IMG/VR virus record: IMGVR_UViG_3300032236_000404
Location: 1-64,000 of that record
Strand: one strand, 5' to 3'
Origin: a virus
Length of the DNA stretch: 64,000 bases
Below the pieces are notes generated by a model. That model saw nothing but the letters and a program-made list of their open reading frames with translations. It did no database searches and had not been told where the DNA came from. Every line of letters starts with the position of its first letter. Positions within the stretch are counted from its first letter, which is position 1. This document shows, one piece after another, positions 1-64,000 of the stretch. Both the position numbers and the translations under genes were made by a program.

Positions 1-11
1 CACGTTGACAT
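1..11 (-). CDS. First codons of a gene running off the left edge
   Basis: Only an ATG followed by Ser and Thr codons is visible before the window ends. The ATG is preceded on the minus strand by GAGGTGAGA, a good ribosome binding site with about 6 nt spacing. A clear TTGACA-N17-TACAAT promoter lies a further 35 nt upstream. The promoter, binding site and start codon are correctly ordered, which is why I accept a gene here. Its product cannot be told. Confidence 0.45.
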
Positions 12-44
12 TTCTCACCTCATTGATTCTATGCCACTGTTCAT

Positions 45-73
45 ATTGTAACTAATTTATTTTTAATTGTCAA
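45..73 (-). promoter_or_regulatory. sigma70-type promoter for the gene leaving the window
   Basis: On the minus strand TTGACA (68-73) and TACAAT (45-50) are separated by 17 nt. This fits host housekeeping-sigma recognition and sits just upstream of the ribosome binding site at the left edge. Confidence 0.6.
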
Positions 74-116
74 TATGATAAATATAATTGTAGTTCGCGA
101 TGCTGGAAACATCCAA

Positions 117-491
117 CTACCCTTGAAAATTCTGATAAGAATTAGCAAGCCAACTCATCGTGTCAAGAACATTTCTTTGAAATATATTATCTAAACTATG
201 ATATCCATATGCATAAACATTAGGCTCTCCTAATAGATAACCCTTTAAGGTTTCACATTTGTCAACATGCACCATGTTTAACAACACACTAGTGGATTGT
301 TTTGCTTGTGCAATGCACCATGCTACATCATTATCATTACTGCCATACAAGAATATTGTACTTGCTCCTGGCAATTTTTTAACGGCTTCTGCAATTTCAG
401 TTATTTGATCCCAATTAAAATCCACAAGTAGGATTTTAAATGCTCTGCTATAATCTAGATCAGGCGCAGTTATTAACTTTTTATCTACCAA
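117..491 (-). CDS. Hypothetical protein, 124 aa
   Basis: I do not recognise the family. The protein is soluble, with no signal peptide or membrane segment. Residues about 19-60 alternate strand and helix (KILLVDFNW, then STIFLYGSNDNDVAWCIAQA), which suggests a small alpha/beta Rossmann-like fold. The start overlaps the end of the upstream membrane-protein gene by 7 nt, so the two are probably translated together. The operon then ends before the promoter of the next gene. No catalytic motif is evident. Confidence 0.75.
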   Translation of the reverse strand: MVDKKLITAPDLDYSRAFKILLVDFNWDQITEIAEAVKKLPGASTIFLYGSNDNDVAWCIAQAKQSTSVLLNMVHVDKCETLKGYLLGEPNVYAYGYHSLDNIFQRNVLDTMSWLANSYQNFQG

Positions 492-2089
492 AAGATGCTT
501 GGCCCCGATTTACTATTTGTCATTAAAGGTTTAATTGCTTCTTGTTCTTCTTCTGTTAATTGATCCCATATCAATTCTCCAGATGACAACATAGTTATTA
601 CTTTTAACAACACAGGTGCGTCAGATAGATAACTGTCGTTTTGACTCTTGTCTACTACAATCCAACTATTACCATTCCATTTATGTAATATTAACTGACC
701 TCTGTTTATTTGACAAAACAACTGGCCTGTTGTTGCTGTATTAGGTAAAGAAGTTCCAATTTGAGCCTGTGTTAAATCCTCATAATCTTTAGCATCTTCT
801 AATATATCAACATGTGCTGATAATTGTGCAATGATGTTGTTTTTTTGTTTTAGTTCAACCAATAAACTATCTATTTCTTCTGCTAAAGAAGACATATTTT
901 CATCTAATGCTCTTACTTCCTTAACGGGAGCGATTTCTTTAATTACTTCAACAATCTTTTCCACTTCAACTATTTTCTCAAATTCAACTATTTTCTCTAC
1001 TTCGACTATTTTCTCAACTTCAACAATCTTCTCTACTTTAACAGGAACCTCAACTTCAACCCGTGTAAATATCTCAACAGGAACTTCAACTTCAACTATC
1101 TTTTCAACTTCGATAGTTTTGTATTCAACAACGGGCACTTGTACTTCTTTAATTACTTCTCTAATTTCAACTGTGACTTCTGGGATTGATTCTGTGACAA
1201 TTCCTTTCGAGTCTGGATCACTTTTTCCAACTGTTTCTTCTGTATCTGCTCTGTTGTTATCTTCAATTGCGTTTTGTGATCTAATGATTTTGTCATTTTC
1301 CTGTTCCTTTTTTCTAACTTTCATTGCCATAGTAACGGCTAAAATTAAACATACTGCAAGTGGGTCAAATACTGCAACAATAACAATGATAACCCATCGA
1401 ACAGCACGTTCAAGCAGATCCTTGTTAACAGTGTCGCCGTATATTAATTGTGCAATATACTTAACAGGACCAACTTCTGCTTCAGTCTTTGCTTGACTCT
1501 GCTGTAACTTTAACTTTTGACTGTTTATTTCACCGATACGCTTATTAGTATCATCAATAGTTTTGTTTAGAGCATCACGTTCTTTCTTTTGTTGATTACG
1601 TAGTGTGTTTGCTTGATTAGCAATTTGCCCACCACGTTGATTTTCAATTGTTTTAGCATTACTACTTTGGCTTAGAATATTATTAATTGCACTATCCATT
1701 TGAGCGATAACACGCTGACTATCAACAATACGCTGACGTTCAACTGCAATCTGTTGATCTAACTGTTCAATGATAAGTTGATTATCACCAACGCTGCTAG
1801 TTGCATCAATATGAGCACGACTTAAAAAGCCAAAGATTCCCATGCTGGTAACAAACATCAGCACTACTACTGCAATAGATAGATATCCTCGTATGCTCCA
1901 TCCCATACGTTCCCAATTGGTATGAAGCCATACAGTGGTGACGATTTTGCCAACTTCTAATACACTACCCATAATAACAATAGGCAGGAAGACCCCACTG
2001 AAAATCGCAGTGAGGCCAACTATTGAATAGTAAGCAGCAACGCCACTTATAGAGATAGCAGTTAATAACGCAATAAAATTTAAGAACAT
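485..2089 (-). CDS. Membrane protein with long coiled coil and VEKIVE repeats
   Basis: About 534-542 aa. Three hydrophobic segments occupy the N-terminal 100 residues. A Gln/Asn-rich coiled coil follows (about 110-215), then a fourth membrane segment (about 238-264, around VFDPLAVCLILAV). A low-complexity stretch (about 315-400) is built from near-copies of VEKIVE and VEVPVE, and the tail is soluble. The layout resembles DUF4407-type membrane proteins, but I do not know the function; an envelope-spanning or lysis-timing role is a guess. A GTG at 2111-2113 would add 8 residues and overlap the dCMP deaminase gene by 10 nt. I favour the ATG at 2087-2089, although neither has a good ribosome binding site. 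Confidence 0.75.
   Translation of the reverse strand: MFLNFIALLTAISISGVAAYYSIVGLTAIFSGVFLPIVIMGSVLEVGKIVTTVWLHTNWERMGWSIRGYLSIAVVVLMFVTSMGIFGFLSRAHIDATSSVGDNQLIIEQLDQQIAVERQRIVDSQRVIAQMDSAINNILSQSSNAKTIENQRGGQIANQANTLRNQQKKERDALNKTIDDTNKRIGEINSQKLKLQQSQAKTEAEVGPVKYIAQLIYGDTVNKDLLERAVRWVIIVIVAVFDPLAVCLILAVTMAMKVRKKEQENDKIIRSQNAIEDNNRADTEETVGKSDPDSKGIVTESIPEVTVEIREVIKEVQVPVVEYKTIEVEKIVEVEVPVEIFTRVEVEVPVKVEKIVEVEKIVEVEKIVEFEKIVEVEKIVEVIKEIAPVKEVRALDENMSSLAEEIDSLLVELKQKNNIIAQLSAHVDILEDAKDYEDLTQAQIGTSLPNTATTGQLFCQINRGQLILHKWNGNSWIVVDKSQNDSYLSDAPVLLKVITMLSSGELIWDQLTEEEQEAIKPLMTNSKSGPSIFW
940..1135. repeat. Degenerate tandem repeat coding for V-E-K-I-V-E
   Basis: Imperfect 18-nt units (plus strand like CTTCAACAATCTTTTCCA) recur through this stretch. 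On the coding strand they give alternating Val/Ile and Glu/Lys, the pattern of a long charged beta strand or coiled coil. Third codon positions differ between units, so the peptide pattern is selected more tightly than the DNA. Confidence 0.7.
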
Positions 2090-2103
2090 AACATATTTAT
2101 GGA

Positions 2104-2532
2104 TTACCCACACATAAAAGCATCAAAGTTTCCATCCTCTTCAGTAGAGTATACTACCTTTTTAATACCGAAAGCAATAATTGCTCGCATACAACCTGCG
2201 CAAGGTCGACAATTTCCGTCTACATATTCGGTATCGTCCTTATTAAGGAATTTTACTCTACGTATGTACAACGTGGCATTTTTCAATTCACGTTTGCTAA
2301 TATGATTCAGCGCATTGCTGATGGCATTAGTTTCTGCATGAAGATAAATTGCTTCTGGATGCTTGCTATATCTTGCTTGAAATGGATGAGTACGCTTTTG
2401 ACAATGTCCCAAACTAATGATATCATTCTTGATACCAATTGCCGCAGCAATTCTGCTGCTCTTAACGGCTTTAACATCAATTGCCTGCCGTCGCAAGAAA
2501 TTCATTATACGATTATCACGAGCAGTAATCAT
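2104..2532 (-). CDS. cd: Deoxycytidylate deaminase (dCMP deaminase)
   Basis: This zinc enzyme deaminates dCMP to dUMP and so feeds thymidylate synthesis for phage DNA. The signature is complete: H65-A-E67 supplies one zinc ligand and the catalytic Glu, and P110-C-A-G-C114 supplies the two Cys ligands. At 142 aa it is shorter than T4 Cd (193 aa). It lacks the extra N-terminal zinc-binding part but keeps the whole deaminase core. It has its own sigma70-like promoter (2563-2590), which implies early expression together with the reductase genes at 10-14 kb. Cytidine deaminase is an alternative, but the HAETNAI context favours the dCMP class. Confidence 0.85.
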   Translation of the reverse strand: MITARDNRIMNFLRRQAIDVKAVKSSRIAAAIGIKNDIISLGHCQKRTHPFQARYSKHPEAIYLHAETNAISNALNHISKRELKNATLYIRRVKFLNKDDTEYVDGNCRPCAGCMRAIIAFGIKKVVYSTEEDGNFDAFMCG

Positions 2533-2562
2533 TGCTAAATTTCCCCAACTACATCAAGTACT

Positions 2563-2590
2563 ATAATATAGTCATACAACAGATTGTCAA
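2563..2590 (-). promoter_or_regulatory. sigma70-type promoter of the dCMP deaminase gene
   Basis: Minus strand TTGACA (2585-2590), 16-nt spacer, TATTAT (2563-2568). It has the same geometry as the early-type promoters at 37.7-38.6 kb. Confidence 0.7.
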
Positions 2591-2592
2591 CC

Positions 2593-2618
2593 AAAAAAAT
2601 AGCCCAGTTTCCCAGGCT
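2593..2618 (-). terminator. Rho-independent terminator after the lysis genes
   Basis: On the minus strand a 7-bp stem (AGCCTGG/CTGGGCT, two G-U pairs) closes a GAAA tetraloop. It is followed by ATTTTTTT. It sits 24 nt past the stop of the endopeptidase-like gene and directly before the deaminase promoter. Confidence 0.8.
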
Positions 2619-2641
2619 ACTTTGTAATAGTTTATGTTACA

Positions 2642-3448
2642 TTATGTTGCTGTTCTATATGCAATAATTTTGGTAATTGGATAGTAACTAATTCTAACTT
2701 CTTTGCCTTGATTACCACCTAGTACAGCAGCCATCTTGGCTCCATTTACATCAACGAATGCATAAAAGAACCCAACATGCCCTGCTGACTTATTACGACC
2801 GCGACGCATTACGACAACATCGCCAATATTAGGTTCACCTTTAACTGGCTTGCCCCAATTTAGAAAACTGCGAGCCATTAAACTTCCAGTTGTTTCCATA
2901 CCTGACTGTGCAAGCACTGTATTTGCCCATGCAGCACACCATGGAATGCTAACGGGATCAACCGTTTGTCCGTTTGCTTCACTCATAGTCTTTTTAAGAA
3001 TTTGACGATCTTTACGAGCATCCAATCCAATCATGCTTTCGGCTTTGGCTAGGTAACCAACATTCTTAGACTGAAACATGCCTGAGGTCTTTGCGCCAAC
3101 ACCTGGTAAATGTCCAGGAATTCCACCGTCTTCTTGTACCATTGTACGCTTATCTTCAGTTGCTATGCATTCAGTCTTCCAAAATAGAATCTGGCATTGA
3201 TTCTTACTTGCAATTTCTTCCTTAATGTATTCACAATATAGATCCCACTTCTTTCTAGTAGGATCAGTTTTACTTGCTTCGCAACGAGCAATTGCTGTTG
3301 AGCGAGTAACTTTCCAAGTTTGCCCATACTTGTTAATTGTAATAGTTTCTTCTTTCTTTTTCTCTTTAGAAGGACTTGCATAGGCTGGAATAGTAAAAAG
3401 TGTGCCAGCGAGTGTTGCAATTGCAAGTGCAGTTAATGTCTTGTTCAT
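2642..3448 (-). CDS. Secreted NlpC/P60- or CHAP-like peptidoglycan endopeptidase
   Basis: 268 aa. An N-terminal Sec signal peptide (about 1-24: Lys3, then a hydrophobic run ending at PAYA-S) is followed by a Cys-containing linker region (about 40-105). The C-terminal domain (about 125-268) has the order seen in the TIGR02594/NlpC-P60 group: P-W-C171-A-A-W, then G-H224-V-G-F, then G-G-N246-Q. The Cys and His are the expected catalytic pair. Export across the inner membrane would place it in the periplasm to cut cross-links at lysis. It begins 1 nt after the upstream cell-wall hydrolase gene, with its AGGAG inside that gene's last codons, so the two form a lysis operon. Confidence 0.8.
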   Translation of the reverse strand: MNKTLTALAIATLAGTLFTIPAYASPSKEKKKEETITINKYGQTWKVTRSTAIARCEASKTDPTRKKWDLYCEYIKEEIASKNQCQILFWKTECIATEDKRTMVQEDGGIPGHLPGVGAKTSGMFQSKNVGYLAKAESMIGLDARKDRQILKKTMSEANGQTVDPVSIPWCAAWANTVLAQSGMETTGSLMARSFLNWGKPVKGEPNIGDVVVMRRGRNKSAGHVGFFYAFVDVNGAKMAAVLGGNQGKEVRISYYPITKIIAYRTAT

Positions 3449-3449
3449 T

Positions 3450-3944
3450 TCATTCTCCTTGGCGGTTTTCCGCTTTTAACTGCTTTGGACGCCAAAATAC
3501 ATGATGCCCCACTACAGCAGTCTTATGAACTTTCTTTGTATGTCTATAATATTTACGATTACGAAAACTCAAAGCACCATTGCTCAGGTCATATGTCTTG
3601 CCTGATAATACTAATGTGGCGATTTGTTGACTAGTTTCCCATCGTTTACCGTCTGGTAATTTACGTTTTCTACAGGTCCAACCAAATTGGCATTTGTTGG
3701 CGTCCACCTGATGTACCACTTTACATATTGTTTGTGGATAAATTCCACTTTGGGTACGATTTAAAATCACATGTCCTACAGCAATTTTGCCTTCACGTGA
3801 TTCTGATCCCGATTCATAGTAGATAGCCTCTGCTAAACACTTATGATCTTGAGTAGTTGCATTTACTACTATTTTTCCTTCTGCTGTTGCACAACCTACT
3901 AATGCTAAAGATGCGACAACTGCTGTCGTTGTTATAATATTCAA
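3450..3944 (-). CDS. SleB-type cell wall hydrolase, probable lipoprotein
   Basis: The domain (about 30-150) matches the Hydrolase_2/SleB family: CLAEAIYYES, then GKIAVGHVILNR, then CQFGWTC. The conserved Glu of AIYYE is the likely catalytic acid. The N-terminus is hydrophobic and ends in L-V-G-C, a textbook lipobox, so the enzyme is probably membrane-anchored. I place the start at a TTG (3942-3944) because it has GGAG at good distance. An ATG at 3984-3986 would give a more typical positively charged n-region, but its binding site is too close and it lies inside the tmRNA 3' hairpin. The gene directly follows the tmRNA and is coupled to the second hydrolase. Confidence 0.8.
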   Translation of the reverse strand: MNIITTTAVVASLALVGCATAEGKIVVNATTQDHKCLAEAIYYESGSESREGKIAVGHVILNRTQSGIYPQTICKVVHQVDANKCQFGWTCRKRKLPDGKRWETSQQIATLVLSGKTYDLSNGALSFRNRKYYRHTKKVHKTAVVGHHVFWRPKQLKAENRQGE

Positions 3945-3961
3945 TACACTCTCCGTTTTAG

Positions 3962-4320
3962 AATAGGGTTGCCAAGCCCTAGACATTCTCCTCAAATAAA
4001 AGTGGGGGATTCTGTTTCCAAGCTCCCCCGAGCTCATTTATGCTGCTAGAGCATAAGAAGTAACGAAGTTGTCGTTAGCATCTATAAGTTTTATTGCGTT
4101 AACCGAGCTTTCGCCGGACTATCTACTTCAATCTTTACAGCACCAATCGAAACCTATTTCGCCCCCATCAAAGATACATAGTCCCTTTAACCGCAAGTGT
4201 CCATTAGTCCCTTTCGGGTGTCCTTGAACGATAGGAATCGAACCTATTATGTATCCATGGTGGAGGCGGGGAGATTCGCACTCCCGTCTTGCCGCCTTAT
4301 TCCATTGCTATCAACAATAG
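3962..4320 (-). ncRNA. ssrA: Circularly permuted (two-piece) tmRNA
   Basis: Read on the minus strand, the 3' (acceptor) part comes first. It has a T-arm GGGAG-TGCGAAT-CTCCC, then CGCCTCC, A and an encoded CCA ending at 4258. A 91-nt intervening segment (4167-4257) follows. The 5' part then starts at 4166 with GGGGGCG, which pairs with CGCCTCC over 7 bp (one G-U). It continues with a D-arm-like GGTTTCGATTGGTGC and a tag frame (4038-4079) giving ANDNFVTSYALAA plus stop. A GGGGGA/TCCCCC pseudoknot-type helix and a final AGGG..CCCT hairpin (about 3965-3982) come last. TGCTGT near the 5' end can pair with ATAGCA of the acceptor piece as helix P2. Permuted genes are known in Alphaproteobacteria, some Betaproteobacteria and some cyanobacteria. 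The outer ends are estimates. Confidence 0.9.
4038..4079 (-). other. tmRNA proteolysis-tag reading frame
   Basis: The frame begins at a GCT resume codon and reads ANDNFVTSYALAA, then TAA. The AND(E/N)- opening and -ALAA ending are the hallmarks of trans-translation tags; the hydrophobic end is the ClpXP degron. It lies inside the tmRNA coding piece and is not an independent gene. Confidence 0.9.
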
Positions 4321-4327
4321 TAATATA

Positions 4328-4356
4328 TTTATACTACTTTTGCCCTAGAATGTCAA
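4328..4356 (-). promoter_or_regulatory. Composite sigma70 / late-type promoter of the tmRNA
   Basis: Minus strand TTGACA (4351-4356), 17-nt spacer, TATAAA (4328-4333). The -10 box runs on as TATAAATA (4326-4333), which is also the T4 late consensus. The predicted start at about 4320 fits the 5' end of the acceptor piece. The -35 overlaps the stop codon of the upstream virion gene. Confidence 0.7.
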
Positions 4357-7300
4357 ATCTTATATGGATTTGCACCAGGTCCTGAATCACCCCATACTGC
4401 TGGGTCATTTCTACTGTTGCCTGTATCATAAAGGCTTCTTCTAGTACCAAACTTAGCAAGTAACTTGCTTAATAATCCGCCTGCAATAAGTCCGCCGGTA
4501 ATAGTACGCATAAGTGCTTCTATATTTTGATTGGTTACCTGTGCCAATAACTCTAATACACCAAATATCATTTGATCTGTGTTAAATGGATTTGTATATT
4601 TTGTAGTGGAAATATCCCCATATAATGACTTATTGACAATCTGCATCATAGTTGCAACAAAATATTCATTGTTTAATAAGATTAATCCATTACTCACTAC
4701 TTTACCAAATGGCACAGATTCGCCATTTAGATTAACAATCAACAAGTCAGCACCCATGATCTTATTATCCTGAAGAACAATTGGGTTACCCTGAGCATCA
4801 GTAATTTGATTTGGTGTCAATGCATTTCCGCCGCCAACCACTAATCCATGATTATTCATTGGCAGGATCGTTCCGCTAGGACCACTGGGATTACTTGTGA
4901 TAGTATTATTTGCATTTCCAGGCTGTCCAGGAATAACAGTACCTAATAGATCATTCCCAGTATTAGTGTTTCCAGTTGTTACATTACCGGGAAAAGTTGT
5001 TCCCGGGGAAATGGTATTGCCAATAATATTTGTGCTTGGTACAACTGTACCAGGAGTAGTTACATTACCTGTAATTGGATTGAAAGTTCCATAATTGATA
5101 GTTCTGCCTAAACTGGTAAATGAACCAACTGCTGGTGTTTGATACGATCCAATAACAGTTCCGTTGTCAACAATTAACACATATTTGTCAATGGCATCTT
5201 TTACTACTTGACGTCCAATACCTTCTGCTATTGTAGTAGGAACATCAGTCCACTGAGTATCAACATACAATTCATCTTTCTGAGGAGATGTTAAAGGTAT
5301 GTCATTATAAGGTGTTAATGTTTTATTTCTTACATAATTATAAACATCGCCTGGTTGAGCAGGATATACAGGTGTTGCTCTAAACTGAGGTTTAGCAGGC
5401 ATATTTCCTGTATATAAATTTTGATAAAACTGTTCGGGATTTCTATAATACTGACTCTGTGGCAATTTATATTGGTCAACATTAATGCCTAAATCTGCTA
5501 GTGCGGCAGCATTTCTTGCTTGACGCATAACATATTTTATCGAATCGCCATATAGATCGTTACTGGCTACACGCTCAATATATTCTGCTGGTTGTCCATA
5601 TCCAGTTTGTAGTCCTAATGTTTCTAAACTGTCCATAAACATTTGAGCATCACTAGGTTCAGATGGAGTTTCGTCGAACAAATTAATATTATGAGTATAT
5701 AAATTATTTGCTTCTCTAACTAATTGAGCACAACTTGCATTATATGCAACTGTTAATTTTTGTATATGATCTTGTAATGCAGGATCAGTTGACGCTAATA
5801 GTGCTGACTGTTGTGCTTCAATCAGCGGAACAAAAGTTAATACTGCATCGTCGAGAGAACTAAAAGTTCCAACTCCAGGAACTGTAATACTTGCTGCTAC
5901 AGATGGCACGCCGTTTGCATCATCGCCTGGAGTTCCAACATCTGTGTATTTTCCATTTAGAGTATCGGTTAATTTAAGAGTTAAATCTTTTAGTGTTGCT
6001 GCATCAGGATGATTCATGATATATTCAGTAGAAGAAGTAATTACTGGAATAGTATCTGTATGTACGTAACCAGCAGCAGTACCAATAAAATCTGCCATTG
6101 TTTGTTCGCCAAACGTGCCACCACCATAGCCATAAACACCCATTAAGTTTTGACCTACTTGAGTCACAGTGTCACTAGTAACAGTACTGATATGATTTAA
6201 ATCAGTTCCAGTTTCAATCTTACTAAATGCCATACCAATGGCTCTCATATTTGTATCAGTGTTAATTCCAATAATTGAGAATTGTATACCCAATTCTCTA
6301 AAATTATGCACTGGAAGATAAGTTTTACTAGTGGGCATCATAACTTGTAGATTAGTAAGATCTCCCAATGAAGTGATATCAGTAGTCATATTAAATGCAG
6401 ATTTAATAAATGATATTGTTTCAGGATCATTTAAGTTTGATAATGCTTTTTGAGATAGCCCATCAAATAACGGATTGTTGATCCCTGCTACAGGTAGTTT
6501 CAATTCTAATAATTGTTGAGTTAAACCTGTATGTTCGCCCAATCCTTTATCTAGTATTTGTTGGCAAACATACCCAGGTTGCATTAGTCTCATTGGTTCA
6601 CTTGCATTCCAAGTTCCCATTGCAATTAAATCAGCAGAAATTGCAGAAATATTTTGACCTAGAGTAGTGACACTAAATGTCATGGCATCCTGCATATTTT
6701 TGGCTTTTGCACCATAACCACCATTAACAGGACCAAATTTCATTGCCATTGCTTCGCTAATAGCACCTACTACTTCTTTATTCCCACTTACTGACGAAGA
6801 AACAGTACCAATTAGATTAGTAAATTTTAATTGAGCATTTACTTGTACACCGCCACTGTTTAAGTTTGGAAGATTTCCATTAATTGCACCTGCTGCAACT
6901 GAACCCAATACAGATCCTGCTGCATAATTACCAGTCATATTACCAACATATGAACTAATAGCCCCTGATAGACCACCAGCAATTGCAAACTGCATAGCAG
7001 CGCCTTTAGGAGCATTACTTCCCATAGAACCTAATGCTGAGGTTAATCCATTAATTGCGGCTGATGCAATTTGAGGTGGCATAACTCCACTAAGTGCTGG
7101 AATCAAATTACCGCCCATACTGCTTAATGCACCAAATGCTGCACCTGTTAGTGCTTGAACTGGACTTTTTCCAGCGACTATTGCACCTAATGCACCGCCT
7201 AATGTCTGCCCTACTATTTGTCCTGCTGCTCCGCCTAAATCATATCCCAATGCATTACCAAATGCACCTGCTGCTGATCCAAGACCTGCACCCAATGCAC

Positions 7301-7994
7301 CCTGTATGCCACCACCACTTAATAGTGCCATGCCCGCACTCATTGCAGCATTAGCAGCAACGCCGCCAAGATTTTGCATTAGTCCAGCCATTCCTAACAT
7401 CTTAGGAATATCTAAGCCACCGCCCATACAACCAGCGCCGCCGGGTGCTCCTGCTACTGCACCTGCTGCACCACCGGCGCCTGCGGCGGCACCCCCTGCT
7501 CCTGTTCCAGATCCACCTGCACCATCACCAGTTGCACCACCTGGTGCTGCATTAGCATCAGGTGGATTTGGATTAGTTCCGCCATCACCTCTAGCACCAA
7601 CGTCATAAATTCCTCCAACGTGCCGATCTGCGGTTAGATCTACATTGCTGACTTCAACCGAAGTGCCATTACCTGAGTGTACGATTGCAGTTCCGTCAGG
7701 ATTAAATCCTGTAATAACACCCACGTGACCCGTAGTACCAGAACTATAAGGAGTAAAATATACAGTATCGCCAACTTGTGCTTGTGCAGGGCTGACAGAA
7801 TTTCCAAAATCTTTATAACTAACTGCCAAGGTATTAGCATCAGGGGTATTAATGCCATTTGCTTTTAATACCGCAGTTGTTGTTTCAGCACATATAAACC
7901 CAGGATGATAAGCAACACCTTGAGAAGTAATAAACTGCTGTAACTGTGCAGGACTATAACCTTGTATTTGTTTCCAGGTATCAGCAACTGCCAT
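4353..7994 (-). CDS. Giant virion protein with N-terminal NlpC/P60-like peptidase and Gly-zipper
   Basis: 1213 aa. Residues 1-130 form a Cys-peptidase domain: C35 in GFICAET, G-H90-V-G-V-I, and a second His at 106 in VHSGNG. Gly/Ala/Pro linkers (about 140-195) lead to glycine-zipper hydrophobic segments (about 205-385), able to insert in or cross a membrane. A long soluble part and an Asn/Thr/Pro-rich stretch (about 960-1060) follow. A last Gly-rich hydrophobic helix (about 1165-1185) ends the protein. The gene lies 3 nt after a structural gene and two after the PAAR spike tip, so I infer a baseplate or tail-lumen protein that opens the cell wall and membrane during injection. The gp5 tail lysozyme role is a plausible equivalent, not shown. 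Confidence 0.75.
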   Translation of the reverse strand: MAVADTWKQIQGYSPAQLQQFITSQGVAYHPGFICAETTTAVLKANGINTPDANTLAVSYKDFGNSVSPAQAQVGDTVYFTPYSSGTTGHVGVITGFNPDGTAIVHSGNGTSVEVSNVDLTADRHVGGIYDVGARGDGGTNPNPPDANAAPGGATGDGAGGSGTGAGGAAAGAGGAAGAVAGAPGGAGCMGGGLDIPKMLGMAGLMQNLGGVAANAAMSAGMALLSGGGIQGALGAGLGSAAGAFGNALGYDLGGAAGQIVGQTLGGALGAIVAGKSPVQALTGAAFGALSSMGGNLIPALSGVMPPQIASAAINGLTSALGSMGSNAPKGAAMQFAIAGGLSGAISSYVGNMTGNYAAGSVLGSVAAGAINGNLPNLNSGGVQVNAQLKFTNLIGTVSSSVSGNKEVVGAISEAMAMKFGPVNGGYGAKAKNMQDAMTFSVTTLGQNISAISADLIAMGTWNASEPMRLMQPGYVCQQILDKGLGEHTGLTQQLLELKLPVAGINNPLFDGLSQKALSNLNDPETISFIKSAFNMTTDITSLGDLTNLQVMMPTSKTYLPVHNFRELGIQFSIIGINTDTNMRAIGMAFSKIETGTDLNHISTVTSDTVTQVGQNLMGVYGYGGGTFGEQTMADFIGTAAGYVHTDTIPVITSSTEYIMNHPDAATLKDLTLKLTDTLNGKYTDVGTPGDDANGVPSVAASITVPGVGTFSSLDDAVLTFVPLIEAQQSALLASTDPALQDHIQKLTVAYNASCAQLVREANNLYTHNINLFDETPSEPSDAQMFMDSLETLGLQTGYGQPAEYIERVASNDLYGDSIKYVMRQARNAAALADLGINVDQYKLPQSQYYRNPEQFYQNLYTGNMPAKPQFRATPVYPAQPGDVYNYVRNKTLTPYNDIPLTSPQKDELYVDTQWTDVPTTIAEGIGRQVVKDAIDKYVLIVDNGTVIGSYQTPAVGSFTSLGRTINYGTFNPITGNVTTPGTVVPSTNIIGNTISPGTTFPGNVTTGNTNTGNDLLGTVIPGQPGNANNTITSNPSGPSGTILPMNNHGLVVGGGNALTPNQITDAQGNPIVLQDNKIMGADLLIVNLNGESVPFGKVVSNGLILLNNEYFVATMMQIVNKSLYGDISTTKYTNPFNTDQMIFGVLELLAQVTNQNIEALMRTITGGLIAGGLLSKLLAKFGTRRSLYDTGNSRNDPAVWGDSGPGANPYKI

Positions 7995-7997
7995 ATT

Positions 7998-9545
7998 TTA
8001 AAACTCCTTGGGCGGTGGTACATTCAGCGGGCTAGGTGGTAAATCAGGATTGTACAAACCATCACCAAATAATTCTTTATAATAAGATGGATAGTATTTA
8101 GGAACTACATATTTTCTGTTAGCAGGATTTTCATCCTGTAATATTACATTTAATTGTCCAGGGACACATGCTGGTGCACCAGTTAGTACCAACTTCTTCG
8201 CAGTATCAGGTGTAAATTGTAATGCTTCAGGTGCTCTTGCAGCAAGGTCTGCTTTTTGACTATCACTTAGTGAGTCTGCATTATCTGCTGATGCAAAATA
8301 GTCTTTAGCATCTTGAAGAGAGTTTATGATTCTTCCAGTTGGTGGTTGATTTGCTAATAATGCTAGTGTGTCTGAAGGAGTGTTAAACATAGAACTGAAA
8401 ACAGGATAGTTTACAACATAAACTACGTTTGCAGAAGGTCCTTGATACTTAATAAATGGAGGATCAATTGTTCCATAATTATCTGCTTTAGTAAATCCAA
8501 GCGGAACAGTGTCAACTAAAATACCAGGTATTGCCGCAACAGCAGCATTTCCTAATATACTATTGGATAATGATTTCAATTCAATTTGAAATTGTTCCTC
8601 AGTCATTGTGGGATCGGATACTATTTTTCTCAATGCAGTGTTAAATGGAATTGAATCTATTGCCTTGTTTAGACTTGAACCGACAATACCATGTTCCGAG
8701 TTAAATGCTGTTACAACACCATTAATTTGATTAAAGTTGCTATCAGTAGCAGAATCTAAATGGTTGATGCTTACATTTGCAACATTCGCGAAAAATCCTG
8801 TTGTATATACGGATGCAGGAAAACTGACAGGTATACCAGTGACTGGATCAGGTATTGGTGGATGATAACTTTTTACTTGAGATAAGTTTTGTATTAGTCC
8901 ACTCCTACTCCACTCTATCAATGATTGATTTAAAACATGATTCTGTGGACTAAAAATGTTTGAAGTTTTTTTGGTTGTAGGATTGAAAAATTGATACTGT
9001 ATATTTGTAGCATTTACAGCAGAAACAGTCGTAAATTCTGCTCTTGTATTACTTGTGATTGATTTTATCACTCCTAATAAATTTGGTGTTTTAAAATCAG
9101 TATTATCAAAAATTTGATAACCTAAATCCAATTGAGTTTTAAAAGTTGTTCCAGAACCTATTACAGCACTATTTGTTGTATATACACTAATAGTACCGTT
9201 ACCAACTGGAGATAATTCATTTGTAATAATTGATTGCGAATAACTTTGATACTTGTAATTTGTAGCATTGTCAGATGTATTAACAGGAATACCAGTTGCT
9301 GCTGGGGAATATAAAGTTACGGTTGTTCCAATTTTACTTTTAATTGTACCAACATATGTATTAGTATAAGTTCTAATAACATAATTGTTACCTAGTAGTC
9401 CAACATCGCCAGTTACTGATTTAGAACCAGAAGAAACTACAATATTTCCTGTTCCATATATATTTCCGCTCCACGAAGCAGTTACAGGTGTTTTGTATAC
9501 TGCCCCGTTAGCGTAAACTACATTTGCAATGATTTGAACAGCCAT
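7998..9545 (-). CDS. Probable baseplate/tail structural protein, 515 aa
   Basis: I do not recognise a named family. The first about 210 residues are Ser/Thr/Asn-rich beta sequence of the fibre or baseplate type (for example SVYTTNSAVIGSGTTF). The middle part is helical (about 290-330), and the C-terminus is Pro/Tyr-rich (YVVPKYYPSYYKEL, PPSPLNVPPPKEF). It overlaps the PAAR gene by 1 nt (TAATG) and precedes the NlpC/P60 giant by 3 nt. The three were therefore probably made together and may assemble at the central spike. Confidence 0.75.
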   Translation of the reverse strand: MAVQIIANVVYANGAVYKTPVTASWSGNIYGTGNIVVSSGSKSVTGDVGLLGNNYVIRTYTNTYVGTIKSKIGTTVTLYSPAATGIPVNTSDNATNYKYQSYSQSIITNELSPVGNGTISVYTTNSAVIGSGTTFKTQLDLGYQIFDNTDFKTPNLLGVIKSITSNTRAEFTTVSAVNATNIQYQFFNPTTKKTSNIFSPQNHVLNQSLIEWSRSGLIQNLSQVKSYHPPIPDPVTGIPVSFPASVYTTGFFANVANVSINHLDSATDSNFNQINGVVTAFNSEHGIVGSSLNKAIDSIPFNTALRKIVSDPTMTEEQFQIELKSLSNSILGNAAVAAIPGILVDTVPLGFTKADNYGTIDPPFIKYQGPSANVVYVVNYPVFSSMFNTPSDTLALLANQPPTGRIINSLQDAKDYFASADNADSLSDSQKADLAARAPEALQFTPDTAKKLVLTGAPACVPGQLNVILQDENPANRKYVVPKYYPSYYKELFGDGLYNPDLPPSPLNVPPPKEF

Positions 9546-9847
9546 TAGCCCATCTTCCCTTCACATAAAACATCATCGCTACCTTTGATCATTTTATGTT
9601 TACATTTGTCAGGGACTGTTAGAAAGGCTAATTTAGCACCATTCACAAGAACTGTTTCACATCCTTTAGCAATGGGATTCTTAGGATGTTTTCCTTTTCC
9701 AGGCTTAGGATGTTCTTTCACAAAACTTTTGCCTTTGAGGGCAACTTGTTTAGCATTAACTAGAACATCTGTACTTGTACCTGCTTTAATGACAGGGGAT
9801 TTCATTTGATTTAAATCACCCTGTCTAACAATTTTCATTCCACTCAA
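9545..9847 (-). CDS. 5.4: PAAR-like membrane-piercing spike tip
   Basis: 100 aa, the length of T4 gp5.4 (97 aa). The pattern is that of PAAR-repeat tips: short beta turns rich in Gly, Val and Lys (VRQGDLNQ, DVLVNAKQVALKG, CETVLVNG) with Cys/His spaced for one zinc (C about 73, C92, H94, C104-type region KCKHKMI). Such proteins cap the tail spike with a metal-stabilised cone. The position at the head of the baseplate-hub operon agrees. Confidence 0.8.
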   Translation of the reverse strand: MSGMKIVRQGDLNQMKSPVIKAGTSTDVLVNAKQVALKGKSFVKEHPKPGKGKHPKNPIAKGCETVLVNGAKLAFLTVPDKCKHKMIKGSDDVLCEGKMG

Positions 9848-9856
9848 ATTCGTTCC

Positions 9857-10174
9857 TTAAATTATACCCTTGCCCATAGTTACCAATCCAGTAGTCTTTT
9901 CCATATACTGGCTGGCTAACTCCTTTTCACACTTAGTATGAAAAGCAACTGCATGTTTATTTAACACTACAGGATCGCTGTGGTTAGCAGCAATTGGTAT
10001 TGGCATCATTCCAAGTCCACCATTTGGAGTATTGATCAATGCCATTGGTTTGATTAAAATAAATTCATCGTCTCTATCTTCTGAGATACGTGCAAGTATC
10101 TCTTCGCCGCTTGTTAACTTAATATCAATTACATCGCCGTTATTATAGTTGAAAGTTGTTTTTACCATTAGCAT
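9857..10174 (-). CDS. Small Sm/SH3-barrel-like conserved phage protein
   Basis: 105 aa. Residues 10-50 (GDVIDIKLTSGEEILARI, then EFILIKPMAL) look like the strand-turn-strand core of an Sm/LSm-type barrel. The second half includes MMPIPIAAN and a Lys-rich helix. The function is unknown to me. The start lies 32 nt inside the glutaredoxin gene; the ATG six nt later is equally possible. No ribosome binding site is evident, so translational coupling to glutaredoxin is likely. Confidence 0.7.
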   Translation of the reverse strand: MLMVKTTFNYNNGDVIDIKLTSGEEILARISEDRDDEFILIKPMALINTPNGGLGMMPIPIAANHSDPVVLNKHAVAFHTKCEKELASQYMEKTTGLVTMGKGII

Positions 10175-10421
10175 ATTGTTGAATCCGTAAAGTTAATTCG
10201 TTTGGTTGAAGTGCTTTTAGACCGTCATAGCCGCCTTCAACTAAAATTCTATTTTCTAAGTATATTTGAGGAACAGTCTTATGTCCCTTGCTTTTAATAA
10301 AATCCAATGCCTTAGCATCTTCAGTTACATCAATTTTTTTAAACGCAAAGTTGTTTCTTTTTAGATAATCTTCTGCTCTGTCACAATAGGGGCAGGCGGG
10401 CTTGCTATAAAGTGTAATCAT
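10143..10421 (-). CDS. grx: Glutaredoxin
   Basis: 92 aa with the redox motif C9-P-Y-C12 after a first beta strand (ITLYSKPA). It also has the cis-Pro motif TVPQIYL and the glutathione-binding Gly-Gly (VEGGYDGL), all in canonical spacing. It would re-reduce the ribonucleotide reductase encoded just upstream (the NrdB gene ends 19 nt away), the same job as T4 NrdC. Confidence 0.9.
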   Translation of the reverse strand: MITLYSKPACPYCDRAEDYLKRNNFAFKKIDVTEDAKALDFIKSKGHKTVPQIYLENRILVEGGYDGLKALQPNELTLRIQQYANGKNNFQL

Positions 10422-10440
10422 TGCTGTTCCTTATTAGTTA

Positions 10441-11529
10441 TTAGAGTTTGAACCCAGCAAAAGAATTTTGATCAACATCTTGTTTTGTGCCACCACTGAT
10501 ATAAGAACTAAGTTCAACTTCTTGTGGTGCTACTTGAACATCTCCACCAGCAATCCACTTTTGAGTCCATGGCAACGGATTGCTTGCTGTCTTGTAAGGG
10601 CATAGTAGCCCAATTGCTGTCATACGTTTGTGAGCAATAAATTCAATATATTCGCTTAGTAGTTGTTCATTCAGTCCTATCATGCTACCATCTTTGAATA
10701 GATAATTGGCCCATTTCTTTTCTTGTTCAACTGCATCTATAAACAACTTAACACAGTCGTCTTTTGTTTCCTCTGCAATAGTAACAAAGTCAGGATCATC
10801 TTTTGGTAGTATCTTGAGTAGTGTCTGTGTGCCTGCTAGATGTACGTTTTCATCACGGGCAATGAACTTGATGATCTTAGCATTGCCTTCCATCTTCTTA
10901 ACTTCAGCAAATGCCCAACTGCAAGCAAAACTTACATAGAATCGAATACCTTCAAGCACATTCACTGACATAAGAGCCATCCACAATGCCTTCTTATGTT
11001 CATATGAATTTATATCTTGATTACTAGCAAGTAAGTTATTCAATAGAATTAATTCATCATAATACTTGCTGATATCACCTGCACAATCAACGATTGCAGC
11101 AATATCCATTAACTCATCAAAAACTTTAGAAGGGTTTGAATAGATATTACGAATAATATGTGTGTAACTACGACTATGAATTGTTTCACTAAATGTCCAA
11201 GTGGTGAACCAAGTTTCAAGTTCTGGCAAACTACAAATGGGCCCAAACGCTGCTGTTGGTGCTCTGCCCTGTACTGAATCAAGTAGTATCTGTCTCTTTA
11301 GATTACTTGTAAAGATATGCTTTTCATGCTCTGTTAAATCTTTAAAGTCCTTTGCGTCTCTGAGGATATCAACTTCCTCAGGACGCCAAAAGAATCCCAA
11401 CTGCCGATCAGTCAGTTTATCAAACTGGCGATACTTCATGGTGTCGTAACGCTGTATGGTTACTGGTTCATCAAAGAAGGCTCTTGCCTTAGTATGATCC
11501 TGACGACTCTTCGTATCAAATACACTCAT
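10441..11529 (-). CDS. nrdB: Ribonucleotide reductase class Ia, beta subunit
   Basis: 362 aa, close to the E. coli length (376). The diiron/radical signature is intact: SETIHSRSYTHIIRN holds a Glu and His iron ligand and the radical Tyr. ARDENVHLAGTQ gives the later Glu-x-x-His pair. The C-terminal tail that docks in NrdA ends NSFAGFKL. The protein carries the tyrosyl radical needed for dNTP production. It is co-transcribed after NrdA (45 nt gap, AGGAG before the ATG). Confidence 0.95.
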   Translation of the reverse strand: MSVFDTKSRQDHTKARAFFDEPVTIQRYDTMKYRQFDKLTDRQLGFFWRPEEVDILRDAKDFKDLTEHEKHIFTSNLKRQILLDSVQGRAPTAAFGPICSLPELETWFTTWTFSETIHSRSYTHIIRNIYSNPSKVFDELMDIAAIVDCAGDISKYYDELILLNNLLASNQDINSYEHKKALWMALMSVNVLEGIRFYVSFACSWAFAEVKKMEGNAKIIKFIARDENVHLAGTQTLLKILPKDDPDFVTIAEETKDDCVKLFIDAVEQEKKWANYLFKDGSMIGLNEQLLSEYIEFIAHKRMTAIGLLCPYKTASNPLPWTQKWIAGGDVQVAPQEVELSSYISGGTKQDVDQNSFAGFKL

Positions 11530-11574
11530 CCCAATTCTCCTGTTGTTTAATTATACAATTTTTTTAAAGAATAA

Positions 11575-13875
11575 TCAAATTGTACACGACTCACAGGCTT
11601 CCTGACTGGGCAATTCTGCTGGTAAATCTTCCATAAATTTAACAACATTAATTTCACCTTGTCCATCATAAGTGTTGAAATAGTACAAAGTTTTGCCGCC
11701 CAACTTATAATGTAGTAGCAATAACTTTAACATTTCGCTCATTGGTAACTTTTCGTCAGGATAGAATTGCGGATTATATGAAGTGTTAACTGATATAGCC
11801 TGATCAATATATTTCTGCAATACGGCACAAATCTTAATATAACCTTCTGGAGACTTTTGATCCCAAAGTAATTCATACTTGTTCTTAAGTTTCTTAAATT
11901 CAGGTACAACCTGCTTAAGAACACCATGCTTGCTCTGCTTAATTGAAATGTAACTACGTGGTGGTTCAATACCGTTAGTAGCATTAGCAATCTGTGCTGA
12001 TGTTTCTGCGGGCATCAGTGCCATTAGTGTACTATTACGAATGCCATACTTCTTGGACATACCACGTAGTCCATTCCAATCCATGCGCTCACTGTAAGCA
12101 ACAACTTCATCAATGTCCTGTTTGCGAGTATCAATTGGCATAATACCCTGTGCATACTTTGTTTCATGTGACTTGGGACAAGCACCTTTTTCCATTGCAA
12201 GTTCAACACTGGCCTTAATGAGATAATAACTCATTGCTTCCATATATTCATCTAACTTAGGAAGGCTACTGTCATCACTATACTTGAAGTCATTCTTAGC
12301 AAGCCAATAAGCAAGATTAATGATTCCAACGCCAAGAGGACGACGGTTCATTGTACTAATCTTAGCAGCAGGAACTGGATAATCTTGATAATCAAGAAGT
12401 TCATCTAATGCTCGAACTGCAAGTTTACATGGACGTTCAAAATCACTAGGCTTATTAATATTACCCCAGTTAATTGCCGACAGTGTGCAAAGACTAATCT
12501 CACCTTCTTCGTCAAAGATATGAGTAAGCGGCTTGGTTGGCAGTGCGATTTCACAACAGAGATTGCTTTGCTTGATTGGAGCAACATCTTCGAGGAATGC
12601 ACCATGACTATTTGTATTGTCAACATTCATTAGATATACACGCCCGGTATCCTTACGCTCAGTCATAAACGCAGAGAATAAATCTATTGCTGGGATTGAC
12701 TTCTTTCTAATCTTGGCATTACGCTCGTACTTTTCATAGAGGTCCCTAAATTTATCGGTATTACTATAAAAAGCGTCATAAAGATCAGGAACATCATTAG
12801 GGCTAAAAAGAGTAATAGTTGATCCCGCAAGTAACCTTTCATACATCACCTTGTTAAACTGTACACCATAATCCATATGACGGACACGGGTGTCTTCAGT
12901 TCCTTTGTTGTTCTTCAACACAAGGAGGTCTTCGACTTCCAAATGCCAAAGTGGATAGTATAGTGTAGCCGCACCATTACGGACACCACCTTGACTGCAT
13001 GATCTAACTGCTGATTGAAACATCTTATAAAATGGAATAACACCAGTATGACTTGTATCGCCATTACGCACAGGACTTCCCAACGCACGAATGCGGCCTG
13101 CGCCGATACCAATGCCAGCCTTCTGACTAACATACTTAACGATAGCAGATGTTGTAGCGTTGATTGAATCTAGCGAGTCGTCTGTTTCGATGAGTACACA
13201 GGAACTAAACTGGCGCTGCGGTGTACGAAGACCTGCCATAATAGGTGTAGGAAGACTAATGTCATGCTTACTAATACACTCATAATAATCCTTTACCCAG
13301 TTAAGACGTGTTGACTTATCATACTTTGAAAATAGTACTGCTGCAATCAGCATATAACATACTTGCGGAGTTTCCATGATTTGCCCAGTGACACGATTCT
13401 GAACTAGGTACTTGCCGCGCAGTTGTTCCATAGCAACATATGTCAAACTCATATCACGCTCGTGATCAATAAACGAGTTGATTTTATCCCATTCCTGTTC
13501 AGTATATGATTCTAATAGTTCAGCATCATACCAACCTTGTGCAACATTACGCTTAACAAGTTCTAAGATATGGCATGGAGTATAATCATTGTACACTTCC
13601 TTACGCAAATGGTAATTTACAAGCCTACCTGCAACATATTGATAGTTGGGATTATCCTCGCTAATAAGATCAGCGGCAGCCTTAATCATCGTTTCTTGAA
13701 TATCAGCAGTTTTGATATCATTATAGAATTGAATTTGACTGCGGATTTCAACTTCACTCACACTGACATTCTTAAGGCCTTCGGTAGCCCAATATACAAC
13801 TTTGTGAAGCTTTTCAACATCTAAAGGTTCTTTGTGGCCATCTCTCTTGATGACCATAATACGATTTGCGTTCAT
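11575..13875 (-). CDS. nrdA: Ribonucleotide reductase class Ia, alpha subunit
   Basis: 766 aa, full length. The N-terminal ATP-cone region begins MVIKRDGHKEPLDVEKLHK. The active-site cysteine in SSCVLIETDDSL, the N-L-C-C-E-I triad (Asn, radical Cys, Glu) and MPAETSAQIANATNGIEP are all present. So is a C-terminal C-E-S-C pair that relays electrons from glutaredoxin. The protein reads very like enterobacterial NrdA by eye. The intact cone suggests dATP inhibition may be kept. First gene of the nrdA-nrdB-grx block. Confidence 0.95.
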   Translation of the reverse strand: MNANRIMVIKRDGHKEPLDVEKLHKVVYWATEGLKNVSVSEVEIRSQIQFYNDIKTADIQETMIKAAADLISEDNPNYQYVAGRLVNYHLRKEVYNDYTPCHILELVKRNVAQGWYDAELLESYTEQEWDKINSFIDHERDMSLTYVAMEQLRGKYLVQNRVTGQIMETPQVCYMLIAAVLFSKYDKSTRLNWVKDYYECISKHDISLPTPIMAGLRTPQRQFSSCVLIETDDSLDSINATTSAIVKYVSQKAGIGIGAGRIRALGSPVRNGDTSHTGVIPFYKMFQSAVRSCSQGGVRNGAATLYYPLWHLEVEDLLVLKNNKGTEDTRVRHMDYGVQFNKVMYERLLAGSTITLFSPNDVPDLYDAFYSNTDKFRDLYEKYERNAKIRKKSIPAIDLFSAFMTERKDTGRVYLMNVDNTNSHGAFLEDVAPIKQSNLCCEIALPTKPLTHIFDEEGEISLCTLSAINWGNINKPSDFERPCKLAVRALDELLDYQDYPVPAAKISTMNRRPLGVGIINLAYWLAKNDFKYSDDSSLPKLDEYMEAMSYYLIKASVELAMEKGACPKSHETKYAQGIMPIDTRKQDIDEVVAYSERMDWNGLRGMSKKYGIRNSTLMALMPAETSAQIANATNGIEPPRSYISIKQSKHGVLKQVVPEFKKLKNKYELLWDQKSPEGYIKICAVLQKYIDQAISVNTSYNPQFYPDEKLPMSEMLKLLLLHYKLGGKTLYYFNTYDGQGEINVVKFMEDLPAELPSQEACESCTI

Positions 13876-13888
13876 TGATGTGCCTTTT

Positions 13889-14329
13889 CTAATTTTTAAT
13901 AGGTAATTCGTTTACTGTAATAGTATACTTTGGATTGGGTAGATCCTCAATCGTATGGATATTTACTGCTTGTCCCATATGGTAATTAAGCATATATTTC
14001 CCATCCTCCAAAGAGACTAAATTAAGTGTTTGATGTTTGTTAGGTATATGATAATGTTCAATCTTCATTGTGTCTTTGTTATCGTACGAACTATAATATA
14101 GCGTATAGAACATACCTAATGCAATAGAAATGTCACAATAGATTCCTTCATTTATTAATGTCCACGCATCGGGCCAATTATGAGTGTTTTCATATGTAAG
14201 ATATCCTTTAGAAATAGGTGCATCTGCCCATTTCTTAGCAATAATCTCTATATCATCTGGCCAATTAATTAGAGTTGATCTGAATTCTCGCCATTCAAGA
14301 ATTCGTTGTTCAGCTTTGCTATAAAACAT
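13889..14329 (-). CDS. Hypothetical protein, 146 aa
   Basis: A soluble acidic protein rich in Trp and Tyr, with no motif I can assign. The segment WPDAWTLINEGIYCDISIAL may hold a conserved Cys in a helix. Its start abuts the stop of the upstream gene (1-nt overlap) and its end is 13 nt from nrdA, so it belongs to the same transcript. It may be a late protein read through into nrdA, or simply a passenger. Confidence 0.7.
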   Translation of the reverse strand: MFYSKAEQRILEWREFRSTLINWPDDIEIIAKKWADAPISKGYLTYENTHNWPDAWTLINEGIYCDISIALGMFYTLYYSSYDNKDTMKIEHYHIPNKHQTLNLVSLEDGKYMLNYHMGQAVNIHTIEDLPNPKYTITVNELPIKN

Positions 14330-14772
14330 TAATAACGCTGATCTTGCTGTACTTCCTTTTGCATAATGTCATCTGTTGGCTTCAATTGCTCTAATCGATA
14401 GTTTATTGGATTAGCACTATTGACCATAACTGTTCTACCTGTAAGTAACTCTCTAAAAATCAATTTGAATTTATCTTTCTGTTTAAAATCGTCAATGTAT
14501 ACTATAACTTCTTCGTCTGCAAGCCAATATGTTAATTTGGCTTTTGGCTTTAAAACATAAGAAATTCTCTTTATTATGCCTGCTTTTTTAAGAACAGGCT
14601 TTTCCACAATTGAAGATTTTTTAAATTTAATCTTACCCAGTAAATTCCATAACCAAGAAAAGGGCGCCTTTGCAATTTTATAAAACCAAGGAAAAATAAC
14701 CGTTATTTTTTTAGAAAAATTAACAGTCTGCATCACAACAGTATATAAATCTTGCATAATTGTCATTACCAC
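14329..14772 (-). CDS. Hypothetical basic protein with one amphipathic/membrane helix
   Basis: 147 aa. The N-terminal half has an aromatic hydrophobic segment (about 24-45, VIFPWFYKIAKAPFSWLWNLLG) interrupted by Lys, followed by a Lys-rich stretch. The C-terminal half is beta-rich (KLTYWLADEEVIVYIDDF). Membrane association is possible. It overlaps the end of the tailspike gene by 7 nt, suggesting it is made with it and might be a tailspike-linked factor. The function is unknown. Confidence 0.7.
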   Translation of the reverse strand: MVMTIMQDLYTVVMQTVNFSKKITVIFPWFYKIAKAPFSWLWNLLGKIKFKKSSIVEKPVLKKAGIIKRISYVLKPKAKLTYWLADEEVIVYIDDFKQKDKFKLIFRELLTGRTVMVNSANPINYRLEQLKPTDDIMQKEVQQDQRY

Positions 14773-17700
14773 GCCACTTTTACAAAACTTTCAGATATCG
14801 CAAATGTAAAATCACCATCTGTGCCAGATGTACTTGAATATTGAAGTATCAGATATGCAACACCATTAATATCAATTGTAGTACCTAAACTAAATGTAAC
14901 ACCAACATCACCGTTTTCAGTACTTTCATCGTCGATACTATGACTGTTGTCACCTGGATTATAACATATCTGTAGAACACCAGATCGAGTTTTACCAACA
15001 CGTTTAATCATATACTGAATTCTTTGATTAAACGCATTATCATTAATAATATATGTTAATCCTGTACTTGCACCAATTGCGCCAGGAGTTAGTGTATGAA
15101 CTTCGCCGCCTTCACGACTCCATAATCCAACTCTAAATTCATGTCCACCAAACCATGCGCCAGTATGGCTATTACCATTTACCCAAGGATATGTCAATGC
15201 CTCAGATTCAGTTCTGTCAAATTCATCATTGATGCTTGCACATCCTAAACTTTGAGAACCATAATCAATAATATAGTTGACAGCATTACCTATTCCTAAA
15301 TAGTTATTGCAAACGTCTCTATAACTGTTGAAGGTACTTGTGATATTAGTAGCATGATTTGTATCGATTGCTTTAAAGCCAATCAAATCAAACACACAAT
15401 TGCTTACTGTCATTGTGTTAATCATACCATCATTTTTATTCATTAAGATACCAGTATACAAGTTAATAAAAGTAGTACTGTTTAAAATAATGTTACGACT
15501 ATATTCTGTGTCAGGCTGGTAAATTCCAATATTAAATTGAGTGATATAACAGTCAATGATGTTGATATCAGTTGGGGTTGCCAAAGAAGAACCCAATACA
15601 TAAATTCCAGTATAATAACTTCCTGTTGAAGTAGGAAGATTTTGATTACCAATTATTTTTAATCTTTGCAATGAAAGTCTGCTGGCGTTTGTTAACCAAA
15701 TGCCATCCCCAGGACTTTCTAATGACATGTCTTCAATTACTATATCTGATGGTAAATCAGCACCGTTGTAGCCAATTTGACTTTCAATTTGTTGTTTACT
15801 ATCAGCAGTAATCATTACATAACTGAGTAGATCAGGATCAGCAGTCTGCTGAATAATTGTGTTTCCGCTGCCCTCACCTCTTAATATTGCATTTGTGGGT
15901 ACTCTAATACCATCACTTACAATATATCGTCCAGCAGGGAAATGTAATACTTTTCTTGAAGTAGGGGTTAATACACGGCAATATATTTCATAAAGTGCTC
16001 TGTTAATGGCTTCGGTATCATCTGTAATACCGTCACCTTTTGCACCAAAATCTTTAATACTTACGAAGTCATCTAATTTATTCTGCAGGGTTCTAACTGT
16101 TGAGCCAGCACCATATACATAACTTACACCGCTCCAAACTTCGCCATCAACACTTTGTAAAATCAATCCTTTATTACCAACGGCTATCAATTTGCTGGTA
16201 CCAGGTATAATTTTATAAATGTCAGCGGTATTGAGATTATCTAATGTAAAGGTTCTTTGTGTTTGACTATAGAATGTTTGACCATCAACACTGGTTAAAA
16301 TAGTATCATATTGACCAGCAATTAGATAGTAATCTAAACCATATGTAGTACTATATAAAGTTGGACCATTATATCCAGTGCTGGTGTTATAAAGTATGTT
16401 TAAAGATTGACTAGTTAATGTATCAATATCAAGTAAATGATCACCATAAACTGAAGTGTATCCAATACTTCCAACTACCCAAAATCTATTACCAAAATAA
16501 TAAAGATTGAAAAGATGTGAAACAGTTGGGAATTGTAATACTTCCCATGCAGTAGTATCAGCACTATAAAGAAGAGTACCGTTATTACCTATTGCAAAAT
16601 ATCCAGTATATGAACTGGCATTATAAGTCCATGAAAAATATTTCACATTGTGTAAGTCTTCATTACTTGGATTTAAATGACTATTCCAATTTAATCCAGT
16701 ATTATCACTGGTTAAAATAATTCCACTTGTTCCAACTACTACTGCTTTGAAAGTTCCGCCGCCTAAATTAGCAACTGTTACACTTTCTAAATCATTAGTT
16801 TCACCTGAAACTCTAGAAGTCCATGTATAGGAGTTAGGACTTGTTATGATCTTACCATTTGCACCAACTGCAATATAAGTTGCACTGTTCCAAATATCTA
16901 TTCCATAAAGGTTTTGACTTGTGCCACTATTTTGGCTAACCCAAACAAATCCAGTAGAACTAGTTAAAACAGTACCACTGTTACCAACAATAACAAATCG
17001 ATTGGTAGTACTGTTGAAAACAATCTTATTCAAATCATTTGTTGTACCGCTAGTTACAGACGTCCAAGTAACACCATCTGTACTAGTTATAATAGTACCT
17101 GATGTACCCACTGCAACAAATTTATTTGTGGCATAAACTATATCATATAGATTTTCACTTGTGCCGCTATTGCACATAGTTAAATTAATATCACTAGTTT
17201 TATAAATTACACCACCATCACCAACAAAAACAGTAATGTTAGAAGAGGACTTTGCGGCTGCTCTAAACGTATCAGTATATCCATATCCCCAGTTTATACC
17301 ATCCATGCTTATTAAGACAACACTTACTTCACCTGCTATGATCCATTGATCGTAGTCATAACTAACTGTTTTTAAATTATACATTGTTGGACTATCTTGA
17401 ACAGTCCAAGTAATTGAATCGATACTGGTTAAGATGGTACCTTCGTCACCAACTGCAACTAGAAAATTATTTTTATATGCAACACTATGTAAGTTCACAC
17501 TTACTACGCTAGGTGTAGTTACCCATGCACTTGCATCTGGACTAATGATGATTTGTCCAGTGGTACTAGTGGCTACGAAATTATTAATAGAACTTCCAGG
17601 TGATGAATCACCAGCAAAGACAACCGATGTAAGATTAATTAATGCAGTACTGATAGATTTGGTCCAAGTTATACCATCTTCACTGGTTATAATCGTACCA

Positions 17701-18134
17701 TCAACACCCACAGCAACAAATAATCCATTACCAAAGCAAATATCATTTAGAGTTTTAGTTGTGTTGGCGTAAACGGGTGACCAAGTAACTGCATCAGCAC
17801 TTGTTAATACTGCGCCGTTATTGCCTACAGCAACATAAAGATTAAGACCATTAAATGCTATGCTATTAAACTTACTAGTTTTACCACCAGTAGTTGGACT
17901 ATATCCTGCATCCTGATTTTTATAAGAGTATGTCTTGGCAAGAGTCAATACATCACTGTATTCTGTTAATATTTCAGTATTGCCTAGTCTAGGAGCACCT
18001 TCATTGATAGTTCCGTTACCAATATAAAGTTTCTGCTGATCAATACTCCAACCTAACTCTGCACTTGATAAAGTTGGCAGATCCTGTTGCAAACCTCTGC
18101 GATGTTGAATTCTTGAGATACTTACGATAGCCAT
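14766..18134 (-). CDS. Tailspike: Mtd-type N-terminus, 14 propeller repeats, pectate-lyase-like helix
   Basis: 1122 aa. Residues 1-45 (RIQHRRGLQQDLP, ELGWSIDQQKLYIGNG) are like the N-terminal attachment domain of Mtd-type phage fibres. From about 85 to 675 there are 14 repeats of about 40 residues with the core VAVGxxGxIxTSxDGxTW, the BNR/Ycf48-like propeller blade. After a linker, VSIKDFGAKGDGITDD and LHFPAGRYIV mark a Pectate_lyase_3 right-handed beta helix (about 690-960), then a C-terminal beta domain. I infer binding and cutting of a surface polysaccharide. The start is set by ATG just after a hairpin that contains a late-promoter-like loop. Confidence 0.85.
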   Translation of the reverse strand: MAIVSISRIQHRRGLQQDLPTLSSAELGWSIDQQKLYIGNGTINEGAPRLGNTEILTEYSDVLTLAKTYSYKNQDAGYSPTTGGKTSKFNSIAFNGLNLYVAVGNNGAVLTSADAVTWSPVYANTTKTLNDICFGNGLFVAVGVDGTIITSEDGITWTKSISTALINLTSVVFAGDSSPGSSINNFVATSTTGQIIISPDASAWVTTPSVVSVNLHSVAYKNNFLVAVGDEGTILTSIDSITWTVQDSPTMYNLKTVSYDYDQWIIAGEVSVVLISMDGINWGYGYTDTFRAAAKSSSNITVFVGDGGVIYKTSDINLTMCNSGTSENLYDIVYATNKFVAVGTSGTIITSTDGVTWTSVTSGTTNDLNKIVFNSTTNRFVIVGNSGTVLTSSTGFVWVSQNSGTSQNLYGIDIWNSATYIAVGANGKIITSPNSYTWTSRVSGETNDLESVTVANLGGGTFKAVVVGTSGIILTSDNTGLNWNSHLNPSNEDLHNVKYFSWTYNASSYTGYFAIGNNGTLLYSADTTAWEVLQFPTVSHLFNLYYFGNRFWVVGSIGYTSVYGDHLLDIDTLTSQSLNILYNTSTGYNGPTLYSTTYGLDYYLIAGQYDTILTSVDGQTFYSQTQRTFTLDNLNTADIYKIIPGTSKLIAVGNKGLILQSVDGEVWSGVSYVYGAGSTVRTLQNKLDDFVSIKDFGAKGDGITDDTEAINRALYEIYCRVLTPTSRKVLHFPAGRYIVSDGIRVPTNAILRGEGSGNTIIQQTADPDLLSYVMITADSKQQIESQIGYNGADLPSDIVIEDMSLESPGDGIWLTNASRLSLQRLKIIGNQNLPTSTGSYYTGIYVLGSSLATPTDINIIDCYITQFNIGIYQPDTEYSRNIILNSTTFINLYTGILMNKNDGMINTMTVSNCVFDLIGFKAIDTNHATNITSTFNSYRDVCNNYLGIGNAVNYIIDYGSQSLGCASINDEFDRTESEALTYPWVNGNSHTGAWFGGHEFRVGLWSREGGEVHTLTPGAIGASTGLTYIINDNAFNQRIQYMIKRVGKTRSGVLQICYNPGDNSHSIDDESTENGDVGVTFSLGTTIDINGVAYLILQYSSTSGTDGDFTFAISESFVKVAW

Positions 18135-18139
18135 TTATT

Positions 18140-18168
18140 AATCTCACTTTGATATATTTAGTGAGATT
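18140..18168 (-). other. Stem-loop at the tailspike gene start
   Basis: AATCTCAC and GTGAGATT form an 8-bp perfect stem with a 13-nt A/T loop between the nuclease stop codon and the tailspike ATG. The loop includes TAAATATA. No U-tract follows, so it is more likely a processing or attenuation structure than a terminator. Confidence 0.5.
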
Positions 18169-18856
18169 AGATGTTAGAATAGTATTCCCAAACTCTGTCC
18201 CACCACTTGTTAGTATACTCAGATAGATCAATTACCCAATTTTGGGGTTGAAAATCTTTGCTACACATTAAAATAACACCTTGCTGAATATCTGTGCCAT
18301 GCACAGCATTATGAGCAGCAGCATACGCAGCAGCTTGGAGGAAATAGTCTTCAATCCATTCTGTTTTCTTAGTTTTATTAGTTTGCTTAAAGTCAATAAT
18401 ACTGGGTACGCCATTATAGACGCCAACAAGATCAGTTGTGCCCGCATATAGTTGAGGATAATACAAACCAACTTCACTTCCCCACCATTCATCTAGATGA
18501 GGATCTAAGTATTCTTCGATAATCCTCGTTGCCATCTTGCCACTCTGCTGATGAACAAGATTACTTTTATTCTGAATCTCGCCAAATGCAAGCCAGTGTT
18601 CTAAATGACTATGCATACTTGTACCTCGGCTTGCTGCTTCGGTAGTAATTGCCTGTGCTTCTTTATGCCCAATGCGATTACGCCATTCTTGAAGAGCCTG
18701 TTTTCGTTCTTCAGGTTTTGTTTTATCAAGTATAGTTGTTACACTTGCAACAGCATCGCCATTGGGTGTTACATACTTACGCCCTTCAGTTGTTTGTTTT
18801 CTGTTGATTGGGGTGTAGTTAAATTGTTCTTTGAATCTTACCAGGTTATCTGCCAA
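18167..18856 (-). CDS. PD-(D/E)XK (RecB-like) nuclease
   Basis: 229 aa. The core G-T-T-D-L-V-G-V followed by P-S-I-I-D-F-K-Q-T is the D...DxK signature of the RecB/Cas4-type fold, with the metal-binding Asp and the catalytic Asp-x-Lys. Upstream, SVTTILDKTKP and RGTSMHSHLEHWL match the helical entry region of phage exonucleases in this group. It probably degrades or processes DNA during replication or recombination. Its start overlaps the upstream gene by 19 nt. Confidence 0.8.
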   Translation of the reverse strand: MADNLVRFKEQFNYTPINRKQTTEGRKYVTPNGDAVASVTTILDKTKPEERKQALQEWRNRIGHKEAQAITTEAASRGTSMHSHLEHWLAFGEIQNKSNLVHQQSGKMATRIIEEYLDPHLDEWWGSEVGLYYPQLYAGTTDLVGVYNGVPSIIDFKQTNKTKKTEWIEDYFLQAAAYAAAHNAVHGTDIQQGVILMCSKDFQPQNWVIDLSEYTNKWWDRVWEYYSNI

Positions 18857-19176
18857 TATAGGTGTTCCATGTCATCGCTTTTACGACTTATAGTATACCC
18901 TAACTTAGTAAAATAGTCAACAACTTTATTCATTTCAATTACTTGCCAATTACTATCAATTGTTCCGTACCAAGTGCTGAGATACGTTCCATTTGTAGTC
19001 ATTGGTGATCCAGTAACAGTTGATCCATTAATGGAAGTTTCTGTATCCATATTAAGAACAACACTAGTAAGCCCGCTTGCTACTCCTGCGAGAATAGCCA
19101 TATTGATTAGATAGATTTCTGTTTCTACCGTTACATCGCCTTGTATTTGTGATCTTAAACTAGTTGCTGAAATCAT
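18838..19176 (-). CDS. Hypothetical protein, 112 aa
   Basis: N-terminal helices (LRSQIQGDVTVETEIYLINMAILAGVASGLTSVVL) and a C-terminal small alpha/beta unit (VVDYFTKLGYTISRK, LYWQITW). A virion role is suggested only by the neighbours. It overlaps the nuclease start by 19 nt and lies 5 nt after the Alt-like gene. Confidence 0.7.
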   Translation of the reverse strand: MISATSLRSQIQGDVTVETEIYLINMAILAGVASGLTSVVLNMDTETSINGSTVTGSPMTTNGTYLSTWYGTIDSNWQVIEMNKVVDYFTKLGYTISRKSDDMEHLYWQITW

Positions 19177-19181
19177 CGTTA

Positions 19182-20159
19182 TTATCCGTTTTTATTATTT
19201 AACTCTTCCTGCTCACGCTTACGTTTCACTTCTGCCCAATACTCGTCATCATATTTTTTGTAAATTGGCGCCCACTTTTCTTTCATTGCGTCAACATACT
19301 GATTACTACTGGATATGCCCATCTTCTTGAAGATTTTTAATAATTTAATTAATCCTGGATCTGCTTTGGCTTTAACATTATGAATATCAGCACTTAACCC
19401 ATTATAAGCATCTCTAGTACTATAGAGAACTCTATCCAATACTCGTTTTCCTTCTTTACTCAACTTGGGCTTTTCATTTATGAAATAAACTTCACGCCAA
19501 CCTTTAAGCCAATCTGTCGGCTGTCGACTGGGCCAACCTGTACCTATTTTTTGTACCTCAGGATTCGCTAAACTAGCAATAAACTCTTTTGTTATTGGAA
19601 CTGCTTTGCGTGTATCTTGTAATACAAATGCAGCATCGTCATTATAAACATAATGCGGAATACCCATCAGTTTTGTTTTTGTCAATACAGTACGCATATA
19701 TTGGTTGCGTTGTGCATCGTCGTCAGGCTTATATAATATATGAACTGCTTTTATTAATTCTTTTGGATCTTTTGGAAGTGGGATAAATGGTTCGTCGCTG
19801 AATACACGATCTTCCATTTCACTATACCGACCTTTAAGACCTACTTCACTTGATTTTAATCTATTACCACCCCAGTAATCAACAGGGCCGCCTTTGTAAT
19901 TGTAATTGAACCAATCACCATTTAGGACAAATACAACACCATCTTTGTAGAAATTGTGTAAGGTGTAATCGCCAACTTTACTACGTGTGGTACTTAGATA
20001 GTACTGTTTATTTCCACGTTGTAATTTACGTTCAGTATCAGTACCAGGACTTGCAGTAAGTCTAAAACGCCCATCATTTAATATTTGAGCAGCATTATAT
20101 AAACGTGTCGAATGATACACGATAGATGACACTGACTCAAAGAGATCTGTTAATAGCAT
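19182..20159 (-). CDS. Putative internal virion ADP-ribosyltransferase-like protein
   Basis: 325 aa. The first residues MLLTDLFES resemble the capsid-targeting peptide of T4 Alt (MELITELFDE), with a prohead-protease type L-F-E site. The next about 120 residues hold VYHSTRLYNAAQIL, YYLSTTRSKVG and EDRVFSDEPFIP. Their order (His/Tyr strand, Ser-Thr-x-Arg strand, Glu loop) is what ADP-ribosyltransferase folds show. The rest is a charged helical domain ending in KRKREQEELNNKNG. If right, it is packaged in the head and injected to modify host proteins. The fold call is inference. Confidence 0.6.
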   Translation of the reverse strand: MLLTDLFESVSSIVYHSTRLYNAAQILNDGRFRLTASPGTDTERKLQRGNKQYYLSTTRSKVGDYTLHNFYKDGVVFVLNGDWFNYNYKGGPVDYWGGNRLKSSEVGLKGRYSEMEDRVFSDEPFIPLPKDPKELIKAVHILYKPDDDAQRNQYMRTVLTKTKLMGIPHYVYNDDAAFVLQDTRKAVPITKEFIASLANPEVQKIGTGWPSRQPTDWLKGWREVYFINEKPKLSKEGKRVLDRVLYSTRDAYNGLSADIHNVKAKADPGLIKLLKIFKKMGISSSNQYVDAMKEKWAPIYKKYDDEYWAEVKRKREQEELNNKNG

Positions 20160-20163
20160 CTAA

Positions 20164-20171
20164 TATTTATT
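20164..20171 (-). promoter_or_regulatory. Late-promoter-like AATAAATA
   Basis: AATAAATATTAG lies just upstream of the Alt-like gene (start 20159), overlapping the end of the preceding gene. It belongs to the (T/C/A)ATAAATA series seen before many structural genes here. The ATG is very close, so it may instead serve a downstream start. Confidence 0.4.
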
Positions 20172-20517
20172 AAGCAGGCTGGTTAATATTTTGTGCAGCA
20201 GATTGTGCCATTTGATTTACCTTGGCATCACCGTTTTCTTCCCCATCGCCCTGCACATCAGTAACTGGTTCACCAATAATGATTTCATTGTCACTTGGTG
20301 TACCCGATATCAATTTTTGTATACGCGGATCATTATTGTACATAGACATAAATTCATCAAATGTCATGGCAAATCCAACATTACGCATGAAATTTGCAAT
20401 AGGCTGAAAGGGTACTTTTGCACCCTTTCCTAGTTTGTTTTCGATGTGTTGGAGAACAGTCATTAACGTACCTGCCTGGCCCATTACAAAGTTTGGCGCA
20501 ATCTCCAACAGTTTCAT
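20170..20517 (-). CDS. Hypothetical head-region protein, 115 aa
   Basis: Begins MKLLEIAPN, a short amphipathic leader with an L-L-E site like a prohead-protease cleavage site. A helical core (GTLMTVLQHIENKLG, FMRNVGFAMTFDEFMSMY) follows, then an acidic, Gln/Ala-rich C-terminal tail. It is tightly linked (1 nt) to the upstream scaffold-like protein. A prohead core or internal protein is my inference. Confidence 0.7.
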   Translation of the reverse strand: MKLLEIAPNFVMGQAGTLMTVLQHIENKLGKGAKVPFQPIANFMRNVGFAMTFDEFMSMYNNDPRIQKLISGTPSDNEIIIGEPVTDVQGDGEENGDAKVNQMAQSAAQNINQPA

Positions 20518-20518
20518 A

Positions 20519-21451
20519 TTATGCTCTTAATCCGCGACCCATAGTCTCTGTGCCGCCTGCTGCTGCATCGCTAGTAGCCATGTCATCAGCACGTGGAATT
20601 TCTGCACCAGCATCAGCAGGTGCTTCTGCACCCATATCAGGAGCAGGTGCTTCTGCACCCATATCAGGACCCGCAGGAGGTGTACTAAGATCAGCACCTG
20701 GCTGCATTGGAGCAGCGGCTTCTTCACCAGCAACTGTACGAGCAGCACCATCCATACCTTCTCTTGCTGCTCTTACAGCATCAAGTAGAGGAGTTAGTGT
20801 CTGTGTAGCAGCGGCGCCAAATGCAGCAGCCTGATCAGCGCCAACACGGTCACGAATTGTATCCATTAGTGGAGGAAGTTCTTCGTTTACCATTCCGCTG
20901 ATCTTTTCAACCATCTTCTGGATTTCATCAACCATACCACGAGCAGCAACAATAGCAGAAGCATGATCAACTTCACCTTCGTTCAACTGCATAGAACCAG
21001 ACAGTACACTCTTTAGGATATTCATTGCTTCGTCAACAGATTCTTTCTTTGCCATTTTAGTAGCAGTAGCATACATTACGTCCTTGCCACGCTTACCATA
21101 ACGCTCGTCAAAGTCGCCAGCAACTTTCTTCATGCCTTTGACATACTTCTCACGCTTCTTAGTTTCACCTGGGCTAAGAGTACGTTCTGCAAGCATCTCA
21201 CGACGCTCATTTAACCATGTCTCTAGAACTTGGCTTACAAGCAATGCTTCCATGTACTGTGGATTACGCTCTGCTTGATGTGCTAGGCTACTAGTCTTAA
21301 TAGTTCTAATCTTATTAGAAACTTTGTTTAGAGTATTATGAGCGTCCATTTCACTCATTTCTCTTAAATTAAGGCGCCACTTATAAACACCCTGTAATTG
21401 GTTGTTTAAATCGCGGCTTGTTATGTTTTTGCCAAATTCATTGACGATCAT
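20519..21451 (-). CDS. Putative prohead core / internal head protein with Ala-Pro tail
   Basis: 310 aa. Residues 1-215 are strongly helical and charged, as in scaffold proteins, with several [IL]-x-E sites suited to a gp21-type prohead protease. The C-terminal about 70 residues are Ala/Gly/Pro-rich and repeat PDMGAEAPA. No enzyme motif. A late-promoter-like AATAAATATACT lies 20 nt upstream of the ATG, with GAGGA as binding site. Confidence 0.7.
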   Translation of the reverse strand: MIVNEFGKNITSRDLNNQLQGVYKWRLNLREMSEMDAHNTLNKVSNKIRTIKTSSLAHQAERNPQYMEALLVSQVLETWLNERREMLAERTLSPGETKKREKYVKGMKKVAGDFDERYGKRGKDVMYATATKMAKKESVDEAMNILKSVLSGSMQLNEGEVDHASAIVAARGMVDEIQKMVEKISGMVNEELPPLMDTIRDRVGADQAAAFGAAATQTLTPLLDAVRAAREGMDGAARTVAGEEAAAPMQPGADLSTPPAGPDMGAEAPAPDMGAEAPADAGAEIPRADDMATSDAAAGGTETMGRGLRA

Positions 21452-21472
21452 GATTAAAATCCTCGTTTAGTA

Positions 21473-21480
21473 TATTTATT
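21473..21480 (-). promoter_or_regulatory. Late-promoter-like AATAAATA(TACT)
   Basis: The minus strand reads CAATAAATATACTAAACG, 22 nt before the ATG of the scaffold-like gene. The identical core CAATAAATATACTA recurs at 56011-56021, which argues for a real element. Confidence 0.55.
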
Positions 21481-21907
21481 GCAATCCGACAGATTTCTCT
21501 AATTCCGATATTTGTGAATTCAACAAATCGAGGTCTGTTAGTGTACGACTTAACCTATCTTCATAAATTTCAGTTCTGAAGTTATTTGATATCTTACTTT
21601 CAAACAACATCTTATCATGCTTCAAATTTAGCAGTTGTCTATCATAAAACTGAGTAAACTGAATATGATTCATTTTCTTCTTAACGTGTAGTGCAGCAGA
21701 TAGTATTGCCATTCTAGCAGAGTTAAAAGATGAGATCTCTTTGCCAGCAGGGTCGATGATCAACCATACTGAATCTTTAGGAAGGACATTTAAGTTATTA
21801 ACCTTATATCCTTTCTTGTTTTCAATAATTACTATCGAGGACTTTGTTGCAGTTACTTGGTCTTTAACAAAAGACTCTATCTTGTTCAGTTTTTGTTTTG
21901 TAGCCAT
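21476..21907 (-). CDS. Hypothetical protein, 143 aa
   Basis: An N-terminal alpha/beta part (SSIVIIENKKGYKVNNLNV) is followed by long helices ending in a coiled coil (LTDLDLLNSQISELEKSVG). I do not recognise it. Its length and coiled-coil end would suit a small structural or chaperone protein. Confidence 0.7.
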   Translation of the reverse strand: MATKQKLNKIESFVKDQVTATKSSIVIIENKKGYKVNNLNVLPKDSVWLIIDPAGKEISSFNSARMAILSAALHVKKKMNHIQFTQFYDRQLLNLKHDKMLFESKISNNFRTEIYEDRLSRTLTDLDLLNSQISELEKSVGLQ

Positions 21908-21943
21908 AACTTAATATAGCATAACAAGTTCTGCATAGCAAGA

Positions 21944-22228
21944 TTAATGAGGTAATTTTGCCATGTATATTCCTAAGCCAATAAGTGTTGTTAAAAGTGA
22001 GCCAATTACGGTAAAGCCGATACTAACCATTTTTTTATAAGCCTGATTTTCTTTTTCTACCAACATGTCTTTTATCTGTTTTACCATTACTTCCAGGTTG
22101 GTGAGACGTTCTTCCATTCTCTCCATATTACCCTTCATAGAATCATATCGCTGAGCACACAACTCGACATGAGCTTCTAAACTTTCTCTTTCAATATCAG
22201 TTGGGGTAGTGAATGTTGTGTTGCTCAT
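21944..22228 (-). CDS. Small coiled-coil protein with C-terminal membrane anchor
   Basis: 94 aa. Residues 14-65 form a heptad-patterned coiled coil (MERMEERLTNLEVMVKQIKDML). They are followed by one membrane helix (about 69-90, VSIGFTVIGSLLTTLIGLGIYM). The architecture is that of XhlA-type haemolysin/holin-associated proteins. A lysis role is possible but the lysis enzymes are 18 kb away. An AATAAATAAT late-like box is 17 nt upstream. Confidence 0.7.
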   Translation of the reverse strand: MSNTTFTTPTDIERESLEAHVELCAQRYDSMKGNMERMEERLTNLEVMVKQIKDMLVEKENQAYKKMVSIGFTVIGSLLTTLIGLGIYMAKLPH

Positions 22229-22236
22229 GTTACATC

Positions 22237-22644
22237 CTATGGATTATTTATTATATCGATAATATTATAAGCATAGTATATGTTACAAGTATCGCCGCGA
22301 GAACGTAAGCAACAGGGAGGAACAATTATATTATTATAATCTAACATGGGAATTAAATCAGTATCTTCCAATAATTTTTCAATTGGATTACCATTTCCTA
22401 CAAACAAATCTGGATGTTCAACTTCAAAAGTAAAACTCCAAACTTTTTGTTTTCCCTTATATACTTTTCCAAATTTGTATTTTGATAAATCAGTAACTTC
22501 GAACGTTGGAAAATCAATTATAAATGGTTGCGTTTTTAAACTTAACATTTGTATTAGAGTATTCCAATTTCTAATAGTAGACCTTGTGCCACTACTAGGA
22601 ATATCAAACAATGTATAACAAGTATATCTAGGGAAATTTATCAC
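22237..22644 (-). CDS. Hypothetical protein, 135 aa, Cys-containing
   Basis: Soluble and beta-rich (VWSFTFEVEHPDLFV). A Cys-Cys pair (VPPCCLRSRGDTCNIYYAY) near the C-terminus could bind metal. The middle (TRSTIRNWNTLIQMLSLKTQPFIIDFP) looks like a conserved phage unknown, but I can name no family. Confidence 0.7.
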   Translation of the reverse strand: MINFPRYTCYTLFDIPSSGTRSTIRNWNTLIQMLSLKTQPFIIDFPTFEVTDLSKYKFGKVYKGKQKVWSFTFEVEHPDLFVGNGNPIEKLLEDTDLIPMLDYNNIIVPPCCLRSRGDTCNIYYAYNIIDIINNP

Positions 22645-22672
22645 TGCTTACTTATTTGTAAGAAACTTAGTC

Positions 22673-22698
22673 AAAAAGAAAGGGCAAAATTGCCCCTT
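22673..22698 (-). terminator. Rho-independent terminator of the 130-aa structural gene
   Basis: An AGGGGCAA/TTGCCCTT stem is followed on the minus strand by TCTTTTT. It is nearly identical to the terminator at 23173-23200. Confidence 0.85.
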
Positions 22699-22725
22699 CA
22701 TAAACACAAAAGCGTTTTACTACTA

Positions 22726-23118
22726 TTATGAATTTGCTAGTTTGAAACCAACATCAGTTACAAGTGTCTGACCTGCATCAAATAGTGGGCTGCTATTACC
22801 ATAGCCACCTGCACCATTACCACCATTGCGGATGATGTCACGGATGTTATTTGCAGTAAGGTTGTCGGCGCCTTCTAATAGAACACTTACGTTGCCAGTT
22901 GAATTGTTTTCAATCTGGTATGCTAGAATAGTTGCATTTGAACTGAGTGCTTTGAAAATACCCTGCATTGCATCGTTAGGACCAAGTTCACCACTTACAT
23001 CCTTAGCACCTGCTGTACCAGCAACCTTAATACCAAAAGCCTTAGGTGTCTTGCCAATGAAACTTACGAAAGTTCCAATTGAACCAACGCTTCCATTTGT
23101 GCGATAAAAATCTGCCAT
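22726..23118 (-). CDS. Small structural protein in a monocistronic cassette (copy A)
   Basis: 130 aa. Opens with YRTNGSVGSIGTFVSF, which matches the paralogue-like RSNGSVTIGEFV of the next gene. Then come beta strands and a helix (AMQGIFKALSSNATILAYQ) and a Gly/Asn-rich tail. It has its own CATAAATA late-type promoter, shared 5' leader, GGAGAA binding site and strong terminator. That arrangement is expected for an abundant virion protein such as a head decoration protein. No homologue is recognised. Confidence 0.75.
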   Translation of the reverse strand: MADFYRTNGSVGSIGTFVSFIGKTPKAFGIKVAGTAGAKDVSGELGPNDAMQGIFKALSSNATILAYQIENNSTGNVSVLLEGADNLTANNIRDIIRNGGNGAGGYGNSSPLFDAGQTLVTDVGFKLANS

Positions 23119-23119
23119 C

Positions 23120-23162
23120 TTAATTCTCCAAATATTTGCGATTAACGCTGTTAATATTTATG
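23120..23162 (-). promoter_or_regulatory. Duplicated late promoter/leader (copy A)
   Basis: The minus strand has CATAAATATTAACAGCG followed by AATCGCAAATATTTGGAGAA, ending at the ATG. The same sequence with a 3-nt difference in the middle lies at 23550-23594. The promoter core is 23155-23162. Confidence 0.7.
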
Positions 23163-23172
23163 TAATTCAGTC

Positions 23173-23200
23173 AAAAAGAAAGGGCACCTAAATGCCCCTT
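23173..23200 (-). terminator. Rho-independent terminator of the 108-aa structural gene
   Basis: An AGGGGCA/TGCCCTT stem with TTTAGG loop is followed by TCTTTTT on the minus strand. It closes cassette B and sits immediately before the promoter of cassette A. Confidence 0.85.
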
Positions 23201-23220
23201 CGATAATAATTTATATAATA

Positions 23221-23547
23221 TTAGAAAGTTGCTGCTGTTACAGTAACACCAGTTAGTTCGCTTAGACGATCAAGATATGTTCCAGTTGAACCACTTGCTA
23301 GTGGGTAAACACCAGTTGTGTCTAGACCATCAACAACCATGTTAACACTAGTGCTTGATGCAACAGTAAAGCTGCTACCAATAGTTAGTACTGAACAAAT
23401 CTGCTCAATACCCTGAACATATGATTCAAGGTTTGCTGCTGAAATTGCAGAGCCCTTGCTTACATTTAGGAATACTAAATCCTTACCAACGAACTCACCA
23501 ATAGTTACAGAACCATTTGAACGTTCTAATTTTAGATCTGCTGCCAT
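23221..23547 (-). CDS. Small structural protein in a monocistronic cassette (copy B)
   Basis: 108 aa, Ser/Thr/Val-rich, mostly beta with one helix (AANLESYVQGIEQICSVL). The opening RSNGSVTIGEFVGKD is shared with the neighbouring 130-aa protein, so the pair probably arose by duplication. It has its own promoter and terminator, nearly identical to the neighbour's. High late expression and a place on the capsid surface or tail are inferred. Confidence 0.75.
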   Translation of the reverse strand: MAADLKLERSNGSVTIGEFVGKDLVFLNVSKGSAISAANLESYVQGIEQICSVLTIGSSFTVASSTSVNMVVDGLDTTGVYPLASGSTGTYLDRLSELTGVTVTAATF

Positions 23548-23549
23548 TT

Positions 23550-23594
23550 TAATTTCTCCAAATATTTGCGATTGTACCGCTGTTAATATTTATG
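23550..23594 (-). promoter_or_regulatory. Duplicated late promoter/leader (copy B)
   Basis: CATAAATATTAACAGCGGT then AATCGCAAATATTTGGAGAA before the ATG. The promoter core CATAAATA is at 23587-23594. Confidence 0.7.
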
Positions 23595-23612
23595 ACTGTG
23601 AACAAAAAATGC

Positions 23613-24416
23613 TTATCTAACTGAAGTACCTAAATCGCTTAATAACTGGGTTAAAATCTTCTGTTTTTCTTTAGTAGATAAGCCGCCTAATGATTGCTTT
23701 ACTGAATCAAATGATGCTGGCGCTGCTGCTGGTGCAGGTGGTGTTCCAGTTGGTGCAGGAGCAGGTGGAGTACCTGGTTTAGCAGTTCTTTTCTTAGGTG
23801 TACCAGTTGGTGCAGGAGCAGGTGGAGTACCTGGTTTAGCAGTTCTTTTCTTAGGTGTACCAGTTGGTGCAGGAGCAGGTGGTGTGCCAGTTGGTTCTGA
23901 TGGTTTGTTAGATGTAAATCTTCCGTTTGGCCCTCTTTGTCTTCCTGCACTTGGTTTGGGAGGAGCGGGTGGAGTTCCTGGTGCAGCAGGTGCTGCTGGA
24001 TTTTCAATACCTGCTTTCTTAGCAAAGTAGTTTCTAGTAACTTGATTAATTACACTTTTAATACTTGCATCATCTATAGTTGTGGGATCCTGTACATTAT
24101 TTGCAATACCTGTGGGATCAACACCTCCAACACCACCCCCATACTGACTAGTAACAAACTTTTTTAACTGTGAATAATAATACTTGGGATCTTTATTTTG
24201 AAGTTGAGGTTCAATCTTGCCCATCCAATCTCTATAAAGAATACTATTATTGCTGGTTATTTCTTTTTCATGTTCGGCTTTTTGTCTATTAATTTGACCT
24301 TGCTGACCAACTTGTCCTTTTGCTCCGGCCCAAGCGCCTTTTGCGGCGCCTTTAATAACGTCCCAAGGACCCTCATTTAAAGATTCTTCGTTTAAAACAA
24401 TATCATTTATCTTCAT
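23613..24416 (-). CDS. Candidate internal head protein with basic Pro-rich repeats
   Basis: 267 aa. N-terminus MKINDIVLNEESLNEGPWD resembles a capsid-targeting peptide with [IL]-x-E sites. A Gly/Ala helical segment and a folded helical part (about 60-135) follow. The next about 80 residues are Pro/Ala-rich and contain two copies of TGTPKKRTAKPG, like the Lys/Pro tails of histone H1. The C-terminus is helical. Packaging inside the head and contact with DNA is my inference. The protein resembles no enzyme. Confidence 0.7.
   Translation of the reverse strand: MKINDIVLNEESLNEGPWDVIKGAAKGAWAGAKGQVGQQGQINRQKAEHEKEITSNNSILYRDWMGKIEPQLQNKDPKYYYSQLKKFVTSQYGGGVGGVDPTGIANNVQDPTTIDDASIKSVINQVTRNYFAKKAGIENPAAPAAPGTPPAPPKPSAGRQRGPNGRFTSNKPSEPTGTPPAPAPTGTPKKRTAKPGTPPAPAPTGTPKKRTAKPGTPPAPAPTGTPPAPAAAPASFDSVKQSLGGLSTKEKQKILTQLLSDLGTSVR
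23740..23892. repeat. 57-bp in-frame tandem repeat, about 2.6 copies
   Basis: Copies start at 23740, 23797 and 23854 and are almost identical (one or two substitutions), which points to recent slippage. Each unit encodes 19 residues including PKKRTAKPG. Confidence 0.9.
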
Positions 24417-24654
24417 TACGAATCCTTCTGAGTCCTCTAATAAATTTGTTAGGATCTTTATTTCTAATACTATTTATTAGCCTTCTTTCTAACTCAGAAG
24501 CATCGTCGCCTTCGTATGATTCATTGATCATACGAAGTAAATTAATAGCAGAATTAATAATATGCGTTGCTCTACTCTCAATCACAAAGTTGCGATCATG
24601 GTCTGGAACAATATTACTAATTTCATCCAATATACTACGAGTAGACTTACGCAA
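24403..24654 (-). CDS. Hypothetical helical protein, 83 aa
   Basis: Almost entirely helical and charged: MRKSTRSILDEISNIVPD, then INSAINLLRMINESY, then LERRLINSIRNKDPNKF. The style is that of small conserved proteins of T4-like phages. The function is unknown. It overlaps the downstream head-protein gene by 14 nt. A late-like AATAAATA (24670-24677) is upstream, so it starts this small operon. Confidence 0.7.
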   Translation of the reverse strand: MRKSTRSILDEISNIVPDHDRNFVIESRATHIINSAINLLRMINESYEGDDASELERRLINSIRNKDPNKFIRGLRRIRNEDK

Positions 24655-24669
24655 GAATAATCCCCAAGT

Positions 24670-24677
24670 TATTTATT
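24670..24677 (-). promoter_or_regulatory. Late-promoter-like AATAAATA
   Basis: TTTACAATAAATAACTTGG is placed 16 nt before the ATG of the 83-aa gene, between it and the helicase gene. Confidence 0.45.
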
Positions 24678-24690
24678 GTAAAAAGAAGCA

Positions 24691-26079
24691 TCACTGGTTA
24701 CTTTTAATATTGGCTAACATCTGCTTCAATTTACTACTGTTTACTTCGGCTGTGATTTTAGGAGCCTCTTGTTTTTCTTGAGGGCGTAGAATAGTTTGTT
24801 GTTTAATTTGTGACATTATACTACTTGGTTTCTTAGCAATACCATTGTCATCTTCAGGAGCATCCATAATTCGCAATGTATCAATGTCAAACTGTAGTTC
24901 AACTTTTTGCCCAACACCGCTACTGCTACGAGTTTTCATACACTGTAGTTGATAACGACCATGCTCACGCATTGCTCTGCTTGTAAAAATACCAAACAAG
25001 TTATCTGCTGTATTAATCTTACTGATACCACCTGAGATATGACTATGATCAAATTCAATTTCTTCAACTGCTGCACGATTTAACTGACTTGCAGTAACCA
25101 ATAACATCTGTAACTCTTTTGCAAGATTACGAACTTCTTCTGCAACATACTTGTCTTTAACGAACAGATCACTGGGACTAACCTTTGCACTAACTGGCAT
25201 TAGTAGATCCATATAGTCTAACATGATAAAGTCCAACTTGGTATTAGTTTTAATCTGTAGTTCTTTTAAATATGCTCTGATATCGTTTACGTTGCTTTGT
25301 GCTGGCATGTACTTGATCTGCAAGTTACCTGCTTTCTTGCCAACCATACGAATCTTCATATCAACAGTATCAATTTCTTTAAAGATATCCTTACTGCTGA
25401 TGTTTGCAATCATACTATCAATACGCATTGAAGTAAGTTCTTCACTAAGTTCTAGTGTTATGTAAACACCATTGAGTCCTGCAAGCATCCAATTGACTGC
25501 GATGTTTTGCATGAACAAACTCTTACCACTACCAGAGCCGCCTGCAAAGATGTTAAGTTCGCCTCTGTTAAATCCACCATAAAGTAACTTGTCTAACGTA
25601 ATCCAACCTGTTGATACTTGCCCATTATTATCTTTAATACGCATCAAACGGGCTCGAGGATCAGCAAAGTAATCTGTACCCATGTCTTTAGTGAGACTGA
25701 TTTGGACTGCGTCTTTGATTAGTTTCTCAACAGGGTCATATTCGCCTTTTTCCAGTAAGTCTGCTGCTTTAAGAATTGCACGTTCTAATTCTTTCTGTCT
25801 GGTGAATCCTTCAAACTCTTCTAGGAACCAATTATAATGTTCTTCATTGAGTCCAGGTGCTGGTTGCAAATCACTCTTGCATACAGCATTAATCTGCTCA
25901 AATGTTGGCATGGTGTTATGTTTCTCACAGTGAGTCTTAATAAACTCAGCAGGAGATCGTAAACTTCTATCAAAGTTCTCAATGTTATAGATATTTTGAA
26001 CACGTACAAAACTTTGACTGTCTTGTACCATCATTTCCAAAAATAACTTCTGTATACCGGATTCGTAATTATTTGCCAT
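24691..26079 (-). CDS. 41: Replicative DNA helicase (gp41, DnaB-like)
   Basis: 462 aa, near T4 gp41 (475). A helical N-terminal domain is followed by a RecA-type core: Walker A GGSGSGKSLF (about 181-190), Walker B LDFIMLDYMDLLMP, then the sensor region VTASQLNRAA. HISGGISKI and RALREH-like RAMREHGRYQ carry the arginine-finger type motifs. It unwinds the fork 5'-3' with the primase encoded 1.1 kb upstream. The C-terminal about 70 residues are Lys/Gln-rich and probably disordered. Confidence 0.92.
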   Translation of the reverse strand: MANNYESGIQKLFLEMMVQDSQSFVRVQNIYNIENFDRSLRSPAEFIKTHCEKHNTMPTFEQINAVCKSDLQPAPGLNEEHYNWFLEEFEGFTRQKELERAILKAADLLEKGEYDPVEKLIKDAVQISLTKDMGTDYFADPRARLMRIKDNNGQVSTGWITLDKLLYGGFNRGELNIFAGGSGSGKSLFMQNIAVNWMLAGLNGVYITLELSEELTSMRIDSMIANISSKDIFKEIDTVDMKIRMVGKKAGNLQIKYMPAQSNVNDIRAYLKELQIKTNTKLDFIMLDYMDLLMPVSAKVSPSDLFVKDKYVAEEVRNLAKELQMLLVTASQLNRAAVEEIEFDHSHISGGISKINTADNLFGIFTSRAMREHGRYQLQCMKTRSSSGVGQKVELQFDIDTLRIMDAPEDDNGIAKKPSSIMSQIKQQTILRPQEKQEAPKITAEVNSSKLKQMLANIKSNQ

Positions 26080-26141
26080 TGCTACTATTATACACTTATC
26101 ATGAACTGCAAGTCATTATATATCGCTACAATAAGTACCTA

Positions 26142-27266
26142 ATGCATACAGTTGAACCTGCCATTGATCCCAAGAATAAGATTAGTTTTCTATTAGATTG
26201 GGAGATTACTTTACGTTGTAATTTGGATTGTAGTTATTGCGGATCAATGTATCATGATAATAGTACCCAGCATCCTCCACTTAGTGAATGTTTAAAAACT
26301 ATAGATTTTATGTTTGAATATGTCAACATCTATATGCAGAACAAACCAAAATGGGCTAAAGAAGTCATTCTGAATGTATATGGCGGCGAAAGCATTTTTC
26401 ATCCTGACATTATAACCATATACGAAACAATTAGAGAAAAATATAAGAAGTTTGAAAACGATTGGACGCTAACTGTACAGACTACTACCAACTTGGTAGC
26501 AGGAAAGTCACTGATTAACAAATTAAAAGATAAGATTGATTACTGGACTGTAAGTTATCACACAGAAGCAAATCAAAAACAGAAAACTCAATTTAGAAAT
26601 AATATACTAAATTTAAAGGCAGCAGGTGCAACAGTACGAGTTATTGTACTAATGAATCCTAGTCATTTTGACGATGCAATTAGTATGATTGAATTCTGCA
26701 AAGAAAATAAAGTTGACTATCTCCCTAGACAGTTGGACAAAAGATATAGCGACGATGTATTATATTCACCAGAACAAGTAAGTTGGCTGAACCAATTGTA
26801 CAACGATAAATCCTATAAAACAGAAGAAATTAAAATTGATAACGACAATGATATTAACATGTCTAAAGTGGGAAGGGCATGTTGCGGTGGCAGGCAAGTA
26901 TGCACTGACGGCAATTTTAAACAACGAAATTTCTTCATTAAAAATAATTTTGAAGGTTGGAACTGTAGTGTTAACTGGTTCTTCCTTTATATTAGACAGA
27001 TTTCTAAAGAAGTATTTCATAATAAAGATTGTCGTATGAAATTTGATGGAACTGTGGGGCCAATTGGTAATATTGATCAAGCAGACTTAATGATAGATAA
27101 TTTAAAAAATATGATGGGTAAAGAGATGCCCGTTATCAAATGTGCTAAGAAAATTTGCTTGTGTGGACTATGTGCGCCAAAAGCCGATAATCTGCCTGAT
27201 TTCAATAAACTGTTTCAAAAATACGTCAGTTATCAATCCAACGCTTCATCATCAATTGAATCTTAA
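26142..27266 (+). CDS. Radical SAM protein with C-terminal Cys cluster
   Basis: 375 aa from the ATG at 26142; an upstream ATG would run into the helicase gene. The radical SAM core opens with WEITLRCNLDCSYCG, the C-x3-C-x2-C motif for the SAM-binding 4Fe-4S cluster. VYGGESIFHP follows as the GGE-type SAM-contact motif. Residues about 245-370 have at least eight Cys (RACCGGRQVC, WNCSVNW, KDCRM, IKCAKKICLCGLCA), consistent with SPASM-like auxiliary clusters. It lies alone on the plus strand between gp41 and gp61 and its end overlaps the primase gene by 41 nt. Substrate unknown; peptide or tRNA modification are possible. Confidence 0.85.
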   Translation: MHTVEPAIDPKNKISFLLDWEITLRCNLDCSYCGSMYHDNSTQHPPLSECLKTIDFMFEYVNIYMQNKPKWAKEVILNVYGGESIFHPDIITIYETIREKYKKFENDWTLTVQTTTNLVAGKSLINKLKDKIDYWTVSYHTEANQKQKTQFRNNILNLKAAGATVRVIVLMNPSHFDDAISMIEFCKENKVDYLPRQLDKRYSDDVLYSPEQVSWLNQLYNDKSYKTEEIKIDNDNDINMSKVGRACCGGRQVCTDGNFKQRNFFIKNNFEGWNCSVNWFFLYIRQISKEVFHNKDCRMKFDGTVGPIGNIDQADLMIDNLKNMMGKEMPVIKCAKKICLCGLCAPKADNLPDFNKLFQKYVSYQSNASSSIES

Positions 27267-28245
27267 GATTGCTTGTTTCAACACTATTCAAGATACTACG
27301 CATAGTAAACAATTGTCCATATTTTTGTACAGCATCTGACGAATCTTTGATATTTGGTTCCCAGTCTGGGAAAGCAACATTCCATCCATATTCCATAGCA
27401 TCTCTTATCAAAGACTGCCCTGCTTTATCTCTGTCAGGAACAACAATGACTTCTTTGTTCAAACTATCGATGATATGTGCCTGCGATTCACTGCATTCGT
27501 TGGTTAATATTGATAGTCCATCAACTGCAATTGCATCAAAAATACCTTCAACAATTAAACAGAACTTAGAATCTTCTTTTTGCTTATCGTAATTGAATAC
27601 AAAATGAGGAGGATGTTCTGTATAATATTTTCTCTTAGTTGGAACAATACTACGGCCACTATATCCCATGGGCTGCTCTAACCATGTAAATGGCACAAGT
27701 ACACGATTATACATTGATGTAGTTTTATCATTGTGCCATTTAAAGTATTCAATTTTATTTTCAAGTCCTCTTGAGTCTATATAATCAAGCATTTTCATTG
27801 CTTGTTCTATATCTTCATTGCTTACATCCTGCATGATAAACCAATCTAATAGATCATGTCCAGGACAAACTTCTTTACATTCAAATTTTGGAAGTTCTTT
27901 AATAACTTCTTTTTTGAAATCTAAACTTGTATCTAAGTTGCTTAATGCAAATAAACTAAGGCGTCTTACTTCATCTTCGCTTACTCCCATCCATCCTAGT
28001 AGTTTACGCATCTTCAGCGTAATACGACGACCAGGTTGCCATCCAGCAGTGAACCCGCAATTAAAACAATGATAACTGACCCCGCTTTCTTGAGTGGGTA
28101 GCATGCCGCCTCTCCCACGCTGATCAGCAGTTTGTCCATTGTGATGACAGCAGACAGCATTAGCACTAATCCATCCTGTGGCAGTACTTTTAGTCTTTCG
28201 ACGACTAGTCCATGCTGATAAGATTTCCTGCTGGATTTCAAACAT
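27226..28245 (-). CDS. 61: DNA primase (gp61)
   Basis: 339 aa, equal to T4 gp61 (342). N-terminal zinc-binding part: CCHHNGQTADQRGRGG and YHCFNCGF. The Toprim domain has VEGIFDAIAVDG (catalytic Glu) and VVVPDRDKAG (DxD). It makes RNA primers for the lagging strand with gp41. It has a convincing sigma70-like promoter directly upstream. Confidence 0.92.
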   Translation of the reverse strand: MFEIQQEILSAWTSRRKTKSTATGWISANAVCCHHNGQTADQRGRGGMLPTQESGVSYHCFNCGFTAGWQPGRRITLKMRKLLGWMGVSEDEVRRLSLFALSNLDTSLDFKKEVIKELPKFECKEVCPGHDLLDWFIMQDVSNEDIEQAMKMLDYIDSRGLENKIEYFKWHNDKTTSMYNRVLVPFTWLEQPMGYSGRSIVPTKRKYYTEHPPHFVFNYDKQKEDSKFCLIVEGIFDAIAVDGLSILTNECSESQAHIIDSLNKEVIVVPDRDKAGQSLIRDAMEYGWNVAFPDWEPNIKDSSDAVQKYGQLFTMRSILNSVETSNLKIQLMMKRWIDN

Positions 28246-28250
28246 ACTGT

Positions 28251-28279
28251 ATTATAACAGAATTATTATGGTCTGTAAA
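28251..28279 (-). promoter_or_regulatory. sigma70-type promoter of the primase gene
   Basis: TTTACA (28274-28279), 17-nt spacer, perfect TATAAT (28251-28256). The -10 lies only 6 nt before the ATG at 28245, so the transcript would be nearly leaderless. Confidence 0.55.
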
Positions 28280-29069
28280 GTATCTTGTTGAGTGTGCCAC
28301 TCTCAGTATGAATTTTGAATCTGATTAACCCAAACTTACCATCAAAGTTATCATATATGCAACCTGTAAAATCAATAAACTGACGATCATTGATTGAAAA
28401 CCAATCATCAGGATATGCAGTTAATGTGGCACTCAGGCTACCTTCGGTCCAAACAGTACCTGTGAATCCGGTAGCATTATATTGTACAGTTTGCTGGACA
28501 TCTCTAGTTTTAGTTCTGTTAATAACTTCCATAACGTCACTATAAACATAACTGTTGTCGCTGTATCCTGCTTTGTTTGGATTATTATTATAAAAAGGTC
28601 CTAAATTTGGCTGTAGACTTGGTTGGAATGTTGGATACACTCCTTCAACTACTCGTGCTTGCCCTTGTGCATTATAGTTGTCATCAGCATAAAGAATTGT
28701 ATATTCACCTTCACTTGAAATAAGTTGAATGCTATAGTTATAAATGCCTGCTGTTAGATCATTAAGATCCATTCTATCTAATACTAGATAAGCAGCACCT
28801 TTTTTGTCGCTGCTGTATATGTTAACTTTGCGAGAGAATATCAATTCACTTGTTGCACTATCGATTAAATTAAAGATAATATTTGTATCCAACAGACTCT
28901 GGAGTTTCTGATCTTGATTTTTAACCAACAACTTAATCTTATTATCGATACCTTTGAAAATTTGTAAAGGCTTTGCGTACACCAGAGTATTCTCCCTGTT
29001 GGGTAATGAGTCCAAAATAATAACCACGTCTATGGTTTGATTATATAAATATCCTGAGATTGATTGCAC
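28266..29069 (-). CDS. Tail/baseplate-type beta-sandwich protein
   Basis: 267 aa, Asn/Ser/Tyr-rich and almost wholly beta. Residues about 25-115 (ENTLVYAKPLQIFKG, then NIIFNLIDSATSELIF, then LTAGIYNYSIQLI) have the strand pattern of BppU-type N-terminal domains that attach receptor-binding proteins. The second half (TGFTGTVWTEGS, TLTAYPDDWF) looks like another sandwich. A virion role is likely; no exact homologue known to me. A minus-strand CATAAATA (29089-29096) lies 20 nt upstream. Confidence 0.7.
   Translation of the reverse strand: MQSISGYLYNQTIDVVIILDSLPNRENTLVYAKPLQIFKGIDNKIKLLVKNQDQKLQSLLDTNIIFNLIDSATSELIFSRKVNIYSSDKKGAAYLVLDRMDLNDLTAGIYNYSIQLISSEGEYTILYADDNYNAQGQARVVEGVYPTFQPSLQPNLGPFYNNNPNKAGYSDNSYVYSDVMEVINRTKTRDVQQTVQYNATGFTGTVWTEGSLSATLTAYPDDWFSINDRQFIDFTGCIYDNFDGKFGLIRFKIHTESGTLNKILYRP
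29044..29051 (+). promoter_or_regulatory. Late promoter TATAAATA, plus strand
   Basis: TATAAATATCCTGAG lies 43 nt upstream of the plus-strand ATG at 29094, inside the start of the minus-strand structural gene. Confidence 0.6.
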
Positions 29070-29088
29070 TTTGAACCCCGTCTCCCAA

Positions 29089-29096
29089 TATTTATG
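29089..29096 (-). promoter_or_regulatory. Late promoter CATAAATA, minus strand
   Basis: CATAAATATTGGGAG reads towards the minus-strand structural gene and overlaps the plus-strand ATG at 29094. The two late boxes therefore form a divergent, mutually overlapping pair. Confidence 0.55.
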
Positions 29097-29468
29097 CCAT
29101 TGAGTTTAGAACAATTGTTAGAAAATTATCCATTCCTAAGTTTTATTAAGTACACACATAGTGACTATGTTGGTGTTATACAAAATCATGACGGTGATAT
29201 TGTCAGCATGTATGCATTTAATAAACTAAAAACAGAAGAACACAAAAAATCATTTTTGGAACAAGCAGACATATGGTGGTGGGAAAGTAATAGACTTATT
29301 CCCATTAACATTTTTCTAAAAGAATCCTGGAGTGAATTCAGATACAGTTTAGTGACGTTAAATGTTAAAGATATTAAAGAACAACAAGGTCATGTTGTAA
29401 GTCTTGCCAATTTAGCAAATAAACGCACTAAACGAAGAGTTGTACAATTAGTTCGTAAGTTAGGATAG
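29094..29468 (+). CDS. Conserved T4-like hypothetical protein, 124 aa
   Basis: The protein has DYVGVIQNHDGDIVSMY, an aromatic motif ADIWWWESNRLIPINIF, and a basic C-terminus (KRTKRRVVQLVRK). It reads like a small conserved protein of marine T4-like phages whose function is not known to me. The ATG at 29094 is preferred over 29064, because the latter precedes the expected transcription start distance and has no binding site. The end overlaps the DnaE-like gene by 9 nt (convergent). Confidence 0.75.
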   Translation: MPLSLEQLLENYPFLSFIKYTHSDYVGVIQNHDGDIVSMYAFNKLKTEEHKKSFLEQADIWWWESNRLIPINIFLKESWSEFRYSLVTLNVKDIKEQQGHVVSLANLANKRTKRRVVQLVRKLG

Positions 29469-30032
29469 CAAATTCATGTGAACAGCAACTAATTGTGCAT
29501 ATGAGATAGCATGACTCTTCTTGAAGAAATAACTGTCATCTGTAGGTTTATCCCAAATTGTTTTAGCAACTTCCTTCCATGTCAATCCTATGAGATGACG
29601 CTTTGCAGGCCTAATAATAGAAAGAAACATAGCCATGCGAGGTATGGAAATAATAGGATTAGGCATACGATGGATGAGATCAAAATGATTGCCGATATGT
29701 ATAAGTTTCTCAACGAAGGTTCTATCATTTAATAATTCCCATTTTGGCTCAGTTGCAATCAATTGATCTAAGTGCTCTTCATTTCGAATGTGACTATAAA
29801 CATGTACATTCAATAAATCTAATTTAATATACCCCATATCTTCTGCTTCTTGATAATCAATGTTAGCAATTTTTGATATGGGATTAAAAGGTATCGGGTT
29901 AACATAGATGCCAGTATTATGTTTAGACCATTCACCATTACGGTTTATAGCAGCAGGTACATATTGTATATGCTTTAACACTGCTTCTCTATCAGCAAAG
30001 TCGATATCAATATCAGCACTAAACTTTTTCAC
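29460..30032 (-). CDS. Miniature DnaE/Pol III alpha-like protein
   Basis: 190 aa that align collinearly with the catalytic core of bacterial DNA polymerase III alpha (about 1160 aa) with the rest deleted. SADIDIDFADREAVLKHI corresponds to PDFDVDF..R..VI.HV, which holds two catalytic Asp. KHNTGIYVNPIPF corresponds to KHAGGVVIAP. GYIKLDLLNV corresponds to GLVKFDFLGL (third catalytic Asp). KSHAISYAQLVAV corresponds to NKSHSAAYALVSY. PHP, much of the fingers, beta-binding and OB parts are absent. Polymerase activity is therefore doubtful; DNA-end or nucleotide binding may remain. Conserved Asp residues argue against simple decay. Confidence 0.75.
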   Translation of the reverse strand: MKKFSADIDIDFADREAVLKHIQYVPAAINRNGEWSKHNTGIYVNPIPFNPISKIANIDYQEAEDMGYIKLDLLNVHVYSHIRNEEHLDQLIATEPKWELLNDRTFVEKLIHIGNHFDLIHRMPNPIISIPRMAMFLSIIRPAKRHLIGLTWKEVAKTIWDKPTDDSYFFKKSHAISYAQLVAVHMNLLS

Positions 30033-30253
30033 GCTGCGTCTTTCTGCATAAGATCAAATACATTAACAGCATATTGATATTCAAACATTTCTTCGCTACT
30101 ACTGGTTGCCCACGAAACCATACGGAATCGCTCGTGAACGTTTCTAAGCCAGTACCATTTACCATCTATTTTCATTGGCGTCCACAGAAACTTAGCACGC
30201 CATGGATGCCATTTTTTTGAAGGTGGAGGAAAGTCAGTACCGCCGTAGTTCAT
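30029..30253 (-). CDS. Hypothetical Trp-rich protein, 74 aa
   Basis: Seven Trp residues in 74 (KKWHPWRAKFLWTPMKIDGKWYWLRNV is split by basic residues). The stop overlaps the DnaE-like start by 4 nt and the start overlaps the upstream stop by 4 nt, so the three genes are translationally coupled. Function unknown. Confidence 0.7.
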   Translation of the reverse strand: MNYGGTDFPPPSKKWHPWRAKFLWTPMKIDGKWYWLRNVHERFRMVSWATSSSEEMFEYQYAVNVFDLMQKDAA

Positions 30254-30996
30254 AATCCTGCCTCTTTTAAGATATACCTTGCCATCTCTGCATCAGCAGG
30301 ATAGTCTTTAATTTTCTTTTGCCATATATCACTATCAATATATGGCCATACTAATGTAATTTGCTCTGGGTTTAATTCAGCCAGAGCCAAAATACCAGAG
30401 TCGCAGCAGTACAAACACCAAGCACTAATGCGACCGTTTCTAATATCGGTTGTGAGACGATTGGTTGATACGCTCTTGAAGTAATCATTATATTGACTCC
30501 CATTTGTTTCAGCCCACTCTTGCATATGCTCGATTCCTCTTGCAAGTGCGTCCTGACAGGCTTCAGTTGTTAGCAACTGCAACAAATATATATCATATAT
30601 TTTCTCGCGACACCAATGATCTAACTTTATATTATTCTTAATTACATAGTCAATAAAACGTGTTGCATTAATAGCACGTATACTATGACAATATCTTCCA
30701 AATTTGACAAATGCTGCATAAAATTGACTCTTACAAAAGTCATCATATGTCTTTAACTTAGCACTGCCTTGACTCAATTCATAAAATCGAATCCATGCTT
30801 GGAAGCCCAGATTAACTCCAATTTCTGTTTTTTGTTGAGCACGTCTTTTTGGTTCGCATTGATGTGCAGTAAGAGTACTTTCTTTTACAAAGCCTTTACC
30901 GCAATACTGACATTTGCAATCGCCTTCTTTAGCGTTTGCAACTGCTTCTGCTATCAAACTGGACATATCTGCTTTCATAAAGTTGTTTCGGTCCAC
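30250..30996 (-). CDS. C2H2 zinc-finger protein, 248 aa
   Basis: One N-terminal C2H2-like finger (C27-x-C-x2-C-x-K-G-F, then TAHQC) is followed by a basic stretch. An all-helical domain of about 190 residues (LKTYDDFCKSQFYAAFVKFG, INATRFIDYVI) completes it. It probably binds nucleic acid. Its location among replication genes suggests a role in phage DNA or late transcription, but that is inference. It overlaps the upstream gene by 22 nt. Confidence 0.75.
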   Translation of the reverse strand: MDRNNFMKADMSSLIAEAVANAKEGDCKCQYCGKGFVKESTLTAHQCEPKRRAQQKTEIGVNLGFQAWIRFYELSQGSAKLKTYDDFCKSQFYAAFVKFGRYCHSIRAINATRFIDYVIKNNIKLDHWCREKIYDIYLLQLLTTEACQDALARGIEHMQEWAETNGSQYNDYFKSVSTNRLTTDIRNGRISAWCLYCCDSGILALAELNPEQITLVWPYIDSDIWQKKIKDYPADAEMARYILKEAGL

Positions 30997-31235
30997 GCAT
31001 AAGTCTTAGGATTTCCATCTTGTTCTTTGGCTAGTTCATGCAATACCCTAGCCTGCACTAATGCATCCTGTACAGTTGCACTATTGTCAGCAAATACTGG
31101 ACCCCAATGCTTCCACCACTGTAGTAACTGTATCAGTTCAGGATTTGCATGAATACGCATTTCCTGGCCTCCGTAAATATCATTTAATGATCCATAACCA
31201 ATTTGATGATCTACTGAAAATGTCTTAATTGTCAT
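30975..31235 (-). CDS. Hypothetical protein, 86 aa
   Basis: A small helical protein (LIQLLQWWKHWGPVF, VQDALVQARVLHELA). It starts the coupled cluster of four genes ending with the DnaE-like one. Family not recognised. Confidence 0.65.
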   Translation of the reverse strand: MTIKTFSVDHQIGYGSLNDIYGGQEMRIHANPELIQLLQWWKHWGPVFADNSATVQDALVQARVLHELAKEQDGNPKTYAWTETTL

Positions 31236-31251
31236 ATCTTCTCCTATTATA

Positions 31252-32148
31252 TCATTTTGGACAGTTGAATGTACAATATTCTAATTTGTTTATTGTAATA
31301 TTATTATAAAAATTAATCAAGTTTTCCGTCGATAATAATTGAGTAATTGTTGTTTTGCTAATGTCATAATGATTTTTATTTTTGAAGAATTCACTTTTAT
31401 AGTAAAATCTCCAATCTCCAACCCAGCAGCAAGGCATATAATATCCTTCTGCTGATATGTAATGTACATTATTTTTTAAGCATTTTGGATTTATTTCATT
31501 GTCCTTGGTACTGTTTACCCATTTAGTTTTTTGATTTTGTATTGGCCCAACATAATTTTTTGATTTAAGCCAATCATTTTCATCCCAACGATCACTGGGA
31601 GTAACTATGAACTCATTTACCCCTAGATCTCGAGCAATATGTCTAGCCTGATCAATATTATTTTCATTAAAACTGAATGGTATATATTTCCAAGATGACT
31701 GTACTTTACTTGCAGCAACAGTTTTAATTGCAGTTTCTATAGATTCCCAATTGGCATTTATCCTGTATTGTGTAAAGTTATCAGGTATTCCATCTATACT
31801 AAAAACAATCATATCATTAGAAGTTAACTCATTAGTTAATGACTCCCACCAACTTTTTGACTTATAACTGCCATTAGTAGTAAGAAAGATGCGAGCATTT
31901 TTTAACTTTAAACTTTTAACTATACCAATAGCATCATTGTGATAAATTGGATCTCCATAATTTCCGCAAAGATTAACGGTAACATTTGTTAAATCTATAT
32001 CTAAGAATGATAATAATGTCTCTTTATCAATTTCATAGTTTTTCCAAGGCCTAGTTCCAAATTTATCAATAAAAGTAGTTCGAGCGCATCGTGGACATTT
32101 TAATGTACATTTATTTGTTAATTCAATATGTAATCCATTAACATCCAT
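31252..32148 (-). CDS. Radical SAM/SPASM protein
   Basis: 298 aa. The core motif is C-T-L-K-C-P-R-C (residues about 13-20) right after a first beta strand HIELTNK. LCGNYGDPIYH replaces the usual GGE SAM motif. The C-terminal part has NPKCLKN, MPCCWVGDW and EYCTFNCPK, the Cys distribution of a SPASM/twitch auxiliary cluster. Relatives act on peptides, proteins or alcohols; the substrate here is unknown. It is co-linear with the probable gp62 gene (4 nt gap) and therefore early or middle expressed. Confidence 0.85.
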   Translation of the reverse strand: MDVNGLHIELTNKCTLKCPRCARTTFIDKFGTRPWKNYEIDKETLLSFLDIDLTNVTVNLCGNYGDPIYHNDAIGIVKSLKLKNARIFLTTNGSYKSKSWWESLTNELTSNDMIVFSIDGIPDNFTQYRINANWESIETAIKTVAASKVQSSWKYIPFSFNENNIDQARHIARDLGVNEFIVTPSDRWDENDWLKSKNYVGPIQNQKTKWVNSTKDNEINPKCLKNNVHYISAEGYYMPCCWVGDWRFYYKSEFFKNKNHYDISKTTITQLLSTENLINFYNNITINKLEYCTFNCPK

Positions 32149-32152
32149 AATT

Positions 32153-32635
32153 TTAATTAATCGCCTCTTTTATCTTTTTGTCTTCCCACCCAAGTGAAGT
32201 TAACAATTCTTTTAAATCTTCATCAGTAAGTTGACTACTTAATACTTCTGCTTCGTCTAACTTCATTGTGGGATATAAATTAGCAATTAACTGTGCTCTT
32301 TTATTTTTTGCTACTTTACCTTTGAAGGCAATCCATTCATGTTTGTTAACACCTGCATTTGGACTAACAGTAGTCATTAATAACCATTGCAATTTGGGAT
32401 GCTTATTCAATGCCCAAAAGTTCTTATTCACACGTTGATTCAAAACTTGTAGATAAAAACTAGCCATGTCATCAGAAGGTATATCTCTATTATTAGAGAT
32501 TTTGATAGCACTACCCCAACGCAACATTAGATAGTTGCTAAACTTCTTCTTTTCATCATCAGTCAGTTCATCATAAAAGTTTCGATTCTTTATGTCAAAC
32601 TGTCGCATTTCATTGTCGATGGTTAATTTGTTCAT
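32153..32635 (-). CDS. 62: Probable clamp-loader small subunit (gp62-like)
   Basis: 160 aa, all helical: FYDELTDDEKKKFSNYLMLRWG, HPKLQWLLMTTVSP and a charged C-terminus ending WEDKKIKEAIN. Size and helical make-up match gp62 of T4-like marine phages, which bridges gp44 and the clamp. However, gp44, gp45 and RegA are not adjacent, so the call rests on sequence feel alone. It has its own TTGACA-N17-TATATT promoter. Confidence 0.5.
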   Translation of the reverse strand: MNKLTIDNEMRQFDIKNRNFYDELTDDEKKKFSNYLMLRWGSAIKISNNRDIPSDDMASFYLQVLNQRVNKNFWALNKHPKLQWLLMTTVSPNAGVNKHEWIAFKGKVAKNKRAQLIANLYPTMKLDEAEVLSSQLTDEDLKELLTSLGWEDKKIKEAIN

Positions 32636-32640
32636 AGTTT

Positions 32641-32669
32641 AATATACTATACAATCTTTTGTATGTCAA
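32641..32669 (-). promoter_or_regulatory. sigma70-type promoter before the gp62-like gene
   Basis: TTGACA (32664-32669), 17-nt spacer, TATATT (32641-32646). It lies within the last codons of the upstream gene. Confidence 0.6.
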
Positions 32670-33147
32670 TACACTCGCTTGCTCTGCTAATGTCTTTAAC
32701 AAAATAAGCACATATAGGGTTTGGACCACTGCTAATTGGCACACACAATAACTGCCCATTTCTTAACTTTGGAAAGAACCATTTAACATCCTGATAAACA
32801 TCAGTGATTTCGATTGGAAAGAATTCTGCTCTAAAACTCTTAAGAGGATTAAATGTGAATGCTTCAAATCCTCGATCATTTAACTTAGTAAGTGGTAATG
32901 CTTCGAGATCACCAATCTCTGCTTCCCCAATTAATATTCTCCAATTATATGGCATCTTAATTGTGTGAGGGCCAATCTTTAATACAAGTGCTGGATCATT
33001 GAATGATTCAAGAAAAACAAGTGGTAGAAAGAAGTAATCTGGATCTGCAGGATTTGAATTATCCAATACACAAAAACGCAAATCTGTAATCTCGTCAGGC
33101 AATTGTGTCATTTCAAATACAGTATTTTCTACAGTTAATATACGCAT
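32647..33147 (-). CDS. Conserved phage hypothetical protein, 166 aa
   Basis: Beta-rich with repeated hydrophobic strands: YFFLPLVFLES, IKMPYNWRILIGE, DLEALPLTKLNDRGFEAF, DVKWFFPKLRNGQLLCVP. It looks like a conserved T4-like marine phage protein, but I know no function. 1-nt overlap with the SGNH-like gene and 11-nt gap to the gp62-like one. Confidence 0.7.
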   Translation of the reverse strand: MRILTVENTVFEMTQLPDEITDLRFCVLDNSNPADPDYFFLPLVFLESFNDPALVLKIGPHTIKMPYNWRILIGEAEIGDLEALPLTKLNDRGFEAFTFNPLKSFRAEFFPIEITDVYQDVKWFFPKLRNGQLLCVPISSGPNPICAYFVKDISRASECIDIQKIV

Positions 33148-33875
33148 TAAGATTCCTTTGATTTCATTAAATTTAAATATTTGTCTGCGATTATCTGTTG
33201 TTCTTCAACAGGAGTATGATACCCTACATCATATGGAGGGCTCTTTACTAGTTCTTTTTCAAATCTATTAAACAAGTTCATAAGATTAAACTCGGTTGAT
33301 AAAAAGTATTTTTCAGTAAACCATTTTGGTAAATTATGCAAAGGTTCTGCTGGATGATTAATTGTCCATGGATTATAGAAAAATTTAATACCAAGATCAT
33401 GTAACCGCCAAACTCCACTACTTAGAATCCAGTTGTCTTTTTGTTCTTGCCATTTACGATCAAATAATAATGCAGTATGAAGTTCTACTGCATCTCTTAT
33501 GTGTTTAGAAACCTTTTCTCTTCTGTATTCATGAGGGTGATTATCGATAATTGAAAACATAGTTTCGCTGACCATGTTGTAATTTTCTTTACTATAATTA
33601 AAATTTTTCAATCTTAAATTAACATCATACTTCTTATCTTCAACTGGAAATTCAATTCTTTCAGGTGTTGTAGCATTGATAAAAACCCAGTCTGGTTTAA
33701 TTCGTATTGCTTCATTTATTTGCAATCTAATTACGCTATTGCTAATACCTTGTCTTGCAAAATTATATAATCTTGCATTTAACTTTTCAGCAAGAATTTC
33801 AGACCAATGTGTTCCTTTGAATTCTTCAAGATGAGAAACAGCACTGAAACTACAGCCGCATACTGCTAATTTCAT
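33147..33875 (-). CDS. SGNH/GDSL-like hydrolase
   Basis: 242 aa. Block I is VCGCSFSAVSH (Ser nucleophile in the G-x-S context). HWSEILAEKL and RQGISNSVIRLQI give the Gly and Asn of blocks II-III. DVGYHTPVEEQQIIADKYL gives the closing Asp-x-x-His. Together with WVFINATTPER this is the SGNH fold. Such enzymes de-esterify lipids or glycans; in phages they may trim O-acetyl groups or alter virion glycans. The substrate cannot be read from sequence. It overlaps the UvsW gene by 4 nt. Confidence 0.7.
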   Translation of the reverse strand: MKLAVCGCSFSAVSHLEEFKGTHWSEILAEKLNARLYNFARQGISNSVIRLQINEAIRIKPDWVFINATTPERIEFPVEDKKYDVNLRLKNFNYSKENYNMVSETMFSIIDNHPHEYRREKVSKHIRDAVELHTALLFDRKWQEQKDNWILSSGVWRLHDLGIKFFYNPWTINHPAEPLHNLPKWFTEKYFLSTEFNLMNLFNRFEKELVKSPPYDVGYHTPVEEQQIIADKYLNLMKSKES

Positions 33876-35338
33876 TTATAGTTTACCTTTTCAATTGTAA
33901 AGGGGTAATTTGCTTCTTTGTAAAATTGCTTTCTCTTATTTAAATGACGTTTGGCAAATTTACAATTACCAGTTACGTCCCAAATTTGAACATGATCTTT
34001 ATCAGCCGCTTTGCGGATACCTCTGCCGATGCTCTGGATAACACGAACAAATGACTTACCGGGTTCAATAAGAACAAGATTAAAAATACGAGGTATATTG
34101 ATCCCAACAGCAGCAACCCCATACGTTGCAATAATAGTCCTATCCATAGTATCTGCAATCTCATCATAATGTCCTTTACGATCCGCTGTCTTCATATCGC
34201 CTGAAATAAAGATACTGTTGGGTATACGAGCAGCAAGTTCTTCACCTGCTGAAATACGATCAACTAAAATTAAAGTATTACCAGTCTTAATAATTTCACT
34301 TGTTAACTTAGCAACATAATCTAATCGTTCAGAATTAGTTGTTAGATACTTAAGTTCTTTTTGATAGTCAGTAAACTCACTATGCTCTTCAGTTTGAATA
34401 ATGTTAACATGACACTGAGCCAGCACACCTTTGTCTTGTAGTTCACTGGCACTGAGTTTATTAATAACATCACCAATAGCAACCTTAAGACTGACAAACT
34501 CAAATTGTTCTTTAGGAATCGTTCCTGTTAGTCCCCAACGAATGGGTATATGCCCCATATGTTCTGTTAGCAATGCTTTAAGCACATCAGCCTTAGCCAT
34601 ATGTACTTCATCTACAATAATAGCAACAACATCCTTAATAAAGTCTGCCATTGTAAGATCAGATTCTTTTTCTTTCTTTATGATATTATTCAAACTTTGC
34701 CAAGTGCAAATGGTATGTGTCTTGCCGTAGTCTTTACGATCACCAAAGTAAACACCTACGTCAAGCCCTAGATTGATATAGTCTTCTTCAGTCTGTGTTA
34801 CAAGACTCTTGTTGGGCACAATAACAAGTGTACGCCCATATGCCTGACACTGATAACTAAGAGCAGCAGTCATAATTGTTTTACCAGCACCCGTTGCTAC
34901 CTCTTGTAGGCACTGTGGGTTGGCAAGAAAGTTGTTGATAATTTCAACTTGATAATCTCGTAGCATAATTGGCTGCCCAGCAGCAGGATGTCCTTTAGGC
35001 CATTTAACATCACTGAATGCTTCTTCATCAACTTCAATAAAGTCAAACTGCGGGGTAGGAGGCCTTTGATCATCTAAATCAATATGTACGTTGCGTTCAG
35101 TTAGCCATTCGATGATATCAGGTAACAAGTTGACATAAGTTGTGCCACTTAACTGAAAGTAAGCAACCTTTCCATCCCATCTTCCTAATCTAACAGCAGG
35201 AAGGTATCTGGCATAAGGAACTTCGTATTTGAACTTTGCAACAAGGCGACGTCGAATATCAACATCAAGTCCTTCAACCTTACAATTTACTTCGTCATGA
35301 ATTACTATTCTGCAACTTGCCATCCTGTTAATATACAT
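33872..35338 (-). CDS. uvsW: UvsW helicase (SF2 recombination helicase)
   Basis: 488 aa, T4 UvsW being 502. A small N-terminal DNA-binding domain (RLGRWDGKV) precedes the helicase motifs: I EVATGAGKTIM, Ia TLVIVPNKSLV, II IIVDEVHMAKA, III GLTGTIPK, V ATYGVAAVGINIP, VI QSIGRGIRK. It unwinds D-loops, R-loops and stalled forks, helping the switch to recombination-dependent replication. A second ATG five codons in (MASCRIV) is an equally good start. Confidence 0.93.
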   Translation of the reverse strand: MYINRMASCRIVIHDEVNCKVEGLDVDIRRRLVAKFKYEVPYARYLPAVRLGRWDGKVAYFQLSGTTYVNLLPDIIEWLTERNVHIDLDDQRPPTPQFDFIEVDEEAFSDVKWPKGHPAAGQPIMLRDYQVEIINNFLANPQCLQEVATGAGKTIMTAALSYQCQAYGRTLVIVPNKSLVTQTEEDYINLGLDVGVYFGDRKDYGKTHTICTWQSLNNIIKKEKESDLTMADFIKDVVAIIVDEVHMAKADVLKALLTEHMGHIPIRWGLTGTIPKEQFEFVSLKVAIGDVINKLSASELQDKGVLAQCHVNIIQTEEHSEFTDYQKELKYLTTNSERLDYVAKLTSEIIKTGNTLILVDRISAGEELAARIPNSIFISGDMKTADRKGHYDEIADTMDRTIIATYGVAAVGINIPRIFNLVLIEPGKSFVRVIQSIGRGIRKAADKDHVQIWDVTGNCKFAKRHLNKRKQFYKEANYPFTIEKVNYK

Positions 35339-35356
35339 CCTGTTGTTGATAGAATC

Positions 35357-35394
35357 AAAATAAAAACAGGCAACACATTACATGTTGCCTGTTT
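35357..35394 (-). terminator. Strong terminator before uvsW
   Basis: The AACAGGCAACA/TGTTGCCTGTT 11-bp perfect stem with a 7-nt loop is followed by TTTATTTT on the minus strand. It ends the transcript of the small genes at 35.4-36.3 kb. Confidence 0.85.
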
Positions 35395-35429
35395 AATATA
35401 TCGATAGTTAGTGGTGATAGTATCGATTA

Positions 35430-35747
35430 TTAATCTAATGTAGCCTCAACAATTTTCTTTAAGTCATCTGACTTCTCAGTCAGTTTAAATTCGTTATATG
35501 TATCGCTCTTAATAATATACACAACAACATCACTAGCAGATGCTGGCAATCCAGTGTCTTTATTTTCACATTCTAATGCCTTATTTTTCATAAGCCACCC
35601 CACTGCATGATACATGCCAATAGCATACCCGCCTTTTGCACCCTGTGAAAATCCTAACCTAAATTGTAAAACAGTATTGGCAATAAACAATACAAACAAT
35701 GTTCCAATCATCCAATAGTCCATAACTATCTCCATAATATTTAACAC
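35430..35747 (-). CDS. Small membrane protein, 105 aa
   Basis: One N-terminal membrane helix (about 11-30, WMIGTLFVLFIANTVLQF), a Gly-rich turn, then a soluble C-terminal domain. Probably inner-membrane with the C-terminus in the cytoplasm. The later ATG at residue 5 or 9 is also possible. Function unknown. Confidence 0.7.
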   Translation of the reverse strand: MLNIMEIVMDYWMIGTLFVLFIANTVLQFRLGFSQGAKGGYAIGMYHAVGWLMKNKALECENKDTGLPASASDVVVYIIKSDTYNEFKLTEKSDDLKKIVEATLD

Positions 35748-35956
35748 TTGATTCCAATGTTGCCAAGCATATTAACTGCATCAGCATTAGCACTCTGTTC
35801 AACATCGCACTCAAGCAAATCCTGTACCATCATATGGAGTTCAGTAATGTCGTCCTGTGTAAACCATTCAGTTGCCCAGTTGTTCTTAGGCCAACTCTGC
35901 TGTATATTAAAACTATAGTTCCACGGCTGTTCGTTATTCTGTTCCATCTGTTCCAT
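35741..35956 (-). CDS. Hypothetical protein, about 71 aa
   Basis: Acidic with a Trp-rich first half (EQPWNYSFNIQQSWPKNNW). The start is set at MEQMEQNNEQ (or three codons later), because AAAAGG precedes it. An upstream in-frame ATG would overlap the neighbour by 65 nt without a binding site. Confidence 0.6.
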   Translation of the reverse strand: MEQMEQNNEQPWNYSFNIQQSWPKNNWATEWFTQDDITELHMMVQDLLECDVEQSANADAVNMLGNIGIKC

Positions 35957-36167
35957 CCTTTTTGATAAACTTACCGCATGTCTGACAAAATGCGCCAACG
36001 TAAGTTTCAGTTTCGATCAGTAGTTCTGCCATTGGCAAAGGTATATCCCATGTCAAATCAGCGTGACGCTTTAGAGCTTTGCTGGGTCCTTTGTAGTCAG
36101 ACACAGTAGTCCAGTCACATGGACGATACCATTTACCTACACGGTCACAAAATTCAAAGTCTTTCAC
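35934..36167 (-). CDS. Hypothetical protein with CxxC knuckle, 77 aa
   Basis: Starts with GTG that overlaps the stop of the 42-aa gene in the sequence GTGA. CQTCGKFIKKDG near the end and Cys7/Cys17 near the start could form one zinc site. The product is small and possibly regulatory. Confidence 0.65.
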   Translation of the reverse strand: MKDFEFCDRVGKWYRPCDWTTVSDYKGPSKALKRHADLTWDIPLPMAELLIETETYVGAFCQTCGKFIKKDGTDGTE

Positions 36168-36292
36168 GCTGGCTCCCTGTAGATATCAAGCTCATCATAG
36201 TCCCGCACAAGGTCAACAATACGGAACAGCGTATCGTTGACCCAGTAACCTACTTCCCACACACGAAATTCAGTATTATACCGACGCACCAT
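36164..36292 (-). CDS. Small gene, 42 aa
   Basis: ATG at 36290-36292 has GGAGAA six nt upstream, and its TGA shares 4 nt with the GTG start of the next gene. These junctions support a real gene although it is short. The peptide (MVRRYNTEFRVWEVG, then DLVRDYDELDIYREPA) is charged and soluble. It fills what would otherwise be a gap in the operon. Confidence 0.65.
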   Translation of the reverse strand: MVRRYNTEFRVWEVGYWVNDTLFRIVDLVRDYDELDIYREPA

Positions 36293-36303
36293 TTTAGTTC
36301 TCC

Positions 36304-36669
36304 TCAGTTATAAATTCCATCATATCTAGGATCGTGATCTAGTTCAAGTGAAAGATACAATGCATCTTCTACAGGATTTTTACTCTTATCGCCTTCAATT
36401 TCAAGAAGTGCCCACGCAATATCCTCCAACAACGAACCAGAATTAAAATGCAAATAATCCACTCGTATAATGTTTTCTTTAGTTAGAACTTGTACAGTTT
36501 TCTTACCCAATCCAACAATTTCAATCTTAACTGGATTGGATATGGAAACATGATCCAACATAACTTCTACTGCTACTGAAATTTTTTGAGAATAAAACTC
36601 TGCATAACCTTTACCCATACGCTGAACAACATATCTGGATGCTGTGACGATATCAGTGAGCTTTTGCAT
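36304..36669 (-). CDS. Hypothetical protein, 121 aa
   Basis: Mixed alpha/beta: SVAVEVMLDHVSISNPVKIEIVG, TKENIIRVDYLHF, LLEDIAWALLEIEG. No motif known to me. Second gene after the AAA+ ATPase (11 nt gap). Confidence 0.7.
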   Translation of the reverse strand: MQKLTDIVTASRYVVQRMGKGYAEFYSQKISVAVEVMLDHVSISNPVKIEIVGLGKKTVQVLTKENIIRVDYLHFNSGSLLEDIAWALLEIEGDKSKNPVEDALYLSLELDHDPRYDGIYN

Positions 36670-36680
36670 TTTGGCACTCC

Positions 36681-37676
36681 TCAGAAAGCGTTCTTCATCA
36701 GCGTAACTTCAGCGGTACGCTTCCAGTTCATAGGCATAGTCTTACGCAGATCAGCCAACTTTACAGCGCAACGCAGACTCATTTCACGCAGTCGAGTCTG
36801 ACTCTCTTCCATGAAGGTCAAAATCTCTTGCTCTTCGTTGTTCTCAAAATTGTAACCCTTAAACAGTTCACCTGTGCGAGCAATCTGCTTAATACGCAAC
36901 ATCTTATCACGCATAGTATTCATTGTAAGATCAATGTAGTGGCTACGAGACTCAAGCGCACTCAAGTGATCACGCAGTTTAGTGCTACGGATGCTGTCAA
37001 ATTTAATGTTAGTAATAAAGATGCAAGCACCCTTAAAGTCAAACTTGTTGGGGATACCCTCACGCTGAAGCAACTTGCTGTCACTGTTCCAGTGAATGGT
37101 ACGTTTCTTGTTGGTGTCTAATGCTGCCTTAAGAATATTGAGGCTAAGTTCGTCCATCAAAATACTGTCGCAGTCATCGAACACAAGCACATCGCCTTCC
37201 TTGCTATACTCGTAAAGTTTAGCATAAAGACCCAGTGCAGTAGTAGCACCCTTGACCACTTCGAAACGGATGTCGCCACCAATCATGTTAAAGAGGTTAG
37301 CCTCTTCAAGTTTCTTGACAACATTGAAACTCTTACCAACACCCGGGGGGCCAACAACAATCATTGAGCGCACAACTCCGTCGACAACTGCTTGGGTCAT
37401 CGAATCCATAATGTCAAAGCGTTCACCGATACGCTCCATAATGGCTTCGTCGCTCTCTTCTACCTTAGCAGCAGCAATAGGAGCAGTGACCTGTCCATCA
37501 ATCTCATACTGATCAGGCTCAACTGTAATGCGGATGCGATCACGACCCATTGAAGTACCATCTACTGTCACATAACCTCCCTTAGCACCTTCTTGATAAT
37601 CCTTAACCAGCGGGAAGGACATGTTGACGATGGGAGCATTACGATATGTTCCCGACTTAATAAGCACATTAGCCAT
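36681..37676 (-). CDS. AAA+ ATPase
   Basis: 331 aa from the ATG at 37674-37676, which has GAGG at the right distance. Walker A VVGPPGVGKSF, Walker B DVLVFDDCDSIL, sensor 1 ACIFITNIKF, and an arginine in SRSHYID. The N-terminal about 90 residues are a separate beta domain, and a helical C-terminus follows. It is unlike gp44 in length and context. I infer a protein remodeller or DNA-linked ATPase used early, because the promoter is of the early type. G/C content looks higher than that of its neighbours. Confidence 0.85.
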   Translation of the reverse strand: MANVLIKSGTYRNAPIVNMSFPLVKDYQEGAKGGYVTVDGTSMGRDRIRITVEPDQYEIDGQVTAPIAAAKVEESDEAIMERIGERFDIMDSMTQAVVDGVVRSMIVVGPPGVGKSFNVVKKLEEANLFNMIGGDIRFEVVKGATTALGLYAKLYEYSKEGDVLVFDDCDSILMDELSLNILKAALDTNKKRTIHWNSDSKLLQREGIPNKFDFKGACIFITNIKFDSIRSTKLRDHLSALESRSHYIDLTMNTMRDKMLRIKQIARTGELFKGYNFENNEEQEILTFMEESQTRLREMSLRCAVKLADLRKTMPMNWKRTAEVTLMKNAF

Positions 37677-37709
37677 TTTGAACCTCGTTGTGTTTGGATT
37701 ACATTTATA

Positions 37710-37737
37710 TAATAGCACCTTATGCTATTACGTCAAC
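37710..37737 (-). promoter_or_regulatory. sigma70-type early promoter of the AAA+ operon
   Basis: TTGACG (37732-37737), 16-nt spacer, TATTAT (37710-37715). Confidence 0.75.
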
Positions 37738-37936
37738 CTGCTTTGGCGAAAAAAGCAGTGACCAAAACTTGCATATCTTCGTCCAAATTGCGGTAGACTG
37801 CACCATCAGGATCGTTTACTGCTTCTACAAAATCTTGGAAATCCATCTCATCAAGTTCTGTAGCGAGGTAATTGAGGTACTGTTCGCGCTCGCTCATTTT
37901 GCCATTGCGGAAGTCAACTTTGATTACGTTGGACAT
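37733..37936 (-). CDS. Hypothetical early protein, 67 aa
   Basis: The start MSNVIKVDFRNGK follows GAGGAG by a proper distance; longer versions would begin inside the leader. Acidic (ATELDEMDFQDFVEAVNDPDG), single domain. The stop overlaps the next gene's -35 box. Function unknown. Confidence 0.7.
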   Translation of the reverse strand: MSNVIKVDFRNGKMSEREQYLNYLATELDEMDFQDFVEAVNDPDGAVYRNLDEDMQVLVTAFFAKAG

Positions 37937-37963
37937 GTTTGGCTCCTCATTGCCTATATACAC

Positions 37964-37991
37964 ATAATACGCTCAAATGAATATATGTCAA
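37964..37991 (-). promoter_or_regulatory. sigma70-type early promoter (67-aa gene)
   Basis: TTGACA (37986-37991), 16-nt spacer, TATTAT (37964-37969). The leader AATGAGGAG matches that of the 95-aa gene. Confidence 0.75.
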
Positions 37992-38015
37992 CTGATATTT
38001 TTGTAACAAATACCG

Positions 38016-38303
38016 TTACATGCTCCAGTACGTTTCGCTAGCGGGAGAGCAACAAAGCGGAGTATTAACGCTTTCCTGATAGGTTTTGCCCGTCATCAAA
38101 TTAGTGCGTGTAACAGTAGCAGCAATATTCTGCGTATAATACGCAACTTCTGCAATTGCAAGTTGCGTAGGCTCATACTTCCACTTCTTAATCATTCTGG
38201 TGCGGGCGGCTTTAGCAGCAGCAAGCGTCTTGTAAGTCTCGCGACCCCAACGCTTCTCGTTCTCAGTTTGGGTGGTACCAACATTGTAAACGACGTAAGA
38301 CAT
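38016..38303 (-). CDS. Hypothetical early protein, 95 aa
   Basis: The start at MSYVVYNVGTT has GAGGAG upstream. A basic helix KTLAAAKAARTRMIKKWKY in the middle may contact nucleic acid. The C-terminus has a Cys-Cys pair. It forms its own one-gene unit behind an early promoter. Confidence 0.7.
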   Translation of the reverse strand: MSYVVYNVGTTQTENEKRWGRETYKTLAAAKAARTRMIKKWKYEPTQLAIAEVAYYTQNIAATVTRTNLMTGKTYQESVNTPLCCSPASETYWSM

Positions 38304-38329
38304 GCTGCTCTCCTCATTCCCTATAATAC

Positions 38330-38357
38330 ATAATAGCATCGGTAGCATATACGTCAA
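38330..38357 (-). promoter_or_regulatory. sigma70-type early promoter (95-aa gene)
   Basis: TTGACG (38352-38357), 16-nt spacer, TATTAT (38330-38335). A second TATTAT is 7 nt downstream. Confidence 0.75.
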
Positions 38358-38399
38358 CTGATATTTTTGTAACAAATACTGTTACAAATTGTAACAAAT

Positions 38400-38612
38400 T
38401 TAGTTACGATCTAGCCAATCTTTTGTGTATTTAATAAGCAGTTCAATAATTTGACCAGCATCGTGATTGCCAATCTTGTCAGGATTAAGCATGGATTGGA
38501 TATAACAATCCTCATCCAAATTGCGAGATTTACAGTATTCACGTGCAAGTTCAACAAGATACATGACACGTTCTTCAGTGAGTTCTGTATGGATAAGTGT
38601 GTTGTTTCTCAT
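38400..38612 (-). CDS. Hypothetical early protein, 70 aa
   Basis: A small helical protein (EERVMYLVELAREYCKSRNL, GQIIELLIKYTKDWL). It is transcribed from an early promoter ending 7 nt before its ATG. Unknown function. Confidence 0.7.
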   Translation of the reverse strand: MRNNTLIHTELTEERVMYLVELAREYCKSRNLDEDCYIQSMLNPDKIGNHDAGQIIELLIKYTKDWLDRN

Positions 38613-38618
38613 ATTGCT

Positions 38619-38646
38619 ATAGTACTGTCAAATTGGATATTGTCAA
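38619..38646 (-). promoter_or_regulatory. sigma70-type early promoter (70-aa gene)
   Basis: TTGACA (38641-38646), 16-nt spacer, TACTAT (38619-38624). Only 6 nt separate the -10 box and the ATG, so the mRNA is probably leaderless or starts further downstream. Confidence 0.65.
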
Positions 38647-38676
38647 CCTGCTAAATATTATAAAATGGAATAGCGA

Positions 38677-39423
38677 ATGACAATACATGCTTCTGGTACA
38701 CCTTTAAAACTGTCCGAGATTGCTGCTGAATTTTCCGGTAATAATATGGGCAATAAAAGAGGGATAGGTTGGTATTTGGATGGTACTCTTACTACGGGAA
38801 ACTTTGCTTCAACTAATTTAAAATTTAGTGATTTTTACAATAAAAGAATTACCGATCCAGCAGGTGCAGGCAGTACAGTTATAACTCCAGGTTCAACTAG
38901 TTGGCCTGTTCCACTTTATCGTAATTCAATAACATTTGCAGCATGGGCTGGTGGTGGAGGGGGCGGCGACGGAGCCGGCACTACAGTAACATTACCAACT
39001 ACTACCTTATCATGCTTTAAAGGTGAGGGCTTCTCTACAGGATATGGCGGCGGAGCAAGTGGAGGAGATCAAAATGAATCCGGGCAGGCATTTAGTGCTA
39101 ATGGTGGGTATAACGGAGGTAATGCAGGCGGATTAAGTTATGGTGGCGGCACCGGTGGCGCATGGCCTGGTACAAATCAAGGATCGCGCCCAGGAAATAC
39201 CCCCGGCGGCGGCGCAAGTGCATATAATACTTCCGATGGATCACCATATCCTGCAACTAGTTATCGTCCAGGTGGCGGTGGTGGTGGGTTTGCAAGAAAA
39301 ACATATACCCCTGCAGAATTACCTTCAGGAACTAATGTTCCTATTACAGTTGGTACAGGGGGTAGTTCTGGTTCAGGCATTGCTGCTGGCGGTGCAGGGC
39401 AAGTTAATATATCCTGGACTTAA
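38677..39423 (+). CDS. Glycine-rich tail-fibre adhesin
   Basis: 248 aa. The N-terminal about 60 residues (TPLKLSEIAAEFSG, LKFSDFYNKR) resemble the short module that starts many marine T4-like fibre proteins. From about 90 on the chain is a series of glycine runs (AGGGGGGDGAG, YGGGASGG, PGGGGGGFARK) separated by variable Ser/Thr/Asn loops. This is the layout of the T2/T6-type gp38 adhesin, in which polyglycine helices present hypervariable receptor loops. I infer the receptor-binding tip of a fibre. It ends with a 4-nt convergent overlap with the glycosyltransferase-like gene. Confidence 0.75.
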   Translation: MTIHASGTPLKLSEIAAEFSGNNMGNKRGIGWYLDGTLTTGNFASTNLKFSDFYNKRITDPAGAGSTVITPGSTSWPVPLYRNSITFAAWAGGGGGGDGAGTTVTLPTTTLSCFKGEGFSTGYGGGASGGDQNESGQAFSANGGYNGGNAGGLSYGGGTGGAWPGTNQGSRPGNTPGGGASAYNTSDGSPYPATSYRPGGGGGGFARKTYTPAELPSGTNVPITVGTGGSSGSGIAAGGAGQVNISWT

Positions 39424-40115
39424 TCGTCTCTATAAAGTTCTCGTGGCCATGGTTGCGTATAATGCATCCCGCCTTCTTCAAAACTACGAGCAATTTCAAA
39501 AGCATTTGGCTTACCAGTTCCAATCCATGCTTCATGATCAAATCTCCAATGCCCATGGCCTTTGAATTGAGTAGCATTTAAACTTACAAGTTTATGTGGA
39601 TGTGCAAGTGGTTCAAGTTTTGCAATATAATCGCTATTAGCCCACCAAAAGTTGCTGCTATGATGTGGCCATGGATTTACTTCCCAATTTGGTCCACTAG
39701 TATCATGTGTTTCTAATGCCTTGAGATTATCTTGCCATCGTTCAATCACACACCAATTAAGCCAGTGACGCCAATCGTCAACATTAGTATTGCCCCAGCG
39801 TGTTAGTCCCTTCATATGAATATAGCAAATTGCAAAAGGCTCCTCTGCTTGCTTGCACTGTTCCTGCATAAAAGTAAGTGCAGGATATTCAAACAATGCA
39901 GCACTATCGCAAACACTAGTAAAGCAAAGATTTGGATATTCTGGATGATCGTCAATGATAGGAGTAAACGTATGCTTACGTCCATTCCCCATTAAAATAA
40001 CTTGATCTGCGGCATCCATAAGACCGCTTTTGACCATACAATCCCATTGCTGGGACATTACTGCTTGCCAATGTGCAAGTTCGTTTAAATTCCAAAATAC
40101 TTTAATTTTCTTCAT
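39420..40115 (-). CDS. Glycosyltransferase-like protein
   Basis: 231 aa. YIHMKGLTR, DDWRHWLNWCVIERWQDN and HHSSNFWWANSDYIAKL match a bacterial family linked to LPS/glycan synthesis (pattern YxHxKG...WR.W...HxSxNFWWA). The fold is thought to be GT-type, with the Trp/His-rich centre as donor site. It lies by the adhesin, tRNA and epimerase genes. It may modify host surface sugars or virion glycoproteins. Activity and substrate are inference. Confidence 0.7.
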   Translation of the reverse strand: MKKIKVFWNLNELAHWQAVMSQQWDCMVKSGLMDAADQVILMGNGRKHTFTPIIDDHPEYPNLCFTSVCDSAALFEYPALTFMQEQCKQAEEPFAICYIHMKGLTRWGNTNVDDWRHWLNWCVIERWQDNLKALETHDTSGPNWEVNPWPHHSSNFWWANSDYIAKLEPLAHPHKLVSLNATQFKGHGHWRFDHEAWIGTGKPNAFEIARSFEEGGMHYTQPWPRELYRDD

Positions 40116-40136
40116 TGAAACCTATTTCTAATTGAT

Positions 40137-40212
40137 TGGTGGACCAGACAGGACTCGAACCCGCTACCTTCTGAATGCAAATCAGACGCTCTCCCTGTTG
40201 AGCTACTGGCCC
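40137..40212 (-). tRNA. tRNA-Ala (anticodon TGC)
   Basis: 76 nt including encoded CCA. Acceptor GGGCCAG/CTGGTCC (one G-U), D-stem GCTC/GAGC, anticodon stem TCTGA/TCAGA with loop TTTGCAT, T-stem GCGGG/CCTGT with loop TTCGAGT. UGC reads GCA, a frequent Ala codon in the large structural genes here. This is the only standard tRNA seen. Confidence 0.95.
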
Positions 40213-40230
40213 TAATTGCTATACTATATA

Positions 40231-40536
40231 TCACTTTGATTGAGTGGCTGCAATAATATTCTTGGTTCTACGACGTTCAATTTGTGAGATAATGTCATCG
40301 CAAAATTCAATTTTAATATCAATATCAGCATCACTCATGCTGCCTTTTAAATTATCTCTTTCATCTTTAATTAATTGTATAACATACTTCATCTCTTTGT
40401 CAACAACTTCTGAATATTTCCATGCCTGGAATTCTTTTGCTAAGGTAATTAACTGACGCACAACATAGATTAAACAACCTAGCAAACCAATATTACAGAT
40501 CAGCAGCCACATATCCATAACAGTAACAAATTTCAT
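40231..40536 (-). CDS. Small membrane-anchored coiled-coil protein, 101 aa
   Basis: One membrane helix (about 8-30, MWLLICNIGLLGCLIYVV) is followed by a charged helical tail (DKEMKYVIQLIKDERDNLKG). Type and function unknown. It overlaps the upstream stop by 4 nt. Confidence 0.7.
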   Translation of the reverse strand: MKFVTVMDMWLLICNIGLLGCLIYVVRQLITLAKEFQAWKYSEVVDKEMKYVIQLIKDERDNLKGSMSDADIDIKIEFCDDIISQIERRRTKNIIAATQSK

Positions 40537-40784
40537 TCAGGTTCTCCTACAAAGGTGGTCCTAGTAATTAAGTGTTTGATACAGTACGTTTCAATTCGAC
40601 GATCGATATACTCGTCAAGCATAGCCTTGAACTCTGCTTTAGCAGGAACTAATTTTTCTTCTCGAATCTTGTTCTGTTCTCTGTAATTGCAGTGTTTTTC
40701 TTCCTGCCACATATCATCCTGTGCATCGATCATCTTCTCTAAAGAATCAATAAGATCTTCAACAATTTCACTGCTAGTTCTCAC
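40533..40784 (-). CDS. Hypothetical helical protein, 83 aa
   Basis: A charged helical protein with Cys33 and Cys68, and no motif I know. First gene of a two-gene operon behind a TTGACA-N16-TATATT promoter, which implies early expression. Confidence 0.65.
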   Translation of the reverse strand: MRTSSEIVEDLIDSLEKMIDAQDDMWQEEKHCNYREQNKIREEKLVPAKAEFKAMLDEYIDRRIETYCIKHLITRTTFVGEPE

Positions 40785-40807
40785 CGTATTATCTCCTTAA
40801 CAATTTT

Positions 40808-40835
40808 AATATAACAGGATTAAAAACAATGTCAA
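40808..40835 (-). promoter_or_regulatory. sigma70-type promoter (83-aa gene)
   Basis: TTGACA (40830-40835), 16-nt spacer, TATATT (40808-40813). GGAGATAAT lies before the ATG. Confidence 0.65.
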
Positions 40836-40847
40836 ATAAAAGTCGTG

Positions 40848-40879
40848 AAAAAAGGTGCTACCAATAAGCAGCACCTTTT
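40848..40879 (-). terminator. Terminator of the outer-membrane protein gene
   Basis: The AAAAGGTGCT/AGCACCTTTT stem is followed by TT on the minus strand, 14 nt after the stop codon. Together with the promoter at 41575 it makes the gene a one-gene unit. Confidence 0.8.
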
Positions 40880-40892
40880 CACCCAGTTCAAA

Positions 40893-41465
40893 TTAGAACT
40901 TGTAGTTTACACCAAGTGTAACAACATGATTGTTGTCAAACTTCTTGCCAGTTAGACCGTCGATATAACGATAACGTCCGTCAAGTTCGAAAGCCTTGGT
41001 AATGTCATAACGAACACCACCACCAACATTATAAAGGGTACGATCCTTGTTTGTGCCAACGACCTTATCCCATGAACCCCAACCATATCCTACACCTGCT
41101 AGGAGATATGGAGTTACCCCAAATACTGGGTAACTTACTACTGCATTGGCAAACGCGGTTTCGCCAGTCTTAGTAGCAGTTGGAGCAGCCTTAGTGTTAT
41201 AGTCTAAAGTTGCTTCAGTGCGTAGGTACTTGTTCCACTGATAACCAGCAACACCACCAAGAACCTTAGGAGTGTTGTCGTACTTGAACTTGTTGGTGTC
41301 GTCGAAGTTTCCACCGACGTAACCACCTGCGTACCATCCACTTAGGTTAAAAGCACTTGTTGAAACTGCTGGAGCAGCGGCTGCACTCTTGGATGGTAGA
41401 TCAGCAGCGGCTGCTACTGATACGCCTGCCACGAGGGCAAACATTGCTGTAAATAGTTTCTTCAT
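40893..41465 (-). CDS. Outer-membrane beta-barrel (Omp25/Omp31-like)
   Basis: 190 aa. Signal peptide MKKLFTAMFALVAGVSVAAA with cleavage before ADLPSK. A Pro/Ala linker leads to an eight-strand-type barrel beginning LSGWYAGGYVGGNF. Strands alternate (YLRTEATLDYNT, TPYLLAGVGYGWG, LYNVGGGVRYDI) and the last ends in Phe (VVTLGVNYKF), the BAM recognition end. AADLP plus the Trp/Gly first strand is typical of the alphaproteobacterial Omp25/31 group. It has its own strong promoter and terminator. I infer an early- or middle-expressed protein that changes the host surface, for example to block other phages. Confidence 0.85.
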   Translation of the reverse strand: MKKLFTAMFALVAGVSVAAAADLPSKSAAAAPAVSTSAFNLSGWYAGGYVGGNFDDTNKFKYDNTPKVLGGVAGYQWNKYLRTEATLDYNTKAAPTATKTGETAFANAVVSYPVFGVTPYLLAGVGYGWGSWDKVVGTNKDRTLYNVGGGVRYDITKAFELDGRYRYIDGLTGKKFDNNHVVTLGVNYKF

Positions 41466-41624
41466 TTCTCTTTCCTTTTGTTCTGCACTGACACACTATT
41501 GTATCAGCTGGGTTGTATAAAATAGATAGTGCTACGTGTTTTGATGCACAATAACAACCGTCTATTATTTATCTAATATACATTAGTCGGTTGGTAAAGT
41601 CAACGGTTTTTATACTTTTTTACA
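41466..41624 (-). promoter_or_regulatory. Promoter and long leader of the outer-membrane protein gene
   Basis: TTGACT (41598-41603), 17-nt spacer, TATATT (41575-41580). A late-like ATAAATAAT overlaps at 41564-41572. About 100 nt of untranslated leader follow before AAGGAAAGAGAA and the ATG. The leader may fold; no known riboswitch class is recognised. Confidence 0.65.
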
Positions 41625-42380
41625 CTAAATTGACAGCATATATTGTGTCCTATCAATCCATTCTACCACAATATCTGCTTCATTAAAATTTCCATTTAGT
41701 CTAATTGAATTTTCAATAGTAAGTGGCAACAGTTGTTGATCACATAATTCATACCAATTTATGGATGGCTTTGGTCTAAAAGGTAATTTATATACTGCGG
41801 CCTGCAACCAATTTTGTTCTTTATCAATTTTGAAGTGTCCATTTCTGCAATCAAATCCTGCTAAAACTAAATTCAAAATTAAATTGCCCATTGTCCAATT
41901 ATAATAGCACCCGTTTGTGTACGTTGTATCAATACTTAGAGTTTCTTTGTTATTATAAACTCTAAAATTATAAGGAACAGTAATAAACATCATTCCATCA
42001 GTTTTCAATATCTCACGCCAATGTATCAAAGTATTAAACGGAGTCAAACTATACTGTAAACTATTGTGTGCCCACAACAGATCCTGACTATTTGATGTAA
42101 TCGAACTATTATTGAAATTTTCTTTATAGTATGTAATATTTGGATGCTTTATTAAACGAGTAGTATCCAAATTTAAATCAACTGCATTAACTTTTATATT
42201 GCGCGGTGAGTTATCATCTTTCTTTGTTAATGTGGCGAACCATTCAGCATCTAACCCCATTCCACAACCCATGTCGGTTACATTTTTGATGTTATCCATA
42301 TAGGATTGATAACGATTCAAAATTTCCAATGTACTAACTGAATGTGCGTGGCTTTGTTCGTTTGTTAAACCAATTGCCAT
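41625..42380 (-). CDS. SAM-dependent methyltransferase (class I)
   Basis: 251 aa. Motif I TDMGCGMGLDAEWF, motif II VNAVDLN, motif IV region DLLWAHNSLQYSL, and GMMFITVPY after the fourth strand give a complete Rossmann methyltransferase core (about 30-150). This fold type acts on small molecules, sugars or lipids more often than DNA, and no target-recognition domain is seen. Neighbours hint at surface-sugar chemistry. Divergent from the epimerase gene. Confidence 0.8.
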   Translation of the reverse strand: MAIGLTNEQSHAHSVSTLEILNRYQSYMDNIKNVTDMGCGMGLDAEWFATLTKKDDNSPRNIKVNAVDLNLDTTRLIKHPNITYYKENFNNSSITSNSQDLLWAHNSLQYSLTPFNTLIHWREILKTDGMMFITVPYNFRVYNNKETLSIDTTYTNGCYYNWTMGNLILNLVLAGFDCRNGHFKIDKEQNWLQAAVYKLPFRPKPSINWYELCDQQLLPLTIENSIRLNGNFNEADIVVEWIDRTQYMLSI

Positions 42381-42455
42381 ATTAGATACCCGCCTAAAAT
42401 CTTCTTAGTAATTATGATTCTAATAAGTATACGAAATATTTTAAATTGGATTGTT

Positions 42456-43271
42456 ATGAAGATTTTAGTGACAGGAAGTAACGGATTTATAGGTAAATTT
42501 CTTTGTTCATATTATAGAGAAATTGGACACAGAATATTTGAATGTAATCGATCAATTGTAGACTTACTAGACACACAAGCCGTTAATACATTCTTCAATA
42601 ACAATTATTTTGACCTAGTTATACATACTGCGTTGGTCGGAAGAGAAAATATACAAGCACTTAAAAAAGAATTGAATGATGACATAGTGCGCGACAATCT
42701 AAGAATTTGGGACAATTTAACTAGAAATAGACATAGATTTAAACGTCTTATTAACTTTGGTTCAGGCAACGAATTTGACATTGATCAAGATGTTATGATG
42801 GCGCAAGAAGTTGATATATTTGAATGTGAACCAAAATACAGTTATGGTTACGTTAAGAATCAAATTAGTAAAGATCTAAGACAGTATGAAGGATTTTTCA
42901 ACCTTAGATTATTTGGAGTTTTTCATTATTCTGAATCTCCAAGAAGGTTCTTTAAGAAGATTTACACGCATAGCAGACAAGATTTTCATATACCCGAAGA
43001 TAGATTTTTTGATTTTATTAATCTTGAAGACATTACTCCAATGATAGATATAATCATGAATGGCGAATCTAAACACCAAGACATAAATGTTGTTTATAAA
43101 GAAAAGTTAAAATTAAGTGAAATGGCACACATGTTCAATGGTATAACAATGAGTAACACAAATATCATTGTTGATAATCCTAACGGCAATTCTTATACAG
43201 GTGATTTCACAAATTTTTATAGTTATAATACTACAAAAATGGGATTGCCATTAGGATTTCTTAGATACTAA
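42456..43271 (+). CDS. NAD-dependent sugar epimerase/dehydratase-like protein
   Basis: 271 aa. Rossmann motif ILVTGSNGFIGKF at the N-terminus, DLVIHTALVG, and the catalytic Y-x3-K in YSYGYVKNQ. It is an extended short-chain dehydrogenase similar to GDP-fucose synthase or dTDP-4-dehydrorhamnose reductase. It would make or interconvert nucleotide sugars in the cytoplasm. The ATG at 42456 starts exactly at the nucleotide-binding strand; the earlier ATG adds 14 unlikely residues. The end overlaps the UvsY gene by 11 nt, convergent. Confidence 0.8.
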   Translation: MKILVTGSNGFIGKFLCSYYREIGHRIFECNRSIVDLLDTQAVNTFFNNNYFDLVIHTALVGRENIQALKKELNDDIVRDNLRIWDNLTRNRHRFKRLINFGSGNEFDIDQDVMMAQEVDIFECEPKYSYGYVKNQISKDLRQYEGFFNLRLFGVFHYSESPRRFFKKIYTHSRQDFHIPEDRFFDFINLEDITPMIDIIMNGESKHQDINVVYKEKLKLSEMAHMFNGITMSNTNIIVDNPNGNSYTGDFTNFYSYNTTKMGLPLGFLRY

Positions 43272-43713
43272 AATCTTCCATTCCGGCAACTTTTAACTTA
43301 ACAAGATTGCTAAGTTGCCATTGTTTGCTGTCAATACCCTTCATAATGCCCAACCATTTATTTCGAAGTAACGCAACTTCGTTAATAATTGTTTCATAGT
43401 CAACAACTTCTTGCTCACCTTCAACATACTTGTTGGCGTCACTGCTACTAAGAGCACGGGCATAATGTTCTAGATATTTTTGGAAATGTTTGCGTCTAAT
43501 AACTCGAATTTGTATATTCAAATAATTTAGAACTGCTTCAATTTCTTGAAGTTGATTAAATCTTTGTTCGGTAATACCGGGTAAAGCAGCAATATTCTTC
43601 TCAATATTGCCCTTTACCGCGATATCATTTTTTGCTTGTAATAATTCATTTTCATAGTATGCAATAAAGTCAGGTATATTTCCTAGACTTGATACTACTT
43701 TGGAATACCACAT
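43261..43713 (-). CDS. uvsY: Probable recombination mediator UvsY
   Basis: 150 aa (T4 UvsY 137). All-helical and charged: LLQAKNDIAVKGNIEKNIAAL, RFNQLQEIEAVLNYL, then KYLEHYARALSSSDANKY, and a C-terminal helix NKWLGIMKGIDSKQWQLSNLVKL. This length, helix order and position two genes after uvsX fit UvsY of marine T4-like phages, which loads UvsX on gp32-covered DNA. Direct identity to T4 is low by eye. Confidence 0.65.
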   Translation of the reverse strand: MWYSKVVSSLGNIPDFIAYYENELLQAKNDIAVKGNIEKNIAALPGITEQRFNQLQEIEAVLNYLNIQIRVIRRKHFQKYLEHYARALSSSDANKYVEGEQEVVDYETIINEVALLRNKWLGIMKGIDSKQWQLSNLVKLKVAGMEDFSI

Positions 43714-43931
43714 TATTCATCATCTTCTTCGTCAGAATCTTTAACTGTAATATGTTCTTTTATAGCACTTAACATAGCCTTGTCAACTGCTAATTCTTCG
43801 AGATCGTTATCATCAATGCCTAGATCAACTAGTTCATTGATTACGTGATCGGCAGCAGCCTGTCGATCTTTACTGGGTATATATTCCTTAACAGTTTGCC
43901 AAAACGCAACAAGAAATTCTGCATCACTCAT
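43713..43931 (-). CDS. Small acidic protein between uvsX and uvsY, 72 aa
   Basis: Helical with a very acidic tail (KDSDEEDDE). It overlaps uvsX by 8 nt and uvsY by 1 nt, so it is made in fixed ratio with them. The acidic tail recalls DNA-mimic or gp32-type tails that contact recombination partners. Function unknown. Confidence 0.7.
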   Translation of the reverse strand: MSDAEFLVAFWQTVKEYIPSKDRQAAADHVINELVDLGIDDNDLEELAVDKAMLSAIKEHITVKDSDEEDDE

Positions 43932-44979
43932 TAGTTTCTTCCTCTAGTTCAACATTAACGGGTGCTGGCATTTCCTGCCACTCATCAATGATTGTCATTA
44001 ATTTATCATCTGACCAGCCTTTACGGAATTCCTTGATGATTTCACCTGTTGTCTTGCTAGTATAAACTAACTTGTTGCCTTCTTTAACTAGAATGCCTTT
44101 TGCTTCAAACATATCAAGCAACCCGCTAGTTGGACTCATACCAGTTTCATATGGAATTTCAACTTGTACTGATTCAAATGGCTTTGCATAACGTGTCTTC
44201 ATGACCTTACAAGCACTGCGGATACCATGTACTTGGCTGGTCTTGTTACCATCAGCATCAGTCTTTAACTTTAACTTACGCATAGCAACAACAATAGAAC
44301 TTGCATAGATAAAGCCTTGCCCGCCGCTGATCTTATCATCTGGATCAAACATATCTTGGCTGGCATATGTATGATTGGTACATACCATGCCAACATTCAT
44401 ACTTCCAAACATATTAACACAGTTACGAACAAGCGATGTCAGTGCCTTAGGCTTGCGACCCATATCACCCTTCATCTCACCTGCTTCAAACTGATTGACA
44501 TCAGTTGGAGTAAGCAACATGCCCAGCGAGTCAATGACGAACAATACTTTTGGACGATCAGTTTGGTCCAATCCTTTATACTGTTTCATAAACTCACTAA
44601 TAGTACGAGCAACGTCATCAATCATTGCCATGTTTAGTTTAAGTAACTTATCTTCGCTTGTATCAACACCAAGTGCATGAAGCCATGCTTCATCAAGCGC
44701 ATTTTCACTATCAACTAGCACAACATAAATTCCTTGCTGTTGTGCATGTCGAATAATATTACCTGAGCAGATATAACTTTTACCTGCTCCTGATTCTCCT
44801 GCAAATACTGTAACTTTACCAAGTGGAATTCCTTTGTGGAAATCCCCACTAATTAGATAATTTAGTGTATAGTTACCTGTAGAAATCCAGTCAGTTGGAT
44901 CATTAAATCCAAAACTGAGACCGTCAATACTCTTTGTTAAGTCCTTGCGGAACTTTGAAATATCAAAAGGTTTAGCCAT
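43924..44979 (-). CDS. uvsX: UvsX (RecA-like recombinase)
   Basis: 351 aa. Walker A FAGESGAGKSYI, Walker B KVLFVIDSLGML, catalytic Glu region VLVDSENALDEAWL and L1/L2-type loops (QFEAGEMKGDMGRKPKALTS, CTNHTYASQDMFDPDDKISGG). It forms filaments on single-stranded DNA and performs strand exchange for recombination-dependent replication. The C-terminus is acidic (VELEEETNE), as usual for the family. Confidence 0.93.
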   Translation of the reverse strand: MAKPFDISKFRKDLTKSIDGLSFGFNDPTDWISTGNYTLNYLISGDFHKGIPLGKVTVFAGESGAGKSYICSGNIIRHAQQQGIYVVLVDSENALDEAWLHALGVDTSEDKLLKLNMAMIDDVARTISEFMKQYKGLDQTDRPKVLFVIDSLGMLLTPTDVNQFEAGEMKGDMGRKPKALTSLVRNCVNMFGSMNVGMVCTNHTYASQDMFDPDDKISGGQGFIYASSIVVAMRKLKLKTDADGNKTSQVHGIRSACKVMKTRYAKPFESVQVEIPYETGMSPTSGLLDMFEAKGILVKEGNKLVYTSKTTGEIIKEFRKGWSDDKLMTIIDEWQEMPAPVNVELEEETNE

Positions 44980-45009
44980 TATTTTTCCTATCCATTGAAA
45001 TATAGAAGT

Positions 45010-45042
45010 AGGGTAGTGACTGTCCTGCCACTACCCTTTTTA
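45010..45042 (+). other. Stem-loop between gp32 and uvsX, terminator-like on the plus strand
   Basis: A 9-bp perfect stem (AGGGTAGTG/CACTACCCT) with a 10-nt loop is followed by TTTTT only in the plus direction. In the sense (minus) direction no U-run follows. It could block antisense transcription, or be a sense-strand processing or stability hairpin at the gp32 mRNA end. Confidence 0.6.
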
Positions 45043-45045
45043 ATA

Positions 45046-46035
45046 TTAAGACTTACGGTTACGAATCATTGCAAGAATATCTTCTGCACGTTGATTCGAC
45101 TTAGGTGCGTCTGTAACAACTGGCGCACTAGCAACAGGCTCATTGTCCTCCCACGGAGCAGTCTCCATCTTAGGAGCGGCTGCAACAGGTGCGGAACGTG
45201 GAGCAGGTGTCGGGACAGGAACATCATCAGCATCTGGATTGCTGCTTAGTCCTGCCGGCTTGTAATACTGACTCCAGCGGTCCTGATCATATGTCTGACC
45301 GTCAACGGATGCTTCAAACATCTCTTTAATAATCTTGAGTTCAGTATCTCCAGGCTTCTTTGGAAGGAAGTCCTTTAGGTTAAACAAGCCATAAGTGTCG
45401 ATCGCTGCACGTTCAGCGGCTGTCAATGCAGACTCTTTACGAGCCCACTTGCTAGTGCTGTAGTCTGCATACTGACCCTTCGTAGTCTTGGTAATGGAGA
45501 AATCCAAGCCACGATCATAATCAGTAGGCATCTCTTCAACCTCAGTATCCTTCAATACTGCGGTAATCACAGGGTAGATGCTGGGGGACACCACAAACCT
45601 GCGAATTGGGTTCTCAGGGGTTGAATCTTCACTCATTGGTGATTCACGTACAAAGCCCTGGAAGATATATCCACGCTTCTTCCAATACTTACGACCCATG
45701 TCTTCAAGGCTCTTGTCCTTAAACCATGTACGTACTTCAGTTAGGATTGGGCATGTTTCGTTATACATTTCCATACATGGAACCTGCACAATAACTGGCT
45801 TACTGCCAGGCTGGCCTTTAATGCCAGCAAATGGGAGACGGATCATTGCCCGCTCTGCCCAGAAAAACATGTTATTTGGATCCCCGTCGGGGAGAAAGCG
45901 AACTCTTGCTGTTGTGCCTTCTGGAATATTCCAGTGTGCGTAAACGCTATTGTCTCGTCCGCTGTTTGAGTTGTTACCGCTACCGCGGTTTTCCATCTCT
46001 GCTAGTTTTGCTCTAATTTCTGCCAATGAAGCCAT
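45046..46035 (-). CDS. 32: Single-stranded DNA-binding protein gp32
   Basis: 329 aa (T4 301). N-terminal LAST-like helix (SLAEIRAKLAEMENR). The OB-fold DNA-binding core includes AHWNIPEGTTARVRFLPDG, WAERAMIRLPFAG and Cys residues VPCMEMYNETC in the region of the T4 zinc site, followed by RKYWKKRGYIFQGF. A Pro/Ala-rich linker leads to a helical C-terminus. It coats ssDNA in replication and repair. Transcribed alone from a composite promoter. Confidence 0.93.
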   Translation of the reverse strand: MASLAEIRAKLAEMENRGSGNNSNSGRDNSVYAHWNIPEGTTARVRFLPDGDPNNMFFWAERAMIRLPFAGIKGQPGSKPVIVQVPCMEMYNETCPILTEVRTWFKDKSLEDMGRKYWKKRGYIFQGFVRESPMSEDSTPENPIRRFVVSPSIYPVITAVLKDTEVEEMPTDYDRGLDFSITKTTKGQYADYSTSKWARKESALTAAERAAIDTYGLFNLKDFLPKKPGDTELKIIKEMFEASVDGQTYDQDRWSQYYKPAGLSSNPDADDVPVPTPAPRSAPVAAAPKMETAPWEDNEPVASAPVVTDAPKSNQRAEDILAMIRNRKS

Positions 46036-46092
46036 TTTAATTTTCCTTTATGTTGCCTGATCGTTGTGAGCAACTACTCTCAACGCCATAGT

Positions 46093-46123
46093 TATTTATA
46101 CATTGTTGCCAATCTAGAGTCAA
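46093..46123 (-). promoter_or_regulatory. Composite sigma70 / late promoter of gp32
   Basis: TTGACT (46118-46123), 17-nt spacer, TATAAA (46095-46100), extending to the late consensus TATAAATA (46093-46100). It has the same build as the tmRNA promoter. Confidence 0.75.
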
Positions 46124-46156
46124 TAAAAAAGCAACATGTTGTTCAGGCATGTTGCT
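46122..46156 (-). terminator. Rho-independent terminator upstream of gp32
   Basis: The AGCAACATG/CATGTTGCT 9-bp stem is followed by TTTTTATT on the minus strand. It ends the head-protein transcript (46188-48449). Its U-run overlaps the gp32 -35 box. Confidence 0.85.
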
Positions 46157-46187
46157 AATTTAATGTATTATTTTGATTAAGTCTATA

Positions 46188-46427
46188 TTAACGTGGGGCG
46201 GCGCCTGAATAAGTTTGCTTAATAATATTAAGACCATTTTCAATCTGCTGAACTAACTGAAGAATCTGAGGTGCTCTTCCGCCTTGTATAACTGCATGTA
46301 AATCTTCTGCTGATTTTAAAATATTGCCAGCAATCATAGTTGGGTCTGCACCTGGTGCTTCCATTGTTGGCTCTTCAAATTCACTTAGACCGGCTAATTT
46401 TCTCATTAAGTTCAATGTATCACTCAT
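46188..46427 (-). CDS. Small head-region protein with RKLAGL motif, 79 aa
   Basis: Begins SDTLNLMRKLAGLSEFEE, nearly the same as the C-terminal end LALMKKLAGLK of the upstream 669-aa protein and the start KLKKLAGIKTE of the gene at 52.8 kb. The remainder is one helical region (ILKSAEDLHAVIQGG, ILQLVQQIENGLNII). The shared KLAG tag suggests a common partner, possibly the prohead core. Inference. Confidence 0.65.
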   Translation of the reverse strand: MSDTLNLMRKLAGLSEFEEPTMEAPGADPTMIAGNILKSAEDLHAVIQGGRAPQILQLVQQIENGLNIIKQTYSGAAPR

Positions 46428-46439
46428 AATATGTTTTCC

Positions 46440-48449
46440 TTATTTTAGACCGGCTAATTTTTTCATAAGAGCCAAACTGTCATTTATTGGGTTTACTTCA
46501 CGACCTTCTTCTACACTATCATCATACTTGTTGTACTTGTCTCTGATCTTGTCTAAGTCTTTCCCCTCTTTACCTGCATTAGCAAGAGCCTGCATGCCTT
46601 CTTTACCGTATTTTTCATAACCTTTAGCAGCACGACTCATTTCAGCTTCTTTAACAGAATATGACTTACCATCAACTTCAAATTCATCTTGATGAGATGC
46701 TTTTGCCTTTGCTAATGCGCCTGAGAATTCGTTACCTTCTTCCATATCATCTTCTACTTCAGAAACAACTTCTTCACCTTGATTTGCTCTTGCTGCTACT
46801 CTTTCAGCAACTTTAGTCATCGGATGTCTAGCAGAAACTCTCTCTGCTACACGATCTGTTGCAGTAGTGCCATCTGAACGACCAGCAACTCTTTCTGCTA
46901 CACGCTCTGCTGGAGTAGTTGTAACTTTTCTAGTAGATGCACGTTCTCTAATTCTATCCATTGGGGTTTCTTCGATATCAACTTCATTTACTTTCATCTG
47001 ACCCATTCCTTCTTCATCTGCGCCAATGTGGTCCATCATATCTGCTTCTTCGCCTTCACCAATATCACTGACCCAGTCTTCAAACTGTTCGCTTTCATCT
47101 TTGACTTTGCCGTATAAATCTTTTTTCTTGCCAAATGCCGCAACACGAAGTTCTTTACCCATTTCTGGATTGCTATGAATTTTCTTAAGATCATCCTGAT
47201 AACGCTTTGCCAACTGAAGAGCAATTTGCATGTCTTCTCTTGAAGCCTTGCCATCTTCTATATCTTGCCCGATTTGGCTTGCCCAATTTGCAACTTCGCT
47301 ATCTTCTAAGCCAATACGATCAGCCACTGTACCCAATACACGACGTAGCAATGCTTTACCATCTGTGTACTTGCTACTGGCAATTAATCTATCTTCTGAT
47401 GGATCGTCCTTGAGTACCATTTTCCAATTTGGATCTTTTAACTTAGCAGCAACAGAGCCTGCTGATTCTTTGAGTGCTTCCATAATATTGCCCTTATATT
47501 GCTTATATGCCTTTGCGGCGCTGTTGATCCAATTATCTAAATTCTCATTATAAACCTGTTGAACAAACATTGGCTTAATATCATCAATGTCGTCCTGCTC
47601 TGCCAAAATCTTACTAAGATCTTCTATATTTTCATCAAAGCGACTATTGTTAGCCATACGAAACAAACTACGTTTAATACTCTCTTTAATTGCTGCTGCG
47701 GCCTGAATAACATTTACTGCGTCTTCGCTTTCAAATGTTTTGCGACGTGTAGCACTGGCAAAACGACGAAGATTCATCATTTCATTCACAGCATCACTGA
47801 TAAGTCTGCCACTATTGTCATAAGGTGTGCCACCTCTGCCTACATGATTTGCCATTGCCTTAGCAGCCATTACACTCTTAAATGGTAATAAAAAGCGTTC
47901 GCCTGATTCATTCACAAGGAAAATTCTGTCAACACGCAACAGTCTATTGTTGGTATTTTCTTCCATACGTTCATTGTGAACAACATGAATTTTTACGTTG
48001 TTTAGGTTGCCTTCGCTGACCTTACCACGACGTGCCCAATAAACTTTGCTTTCGCCAATTTGGGACTTTTCTTTATTTTGGTTTGACACGAATTTTAAAT
48101 CCTCATGAGTAAGAATATCTTTTGAGATGTCTCTAACATCTAACCCCAGCAAATGTCTTTTTGCAAACTTTCTTATTTCTTTTAAGAAAGCATACCACTG
48201 TTTTTTCTCATCGTCATCCATATATTTTGTAATATCTTGACTGAAGTAGATCTTTAAATTTTCATTATCGATCAAACTGGCAGTAATATTGCCAAATTTA
48301 ATTTCATCTAATTCAAAATCAAAATTAAAAAATCTTGCATCATGAGGATTAGTCGTTGAACTACTGTCCTCGTCGCCCATTTTAATCTTTGGGAAGCGGT
48401 TTCTTAGTTTGAAAAATAAGTCGTTTGCTGCTTGTTCTATGCCGGCCAT
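46440..48449 (-). CDS. Large putative internal virion protein, 669 aa
   Basis: The N-terminal 200 residues are mixed alpha/beta, then mostly helical. From about 505 to 575 there are four loose copies of (T/A)xRVAERV(A/S)xR. An acidic stretch follows (VSEVEDDMEEGNE). A compact module FEVDGKSYSVKEAEMSRAAKGYEKYGKEG near the C-terminus comes before LALMKKLAGLK. Many [IL]-x-E sites suit prohead processing. No enzyme motif. Gene order and tags suggest a head protein. Confidence 0.7.
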   Translation of the reverse strand: MAGIEQAANDLFFKLRNRFPKIKMGDEDSSSTTNPHDARFFNFDFELDEIKFGNITASLIDNENLKIYFSQDITKYMDDDEKKQWYAFLKEIRKFAKRHLLGLDVRDISKDILTHEDLKFVSNQNKEKSQIGESKVYWARRGKVSEGNLNNVKIHVVHNERMEENTNNRLLRVDRIFLVNESGERFLLPFKSVMAAKAMANHVGRGGTPYDNSGRLISDAVNEMMNLRRFASATRRKTFESEDAVNVIQAAAAIKESIKRSLFRMANNSRFDENIEDLSKILAEQDDIDDIKPMFVQQVYNENLDNWINSAAKAYKQYKGNIMEALKESAGSVAAKLKDPNWKMVLKDDPSEDRLIASSKYTDGKALLRRVLGTVADRIGLEDSEVANWASQIGQDIEDGKASREDMQIALQLAKRYQDDLKKIHSNPEMGKELRVAAFGKKKDLYGKVKDESEQFEDWVSDIGEGEEADMMDHIGADEEGMGQMKVNEVDIEETPMDRIRERASTRKVTTTPAERVAERVAGRSDGTTATDRVAERVSARHPMTKVAERVAARANQGEEVVSEVEDDMEEGNEFSGALAKAKASHQDEFEVDGKSYSVKEAEMSRAAKGYEKYGKEGMQALANAGKEGKDLDKIRDKYNKYDDSVEEGREVNPINDSLALMKKLAGLK

Positions 48450-48475
48450 ACTGTATTTAGTTTGAAAGCAAAATC

Positions 48476-48483
48476 TATAAATA
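48476..48483 (+). promoter_or_regulatory. Late promoter TATAAATA, plus strand
   Basis: CTATAAATACTTC directly precedes the ATG at 48488, leaving 4 nt. A transcript started at the usual distance would begin at the ATG, so the mRNA would be leaderless. Confidence 0.5.
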
Positions 48484-48487
48484 CTTC

Positions 48488-49372
48488 ATGTGTGTTGTAG
48501 CAGCCAAATATTTTGAAGGTAAGGGATGGGTTGGGGTTAAGAACCGTGACCGTAACTATATTCCCGAGATCAGTTTTAAGAGAATACAAAAAGGCGGCAC
48601 AGAAATCATGCTGTTTTGGGATGATATTACCCAATATTGCGAAGGTTTTAACAGTGGCGGTGTTGCTATACTCAGCGCCAGCCTAATGGTAATGGATGAT
48701 GAAAAAGAAATTACTGTTCGTAGCAAAGCACCAAGTAAAGATGGTGTTAAGGTTAAAAAAGCACTGGGATATCCTAATGTAAAAGCCGCTGCTATGAGTT
48801 TAATTAAGCAGAAGTTACCTGGCAATACACTTATTTTTGATCGTGATACTTGTTATCTATTAGAAGGTGCTTGGAAACCAGGCGGCTATAAAGATAGGGA
48901 TTATGAATATGTAATTCATGAAATACCTCATGATAAAACAATAACAAGAACAAATCATGGTGTATGGTTAGATTGGGCAGGCTATCAACGTGGAGTTGAT
49001 GACAATCAAACTGCTAGTCGCATATCAAGTGAAAGTCGTCGCAAGATCGCTCAGAATATTGTCAGTAAAGCAACTACTCCTGAAGATATCATTGATGGAA
49101 TGGCTGGCACTTATTCTAAGAATCCACAACTCAATGTATTACGAACTGCACATAATAAAAAACAAATGCGTACAACAAGTCAAATAATGATCATTCCTGA
49201 TGAAGATACATTCTTTATTAGACCTGTACAAAGTCATATGACATTTAACTTTTGGGAATTGAATAGTCCTAAAAATGATCTGTGGGTTGAAATACTAAGC
49301 AATCGTGTACTGTATAAGCATTATAAAGAACACGGCGAGCCCCCATTCCCTAAAATGAACCACAGTAGTTAA
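48488..49372 (+). CDS. Ntn-hydrolase-fold amidase/acylase-like protein
   Basis: 294 aa. After Met removal the N-terminal residue is Cys2 (MCVVAAKYFEG), followed by GVKNRDRNY. This is the Cys-nucleophile plus Asn-Arg-Asp pattern of choloylglycine hydrolase, penicillin acylase and AAT-type Ntn enzymes. TRTNHGVWLDWAGYQRG further on corresponds to the TNH motif of those families. GGVAILSASLMV provides the oxyanion strand. They cleave linear amide bonds. The target here (quorum-sensing lactone, peptide, lipid) is unknown. It is convergent with and overlaps the terminase gene by 4 nt. Confidence 0.7.
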   Translation: MCVVAAKYFEGKGWVGVKNRDRNYIPEISFKRIQKGGTEIMLFWDDITQYCEGFNSGGVAILSASLMVMDDEKEITVRSKAPSKDGVKVKKALGYPNVKAAAMSLIKQKLPGNTLIFDRDTCYLLEGAWKPGGYKDRDYEYVIHEIPHDKTITRTNHGVWLDWAGYQRGVDDNQTASRISSESRRKIAQNIVSKATTPEDIIDGMAGTYSKNPQLNVLRTAHNKKQMRTTSQIMIIPDEDTFFIRPVQSHMTFNFWELNSPKNDLWVEILSNRVLYKHYKEHGEPPFPKMNHSS

Positions 49373-50922
49373 ATTATCATAAATGGCATTGGTTCGATAA
49401 CGTCTTCCAATGCATCTGTTAAATTGTCACTAAGGTCAGAATCATATTGTCGTAACATCATCGACATCCTAACAATTAATATTGTTGACATCACAAGATC
49501 ATCATGTTCGCCTGCTTTTGCTTTATATGTATTACCAGTAGCAACAAAGTTTTTCAATTCACTTATAAGACTTTTACTGTTTACTGTCATACGTCCTTGC
49601 TCAATCCATAATTTCAATTTTGCACATGCTGCAATTTTACTCTTGTGACTTGTGTTAAATCCTTTTCGATGACGTATTGCTCCACTTCTAGGTTCACTTA
49701 GAAAGTTACCTGCAATTTTATCTTCGCCAATATCAGTGATAGCATTTAATGCTGCTTCGCCAATTGTATTATTTTCAACACTATAATATAAGTTAGCAGG
49801 GTCATCAGTTTCTTCTGCAATATATTTGCAGATTTCACTCATGATAGCAACTTGACGCTGAATAACAGTTAGGTTATGTTGCCATTCAGCAACCTGTTTC
49901 ATAGTTGTAAGATCCCATACTTGTATAGCAGCTGGGTCGCCGCCAGTACCCAAACTAGGATCAAGGGCCACAGCATAAATGTGATTTTTAATAGGTTTAT
50001 CATACCACCTAACCTGACCTTGCTTCTCAATTGGATTAATACCTTCCATAATTGCTAACTTGCTGGGTGCAACTAGTGTTTCATCAAAGATAATGAACTT
50101 GCATTCATGCTCACGACTAAAACGATCTTCACCAATACTTGCTCGTTCCTGATCTGCCCATGGTTGATCTCTTTCGGGATGTCTATCCCACGGGAACATA
50201 ATGGGTGCGAAACCATTCTTACCCAGTTTGGTTTCATTGCCATATTCGTCAAATTTTTGATTAGCAACTTTCCAAATAGTAGCAAATTGATCTTCGTCAC
50301 TATTTGGTGTGCTTGTGACAATTGCTTTACCACCAGTTGACAGCGTGGGACTAATGGAAGTCCAAAATTCACGTGCAATTGTAGGTCTAACGAAAGCAAA
50401 CTCGTCGCAATATAGTAATGAAATACTCATACCGCGCCCAGTAGTTTCAGTCGTTGTAGCACTTACAATGCGACTACCATTATCAAATTCAATTGATCCT
50501 TTGTTATAACTTGTAACACCGCATCGTATAAAGTCTGGCGTACTTTCATACGCATATCGAATACGCTGCATGATTTCTTGTGCGCCTGTATATTTGTGAG
50601 CAGCAATTAGTATTGTGCTATCAGGCATGAACATTGCAAACCAAAGTAGATACCCAGCAGCACAAGTAGTTTTGCCCATCTGTCGACCAAGCATATTAAT
50701 ACTAAATCGATTATTATGATAATTTTCTATTAATTCTATTTGATAGTCAAAGGGTACGAACTGTATTCTTCCACGCAATGGATGCTGTATGAAGAAGAAG
50801 TTCTCCATAAAGTACATTGGACCAGTTATCATGTTGGCGCATGCCTTGAGATGCATCTTCTGTTCTTCAGAATATGACATCCTCATGTAAGGTTTTTTAA
50901 TTAATTCGTCTACACCACTCAT
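49369..50922 (-). CDS. 17: Terminase large subunit gp17
   Basis: 517 aa (T4 610; the C-terminal tail is shorter). ATPase: Walker A G79-R-Q-M-G-K-T-T86, Walker B SLLYCDE (168-174, catalytic Glu), coupling motif ATTTETTGRG. RNase H-like nuclease: AVALDPSLGTGGDPAA (first Asp), VENNTIGEAAL (Glu region) and GEHDDLVMS (final Asp). It is the motor that pumps and cuts concatemeric DNA into proheads. Unlike T4, its small-subunit gene is 5 kb away. Confidence 0.95.
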   Translation of the reverse strand: MSGVDELIKKPYMRMSYSEEQKMHLKACANMITGPMYFMENFFFIQHPLRGRIQFVPFDYQIELIENYHNNRFSINMLGRQMGKTTCAAGYLLWFAMFMPDSTILIAAHKYTGAQEIMQRIRYAYESTPDFIRCGVTSYNKGSIEFDNGSRIVSATTTETTGRGMSISLLYCDEFAFVRPTIAREFWTSISPTLSTGGKAIVTSTPNSDEDQFATIWKVANQKFDEYGNETKLGKNGFAPIMFPWDRHPERDQPWADQERASIGEDRFSREHECKFIIFDETLVAPSKLAIMEGINPIEKQGQVRWYDKPIKNHIYAVALDPSLGTGGDPAAIQVWDLTTMKQVAEWQHNLTVIQRQVAIMSEICKYIAEETDDPANLYYSVENNTIGEAALNAITDIGEDKIAGNFLSEPRSGAIRHRKGFNTSHKSKIAACAKLKLWIEQGRMTVNSKSLISELKNFVATGNTYKAKAGEHDDLVMSTILIVRMSMMLRQYDSDLSDNLTDALEDVIEPMPFMII

Positions 50923-51206
50923 ATATCAAACATTTGTTTACAGTTTATATATCTTGTTTTTTGGTATGGGTCCATATATGTTAAATTTATTTCTTGAATT
51001 GTAGCCTGTACATTCTTCTTCCAATGCCATAAGAATTTATGAACTCTGGGAAATTCTGGAATTAAATCTTCTGTTTGCCATAAAAACTCTTGTAATAGAG
51101 AATTATGGTCAGGAATGTAATAATATATGTGTACAGTGGCTATTCGCCTATCGTACCAACGGTCCATAAAATTATTTAGTTGACATCTATTCAAAATCAT
51201 ATACAC
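50919..51206 (-). CDS. Hypothetical protein upstream of terminase, 95 aa
   Basis: Rich in Trp/Tyr/His: NNFMDRWYDRRIATVHIYYY, HKFLWHWKKNVQATI. It overlaps terminase by 4 nt (ATGA), so translation is coupled. It could assist packaging, but the gp16-like protein is elsewhere. Family unknown to me. Confidence 0.7.
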   Translation of the reverse strand: MYMILNRCQLNNFMDRWYDRRIATVHIYYYIPDHNSLLQEFLWQTEDLIPEFPRVHKFLWHWKKNVQATIQEINLTYMDPYQKTRYINCKQMFDI

Positions 51207-51207
51207 T
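51180..51207 (+). promoter_or_regulatory. sigma70-type promoter of the HNH gene
   Basis: Plus strand TTGACA (51180-51185), 16-nt spacer, TACACT (51202-51207), 34 nt before the ATG. It overlaps the start of the divergent gene. Confidence 0.55.
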
Positions 51208-51241
51208 AAGAATTAGTAATTCTAATTGGTAAATATAAACA

Positions 51242-51751
51242 ATGTCAGCAACATTAATTCTTAATGCAAACTGGCAGCCGCTTAGTTGGTTGCCTCTTTC
51301 GGTCATAGATTGGCAGCAGGCTATTAAGCTCCAATTTATGGATAAGATAAAAATTATCGAGTATTACGATGATTGGGTAGTGCATAGTCCAAGTATGTCA
51401 CTAAAAGTACCTGCTTTGGCTGTTACCAAGGACTTCCATGCTTTCAAACGTGGTGTTCGTTTCAGTCGAACTAACATGTATCTGCGTGATCTCTTTCAAT
51501 GTCAATATTGCGGAGAAACTTGCGAGCATCATGAGTTAACCATTGACCATGTTATACCACGTGCTAAAGGTGGTCGTACTAATTGGGAGAATTGTGTTGC
51601 TGCTTGCGTTCCTTGTAATCAGCAAAAGAAAGACAATTATCAAAAACCAATCAGAGAGCCATTTAAGCCCGATTACTGGCATCTAAGTGCTCGTCGTAAA
51701 AATCATAGTTATGACATACGTCACCCAAGTTGGGTACAGTTTTTAACTTAA
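51242..51751 (+). CDS. HNH endonuclease
   Basis: 169 aa. An N-terminal domain (LILNANWQPLSWLPLSVIDW) typical of McrA-like/RRXRR-lacking phage HNH proteins precedes the nuclease. The zinc-supported betabeta-alpha nuclease is FQCQYCGETC, then ELTIDHVIPRAKGG (catalytic Asp-His), then NWENCVAACVPCNQQK. It may be a free-standing homing-type nuclease or aid packaging, as HNH proteins next to terminase often do. It has its own plus-strand promoter. Confidence 0.9.
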   Translation: MSATLILNANWQPLSWLPLSVIDWQQAIKLQFMDKIKIIEYYDDWVVHSPSMSLKVPALAVTKDFHAFKRGVRFSRTNMYLRDLFQCQYCGETCEHHELTIDHVIPRAKGGRTNWENCVAACVPCNQQKKDNYQKPIREPFKPDYWHLSARRKNHSYDIRHPSWVQFLT

Positions 51752-52804
51752 TTTTTGTAGATCAGCAAAACTTTTATAAATGTCGATGATGTATGATGAT
51801 TCGCAACTGTGAGCGGCAACATACATCATCTTTTCGTTTACAGGATCAATTCCTAATCTTAAGCCACCTGAACCAGAAAACCAATAAGAAGGACTGGGAC
51901 CAAAATCGCCAACCCAAGTTTGATAACCATAATACTTTAAAGTTTTGTTAAAACCAATTTTGGCATCATAACTATTTTCAATCTGTCTTGATGTGGCTTC
52001 TTTCATATAATTTCTAATACTTTCATTTGAATTATTAAATTCTTTCATAGTATGAAGCCCTATTCTAATCCAATCACGTGCTACTGCACTGAACCCTGCT
52101 TGAGCAATTACCCTATCGTCTTTTTCAAGCATCCAATACCCTGCACTTTCTGTTTGCGCAGGTTCCCATATGTATTTTTGAAAAGTATTCAAAAATCCAC
52201 CATTGTTGTCAATGATATTGCAAACGGCTTCGGTATCAGTGCCACTATAATTAAACTGCTTGCCAGATTCTAAATCTATATTTGGAAATTGATGAAGATG
52301 TTCAATCGTAGAATACAGTCCATCTTTCATATGATTCCATTCATGTTCTCGTTGATTACCATCAGTGATACTTCTGCCTACACCGCTGCTCATCTTCAAT
52401 AAATTTCTAATAGAAGATTCACCATACACAGTGCCCTCCAACTCTTTTGAATATAGTTTTGCAGGATGATCTAAATCAAGTATCTTACCTTCATGTAACA
52501 AATATCCCAAAGTAAGACCAACTAAACTTTTACTCATTGACCATGAAAATATTGGACAAGAATTAGTAACAGGTTTTCTATATTTTTCATATATAATATG
52601 ACCTTTGTTATAAACAACAATTGCCAAAGTACGATTATCTTTATATAATTGATTTAAATTTTGTTCTAATAATTTTTCAGACGAATCAATATCTCTAGTG
52701 TGCAATTCTAATGGATTATTTGAAGGTACTAATTTAAAGTTTTTATTCAAATAAGCATTGCCGCCTGCAACCATTGCCATTTGTTTAAATGTTTGCTTAT
52801 CCAT
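51743..52804 (-). CDS. Serine beta-lactamase-fold hydrolase (class C/EstB-like)
   Basis: 353 aa. The SxxK motif is S89-M-S-K92 in IFSWSMSKSLVG. The second motif is Y186-S-G in FNYSGTD (Tyr base, as in esterases of the fold). A Gly-rich strand WFSGSGGLRLGI stands where the KTG box would be. No signal peptide, so it is cytoplasmic or virion-carried. The family includes esterases, D-aminopeptidases and penicillin-binding-like enzymes; the altered second and third motifs make antibiotic hydrolysis unlikely. It overlaps the HNH gene end by 9 nt. Confidence 0.8.
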   Translation of the reverse strand: MDKQTFKQMAMVAGGNAYLNKNFKLVPSNNPLELHTRDIDSSEKLLEQNLNQLYKDNRTLAIVVYNKGHIIYEKYRKPVTNSCPIFSWSMSKSLVGLTLGYLLHEGKILDLDHPAKLYSKELEGTVYGESSIRNLLKMSSGVGRSITDGNQREHEWNHMKDGLYSTIEHLHQFPNIDLESGKQFNYSGTDTEAVCNIIDNNGGFLNTFQKYIWEPAQTESAGYWMLEKDDRVIAQAGFSAVARDWIRIGLHTMKEFNNSNESIRNYMKEATSRQIENSYDAKIGFNKTLKYYGYQTWVGDFGPSPSYWFSGSGGLRLGIDPVNEKMMYVAAHSCESSYIIDIYKSFADLQKLS

Positions 52805-52813
52805 TATCAGTTT

Positions 52814-53020
52814 TTATTTCTTTCTTCCTCTAAAACCAACTGGCATTTCACCAGTTAGCAAAGGTTTACTGAACCACAGTTGAAACCATTCATCGGTGCC
52901 AGGTTGTATGTTTTTCTCTCGTTCAATTTGACGAAAATGTGTTGCACGTTCACTTGTTACTTGTCCATAACTTTCTGTTTTAATACCAGCAAGTTTTTTA
53001 AGTTTAGCAAGTTCATCCAT
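52814..53020 (-). CDS. Small head-region protein with KLAGI tag, 68 aa
   Basis: MDELAKLKKLAGIKTESYGQ shares the K-L-A-G motif of the proteins at 46.2-46.5 kb and includes an I-K-T-E site. The rest has RATHFRQIERE and WFQLWFSKPLLTGEMPVGFRGRKK. 1-nt overlap with the upstream gene. Prohead core peptide is a guess. Confidence 0.6.
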   Translation of the reverse strand: MDELAKLKKLAGIKTESYGQVTSERATHFRQIEREKNIQPGTDEWFQLWFSKPLLTGEMPVGFRGRKK

Positions 53021-53379
53021 TACGAACGTCTTTTAATGGCCTTCCCACTATTGTGCGGCAAAGGACTTGATTTGTTAACGTCAGTAGTTTCTTGACTTGG
53101 AGGATTAGCAATATGTTTTGCTTTGAATCCCATTTGTTTGCCTGTTTGCTTTAAGATGTCTTGTTCTTCTTGCGTATAGGCAACAGTTACCATTTTCTGT
53201 CCAGTTGGACCATCTTTTGGCATTGTTTTATCAGGACTTCCTGCTAGTGCCACTCCAAATCTAAAAGCATGATAAGGACTACTGTTGTCTAAGTCAGGCC
53301 ACATTGTGGCATTTGGCATTGCTGCTTTTGCTGAATCAGAAAAGCCTTCGTTCTCTGTAATAAATTCACTGGCACGCAT
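53020..53379 (-). CDS. Candidate packaged head protein A, 119 aa
   Basis: The N-terminus MRASEFITENEG closely follows T4 capsid-targeting peptides (IPI MKTLKEFVNEA) and carries I-T-E for prohead-protease cleavage. The body (TVAYTQEEQDILKQTGKQMGFKAKHI, then SSPLPHNSGK) is paralogous to the next gene upstream (MPYTKEDEDMLHHALKRMGKKHKHI). The C-terminus is basic (KAIKRRS). Confidence 0.7.
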   Translation of the reverse strand: MRASEFITENEGFSDSAKAAMPNATMWPDLDNSSPYHAFRFGVALAGSPDKTMPKDGPTGQKMVTVAYTQEEQDILKQTGKQMGFKAKHIANPPSQETTDVNKSSPLPHNSGKAIKRRS

Positions 53380-53381
53380 TA

Positions 53382-53777
53382 TTACACCCCATACTTGTTT
53401 TTCTTAATCTTAGCAACTGGACTTGAATTGTGTGTTGCTTCTGGCTCAGAACTTAAATGAGGAGTTATATGTTTATGTTTCTTTCCCATGCGCTTTAATG
53501 CATGATGCAACATATCTTCATCTTCTTTAGTATAAGGCATAGATAATGGAACGGCTTTAAGCAAACTATCTACAGGCACATCATTTGGACTGGCTGCTGC
53601 CTGCATCATAAATTTATAAAAATCATAACCTGGATCCATATCTGTAAACACAAGACTTGGATTCAATGTACTTTTAACTTCATCATGAAGATCAGCAACT
53701 TTTGGAGCAGTACCACTGTGCGGATCGTTTGGATCCTGCTGTACTTTAAGACTTTTGCTGAATTCAAATAATCTCAT
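53382..53777 (-). CDS. Candidate packaged head protein B, 131 aa
   Basis: A paralogue of protein A, sharing Y-T-x-E-(D/E)-x-D/E-x-L, K-x-M-G-K/F, KHI and a Ser-Ser-Pro segment. It begins MRLFEFSKSL, a weaker targeting-type leader, and ends basic (VAKIKKNKYGV). Two-gene tandem with 2-nt spacing suggests local duplication. Confidence 0.7.
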   Translation of the reverse strand: MRLFEFSKSLKVQQDPNDPHSGTAPKVADLHDEVKSTLNPSLVFTDMDPGYDFYKFMMQAAASPNDVPVDSLLKAVPLSMPYTKEDEDMLHHALKRMGKKHKHITPHLSSEPEATHNSSPVAKIKKNKYGV

Positions 53778-54661
53778 TACTTGCCCTTAAGTATTTTACT
53801 AACGGGTTTATTGCTCCACATACGACATGACCAATAACCTGCTGATGTGCGATCTTTTTTATCTGAGCAATTATGTCTAGCACGAAAGTTTTTACGACGT
53901 GCTGGATTATCACGCTTAATGCTCATCTTCTTGTCGCCAAAGTTTACTTTCTTAATGTTGCCAGTCTTAGGATCACGGACATACACTTTATACTTCTTAA
54001 CATCGCCTTTTGTTGGCTTGCCTAGTGTTACACTACGACCTTGATATTCTGCTTCAGTAAAGATACTTTCAGGAGTGGCTTTCTTTGCCATATCATTAAG
54101 TTTTAATTTTGAAGCAGCAGCCAAAATTTGTTCTTTTTCTGCTCTATATGGGCTTACTTCAAGGAAGCCAACATCTCTCCATGCATTTGCAAACTTATCG
54201 TTAGCACCATTTGGATCTTCTAACTTATATAAACTATAACTTACTTTACGATTGTCGCCAGAGTCATGTGTGTCGCTACCAATCCAATATCCGTCTCCCA
54301 TGTCGTGATGTAAATCAATATCATAGGCTCTCATTAAATGAACTGGGGCGGCTTCCATTGCCATGGTATATCCGCACTCATCACAGCGCATACCTTCACT
54401 GACAACATACATTGTGCCCATGCCGCACTCTGTACATGTCTCTGCTTCATTTACCAGTTCTGCTTCTTTTAAAAGATCCCATGCTTCTTGATCCAAACCA
54501 ATAACAAAAGTATTATCAGTATGTTCAACAATATGGCATTCGATACTCAATTGATCATTGATTTGAAAATCGAAATCGTCCCCAGTTACAGGAGCTTCCA
54601 TTAAACGTTCTGTTTCTAAAATGTACTTACGAAAGTCCATGGGGACGAATTCCTTAATCAA
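53777..54661 (-). CDS. Zinc-ribbon protein with conserved basic C-terminal domain, 294 aa
   Basis: Leader MIKEFVPMDFRKYILETE contains I-L-E. At about 77-100 a zinc ribbon (CTECGMGTMYVV, MRCDECGYTM) is flanked by acidic stretches with L-x-E/A-M-E sites. The C-terminal about 85 residues (VTLGKPTKGDVKKYKVYVRD, DNPARRKNFRARHNC, YWSCRMW) form a separate, very basic module that looks conserved in marine phage head regions. Packaged nucleic-acid-binding protein is inference. Confidence 0.7.
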   Translation of the reverse strand: MIKEFVPMDFRKYILETERLMEAPVTGDDFDFQINDQLSIECHIVEHTDNTFVIGLDQEAWDLLKEAELVNEAETCTECGMGTMYVVSEGMRCDECGYTMAMEAAPVHLMRAYDIDLHHDMGDGYWIGSDTHDSGDNRKVSYSLYKLEDPNGANDKFANAWRDVGFLEVSPYRAEKEQILAAASKLKLNDMAKKATPESIFTEAEYQGRSVTLGKPTKGDVKKYKVYVRDPKTGNIKKVNFGDKKMSIKRDNPARRKNFRARHNCSDKKDRTSAGYWSCRMWSNKPVSKILKGK

Positions 54662-55415
54662 ATGATACTGAAGTGTGTAGTGGATTATCGCCGGGTGCTA
54701 CTTTTGGAGCAGTAATCTTAGGCTTTGATAAATCATTGCCTGATGGGATAGCAGCATCCATGCCCATTACCTTAGGTGATGGTGTAGTTGTTGCATTGAA
54801 AGAATCACCCAATACTTCATCTTCCATACCACCATCCATATCATCAATGCCAACATCCATACTACCATCCATATCATCTGGCTTATCGCCAACTAGTGAT
54901 GATAGACTTGGGATTGGACCTGAAGAAGGCATACCCATTGGCTTTGGTGGGGGAGGAGTCATACCAGGAGGTCCGCCTAATCCCATTGGTGCAGGGGGTG
55001 GAGGTGGGGCTAAAGGTCCTGAAGAACTTGGTCCAGCACCAGTGGTTTTAGCACCAATCTGACCAGCAAGTTTTAAGATTTCAGCAAGTACAGCATCACT
55101 ACCGCTAAGTGTAATGGAGATGTCTTCATCAACCTTCTTATCTTCCTTGTCCTTAAGAGCCTTAGTCATTGGCTCCTTCTTGTCGCCATCCTTATCCATA
55201 TCAAGGAAATCTGGCTTCTTGCCTGATTCAGACTTTGTGTCTTCCTTGTCGTCGTCCTTCTTTCCGCCGCCGAAATACTTCTTCTGCTTTTCAGACATTT
55301 CTTCAGTGACAGGCTGACCACTCATTGCTTCAGCAGCAGCAATAGCACGGCCAATTTCTTCTGGACTGCGAGCAGCAATCTCTCTTAATTTTGTTAATAC
55401 GTCAATCATTTGCAT
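54654..55415 (-). CDS. Low-complexity acidic/Pro-rich structural protein, 253 aa
   Basis: A helical N-terminus (VLTKLREIAARSPEEIGRAIAAAEAM) is followed by a Lys/Asp-rich segment holding DFLDMDKDGDKKEPM. That is a DxDxDG-type loop that could bind calcium. After a short helix (VLAEILKLAGQIG) the rest is Pro/Gly/Met-rich and Asp-rich. It overlaps the upstream ORF end and the downstream start by 8 nt. A flexible head or scaffold protein is plausible. Confidence 0.65.
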   Translation of the reverse strand: MQMIDVLTKLREIAARSPEEIGRAIAAAEAMSGQPVTEEMSEKQKKYFGGGKKDDDKEDTKSESGKKPDFLDMDKDGDKKEPMTKALKDKEDKKVDEDISITLSGSDAVLAEILKLAGQIGAKTTGAGPSSSGPLAPPPPPAPMGLGGPPGMTPPPPKPMGMPSSGPIPSLSSLVGDKPDDMDGSMDVGIDDMDGGMEDEVLGDSFNATTTPSPKVMGMDAAIPSGNDLSKPKITAPKVAPGDNPLHTSVSFD

Positions 55416-55418
55416 GGT

Positions 55419-55991
55419 TTAGATTCCTTGTCTCTTGTAGGGGTCAGGTATTTTATTCTGTGTTGAACCAACTGGGCTCTTATTTCCTTGTGGCAAATCG
55501 TTTGAAGTTTTGCCTGAAGAAGTCTTGTCTTTTGCAGCATATGTATATTGATACTTAGGCTCTTTCTTAGCCAATGCAGTTTCAAGATCGGCTAACATTT
55601 GTGGATATGTACTATTTGGTAAATCTTTATCAAGAATTGCTTTACCTTCACCTGCTTCTGATGCAACTGGGGCAATTAAAATTTCTTGATCTAATGTTGT
55701 AACCATTAACATACTTGGATTAATGCCAATCTCATTGAATACAGCAGACAATTCTGTAGGAGTACAAGGATAGTTTGTTGTAATATCAGCAATTTTAATT
55801 TCTGGATAATTCAAATGGTCAAAACCATATGCCTTTTGTGTAATAGGCAAACGCTTTGGCTCACTGATACTAGTGACCTCATATTTTGCCAATGCATCTC
55901 TTAGTTTGTTTAGATCACAGTCACAAGCAAGTCGAACACGAAACGTATATTGTTTCGCACTTTCGGTAAGATAGTCTTTAAAAGCTCTCAT
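55419..55991 (-). CDS. Candidate packaged head protein, 190 aa
   Basis: MRAFKDYLTESAKQYTF has the strongest capsid-targeting look after protein A, with L-T-E just before a Ser. A ferredoxin-like alpha/beta domain follows (RVRLACDCDLNKLRDALAKY, IKIADITTNYPCTPTELSAVF). The C-terminal tail is Lys/Ser/Pro-rich and probably disordered. A late-like box lies 22 nt upstream. Confidence 0.7.
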   Translation of the reverse strand: MRAFKDYLTESAKQYTFRVRLACDCDLNKLRDALAKYEVTSISEPKRLPITQKAYGFDHLNYPEIKIADITTNYPCTPTELSAVFNEIGINPSMLMVTTLDQEILIAPVASEAGEGKAILDKDLPNSTYPQMLADLETALAKKEPKYQYTYAAKDKTSSGKTSNDLPQGNKSPVGSTQNKIPDPYKRQGI

Positions 55992-56012
55992 CTTGGTAAT
56001 ACCTTTATAGTA

Positions 56013-56020
56013 TATTTATT
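56013..56020 (-). promoter_or_regulatory. Late-promoter-like AATAAATA(TACT)
   Basis: CAATAAATATACTATAAAGG lies before the 190-aa head-protein gene. The first 14 nt are identical to the element at 21469-21481. Confidence 0.55.
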
Positions 56021-56450
56021 GCTGTTTAAAATTTTTGATAAGTTCGTTTCTGTCCCAAACTCTTGCTTCAACAGGAACAGTATTATCATCTTCTTTTTTA
56101 TCTGCTTGCTGCTTCATTAATCGCATTTTAAGTTCAGTTTCTTTTAGTTTTTTCTGTGCTTTACCTAACTTAGCAGTAACAGCATGTCCTAACATCTTAC
56201 TTGCGCTATCAAAAATTGGAGCACTAAACCGTGCCTCAACATTCATTCCCAAACTCATTAAGTTTTCAAAACTTTCCATTGCCTTATTGGTAATGTCATC
56301 AAGTTCTCTGTCAGTTGTATTCTCAGGTTCAGTGGGCAAAGTTGATTCAAGTTCATCAGCAAATGTCAAGGCATTTTTGATGTCTTCTTTAGTTACATCT
56401 TCCGTTGAAATTTGAGGTAAATCAAATAATTCTTCAAGTTTCTTAGTCAT
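56016..56450 (-). CDS. 16: Terminase small subunit gp16 (probable)
   Basis: 144 aa (T4 gp16 164). Start MTKKLEELFDLPQIS is like the N-terminus of T4 gp16 (KLLDISDLPGI). The centre is a long helical hairpin (ESFENLMSLGMNVEARFSAP, then KLGKAQKKLKETELKMRL), the oligomerisation core of small terminases. The end DRNELIKNF resembles the gp17-contact tail in T4-like phages. It binds DNA and regulates gp17. Confidence 0.75.
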   Translation of the reverse strand: MTKKLEELFDLPQISTEDVTKEDIKNALTFADELESTLPTEPENTTDRELDDITNKAMESFENLMSLGMNVEARFSAPIFDSASKMLGHAVTAKLGKAQKKLKETELKMRLMKQQADKKEDDNTVPVEARVWDRNELIKNFKQQ

Positions 56451-56458
56451 AACATTAG

Positions 56459-56914
56459 TTATCTTGTTTTAAATTTACGTGTCTTTTTAGGATTATGAAA
56501 CATGTCTGCTTCAGTTATTACTCTAAAAGTAATACCTTGACTTGCACACCATGCTCTTGCTGCATCCCATTTAAACTTATTTAAAACCGCCATTGCTTGA
56601 TTACGCTGACCTTTACCTACTGTTTCCATAACTTCGTTACTGGGTTTAATTTCAACTAACTCTGCACGTTGTTTTCCATCATTGCCTAGATATACAACAA
56701 AGAAATCAGGAATGTAAACTGTTTGTTTGTTTGTGAAAGGATTAAGATAAGGGATTTTAATTGACTCACTTGCCCAATGAATTACATTTGGATGGTTGTC
56801 ACAAAAAGACATAAATGCCCATTCCCAACTGCTTCGATACGTAGGCTCTGTTTTTCCTGCATATTTTTTAGGATTTTTAATTGCAAATTTGCCCTGTGAA
56901 TATTTGTTACTCAC
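56459..56914 (-). CDS. 4: Head completion nuclease-fold protein gp4
   Basis: 151 aa, the length of T4 gp4 (150). It shows KFAIKNPKKYAGK, then YRSSWEWAFMSFCDNHPNVIHWASE, then IPYLNPFTNKQTVYIPDFFVVY, then ELVEIKPSNEV. The Glu...Pro-Asp...Glu-x-Lys series is a PD-(D/E)XK/Vsr-type active site. gp4 acts on filled heads to allow tail joining. 4-nt overlap with the upstream gene. Confidence 0.85.
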   Translation of the reverse strand: MSNKYSQGKFAIKNPKKYAGKTEPTYRSSWEWAFMSFCDNHPNVIHWASESIKIPYLNPFTNKQTVYIPDFFVVYLGNDGKQRAELVEIKPSNEVMETVGKGQRNQAMAVLNKFKWDAARAWCASQGITFRVITEADMFHNPKKTRKFKTR

Positions 56915-57264
56915 GCAATAATATTCCTATCTACCCAATAGTTTGTGTTTGTTACGTTAGTGAAACCTAACTTACTATATGAGTCTCTAATAGTATTAAA
57001 GAATGTAATAATCAATGCTTTTATGTCAGTGACATTGTTATTTGCAAGATCAGGTAATAGATTCAACGGATTCAATTGATTATTGTGAGTCATAATGATT
57101 AGATACTGTGTCAATTCTTGTGCTGCAAGATCAGACGTTGTTCTTCCTCTGAAGAAGTTGTATACTTGATCATATACAGCAGGATTGACATCATACTGAA
57201 TACCATCAATTGAATTGAAAAACTTTTGTGTTGATGTTGTTTCGCTAGGTAAACTTAAAGCCAT
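56911..57264 (-). CDS. Hypothetical structural-region protein, 117 aa
   Basis: A helical protein (NPAVYDQVYNFFRGRTTSDLAAQELTQ is its core), then LNPLNLLPDLANNN and a final NYWVDRNIIA. It sits between gp4 and the tube-like protein, coupled to gp4. By position it may be a neck or tail-completion component; T4 gp3 or gp53 roles cannot be told from sequence. Confidence 0.65.
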   Translation of the reverse strand: MALSLPSETTSTQKFFNSIDGIQYDVNPAVYDQVYNFFRGRTTSDLAAQELTQYLIIMTHNNQLNPLNLLPDLANNNVTDIKALIITFFNTIRDSYSKLGFTNVTNTNYWVDRNIIA

Positions 57265-57279
57265 AGTATATTTAACCTA

Positions 57280-58851
57280 TTAAACTAATGTGTTTGTAGT
57301 AATAAGTTTTGACTTAATAATATAACTTTCAGCAATAGATGCTATATCAGCAGTAGCACTCAGTTTGATAGAATTTATATAATTTTGAGCCAAAAGAATA
57401 TCACCTTGAGCATAACCCTTGCCACTTAAAACAGTTTGCCAACTTTCACCATTATAAATTGCCTGCGTTGAAGCATTAGGATCTGTGAAATTGATCGAAG
57501 TAGGAATATTTGATTGTTGCTGATAATTGTAATTAACTGCAACTGGGTTTAAAATAAATTGTTCAGCAATTTGTTGATAATTAGGGCCTGCTTGTCCTGG
57601 TATACCAGCGCCAAATGCTCCTGTTCCTTGACTAAAAATATATTGATCTGCTGCACTAATTTGAGTAGGAGTGTAGCCTTTAAGATACAAGTTATACTGC
57701 CAAGTATTTGGCTGATATAAACTACCAAGTTGCGAAGGAGTATAAACTGATTCGCCGTTACTGTTAGCAAGTGTGCCGTTATAATTAATGTTATTAACTG
57801 CACCATAAGTCGTTGATGCAGGTTGCGATGATGTTGTGGTAGGAAATACTGTCTTTGAAACATTATTTTGATTTATATTAGTTGAATTTCCCATAGTTGC
57901 AATTTGCGAGTTGCTTACAATAGCACTATTAGATGGATTTTGTTTAAAGGCTTGTGCATGAGTTTCAGCAGTATAAATGTACTGCTCGCTTGCTGCTTTC
58001 ATTATATCATTTGTTACTGTACCAGTATATTTTTCACCTGTCTTTGGATCAATATTAGTGTCAGGTGGATTACCAAGAGTCAATGGACTCATTGATGTGT
58101 CGTATGTTTCTGATGAAGATTGACCAAACCCAGGAATATCACGCCCTCTAGCATTTTTATAAGTTGTATCATAAATTACACCTGTATAGTGAAGTGTCAT
58201 AGTGGCTTCCATAAGCCCTTGCCCTTCACTATAATCATGCGAGTCGTGATTAAAAGAACTAATAATAGGATTTTCTAAAGTTATCAATTGAGTTCTATTA
58301 GTATGATACATGCTGTAAATTTCAATTTTATCAATATAATTTACTTTAACGCCTGTATCATATCCCCATCTATTGCTACTGCCAGATGTAGATCTTGAAA
58401 GATATTTGTCATCAATTTTATATTTTGCATCAACATATCTGCCATCATTATAATAAAACATATAATAGTTTTGCCAGAATCTTCTTAATGCGCCAATATT
58501 ATCATCATGAAATTTAATTGTTATAGGCGAGTATTTGATTTGACGTTGTACAAGTACTTTTCGATTATATTGATTTAAATCTTGTACTTCTATGTCAAAT
58601 TTAGGAAGTTCGATATTCTTAACTAGATAGTTAAGTTCGTTTGGAGCCAACGGATCTGTTACTACGCCATATGAATTTTCAGCATTTGGATTTGTAATGA
58701 ATCTAACATAAAACGAATATTTTGCTTTAGGGGCTCTAGAAAAATCGTTACTACGAAAAATACGTGCGGCATGTCTATAATCCCGCACGTATCCATTCTT
58801 ATTTGGGTCACGCCCAATTGGGGTCCAAATACTCTGACCACTAGTAGCCAT
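57280..58851 (-). CDS. Tail-tube-fold protein with extended repeat tail, 523 aa
   Basis: The first 240 residues have the gp19-type tube fold: AKYSFYVRFITN, LVKNIELPKFDIEVQDLNQYN, YSPITIKFHDDNIGALRRFW, and LMEATMTLHYTGVIY at the end. The C-terminal 280 residues are Asn/Gln/Ser/Thr-rich. They contain two related units (WQYNLYLKGYTPTQISAADQYI and WQTVLSGKGYAQGDILLAQNYI). It is probably the tube-initiation or baseplate-tube junction protein (gp48/gp54 role), not the main tube subunit. Confidence 0.75.
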   Translation of the reverse strand: MATSGQSIWTPIGRDPNKNGYVRDYRHAARIFRSNDFSRAPKAKYSFYVRFITNPNAENSYGVVTDPLAPNELNYLVKNIELPKFDIEVQDLNQYNRKVLVQRQIKYSPITIKFHDDNIGALRRFWQNYYMFYYNDGRYVDAKYKIDDKYLSRSTSGSSNRWGYDTGVKVNYIDKIEIYSMYHTNRTQLITLENPIISSFNHDSHDYSEGQGLMEATMTLHYTGVIYDTTYKNARGRDIPGFGQSSSETYDTSMSPLTLGNPPDTNIDPKTGEKYTGTVTNDIMKAASEQYIYTAETHAQAFKQNPSNSAIVSNSQIATMGNSTNINQNNVSKTVFPTTTSSQPASTTYGAVNNINYNGTLANSNGESVYTPSQLGSLYQPNTWQYNLYLKGYTPTQISAADQYIFSQGTGAFGAGIPGQAGPNYQQIAEQFILNPVAVNYNYQQQSNIPTSINFTDPNASTQAIYNGESWQTVLSGKGYAQGDILLAQNYINSIKLSATADIASIAESYIIKSKLITTNTLV

Positions 58852-58859
58852 TACTAACC

Positions 58860-59483
58860 TTAGCCGGTAGCGGCAGCAGTAGTTGCAGTAGGTCTTCCAA
58901 CAAATGTACCAACACCAGTACCAAGTGGGGTCTGGAGAGCATTATCATAACGAAGTTCCATAGTAATTGTGGCTGGTTCGTTATCTTTATAATCAAAGTT
59001 GTTATAGTTAACAGTTGAAATAAAGCAACCATACAATTCCCAAGTTTCTAAGATACTTCCGTTAATTGCACCATTGGCGCCGTCAAGTACTTCGAATCTT
59101 GTAATAAACTTGTAGTCAATGCCAGCAAATGCGCTTGCCTGTTCAGCAAAGTCGAACTGCTTCTGGATCTGCTCGCCAATTAGAAGTGAAACTGAACCGT
59201 TTACATCATCACGAAGATTTAATGTTACAGGTTGCCATTCTGGCTTACCCTGTAGATACATCTTGCTGTTATAAACATCAAGTGTAATTGGGTTGAAGTT
59301 TAAGTTTGGACGAGTGAAGTCCATCACTTGCTTTGATAGCTCCGAAGTTGGATTTGAAACGCCAAAGTTAATGAAAGTAACTCTAAAGCGATATTTCAAC
59401 TTAGGCATCAATAAGCCTTGAGTATTATTACCTGTGTCCCCATCTAGTGGGACTGTCATTTTTAATAAAGATGCAACAGCCAT
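58860..59483 (-). CDS. 19: Tail tube subunit gp19
   Basis: 207 aa (T4 163). Landmarks are LMPKLKYRFRVTFINFG, LSKQVMDFTRPNLNFNPI, GKPEWQPVTLNLRDDVNGS and TWELYGCFISTVNYNNFDY, then ATITMELRYDNA. This is the beta-sandwich tube fold of T4-like phages; it stacks in hexamers inside the sheath. A perfect TATAAATA promoter and AGGAGATAA binding site fit a very abundant late product. Confidence 0.93.
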   Translation of the reverse strand: MAVASLLKMTVPLDGDTGNNTQGLLMPKLKYRFRVTFINFGVSNPTSELSKQVMDFTRPNLNFNPITLDVYNSKMYLQGKPEWQPVTLNLRDDVNGSVSLLIGEQIQKQFDFAEQASAFAGIDYKFITRFEVLDGANGAINGSILETWELYGCFISTVNYNNFDYKDNEPATITMELRYDNALQTPLGTGVGTFVGRPTATTAAATG

Positions 59484-59502
59484 CGTTATCTCCTGTTATA
59501 AT

Positions 59503-59510
59503 TATTTATA
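59503..59510 (-). promoter_or_regulatory. Late promoter TATAAATA of gp19
   Basis: GACTATAAATAATTATAAC, 20 nt before the ATG, is an exact match to the T4 late -10-type box. No -35 box is present. Confidence 0.75.
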
Positions 59511-59531
59511 GTCTTTGACGAATATTTTTTC

Positions 59532-59576
59532 GGGGCCTGTCATGAATAGAGGCCCCGGAGGGCCTCTATTTTATTT
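59532..59576 (-). other. Nested GC-rich hairpins between sheath and tube genes
   Basis: AATAGAGGCCC/GGGCCTCTATT forms an 11-bp stem with a tetraloop-size turn. The distal GGGGCC (59532-59537) can alternatively pair with GGCCCC (59551-59556). A U-rich tail follows only on the plus side (TTTTATTTTT). In the sense direction it may limit read-through or protect mRNA ends between the sheath and tube genes. Confidence 0.6.
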
Positions 59577-59580
59577 TTAA

Positions 59581-62500
59581 TTAACCAGTTGGTAATGTTG
59601 GAGCAAGATTACCATTTCTTAACTGACCAGTTGCCTTAACTCTAACAGGGATATAAATGAACTCAACTGCCTTAGTAGGCTCAAGTGCAATATCAATGTG
59701 TAGTTCGTTGCGATCAATCTGAGAGTCTGAATTATTTGTTCTATCACAAATTACCAAGTAATCATATACACCACGACGACTTGAAACATCATTCATTAAT
59801 GAGTCGCAAATTGCCTTTGCTGTATCTCTTGTTAACTTGTCGTTTGGTTCGAAAACCAATGGACGAACAATCTGTTCTAGTCTACCACGTAGATAAGCAA
59901 CTAGGCGTGCAACATTAATACGATCAAGTGCTGTAGGATCAGCCTGACGTGTATGGTTGCCGTAGTTTAGATAACCAATCTGTGGGAAGTAAGTTACAGG
60001 GTTTACACGATTTGTATATAGAAGATCACGCATTCCTTGTGGAGTACCAGTCTTAACAAATGCATTGCCGTTCATGCGATCAACATAACCAATTGCAATT
60101 GCATCAACTACACCTCTCTTACTACCTGCAGGAGCAAACCATACTTCACTATTTTGATCACTGCGGATCATTGTGCGAAGTATTAGAGCACTCATTGGAA
60201 CTACTACAGAACCTACACCATCAAGTGCATTAACTGTTGCAGCGCCTGGATAGAACACAGCAGTATAAGAATCAGTGAATGTTAATCCGTCCTCACCTGT
60301 TGTTCCTGAACCAAGTGCGTCAATTAGGTAGTTTTCAACAGTTGTTGTATCTGCAGAAAGTCCCATTGGAACTTCACCAATTACGAAACCTGTATTTCTA
60401 CGATTGTCGTTTAGTTCCTTCAAGTTAAGTAGCATTTCTGTATAACCTGGAGCACATAGTAGGTTAAATGGTCTTGCATCTTCAAGCAATTCAACACTAT
60501 TATCTACTGCTTCTTTCATTGCACTAACAACAACATTTCTTACAGCCTTACGGCCAAAGAATGGAACATTGTTGTAGTTTGCACCACTGTAACTCTGCCA
60601 AGTTGCTGCAACTGCGGGAAGAGAAACATTTGGGAAATCAGCAACAGTAAAGTAAGTCTTTACATACTTCTTAACATTAAATGTGCTGCGACGTGTATTG
60701 AATAGCAAGCAACCATTTGGATATAGACGTGGATCAGGAGCATCTAGATCAGTATAGTCGCTTAGTAACAAACTACTAATTGCAGGAACTACATCTAAGA
60801 ATATGTCTGAAGAACCGTCTGTATCCCAACGAGCATCACCAAACAATATACCATTTTCATCTGATGATGTGGTATTGTCAATTCTTACCCATTGGTCAGT
60901 GCCCTGTAGACTTTCCCAACGCCAAATCATTGGATAGTTTTCTAAGTCACTAGTATCAATCCAAATGTCACCATAAACCAATGCTGCACCACCTGCACCT
61001 GATTCAGATACTTGTTGCTGTGTTGGCTTGCTTGGACTAAAAATAGGGCCAAGTGGGTCAGTGTTAGTTAAGTTATAACCACGTGCATCAACTGGTACGT
61101 TTCTATAACCTCTCCACTCATTGTTGACGTTAATCATAATGTCGGCTTCAACATGATTTGGATACCAAAGCACACCATCTGCTGGAACTGCTGTTGGCTC
61201 ATAATTCTGTTGAATAATCTCACCTGCCATCAAATCTATCCAATTACTGATAATCAATTCAGTAGTTGTGCCGTTGCGTACCTGAGATAGTTCAGTTGTA
61301 ATACCCATGGCAGTTAGTGGATCATTAGTTACTTTGCTGACAATAATTACACCGCCTGCATTGTGAGTTAATGTTAACTTGCCAGTAGCAGTAACATTTG
61401 CAGTTACTAAACCTAGTAGTCCTGGTACAGCATTAATTTCGTGAGAAACACCTGCTACAGTAACTGGAGAACCATTCTGTCCAACTGCAATAGTAACTGA
61501 TGGAGTTAGATTAGTTGAACCAATCTGACTTGCACGGATACTAAAACTATCACCAGAAGTTAATGTTGGATTAGCAACAGTACCTGTGATTGTTGTAGGA
61601 CCAGTTGAATTGCGGATCATTACCTTGTAAGTTACTTTGCCTCTATTGATTATACCATTAGCAATATCAGTTGTTAGACCATCTACACCAAACTGTGTAT
61701 ATAGGCTATTCTTAGCAAGACCTAAACCACCTCTAGTTGGGTCAAGACTTGCAAGTGCTTCCCAATCGTTAGCATAAAGTAGATTTGGAACTAGGTCCCA
61801 TGAACTTGTTACTGCATTACGACGATATGTTGCAATGTTTGCGCCGTAGTTGTAATTAGTAGTCTTAATCCAAATTGAACCTGATGGACGAGGAATGTCA
61901 TTAAAGCTCTTCCACTGTGGAACTGTGCTGTGCTTGCTAAACTGAACAGTTGGGCCTGCATACGTCATTGCATCAATACCTAGTCTTGCTAAGATACCAG
62001 GAGTACCTGCGCCTGCTACAATATGCATTCTGCCGTCAACAGTTGTATTATCACTCTTTGCTAAATCAGTTGCAAAGATTGCTAATTGCTGTGTTGATGG
62101 AAGAATTGCAGCAGTAACACCAGGAATATTAAGAGTATTAATATCACTTGCTAGTGAAATATCAGTTGATCCGCTTGCTGTAACAGTGCGACCATTGATA
62201 ACAATAGTATCACCTGGAGTGATATTAGTTACTAGTGCATTTGATGCTACAACTGCTGGGTTTGATGTATACCAAGAAACAGTATTACCAGGACGTACAA
62301 TATGATCGCCTACCTGTACCCAGTCACCGTTGTATGCTTTATAGTAAAGAGGATTGGTGCTTAATGTTCCAACAATAACATAATCACCCAAGTTACCATA
62401 TGCTCTTCTTGGACGACCAACGCCAGGAACAACTTCTGTTGCTTCATCAGTGATATAAGATACTGTCTTTTGAACAAACTTCTCTGAACTTGCGTCCCAC

Positions 62501-62946
62501 TCAAATACGCCCCAACGGCTAATTGCAGCGTCTAGCCATAGTGTGCCGCCTGCTGCTGAAGTAGTTGGACGAGTTGCACTGGGCTGAAGTTGATTTAAAT
62601 CAACATCTGCACGAATAACATATGCACTACTAATAGTACCTAAGATATTATGAGCAGCCCATAAACCGTATTCACTACGCTCATCGCCATATAGTCTATT
62701 TCCGCTAGAATTAGTTGGGAAAATTGGAAGACCAAAGAGGTTAACAAGTGAACGCTGGTCACTTACGTTGTAAACTTTGCCTGCATTGGCCTTTGTAGTA
62801 CCATCTGCTACTGTACCAGCAGCATTTAACTTGTCTTGCGCTGTTGCCATTACAATTAGGGGAACTGTGCCGACAGCAGTGGGAGCATAATTACTCTCAT
62901 CAATAACTGTAACTTGCACACCTGGAGAAACTAAACTGTTTGCCAT
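59581..62946 (-). CDS. 18: Tail sheath protein gp18, enlarged
   Basis: 1121 aa against 659 in T4. N-terminus (SPGVQVTVIDESNYAP) and C-terminal half (about 795-1121: DRRNTGFV-like DNRRNTGFVIG, GSKRGVVDAIAIGYVDRMNG, NVARLVAYLRGRLEQIV, EFIYIPVRVKATGQL) are canonical sheath. Between about 130 and 700 there are additional beta modules: two related domains (about 236-327 and 451-552). There are also four copies of a G-x-(L/I)-W...W strand motif (about 134, 356, 591 and 659). The core contracts for injection; the extra domains should project from the tail surface. A weak late-like CTAAATAT is upstream. Confidence 0.93.
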   Translation of the reverse strand: MANSLVSPGVQVTVIDESNYAPTAVGTVPLIVMATAQDKLNAAGTVADGTTKANAGKVYNVSDQRSLVNLFGLPIFPTNSSGNRLYGDERSEYGLWAAHNILGTISSAYVIRADVDLNQLQPSATRPTTSAAGGTLWLDAAISRWGVFEWDASSEKFVQKTVSYITDEATEVVPGVGRPRRAYGNLGDYVIVGTLSTNPLYYKAYNGDWVQVGDHIVRPGNTVSWYTSNPAVVASNALVTNITPGDTIVINGRTVTASGSTDISLASDINTLNIPGVTAAILPSTQQLAIFATDLAKSDNTTVDGRMHIVAGAGTPGILARLGIDAMTYAGPTVQFSKHSTVPQWKSFNDIPRPSGSIWIKTTNYNYGANIATYRRNAVTSSWDLVPNLLYANDWEALASLDPTRGGLGLAKNSLYTQFGVDGLTTDIANGIINRGKVTYKVMIRNSTGPTTITGTVANPTLTSGDSFSIRASQIGSTNLTPSVTIAVGQNGSPVTVAGVSHEINAVPGLLGLVTANVTATGKLTLTHNAGGVIIVSKVTNDPLTAMGITTELSQVRNGTTTELIISNWIDLMAGEIIQQNYEPTAVPADGVLWYPNHVEADIMINVNNEWRGYRNVPVDARGYNLTNTDPLGPIFSPSKPTQQQVSESGAGGAALVYGDIWIDTSDLENYPMIWRWESLQGTDQWVRIDNTTSSDENGILFGDARWDTDGSSDIFLDVVPAISSLLLSDYTDLDAPDPRLYPNGCLLFNTRRSTFNVKKYVKTYFTVADFPNVSLPAVAATWQSYSGANYNNVPFFGRKAVRNVVVSAMKEAVDNSVELLEDARPFNLLCAPGYTEMLLNLKELNDNRRNTGFVIGEVPMGLSADTTTVENYLIDALGSGTTGEDGLTFTDSYTAVFYPGAATVNALDGVGSVVVPMSALILRTMIRSDQNSEVWFAPAGSKRGVVDAIAIGYVDRMNGNAFVKTGTPQGMRDLLYTNRVNPVTYFPQIGYLNYGNHTRQADPTALDRINVARLVAYLRGRLEQIVRPLVFEPNDKLTRDTAKAICDSLMNDVSSRRGVYDYLVICDRTNNSDSQIDRNELHIDIALEPTKAVEFIYIPVRVKATGQLRNGNLAPTLPTG

Positions 62947-63017
62947 ATTATGATATCCTTTTAGTAGGTTATCAATATTTAGCGGTTTGCTCTAAAACCA
63001 GGGTGTTTGAACAGGTT

Positions 63018-63629
63018 CTATTGGGATATAATAGCAGAAATCTTTTGTCTTAAATTATCAAGTGTACTGGTATTTTGAATAATATGATTGCGTTTTACTA
63101 AGCGCCACTCCCATTCACTACTATGAATTTCAGGATGATAGATATCCATATGTCGTTTAAGATCAGCATAATCTTCAAACTTAGTGCTGTACCAATCAGG
63201 CAACGGCGGTCGTTGAACTTCCCAAATCTGTCCCTGCTGACTTAGTATTACATCAACTTCGTTGGAAAATCTAACGTCACTGATAACATAATTCTTATTG
63301 GGATCATTTAACTTTTTCATCAAGCTATGAACCCATATATTCTTATGAAAGTGATTACGCATAACTTCAGTACCAATATGCTGTAATACCCAGCGAGGGG
63401 TAACAGGATGCTGCATAACATTAGACCAGTATTCGTCTACTTGTTCTCTCCAACGACGGCTTTCTTCTGTATCGCCTTGCAAGAGTTGTCTATCCCAACC
63501 AAATATAGCCGACACAGCGTCTTTAAGACTGTCAGCAAATGACACCTTAATGAAGCCATAATCTTCCACGAGAATGTTGGCAATTGTGCTCTTGCCACTG
63601 TTGATTAGTCCAATAATTCCTACTATCAT
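63018..63629 (-). CDS. 1: Deoxynucleoside monophosphate kinase gp1
   Basis: 203 aa (T4 gp1 241). P-loop G-L-I-N-S-G-K-S-T at residues 7-15. KVSFADSLKDAVSAIFGWDRQLLQG is the family's hallmark after the P-loop, and ISDVRFSNEVDVI is a Walker-B-like strand. WRLVKRNHIIQ closes the core. It phosphorylates dNMPs for DNA synthesis and supplies dNDPs with the reductase genes at 10-14 kb. It has its own TTGACG-N17-TATACT promoter. Confidence 0.9.
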   Translation of the reverse strand: MIVGIIGLINSGKSTIANILVEDYGFIKVSFADSLKDAVSAIFGWDRQLLQGDTEESRRWREQVDEYWSNVMQHPVTPRWVLQHIGTEVMRNHFHKNIWVHSLMKKLNDPNKNYVISDVRFSNEVDVILSQQGQIWEVQRPPLPDWYSTKFEDYADLKRHMDIYHPEIHSSEWEWRLVKRNHIIQNTSTLDNLRQKISAIISQ

Positions 63630-63635
63630 ACATCA

Positions 63636-63664
63636 AGTATAGCAGGAAATAATAACAACGTCAA
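63636..63664 (-). promoter_or_regulatory. sigma70-type promoter of the dNMP kinase gene
   Basis: TTGACG (63659-63664), 17-nt spacer, TATACT (63636-63641), overlapping the stop of the upstream structural gene. Confidence 0.65.
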
Positions 63665-64000
63665 CCAATAACAAACCATGCAGGAGTCTCACCTGTCATA
63701 CTATTGTTAATTTCAAGTTCTAATTTTTCAATCATTGCTTGACTATCAGTTAATAATTGACTGCCATTTAATGTAGTACCACCTTGTGGGCCAACAATGC
63801 TACTAAACTTGCCACGTCCTTGCCCAAGCATACGCATACAAAGAGCAAGTGTATAATCTTTGATCCATGGTTGGCTATATGTGTCACTGACAATAGTAAG
63901 ATCAGGCTTATAATTTTCAGTCCAAAGTAGAATAGTTTCTTTGTCTGCTCTTGGACGACGCATAATAGTTAACTGCTTAGTAACTGTATTGAATTGAAAG
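63661..64000 (-). CDS. C-terminal part of a structural protein, probably neck (gp13/gp14-like)
   Basis: The reading frame has no stop up to the right edge, so the ATG at 63961-63963 (MRRPRADKE) is likely internal. The visible about 112 residues include PWIKDYTLALCMRMLGQGRGKFSSI, split by a Gly, then GPQGGTTLNGSQLL, a helix with EKLELEINN, and the end PAWFVIG. This helical ending with a G-G-x-x-L-N-G turn is what I associate with neck proteins of marine T4-like phages. The number (gp13 or gp14) cannot be settled. Confidence 0.6.
   Translation of the reverse strand, partial: FQFNTVTKQLTIMRRPRADKETILLWTENYKPDLTIVSDTYSQPWIKDYTLALCMRMLGQGRGKFSSIVGPQGGTTLNGSQLLTDSQAMIEKLELEINNSMTGETPAWFVIG

Follow-up and report, generated by a model that had tools for sequence, protein, structure and literature searches.

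In the analysed window, a stretch of 64,000 nucleotides from a viral record of 67,448 bases, the minus strand carries at 4321-4001 a complete tmRNA gene of the alpha type, in circularly permuted form. Comparison with other viral contigs indicates that the interior of its intervening sequence (IVS) is exchanged between tmRNA genes as a cassette, the closing stem being kept by compensatory change. The data as a whole are best explained by a working alpha-type permuted tmRNA of a large myophage, which would act in ribosome rescue during infection and carries an exchangeable IVS cassette (probability about 0.85).

The gene was confirmed by three predictions. On the minus strand, the alpha_tmRNA model RF01849 matched 4360-4001 over its full length (106.3 bits, E 5.2e-28), the tmRNA_permuted model RF04321 matched 4321-4038 (111.9 bits), and ARAGORN independently called a permuted tmRNA at 3947-4350 with the tag ANDNFVTSYALAA. 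Their agreement bears out the sequence-only reading, which had proposed a phage-borne circularly permuted tmRNA at 3962-4320 and had named an Rfam covariance-model search over this interval as its check. The place was right, but the strand was left unstated and the interval overshot the low end by about 40 nt. The refined borders are about 4321 to 4001, which leaves 3962-4000 to spacer and to the region where the next gene starts. The internal order was also read correctly: the acceptor half with its encoded CCA precedes the mRNA-like half, and both fit the covariance model (Rfam, ARAGORN). The 7-bp acceptor stem postulated between the halves is formed by CGCCUCC with GGGGGCG, and its third pair is G-U (G3-U70), the alanine identity pair. 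The tag is complete as claimed and ends in a hydrophobic proteolysis signal followed by the stop codon (Table 1).

Table 1. Features of the permuted tmRNA gene and its surroundings in the window
Feature	Position	Strand	Basis or remark
Upstream 1213-aa protein gene	4353-7994	-	syntenic in relatives
Sigma70-type promoter	4328-4356	-	TTGACA (4356-4351), 17-nt spacer, TATAAA (4333-4328)
3' (acceptor) piece	4258-4321	-	Rfam
T-arm	4285-4269	-	in 3' piece
Acceptor 3' strand CGCCUCC	4268-4262	-	in 3' piece
Encoded ACCA	4261-4258	-	CCA itself 4260-4258
IVS, 91 nt, predicted to be excised	4167-4257	-	Rfam; IVS comparison
IVS closing stem, 5' strand GAUACAUA	4248-4255	-	IVS end pairing
Cassette core: T-arm-like hairpin AUAGG-UUCGAUU-CCUAU, then conserved CGUUCAAGGACACCCGAAAGGGACUAAUGGACACUUGCGG	4191-4247	-	common to L051 and L165-L168
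IVS closing stem, 3' strand UAUGUAUC	4173-4180	-	IVS end pairing
5' (mRNA-like) piece	4001-4166	-	Rfam
Acceptor 5' strand GGGGGCG	4166-4160	-	start of 5' piece
Tag reading frame ANDNFVTSYALAA and UAA stop	4038-4079	-	ARAGORN
3' terminal hairpin GGGGGAGCUUGGAAACAGAAUCCCCC	4004-4029	-	Rfam
Downstream lipoprotein-like cell wall hydrolase (PF07486)	3450-3944	-	likely UUG start 3944, GGAG upstream

Conservation of the T-stem and acceptor stem was analysed in seven distinct sequences, representing viral contigs (the window, L022, L162 and L051), two phage isolates (Phosso and CcrRogue) and one bacterial plasmid (the Microvirga copy). Both stems were 100% paired and 6 of the 12 pairs were changed on both sides, the covariation among relatives by which the acceptor stem was to be judged. 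When the partners were slid by 1-3 columns in the same alignment, pairing was 48-62%. G3-U70 was present in all seven. A further contig, L020, is identical to the window across the aligned tmRNA stretch. Relatives with changed acceptors were picked independently of the acceptor sequence: L022 by way of a neighbouring protein, L162 from a match to a pattern lying downstream of the acceptor and Phosso through a whole-genome model search.

TTGACA-N17-TATAAA recurs unchanged in sequence and spacing in L020, L022, L161 and L162, and in the window and these four relatives TTGACA-N17-TATAAATA stands at a constant distance from the tmRNA. A reading of TATAAATA as a T4-type late promoter was rejected on two grounds: all five sequences have TTGACA 17 nt upstream, and the window shows no enrichment of the motif. 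The conservation at fixed spacing favours transcription of the tmRNA by a host-type sigma70 polymerase. At a threshold of 11 of 12 matches or better, 11 sites of sigma70 type occur on the minus strand of the window, which is mainly coding, as compared with 4 on the other strand and 1-3 in randomised sequence. The position of the tmRNA between the 1213-aa protein gene and the hydrolase gene is kept in L020/L021 and L022, while L161 ends inside the tmRNA with the upstream genes kept. The hydrolase likely starts at the UUG and has a lipoprotein-like signal sequence; an ATG at 3986 is a possible alternative. The listed open reading frame, 3450-4037, starts at 4037, abutting the tag stop, and shows homology from near residue 27.

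The contig represents one fragment of a jumbo-like myophage, with genes for a terminase, a tail sheath, helicases and a ribonucleotide reductase. The terminase shares 53% identity with those of PA5oct-like Pseudomonas jumbo phages and of Sinorhizobium phage Phosso; the top matches are the Pseudomonas phages, at an identity about equal to that of Phosso. As Phosso has a permuted tmRNA, the terminase relation makes an alphaproteobacterial host plausible. The suggestion in the sequence-only reading that the gene points to the host group, mainly Alphaproteobacteria, thus survives as plausible but unproven, the Pseudomonas jumbo phages being equally near. Model searches found no permuted tmRNA in PA5oct, the one Pseudomonas jumbo phage examined, or in Agrobacterium phage Atu_ph07. 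No SmpB gene was found in the 67-kb contig, and function of the tmRNA therefore needs SmpB of the host.

The gene very likely gives a functional two-piece tmRNA which uses host SmpB and alanyl-tRNA synthetase. We infer its transcription, processing, charging and role in rescue, as well as any function of the cassette. Host-type RNA polymerase would transcribe the gene from its own sigma70-type promoter. In the precursor the acceptor stem would close over the IVS, the ends of which would form a second stem, and removal of the IVS by host tRNA-processing enzymes would leave the two-piece tmRNA. Host alanyl-tRNA synthetase would charge it via G3-U70, and SmpB would bring it to stalled ribosomes, where ANDNFVTSYALAA would be added as a proteolysis tag. 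The phage tmRNA would most likely keep ribosomes in use during infection.

In phages, tmRNA has been described in 402 of 18,146 genomes, with two-piece forms making up 53 of 133 unique structures, mostly marine or aquatic (PMC9004378). A curated database holds 79 phage tmRNA sequences (PMC11915505), and a tmRNA is reported in the Sinorhizobium jumbo phage AP-J-162 (PMC11242549). A narrow DNA pattern with the acceptor sequence fixed found at least 120 viral-contig stretches. With these counts, the view that phage tmRNAs are uncommon has to be tempered. The gene itself adds one more and is not a new type, because phage permuted tmRNAs are already published.

Methylophilales phage Melnitz (MZ577097) likewise bears a permuted two-piece tmRNA (RF04321, 113 bits), with an IVS closed by a stem ending in UGAU. 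According to PMC9004378, an early (sigma70) promoter immediately precedes its tmRNA, an arrangement resembling that in the window. Melnitz differs in belonging to another phage group and in having a glutamine riboswitch at 46398-46446. As this element is downstream of the tmRNA and outside the IVS, it was excluded as an IVS cassette; no glutamine riboswitch was found by Rfam at 3900-4500 of the window at E up to 10. Phosso shares the related terminase, an alpha-type permuted tmRNA and a tag ending in ALAA, but has an IVS of 410 nt and another gene neighbourhood. The Phosso tmRNA (PV764938.1, L155, 349596-350198; tag frame ANDNVSTKVALAA) is not annotated in its record. Caulobacter phage CcrRogue (JX100814.1, L002) also has a permuted tmRNA at 102546-102864 (RF04321, 88 bits), which is absent from the annotated features displayed for that interval.

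Among bacteria, the alpha_tmRNA (RF01849) of the Microvirga plasmid NZ_CP069356 agrees with the window in architecture, tag type and an IVS stem ending in GUGAU, but its tag sequence, IVS interior and promoter context are unlike. No close bacterial relative of the window's tmRNA was found. Matches to the 5' end in TA06/Omnitrophota MAGs were rejected as permuted tmRNAs and are probably one-piece, because RF04321 finds none in those genomes. The permuted tmRNA of a nominally archaeal MAG has a tRNA-Ala within its IVS (PMC11915505). It is similar in that the IVS carries an extra RNA, but this is a whole tRNA gene in one sequence, whereas the cassettes form an exchangeable family.

The IVS comparisons draw mostly on a single pattern scan with the acceptor sequence fixed and a gap of 75-105 nt, and concern the matches listed. 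The contigs are metagenome-derived and may include chimeric assemblies, and viral status was checked for part of the IMG/VR contigs. In 76 distinct IVSs among these matches the ends pair in register in 97.2% of cells, as compared with 30-66% in the slid control, and 25 pair types each occur in 3 or more sequences; 65 of the 76 IVSs end in UGAU. The closing stem is probably a general trait of the permuted type, since the bacterial Microvirga copy has the same stem.

The interiors behave differently. Among 93 non-redundant genes from the matches listed, interior identity is two-peaked, with 64 pairs at 72% or more (mean 89%) and nearly all others at 30-60%. Of 31 gene pairs among those matches with bodies at least 85% identical (bases 60-165 of the 5' piece), 28 have unrelated IVS interiors. 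Conversely, for pairs of the same IVS family the interior is more conserved than the body in 61 of 64, again among the matches listed. The IVS interior is the lowest spot in both a 2.7-kb alignment at 95.8% identity (L029 and L095) and a 4.2-kb alignment at 91% (L055 and L099), with the partners of each pair coming from different metagenome sets. Window and L022, L020 and L161 are 96-100% identical on the T-arm side and 41-44% in the IVS interior. In the opposite direction, interiors are 100% identical in L025/L027 (body stretches 70% and 37%), 93% in L030/L066 (58% and 45%) and 98% in L167/L168 (55% and 54%), and the contigs within each pair share almost no other similarity. Rfam assigns L167 to the alpha type and L168 to the beta type. 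Judged from these alignments, phage tmRNA genes swap the IVS interior as a cassette, and compensatory change preserves the closing stem. The exchange may not be specific to phages, because Microvirga is the one bacterial permuted tmRNA seen. No description of IVS exchange was found in open-licence literature on two-piece, permuted or intervening tmRNA segments, and this cassette-like swapping of the excised segment is the new part.

Five other contigs carry the window's own interior, the genes being of alpha or beta type and about 60% identical in their bodies. Its core has 45 of 60 alignment columns invariant in six copies, five of them distinct; the T-arm-like stem shows two compensated pairs, and the other proposed core helices are invariant. 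A 19-base word from the core occurs in five viral-contig stretches of the whole collection, all five inside tmRNA IVSs. A core model search gave no further convincing copy in 137 sources, and searches of phage, plasmid and E. coli records gave no match to the core. Identity of the IVS with a known Rfam RNA was rejected, nothing besides tmRNA and chance appearing at E up to 10. A Streptomyces phage match to the IVS hairpin was also discarded, covering a 22-nt T-arm-like piece near tRNA genes, with the rest unlike. One carrier of the cassette, L051, has a tmRNA at 13124-13551 with an unusually long tag, ANSNEWYNLGEYSFETEAGLAVA.

Small open reading frames were seen in some IVSs. Those of L040 and L096, with a Shine-Dalgarno motif, would encode hydrophobic peptides of 23 and 28 aa wholly inside the IVS. 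Such frames were dropped as a signal, being no more frequent than in shuffles (2 vs 1.6). Matches of a 41-aa IVS peptide of Melnitz were limited to the four Melnitz records.

What the interiors do, if anything, was weighed against these patterns. We hold at somewhat below even odds that the interior is neutral filler, for which any compact hairpin serves, exchanged without consequence by recombination in conserved flanks. The many unrelated interiors that are tolerated (45 singletons in 93 genes among the matches listed) and the homology for exchange offered by the conserved T-arm and 5'-piece flanks agree with this. The invariance of the core across both gene types, at bodies only about 60% identical, speaks against it, and the excess of interior over body conservation would be odd for discarded neutral RNA unless transfer was recent. 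Alternatively, the IVS would be a cargo slot, from which processing would free a putative phage small RNA with sequence-specific function, diversifying selection driving exchange. The conserved core, the compensatory changes in its T-arm-like stem, the two-peaked identity with families common to unrelated contigs among the matches listed, and the confinement of the 19-mer in viral contigs to tmRNA IVSs are in its favour, but the core helices apart from the T-arm-like one do not vary. This reading is tentative and rather unlikely, and it is likewise unlikely that the putative small RNAs freed by tmRNA processing target the host or rival phages.

Cassettes as selfish mini-elements inserting only into tmRNA IVSs would account for L167 and L168, whose IVSs agree at 90 of 91 nt while their tmRNA bodies are of different type. 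We find this improbable: in the searches with the 19-base word and the core model no copy of the window's core was found outside IVSs, and we know of no enzyme for cassette insertion. A decoy inhibiting host trans-translation, for which the tag-less form of phage DS6A mentioned by Nawrocki et al. as inhibiting endogenous tmRNA is a precedent (PMC11915505), or a decaying gene, is highly improbable, as the gene retains an intact and conserved tag, stop codon, CCA, G3-U70, acceptor stem and promoter.

With the working permuted tmRNA as the preferred reading, the phage two-piece tmRNAs gain a jumbo-like lineage in which the gene has a promoter of its own and a gene context that are both conserved. 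If true, the exchange would make the IVS a hypervariable, exchangeable site within an otherwise conserved housekeeping RNA, and if the cassette pattern holds in isolates, the segment that a permuted RNA gene discards would be worth attention.
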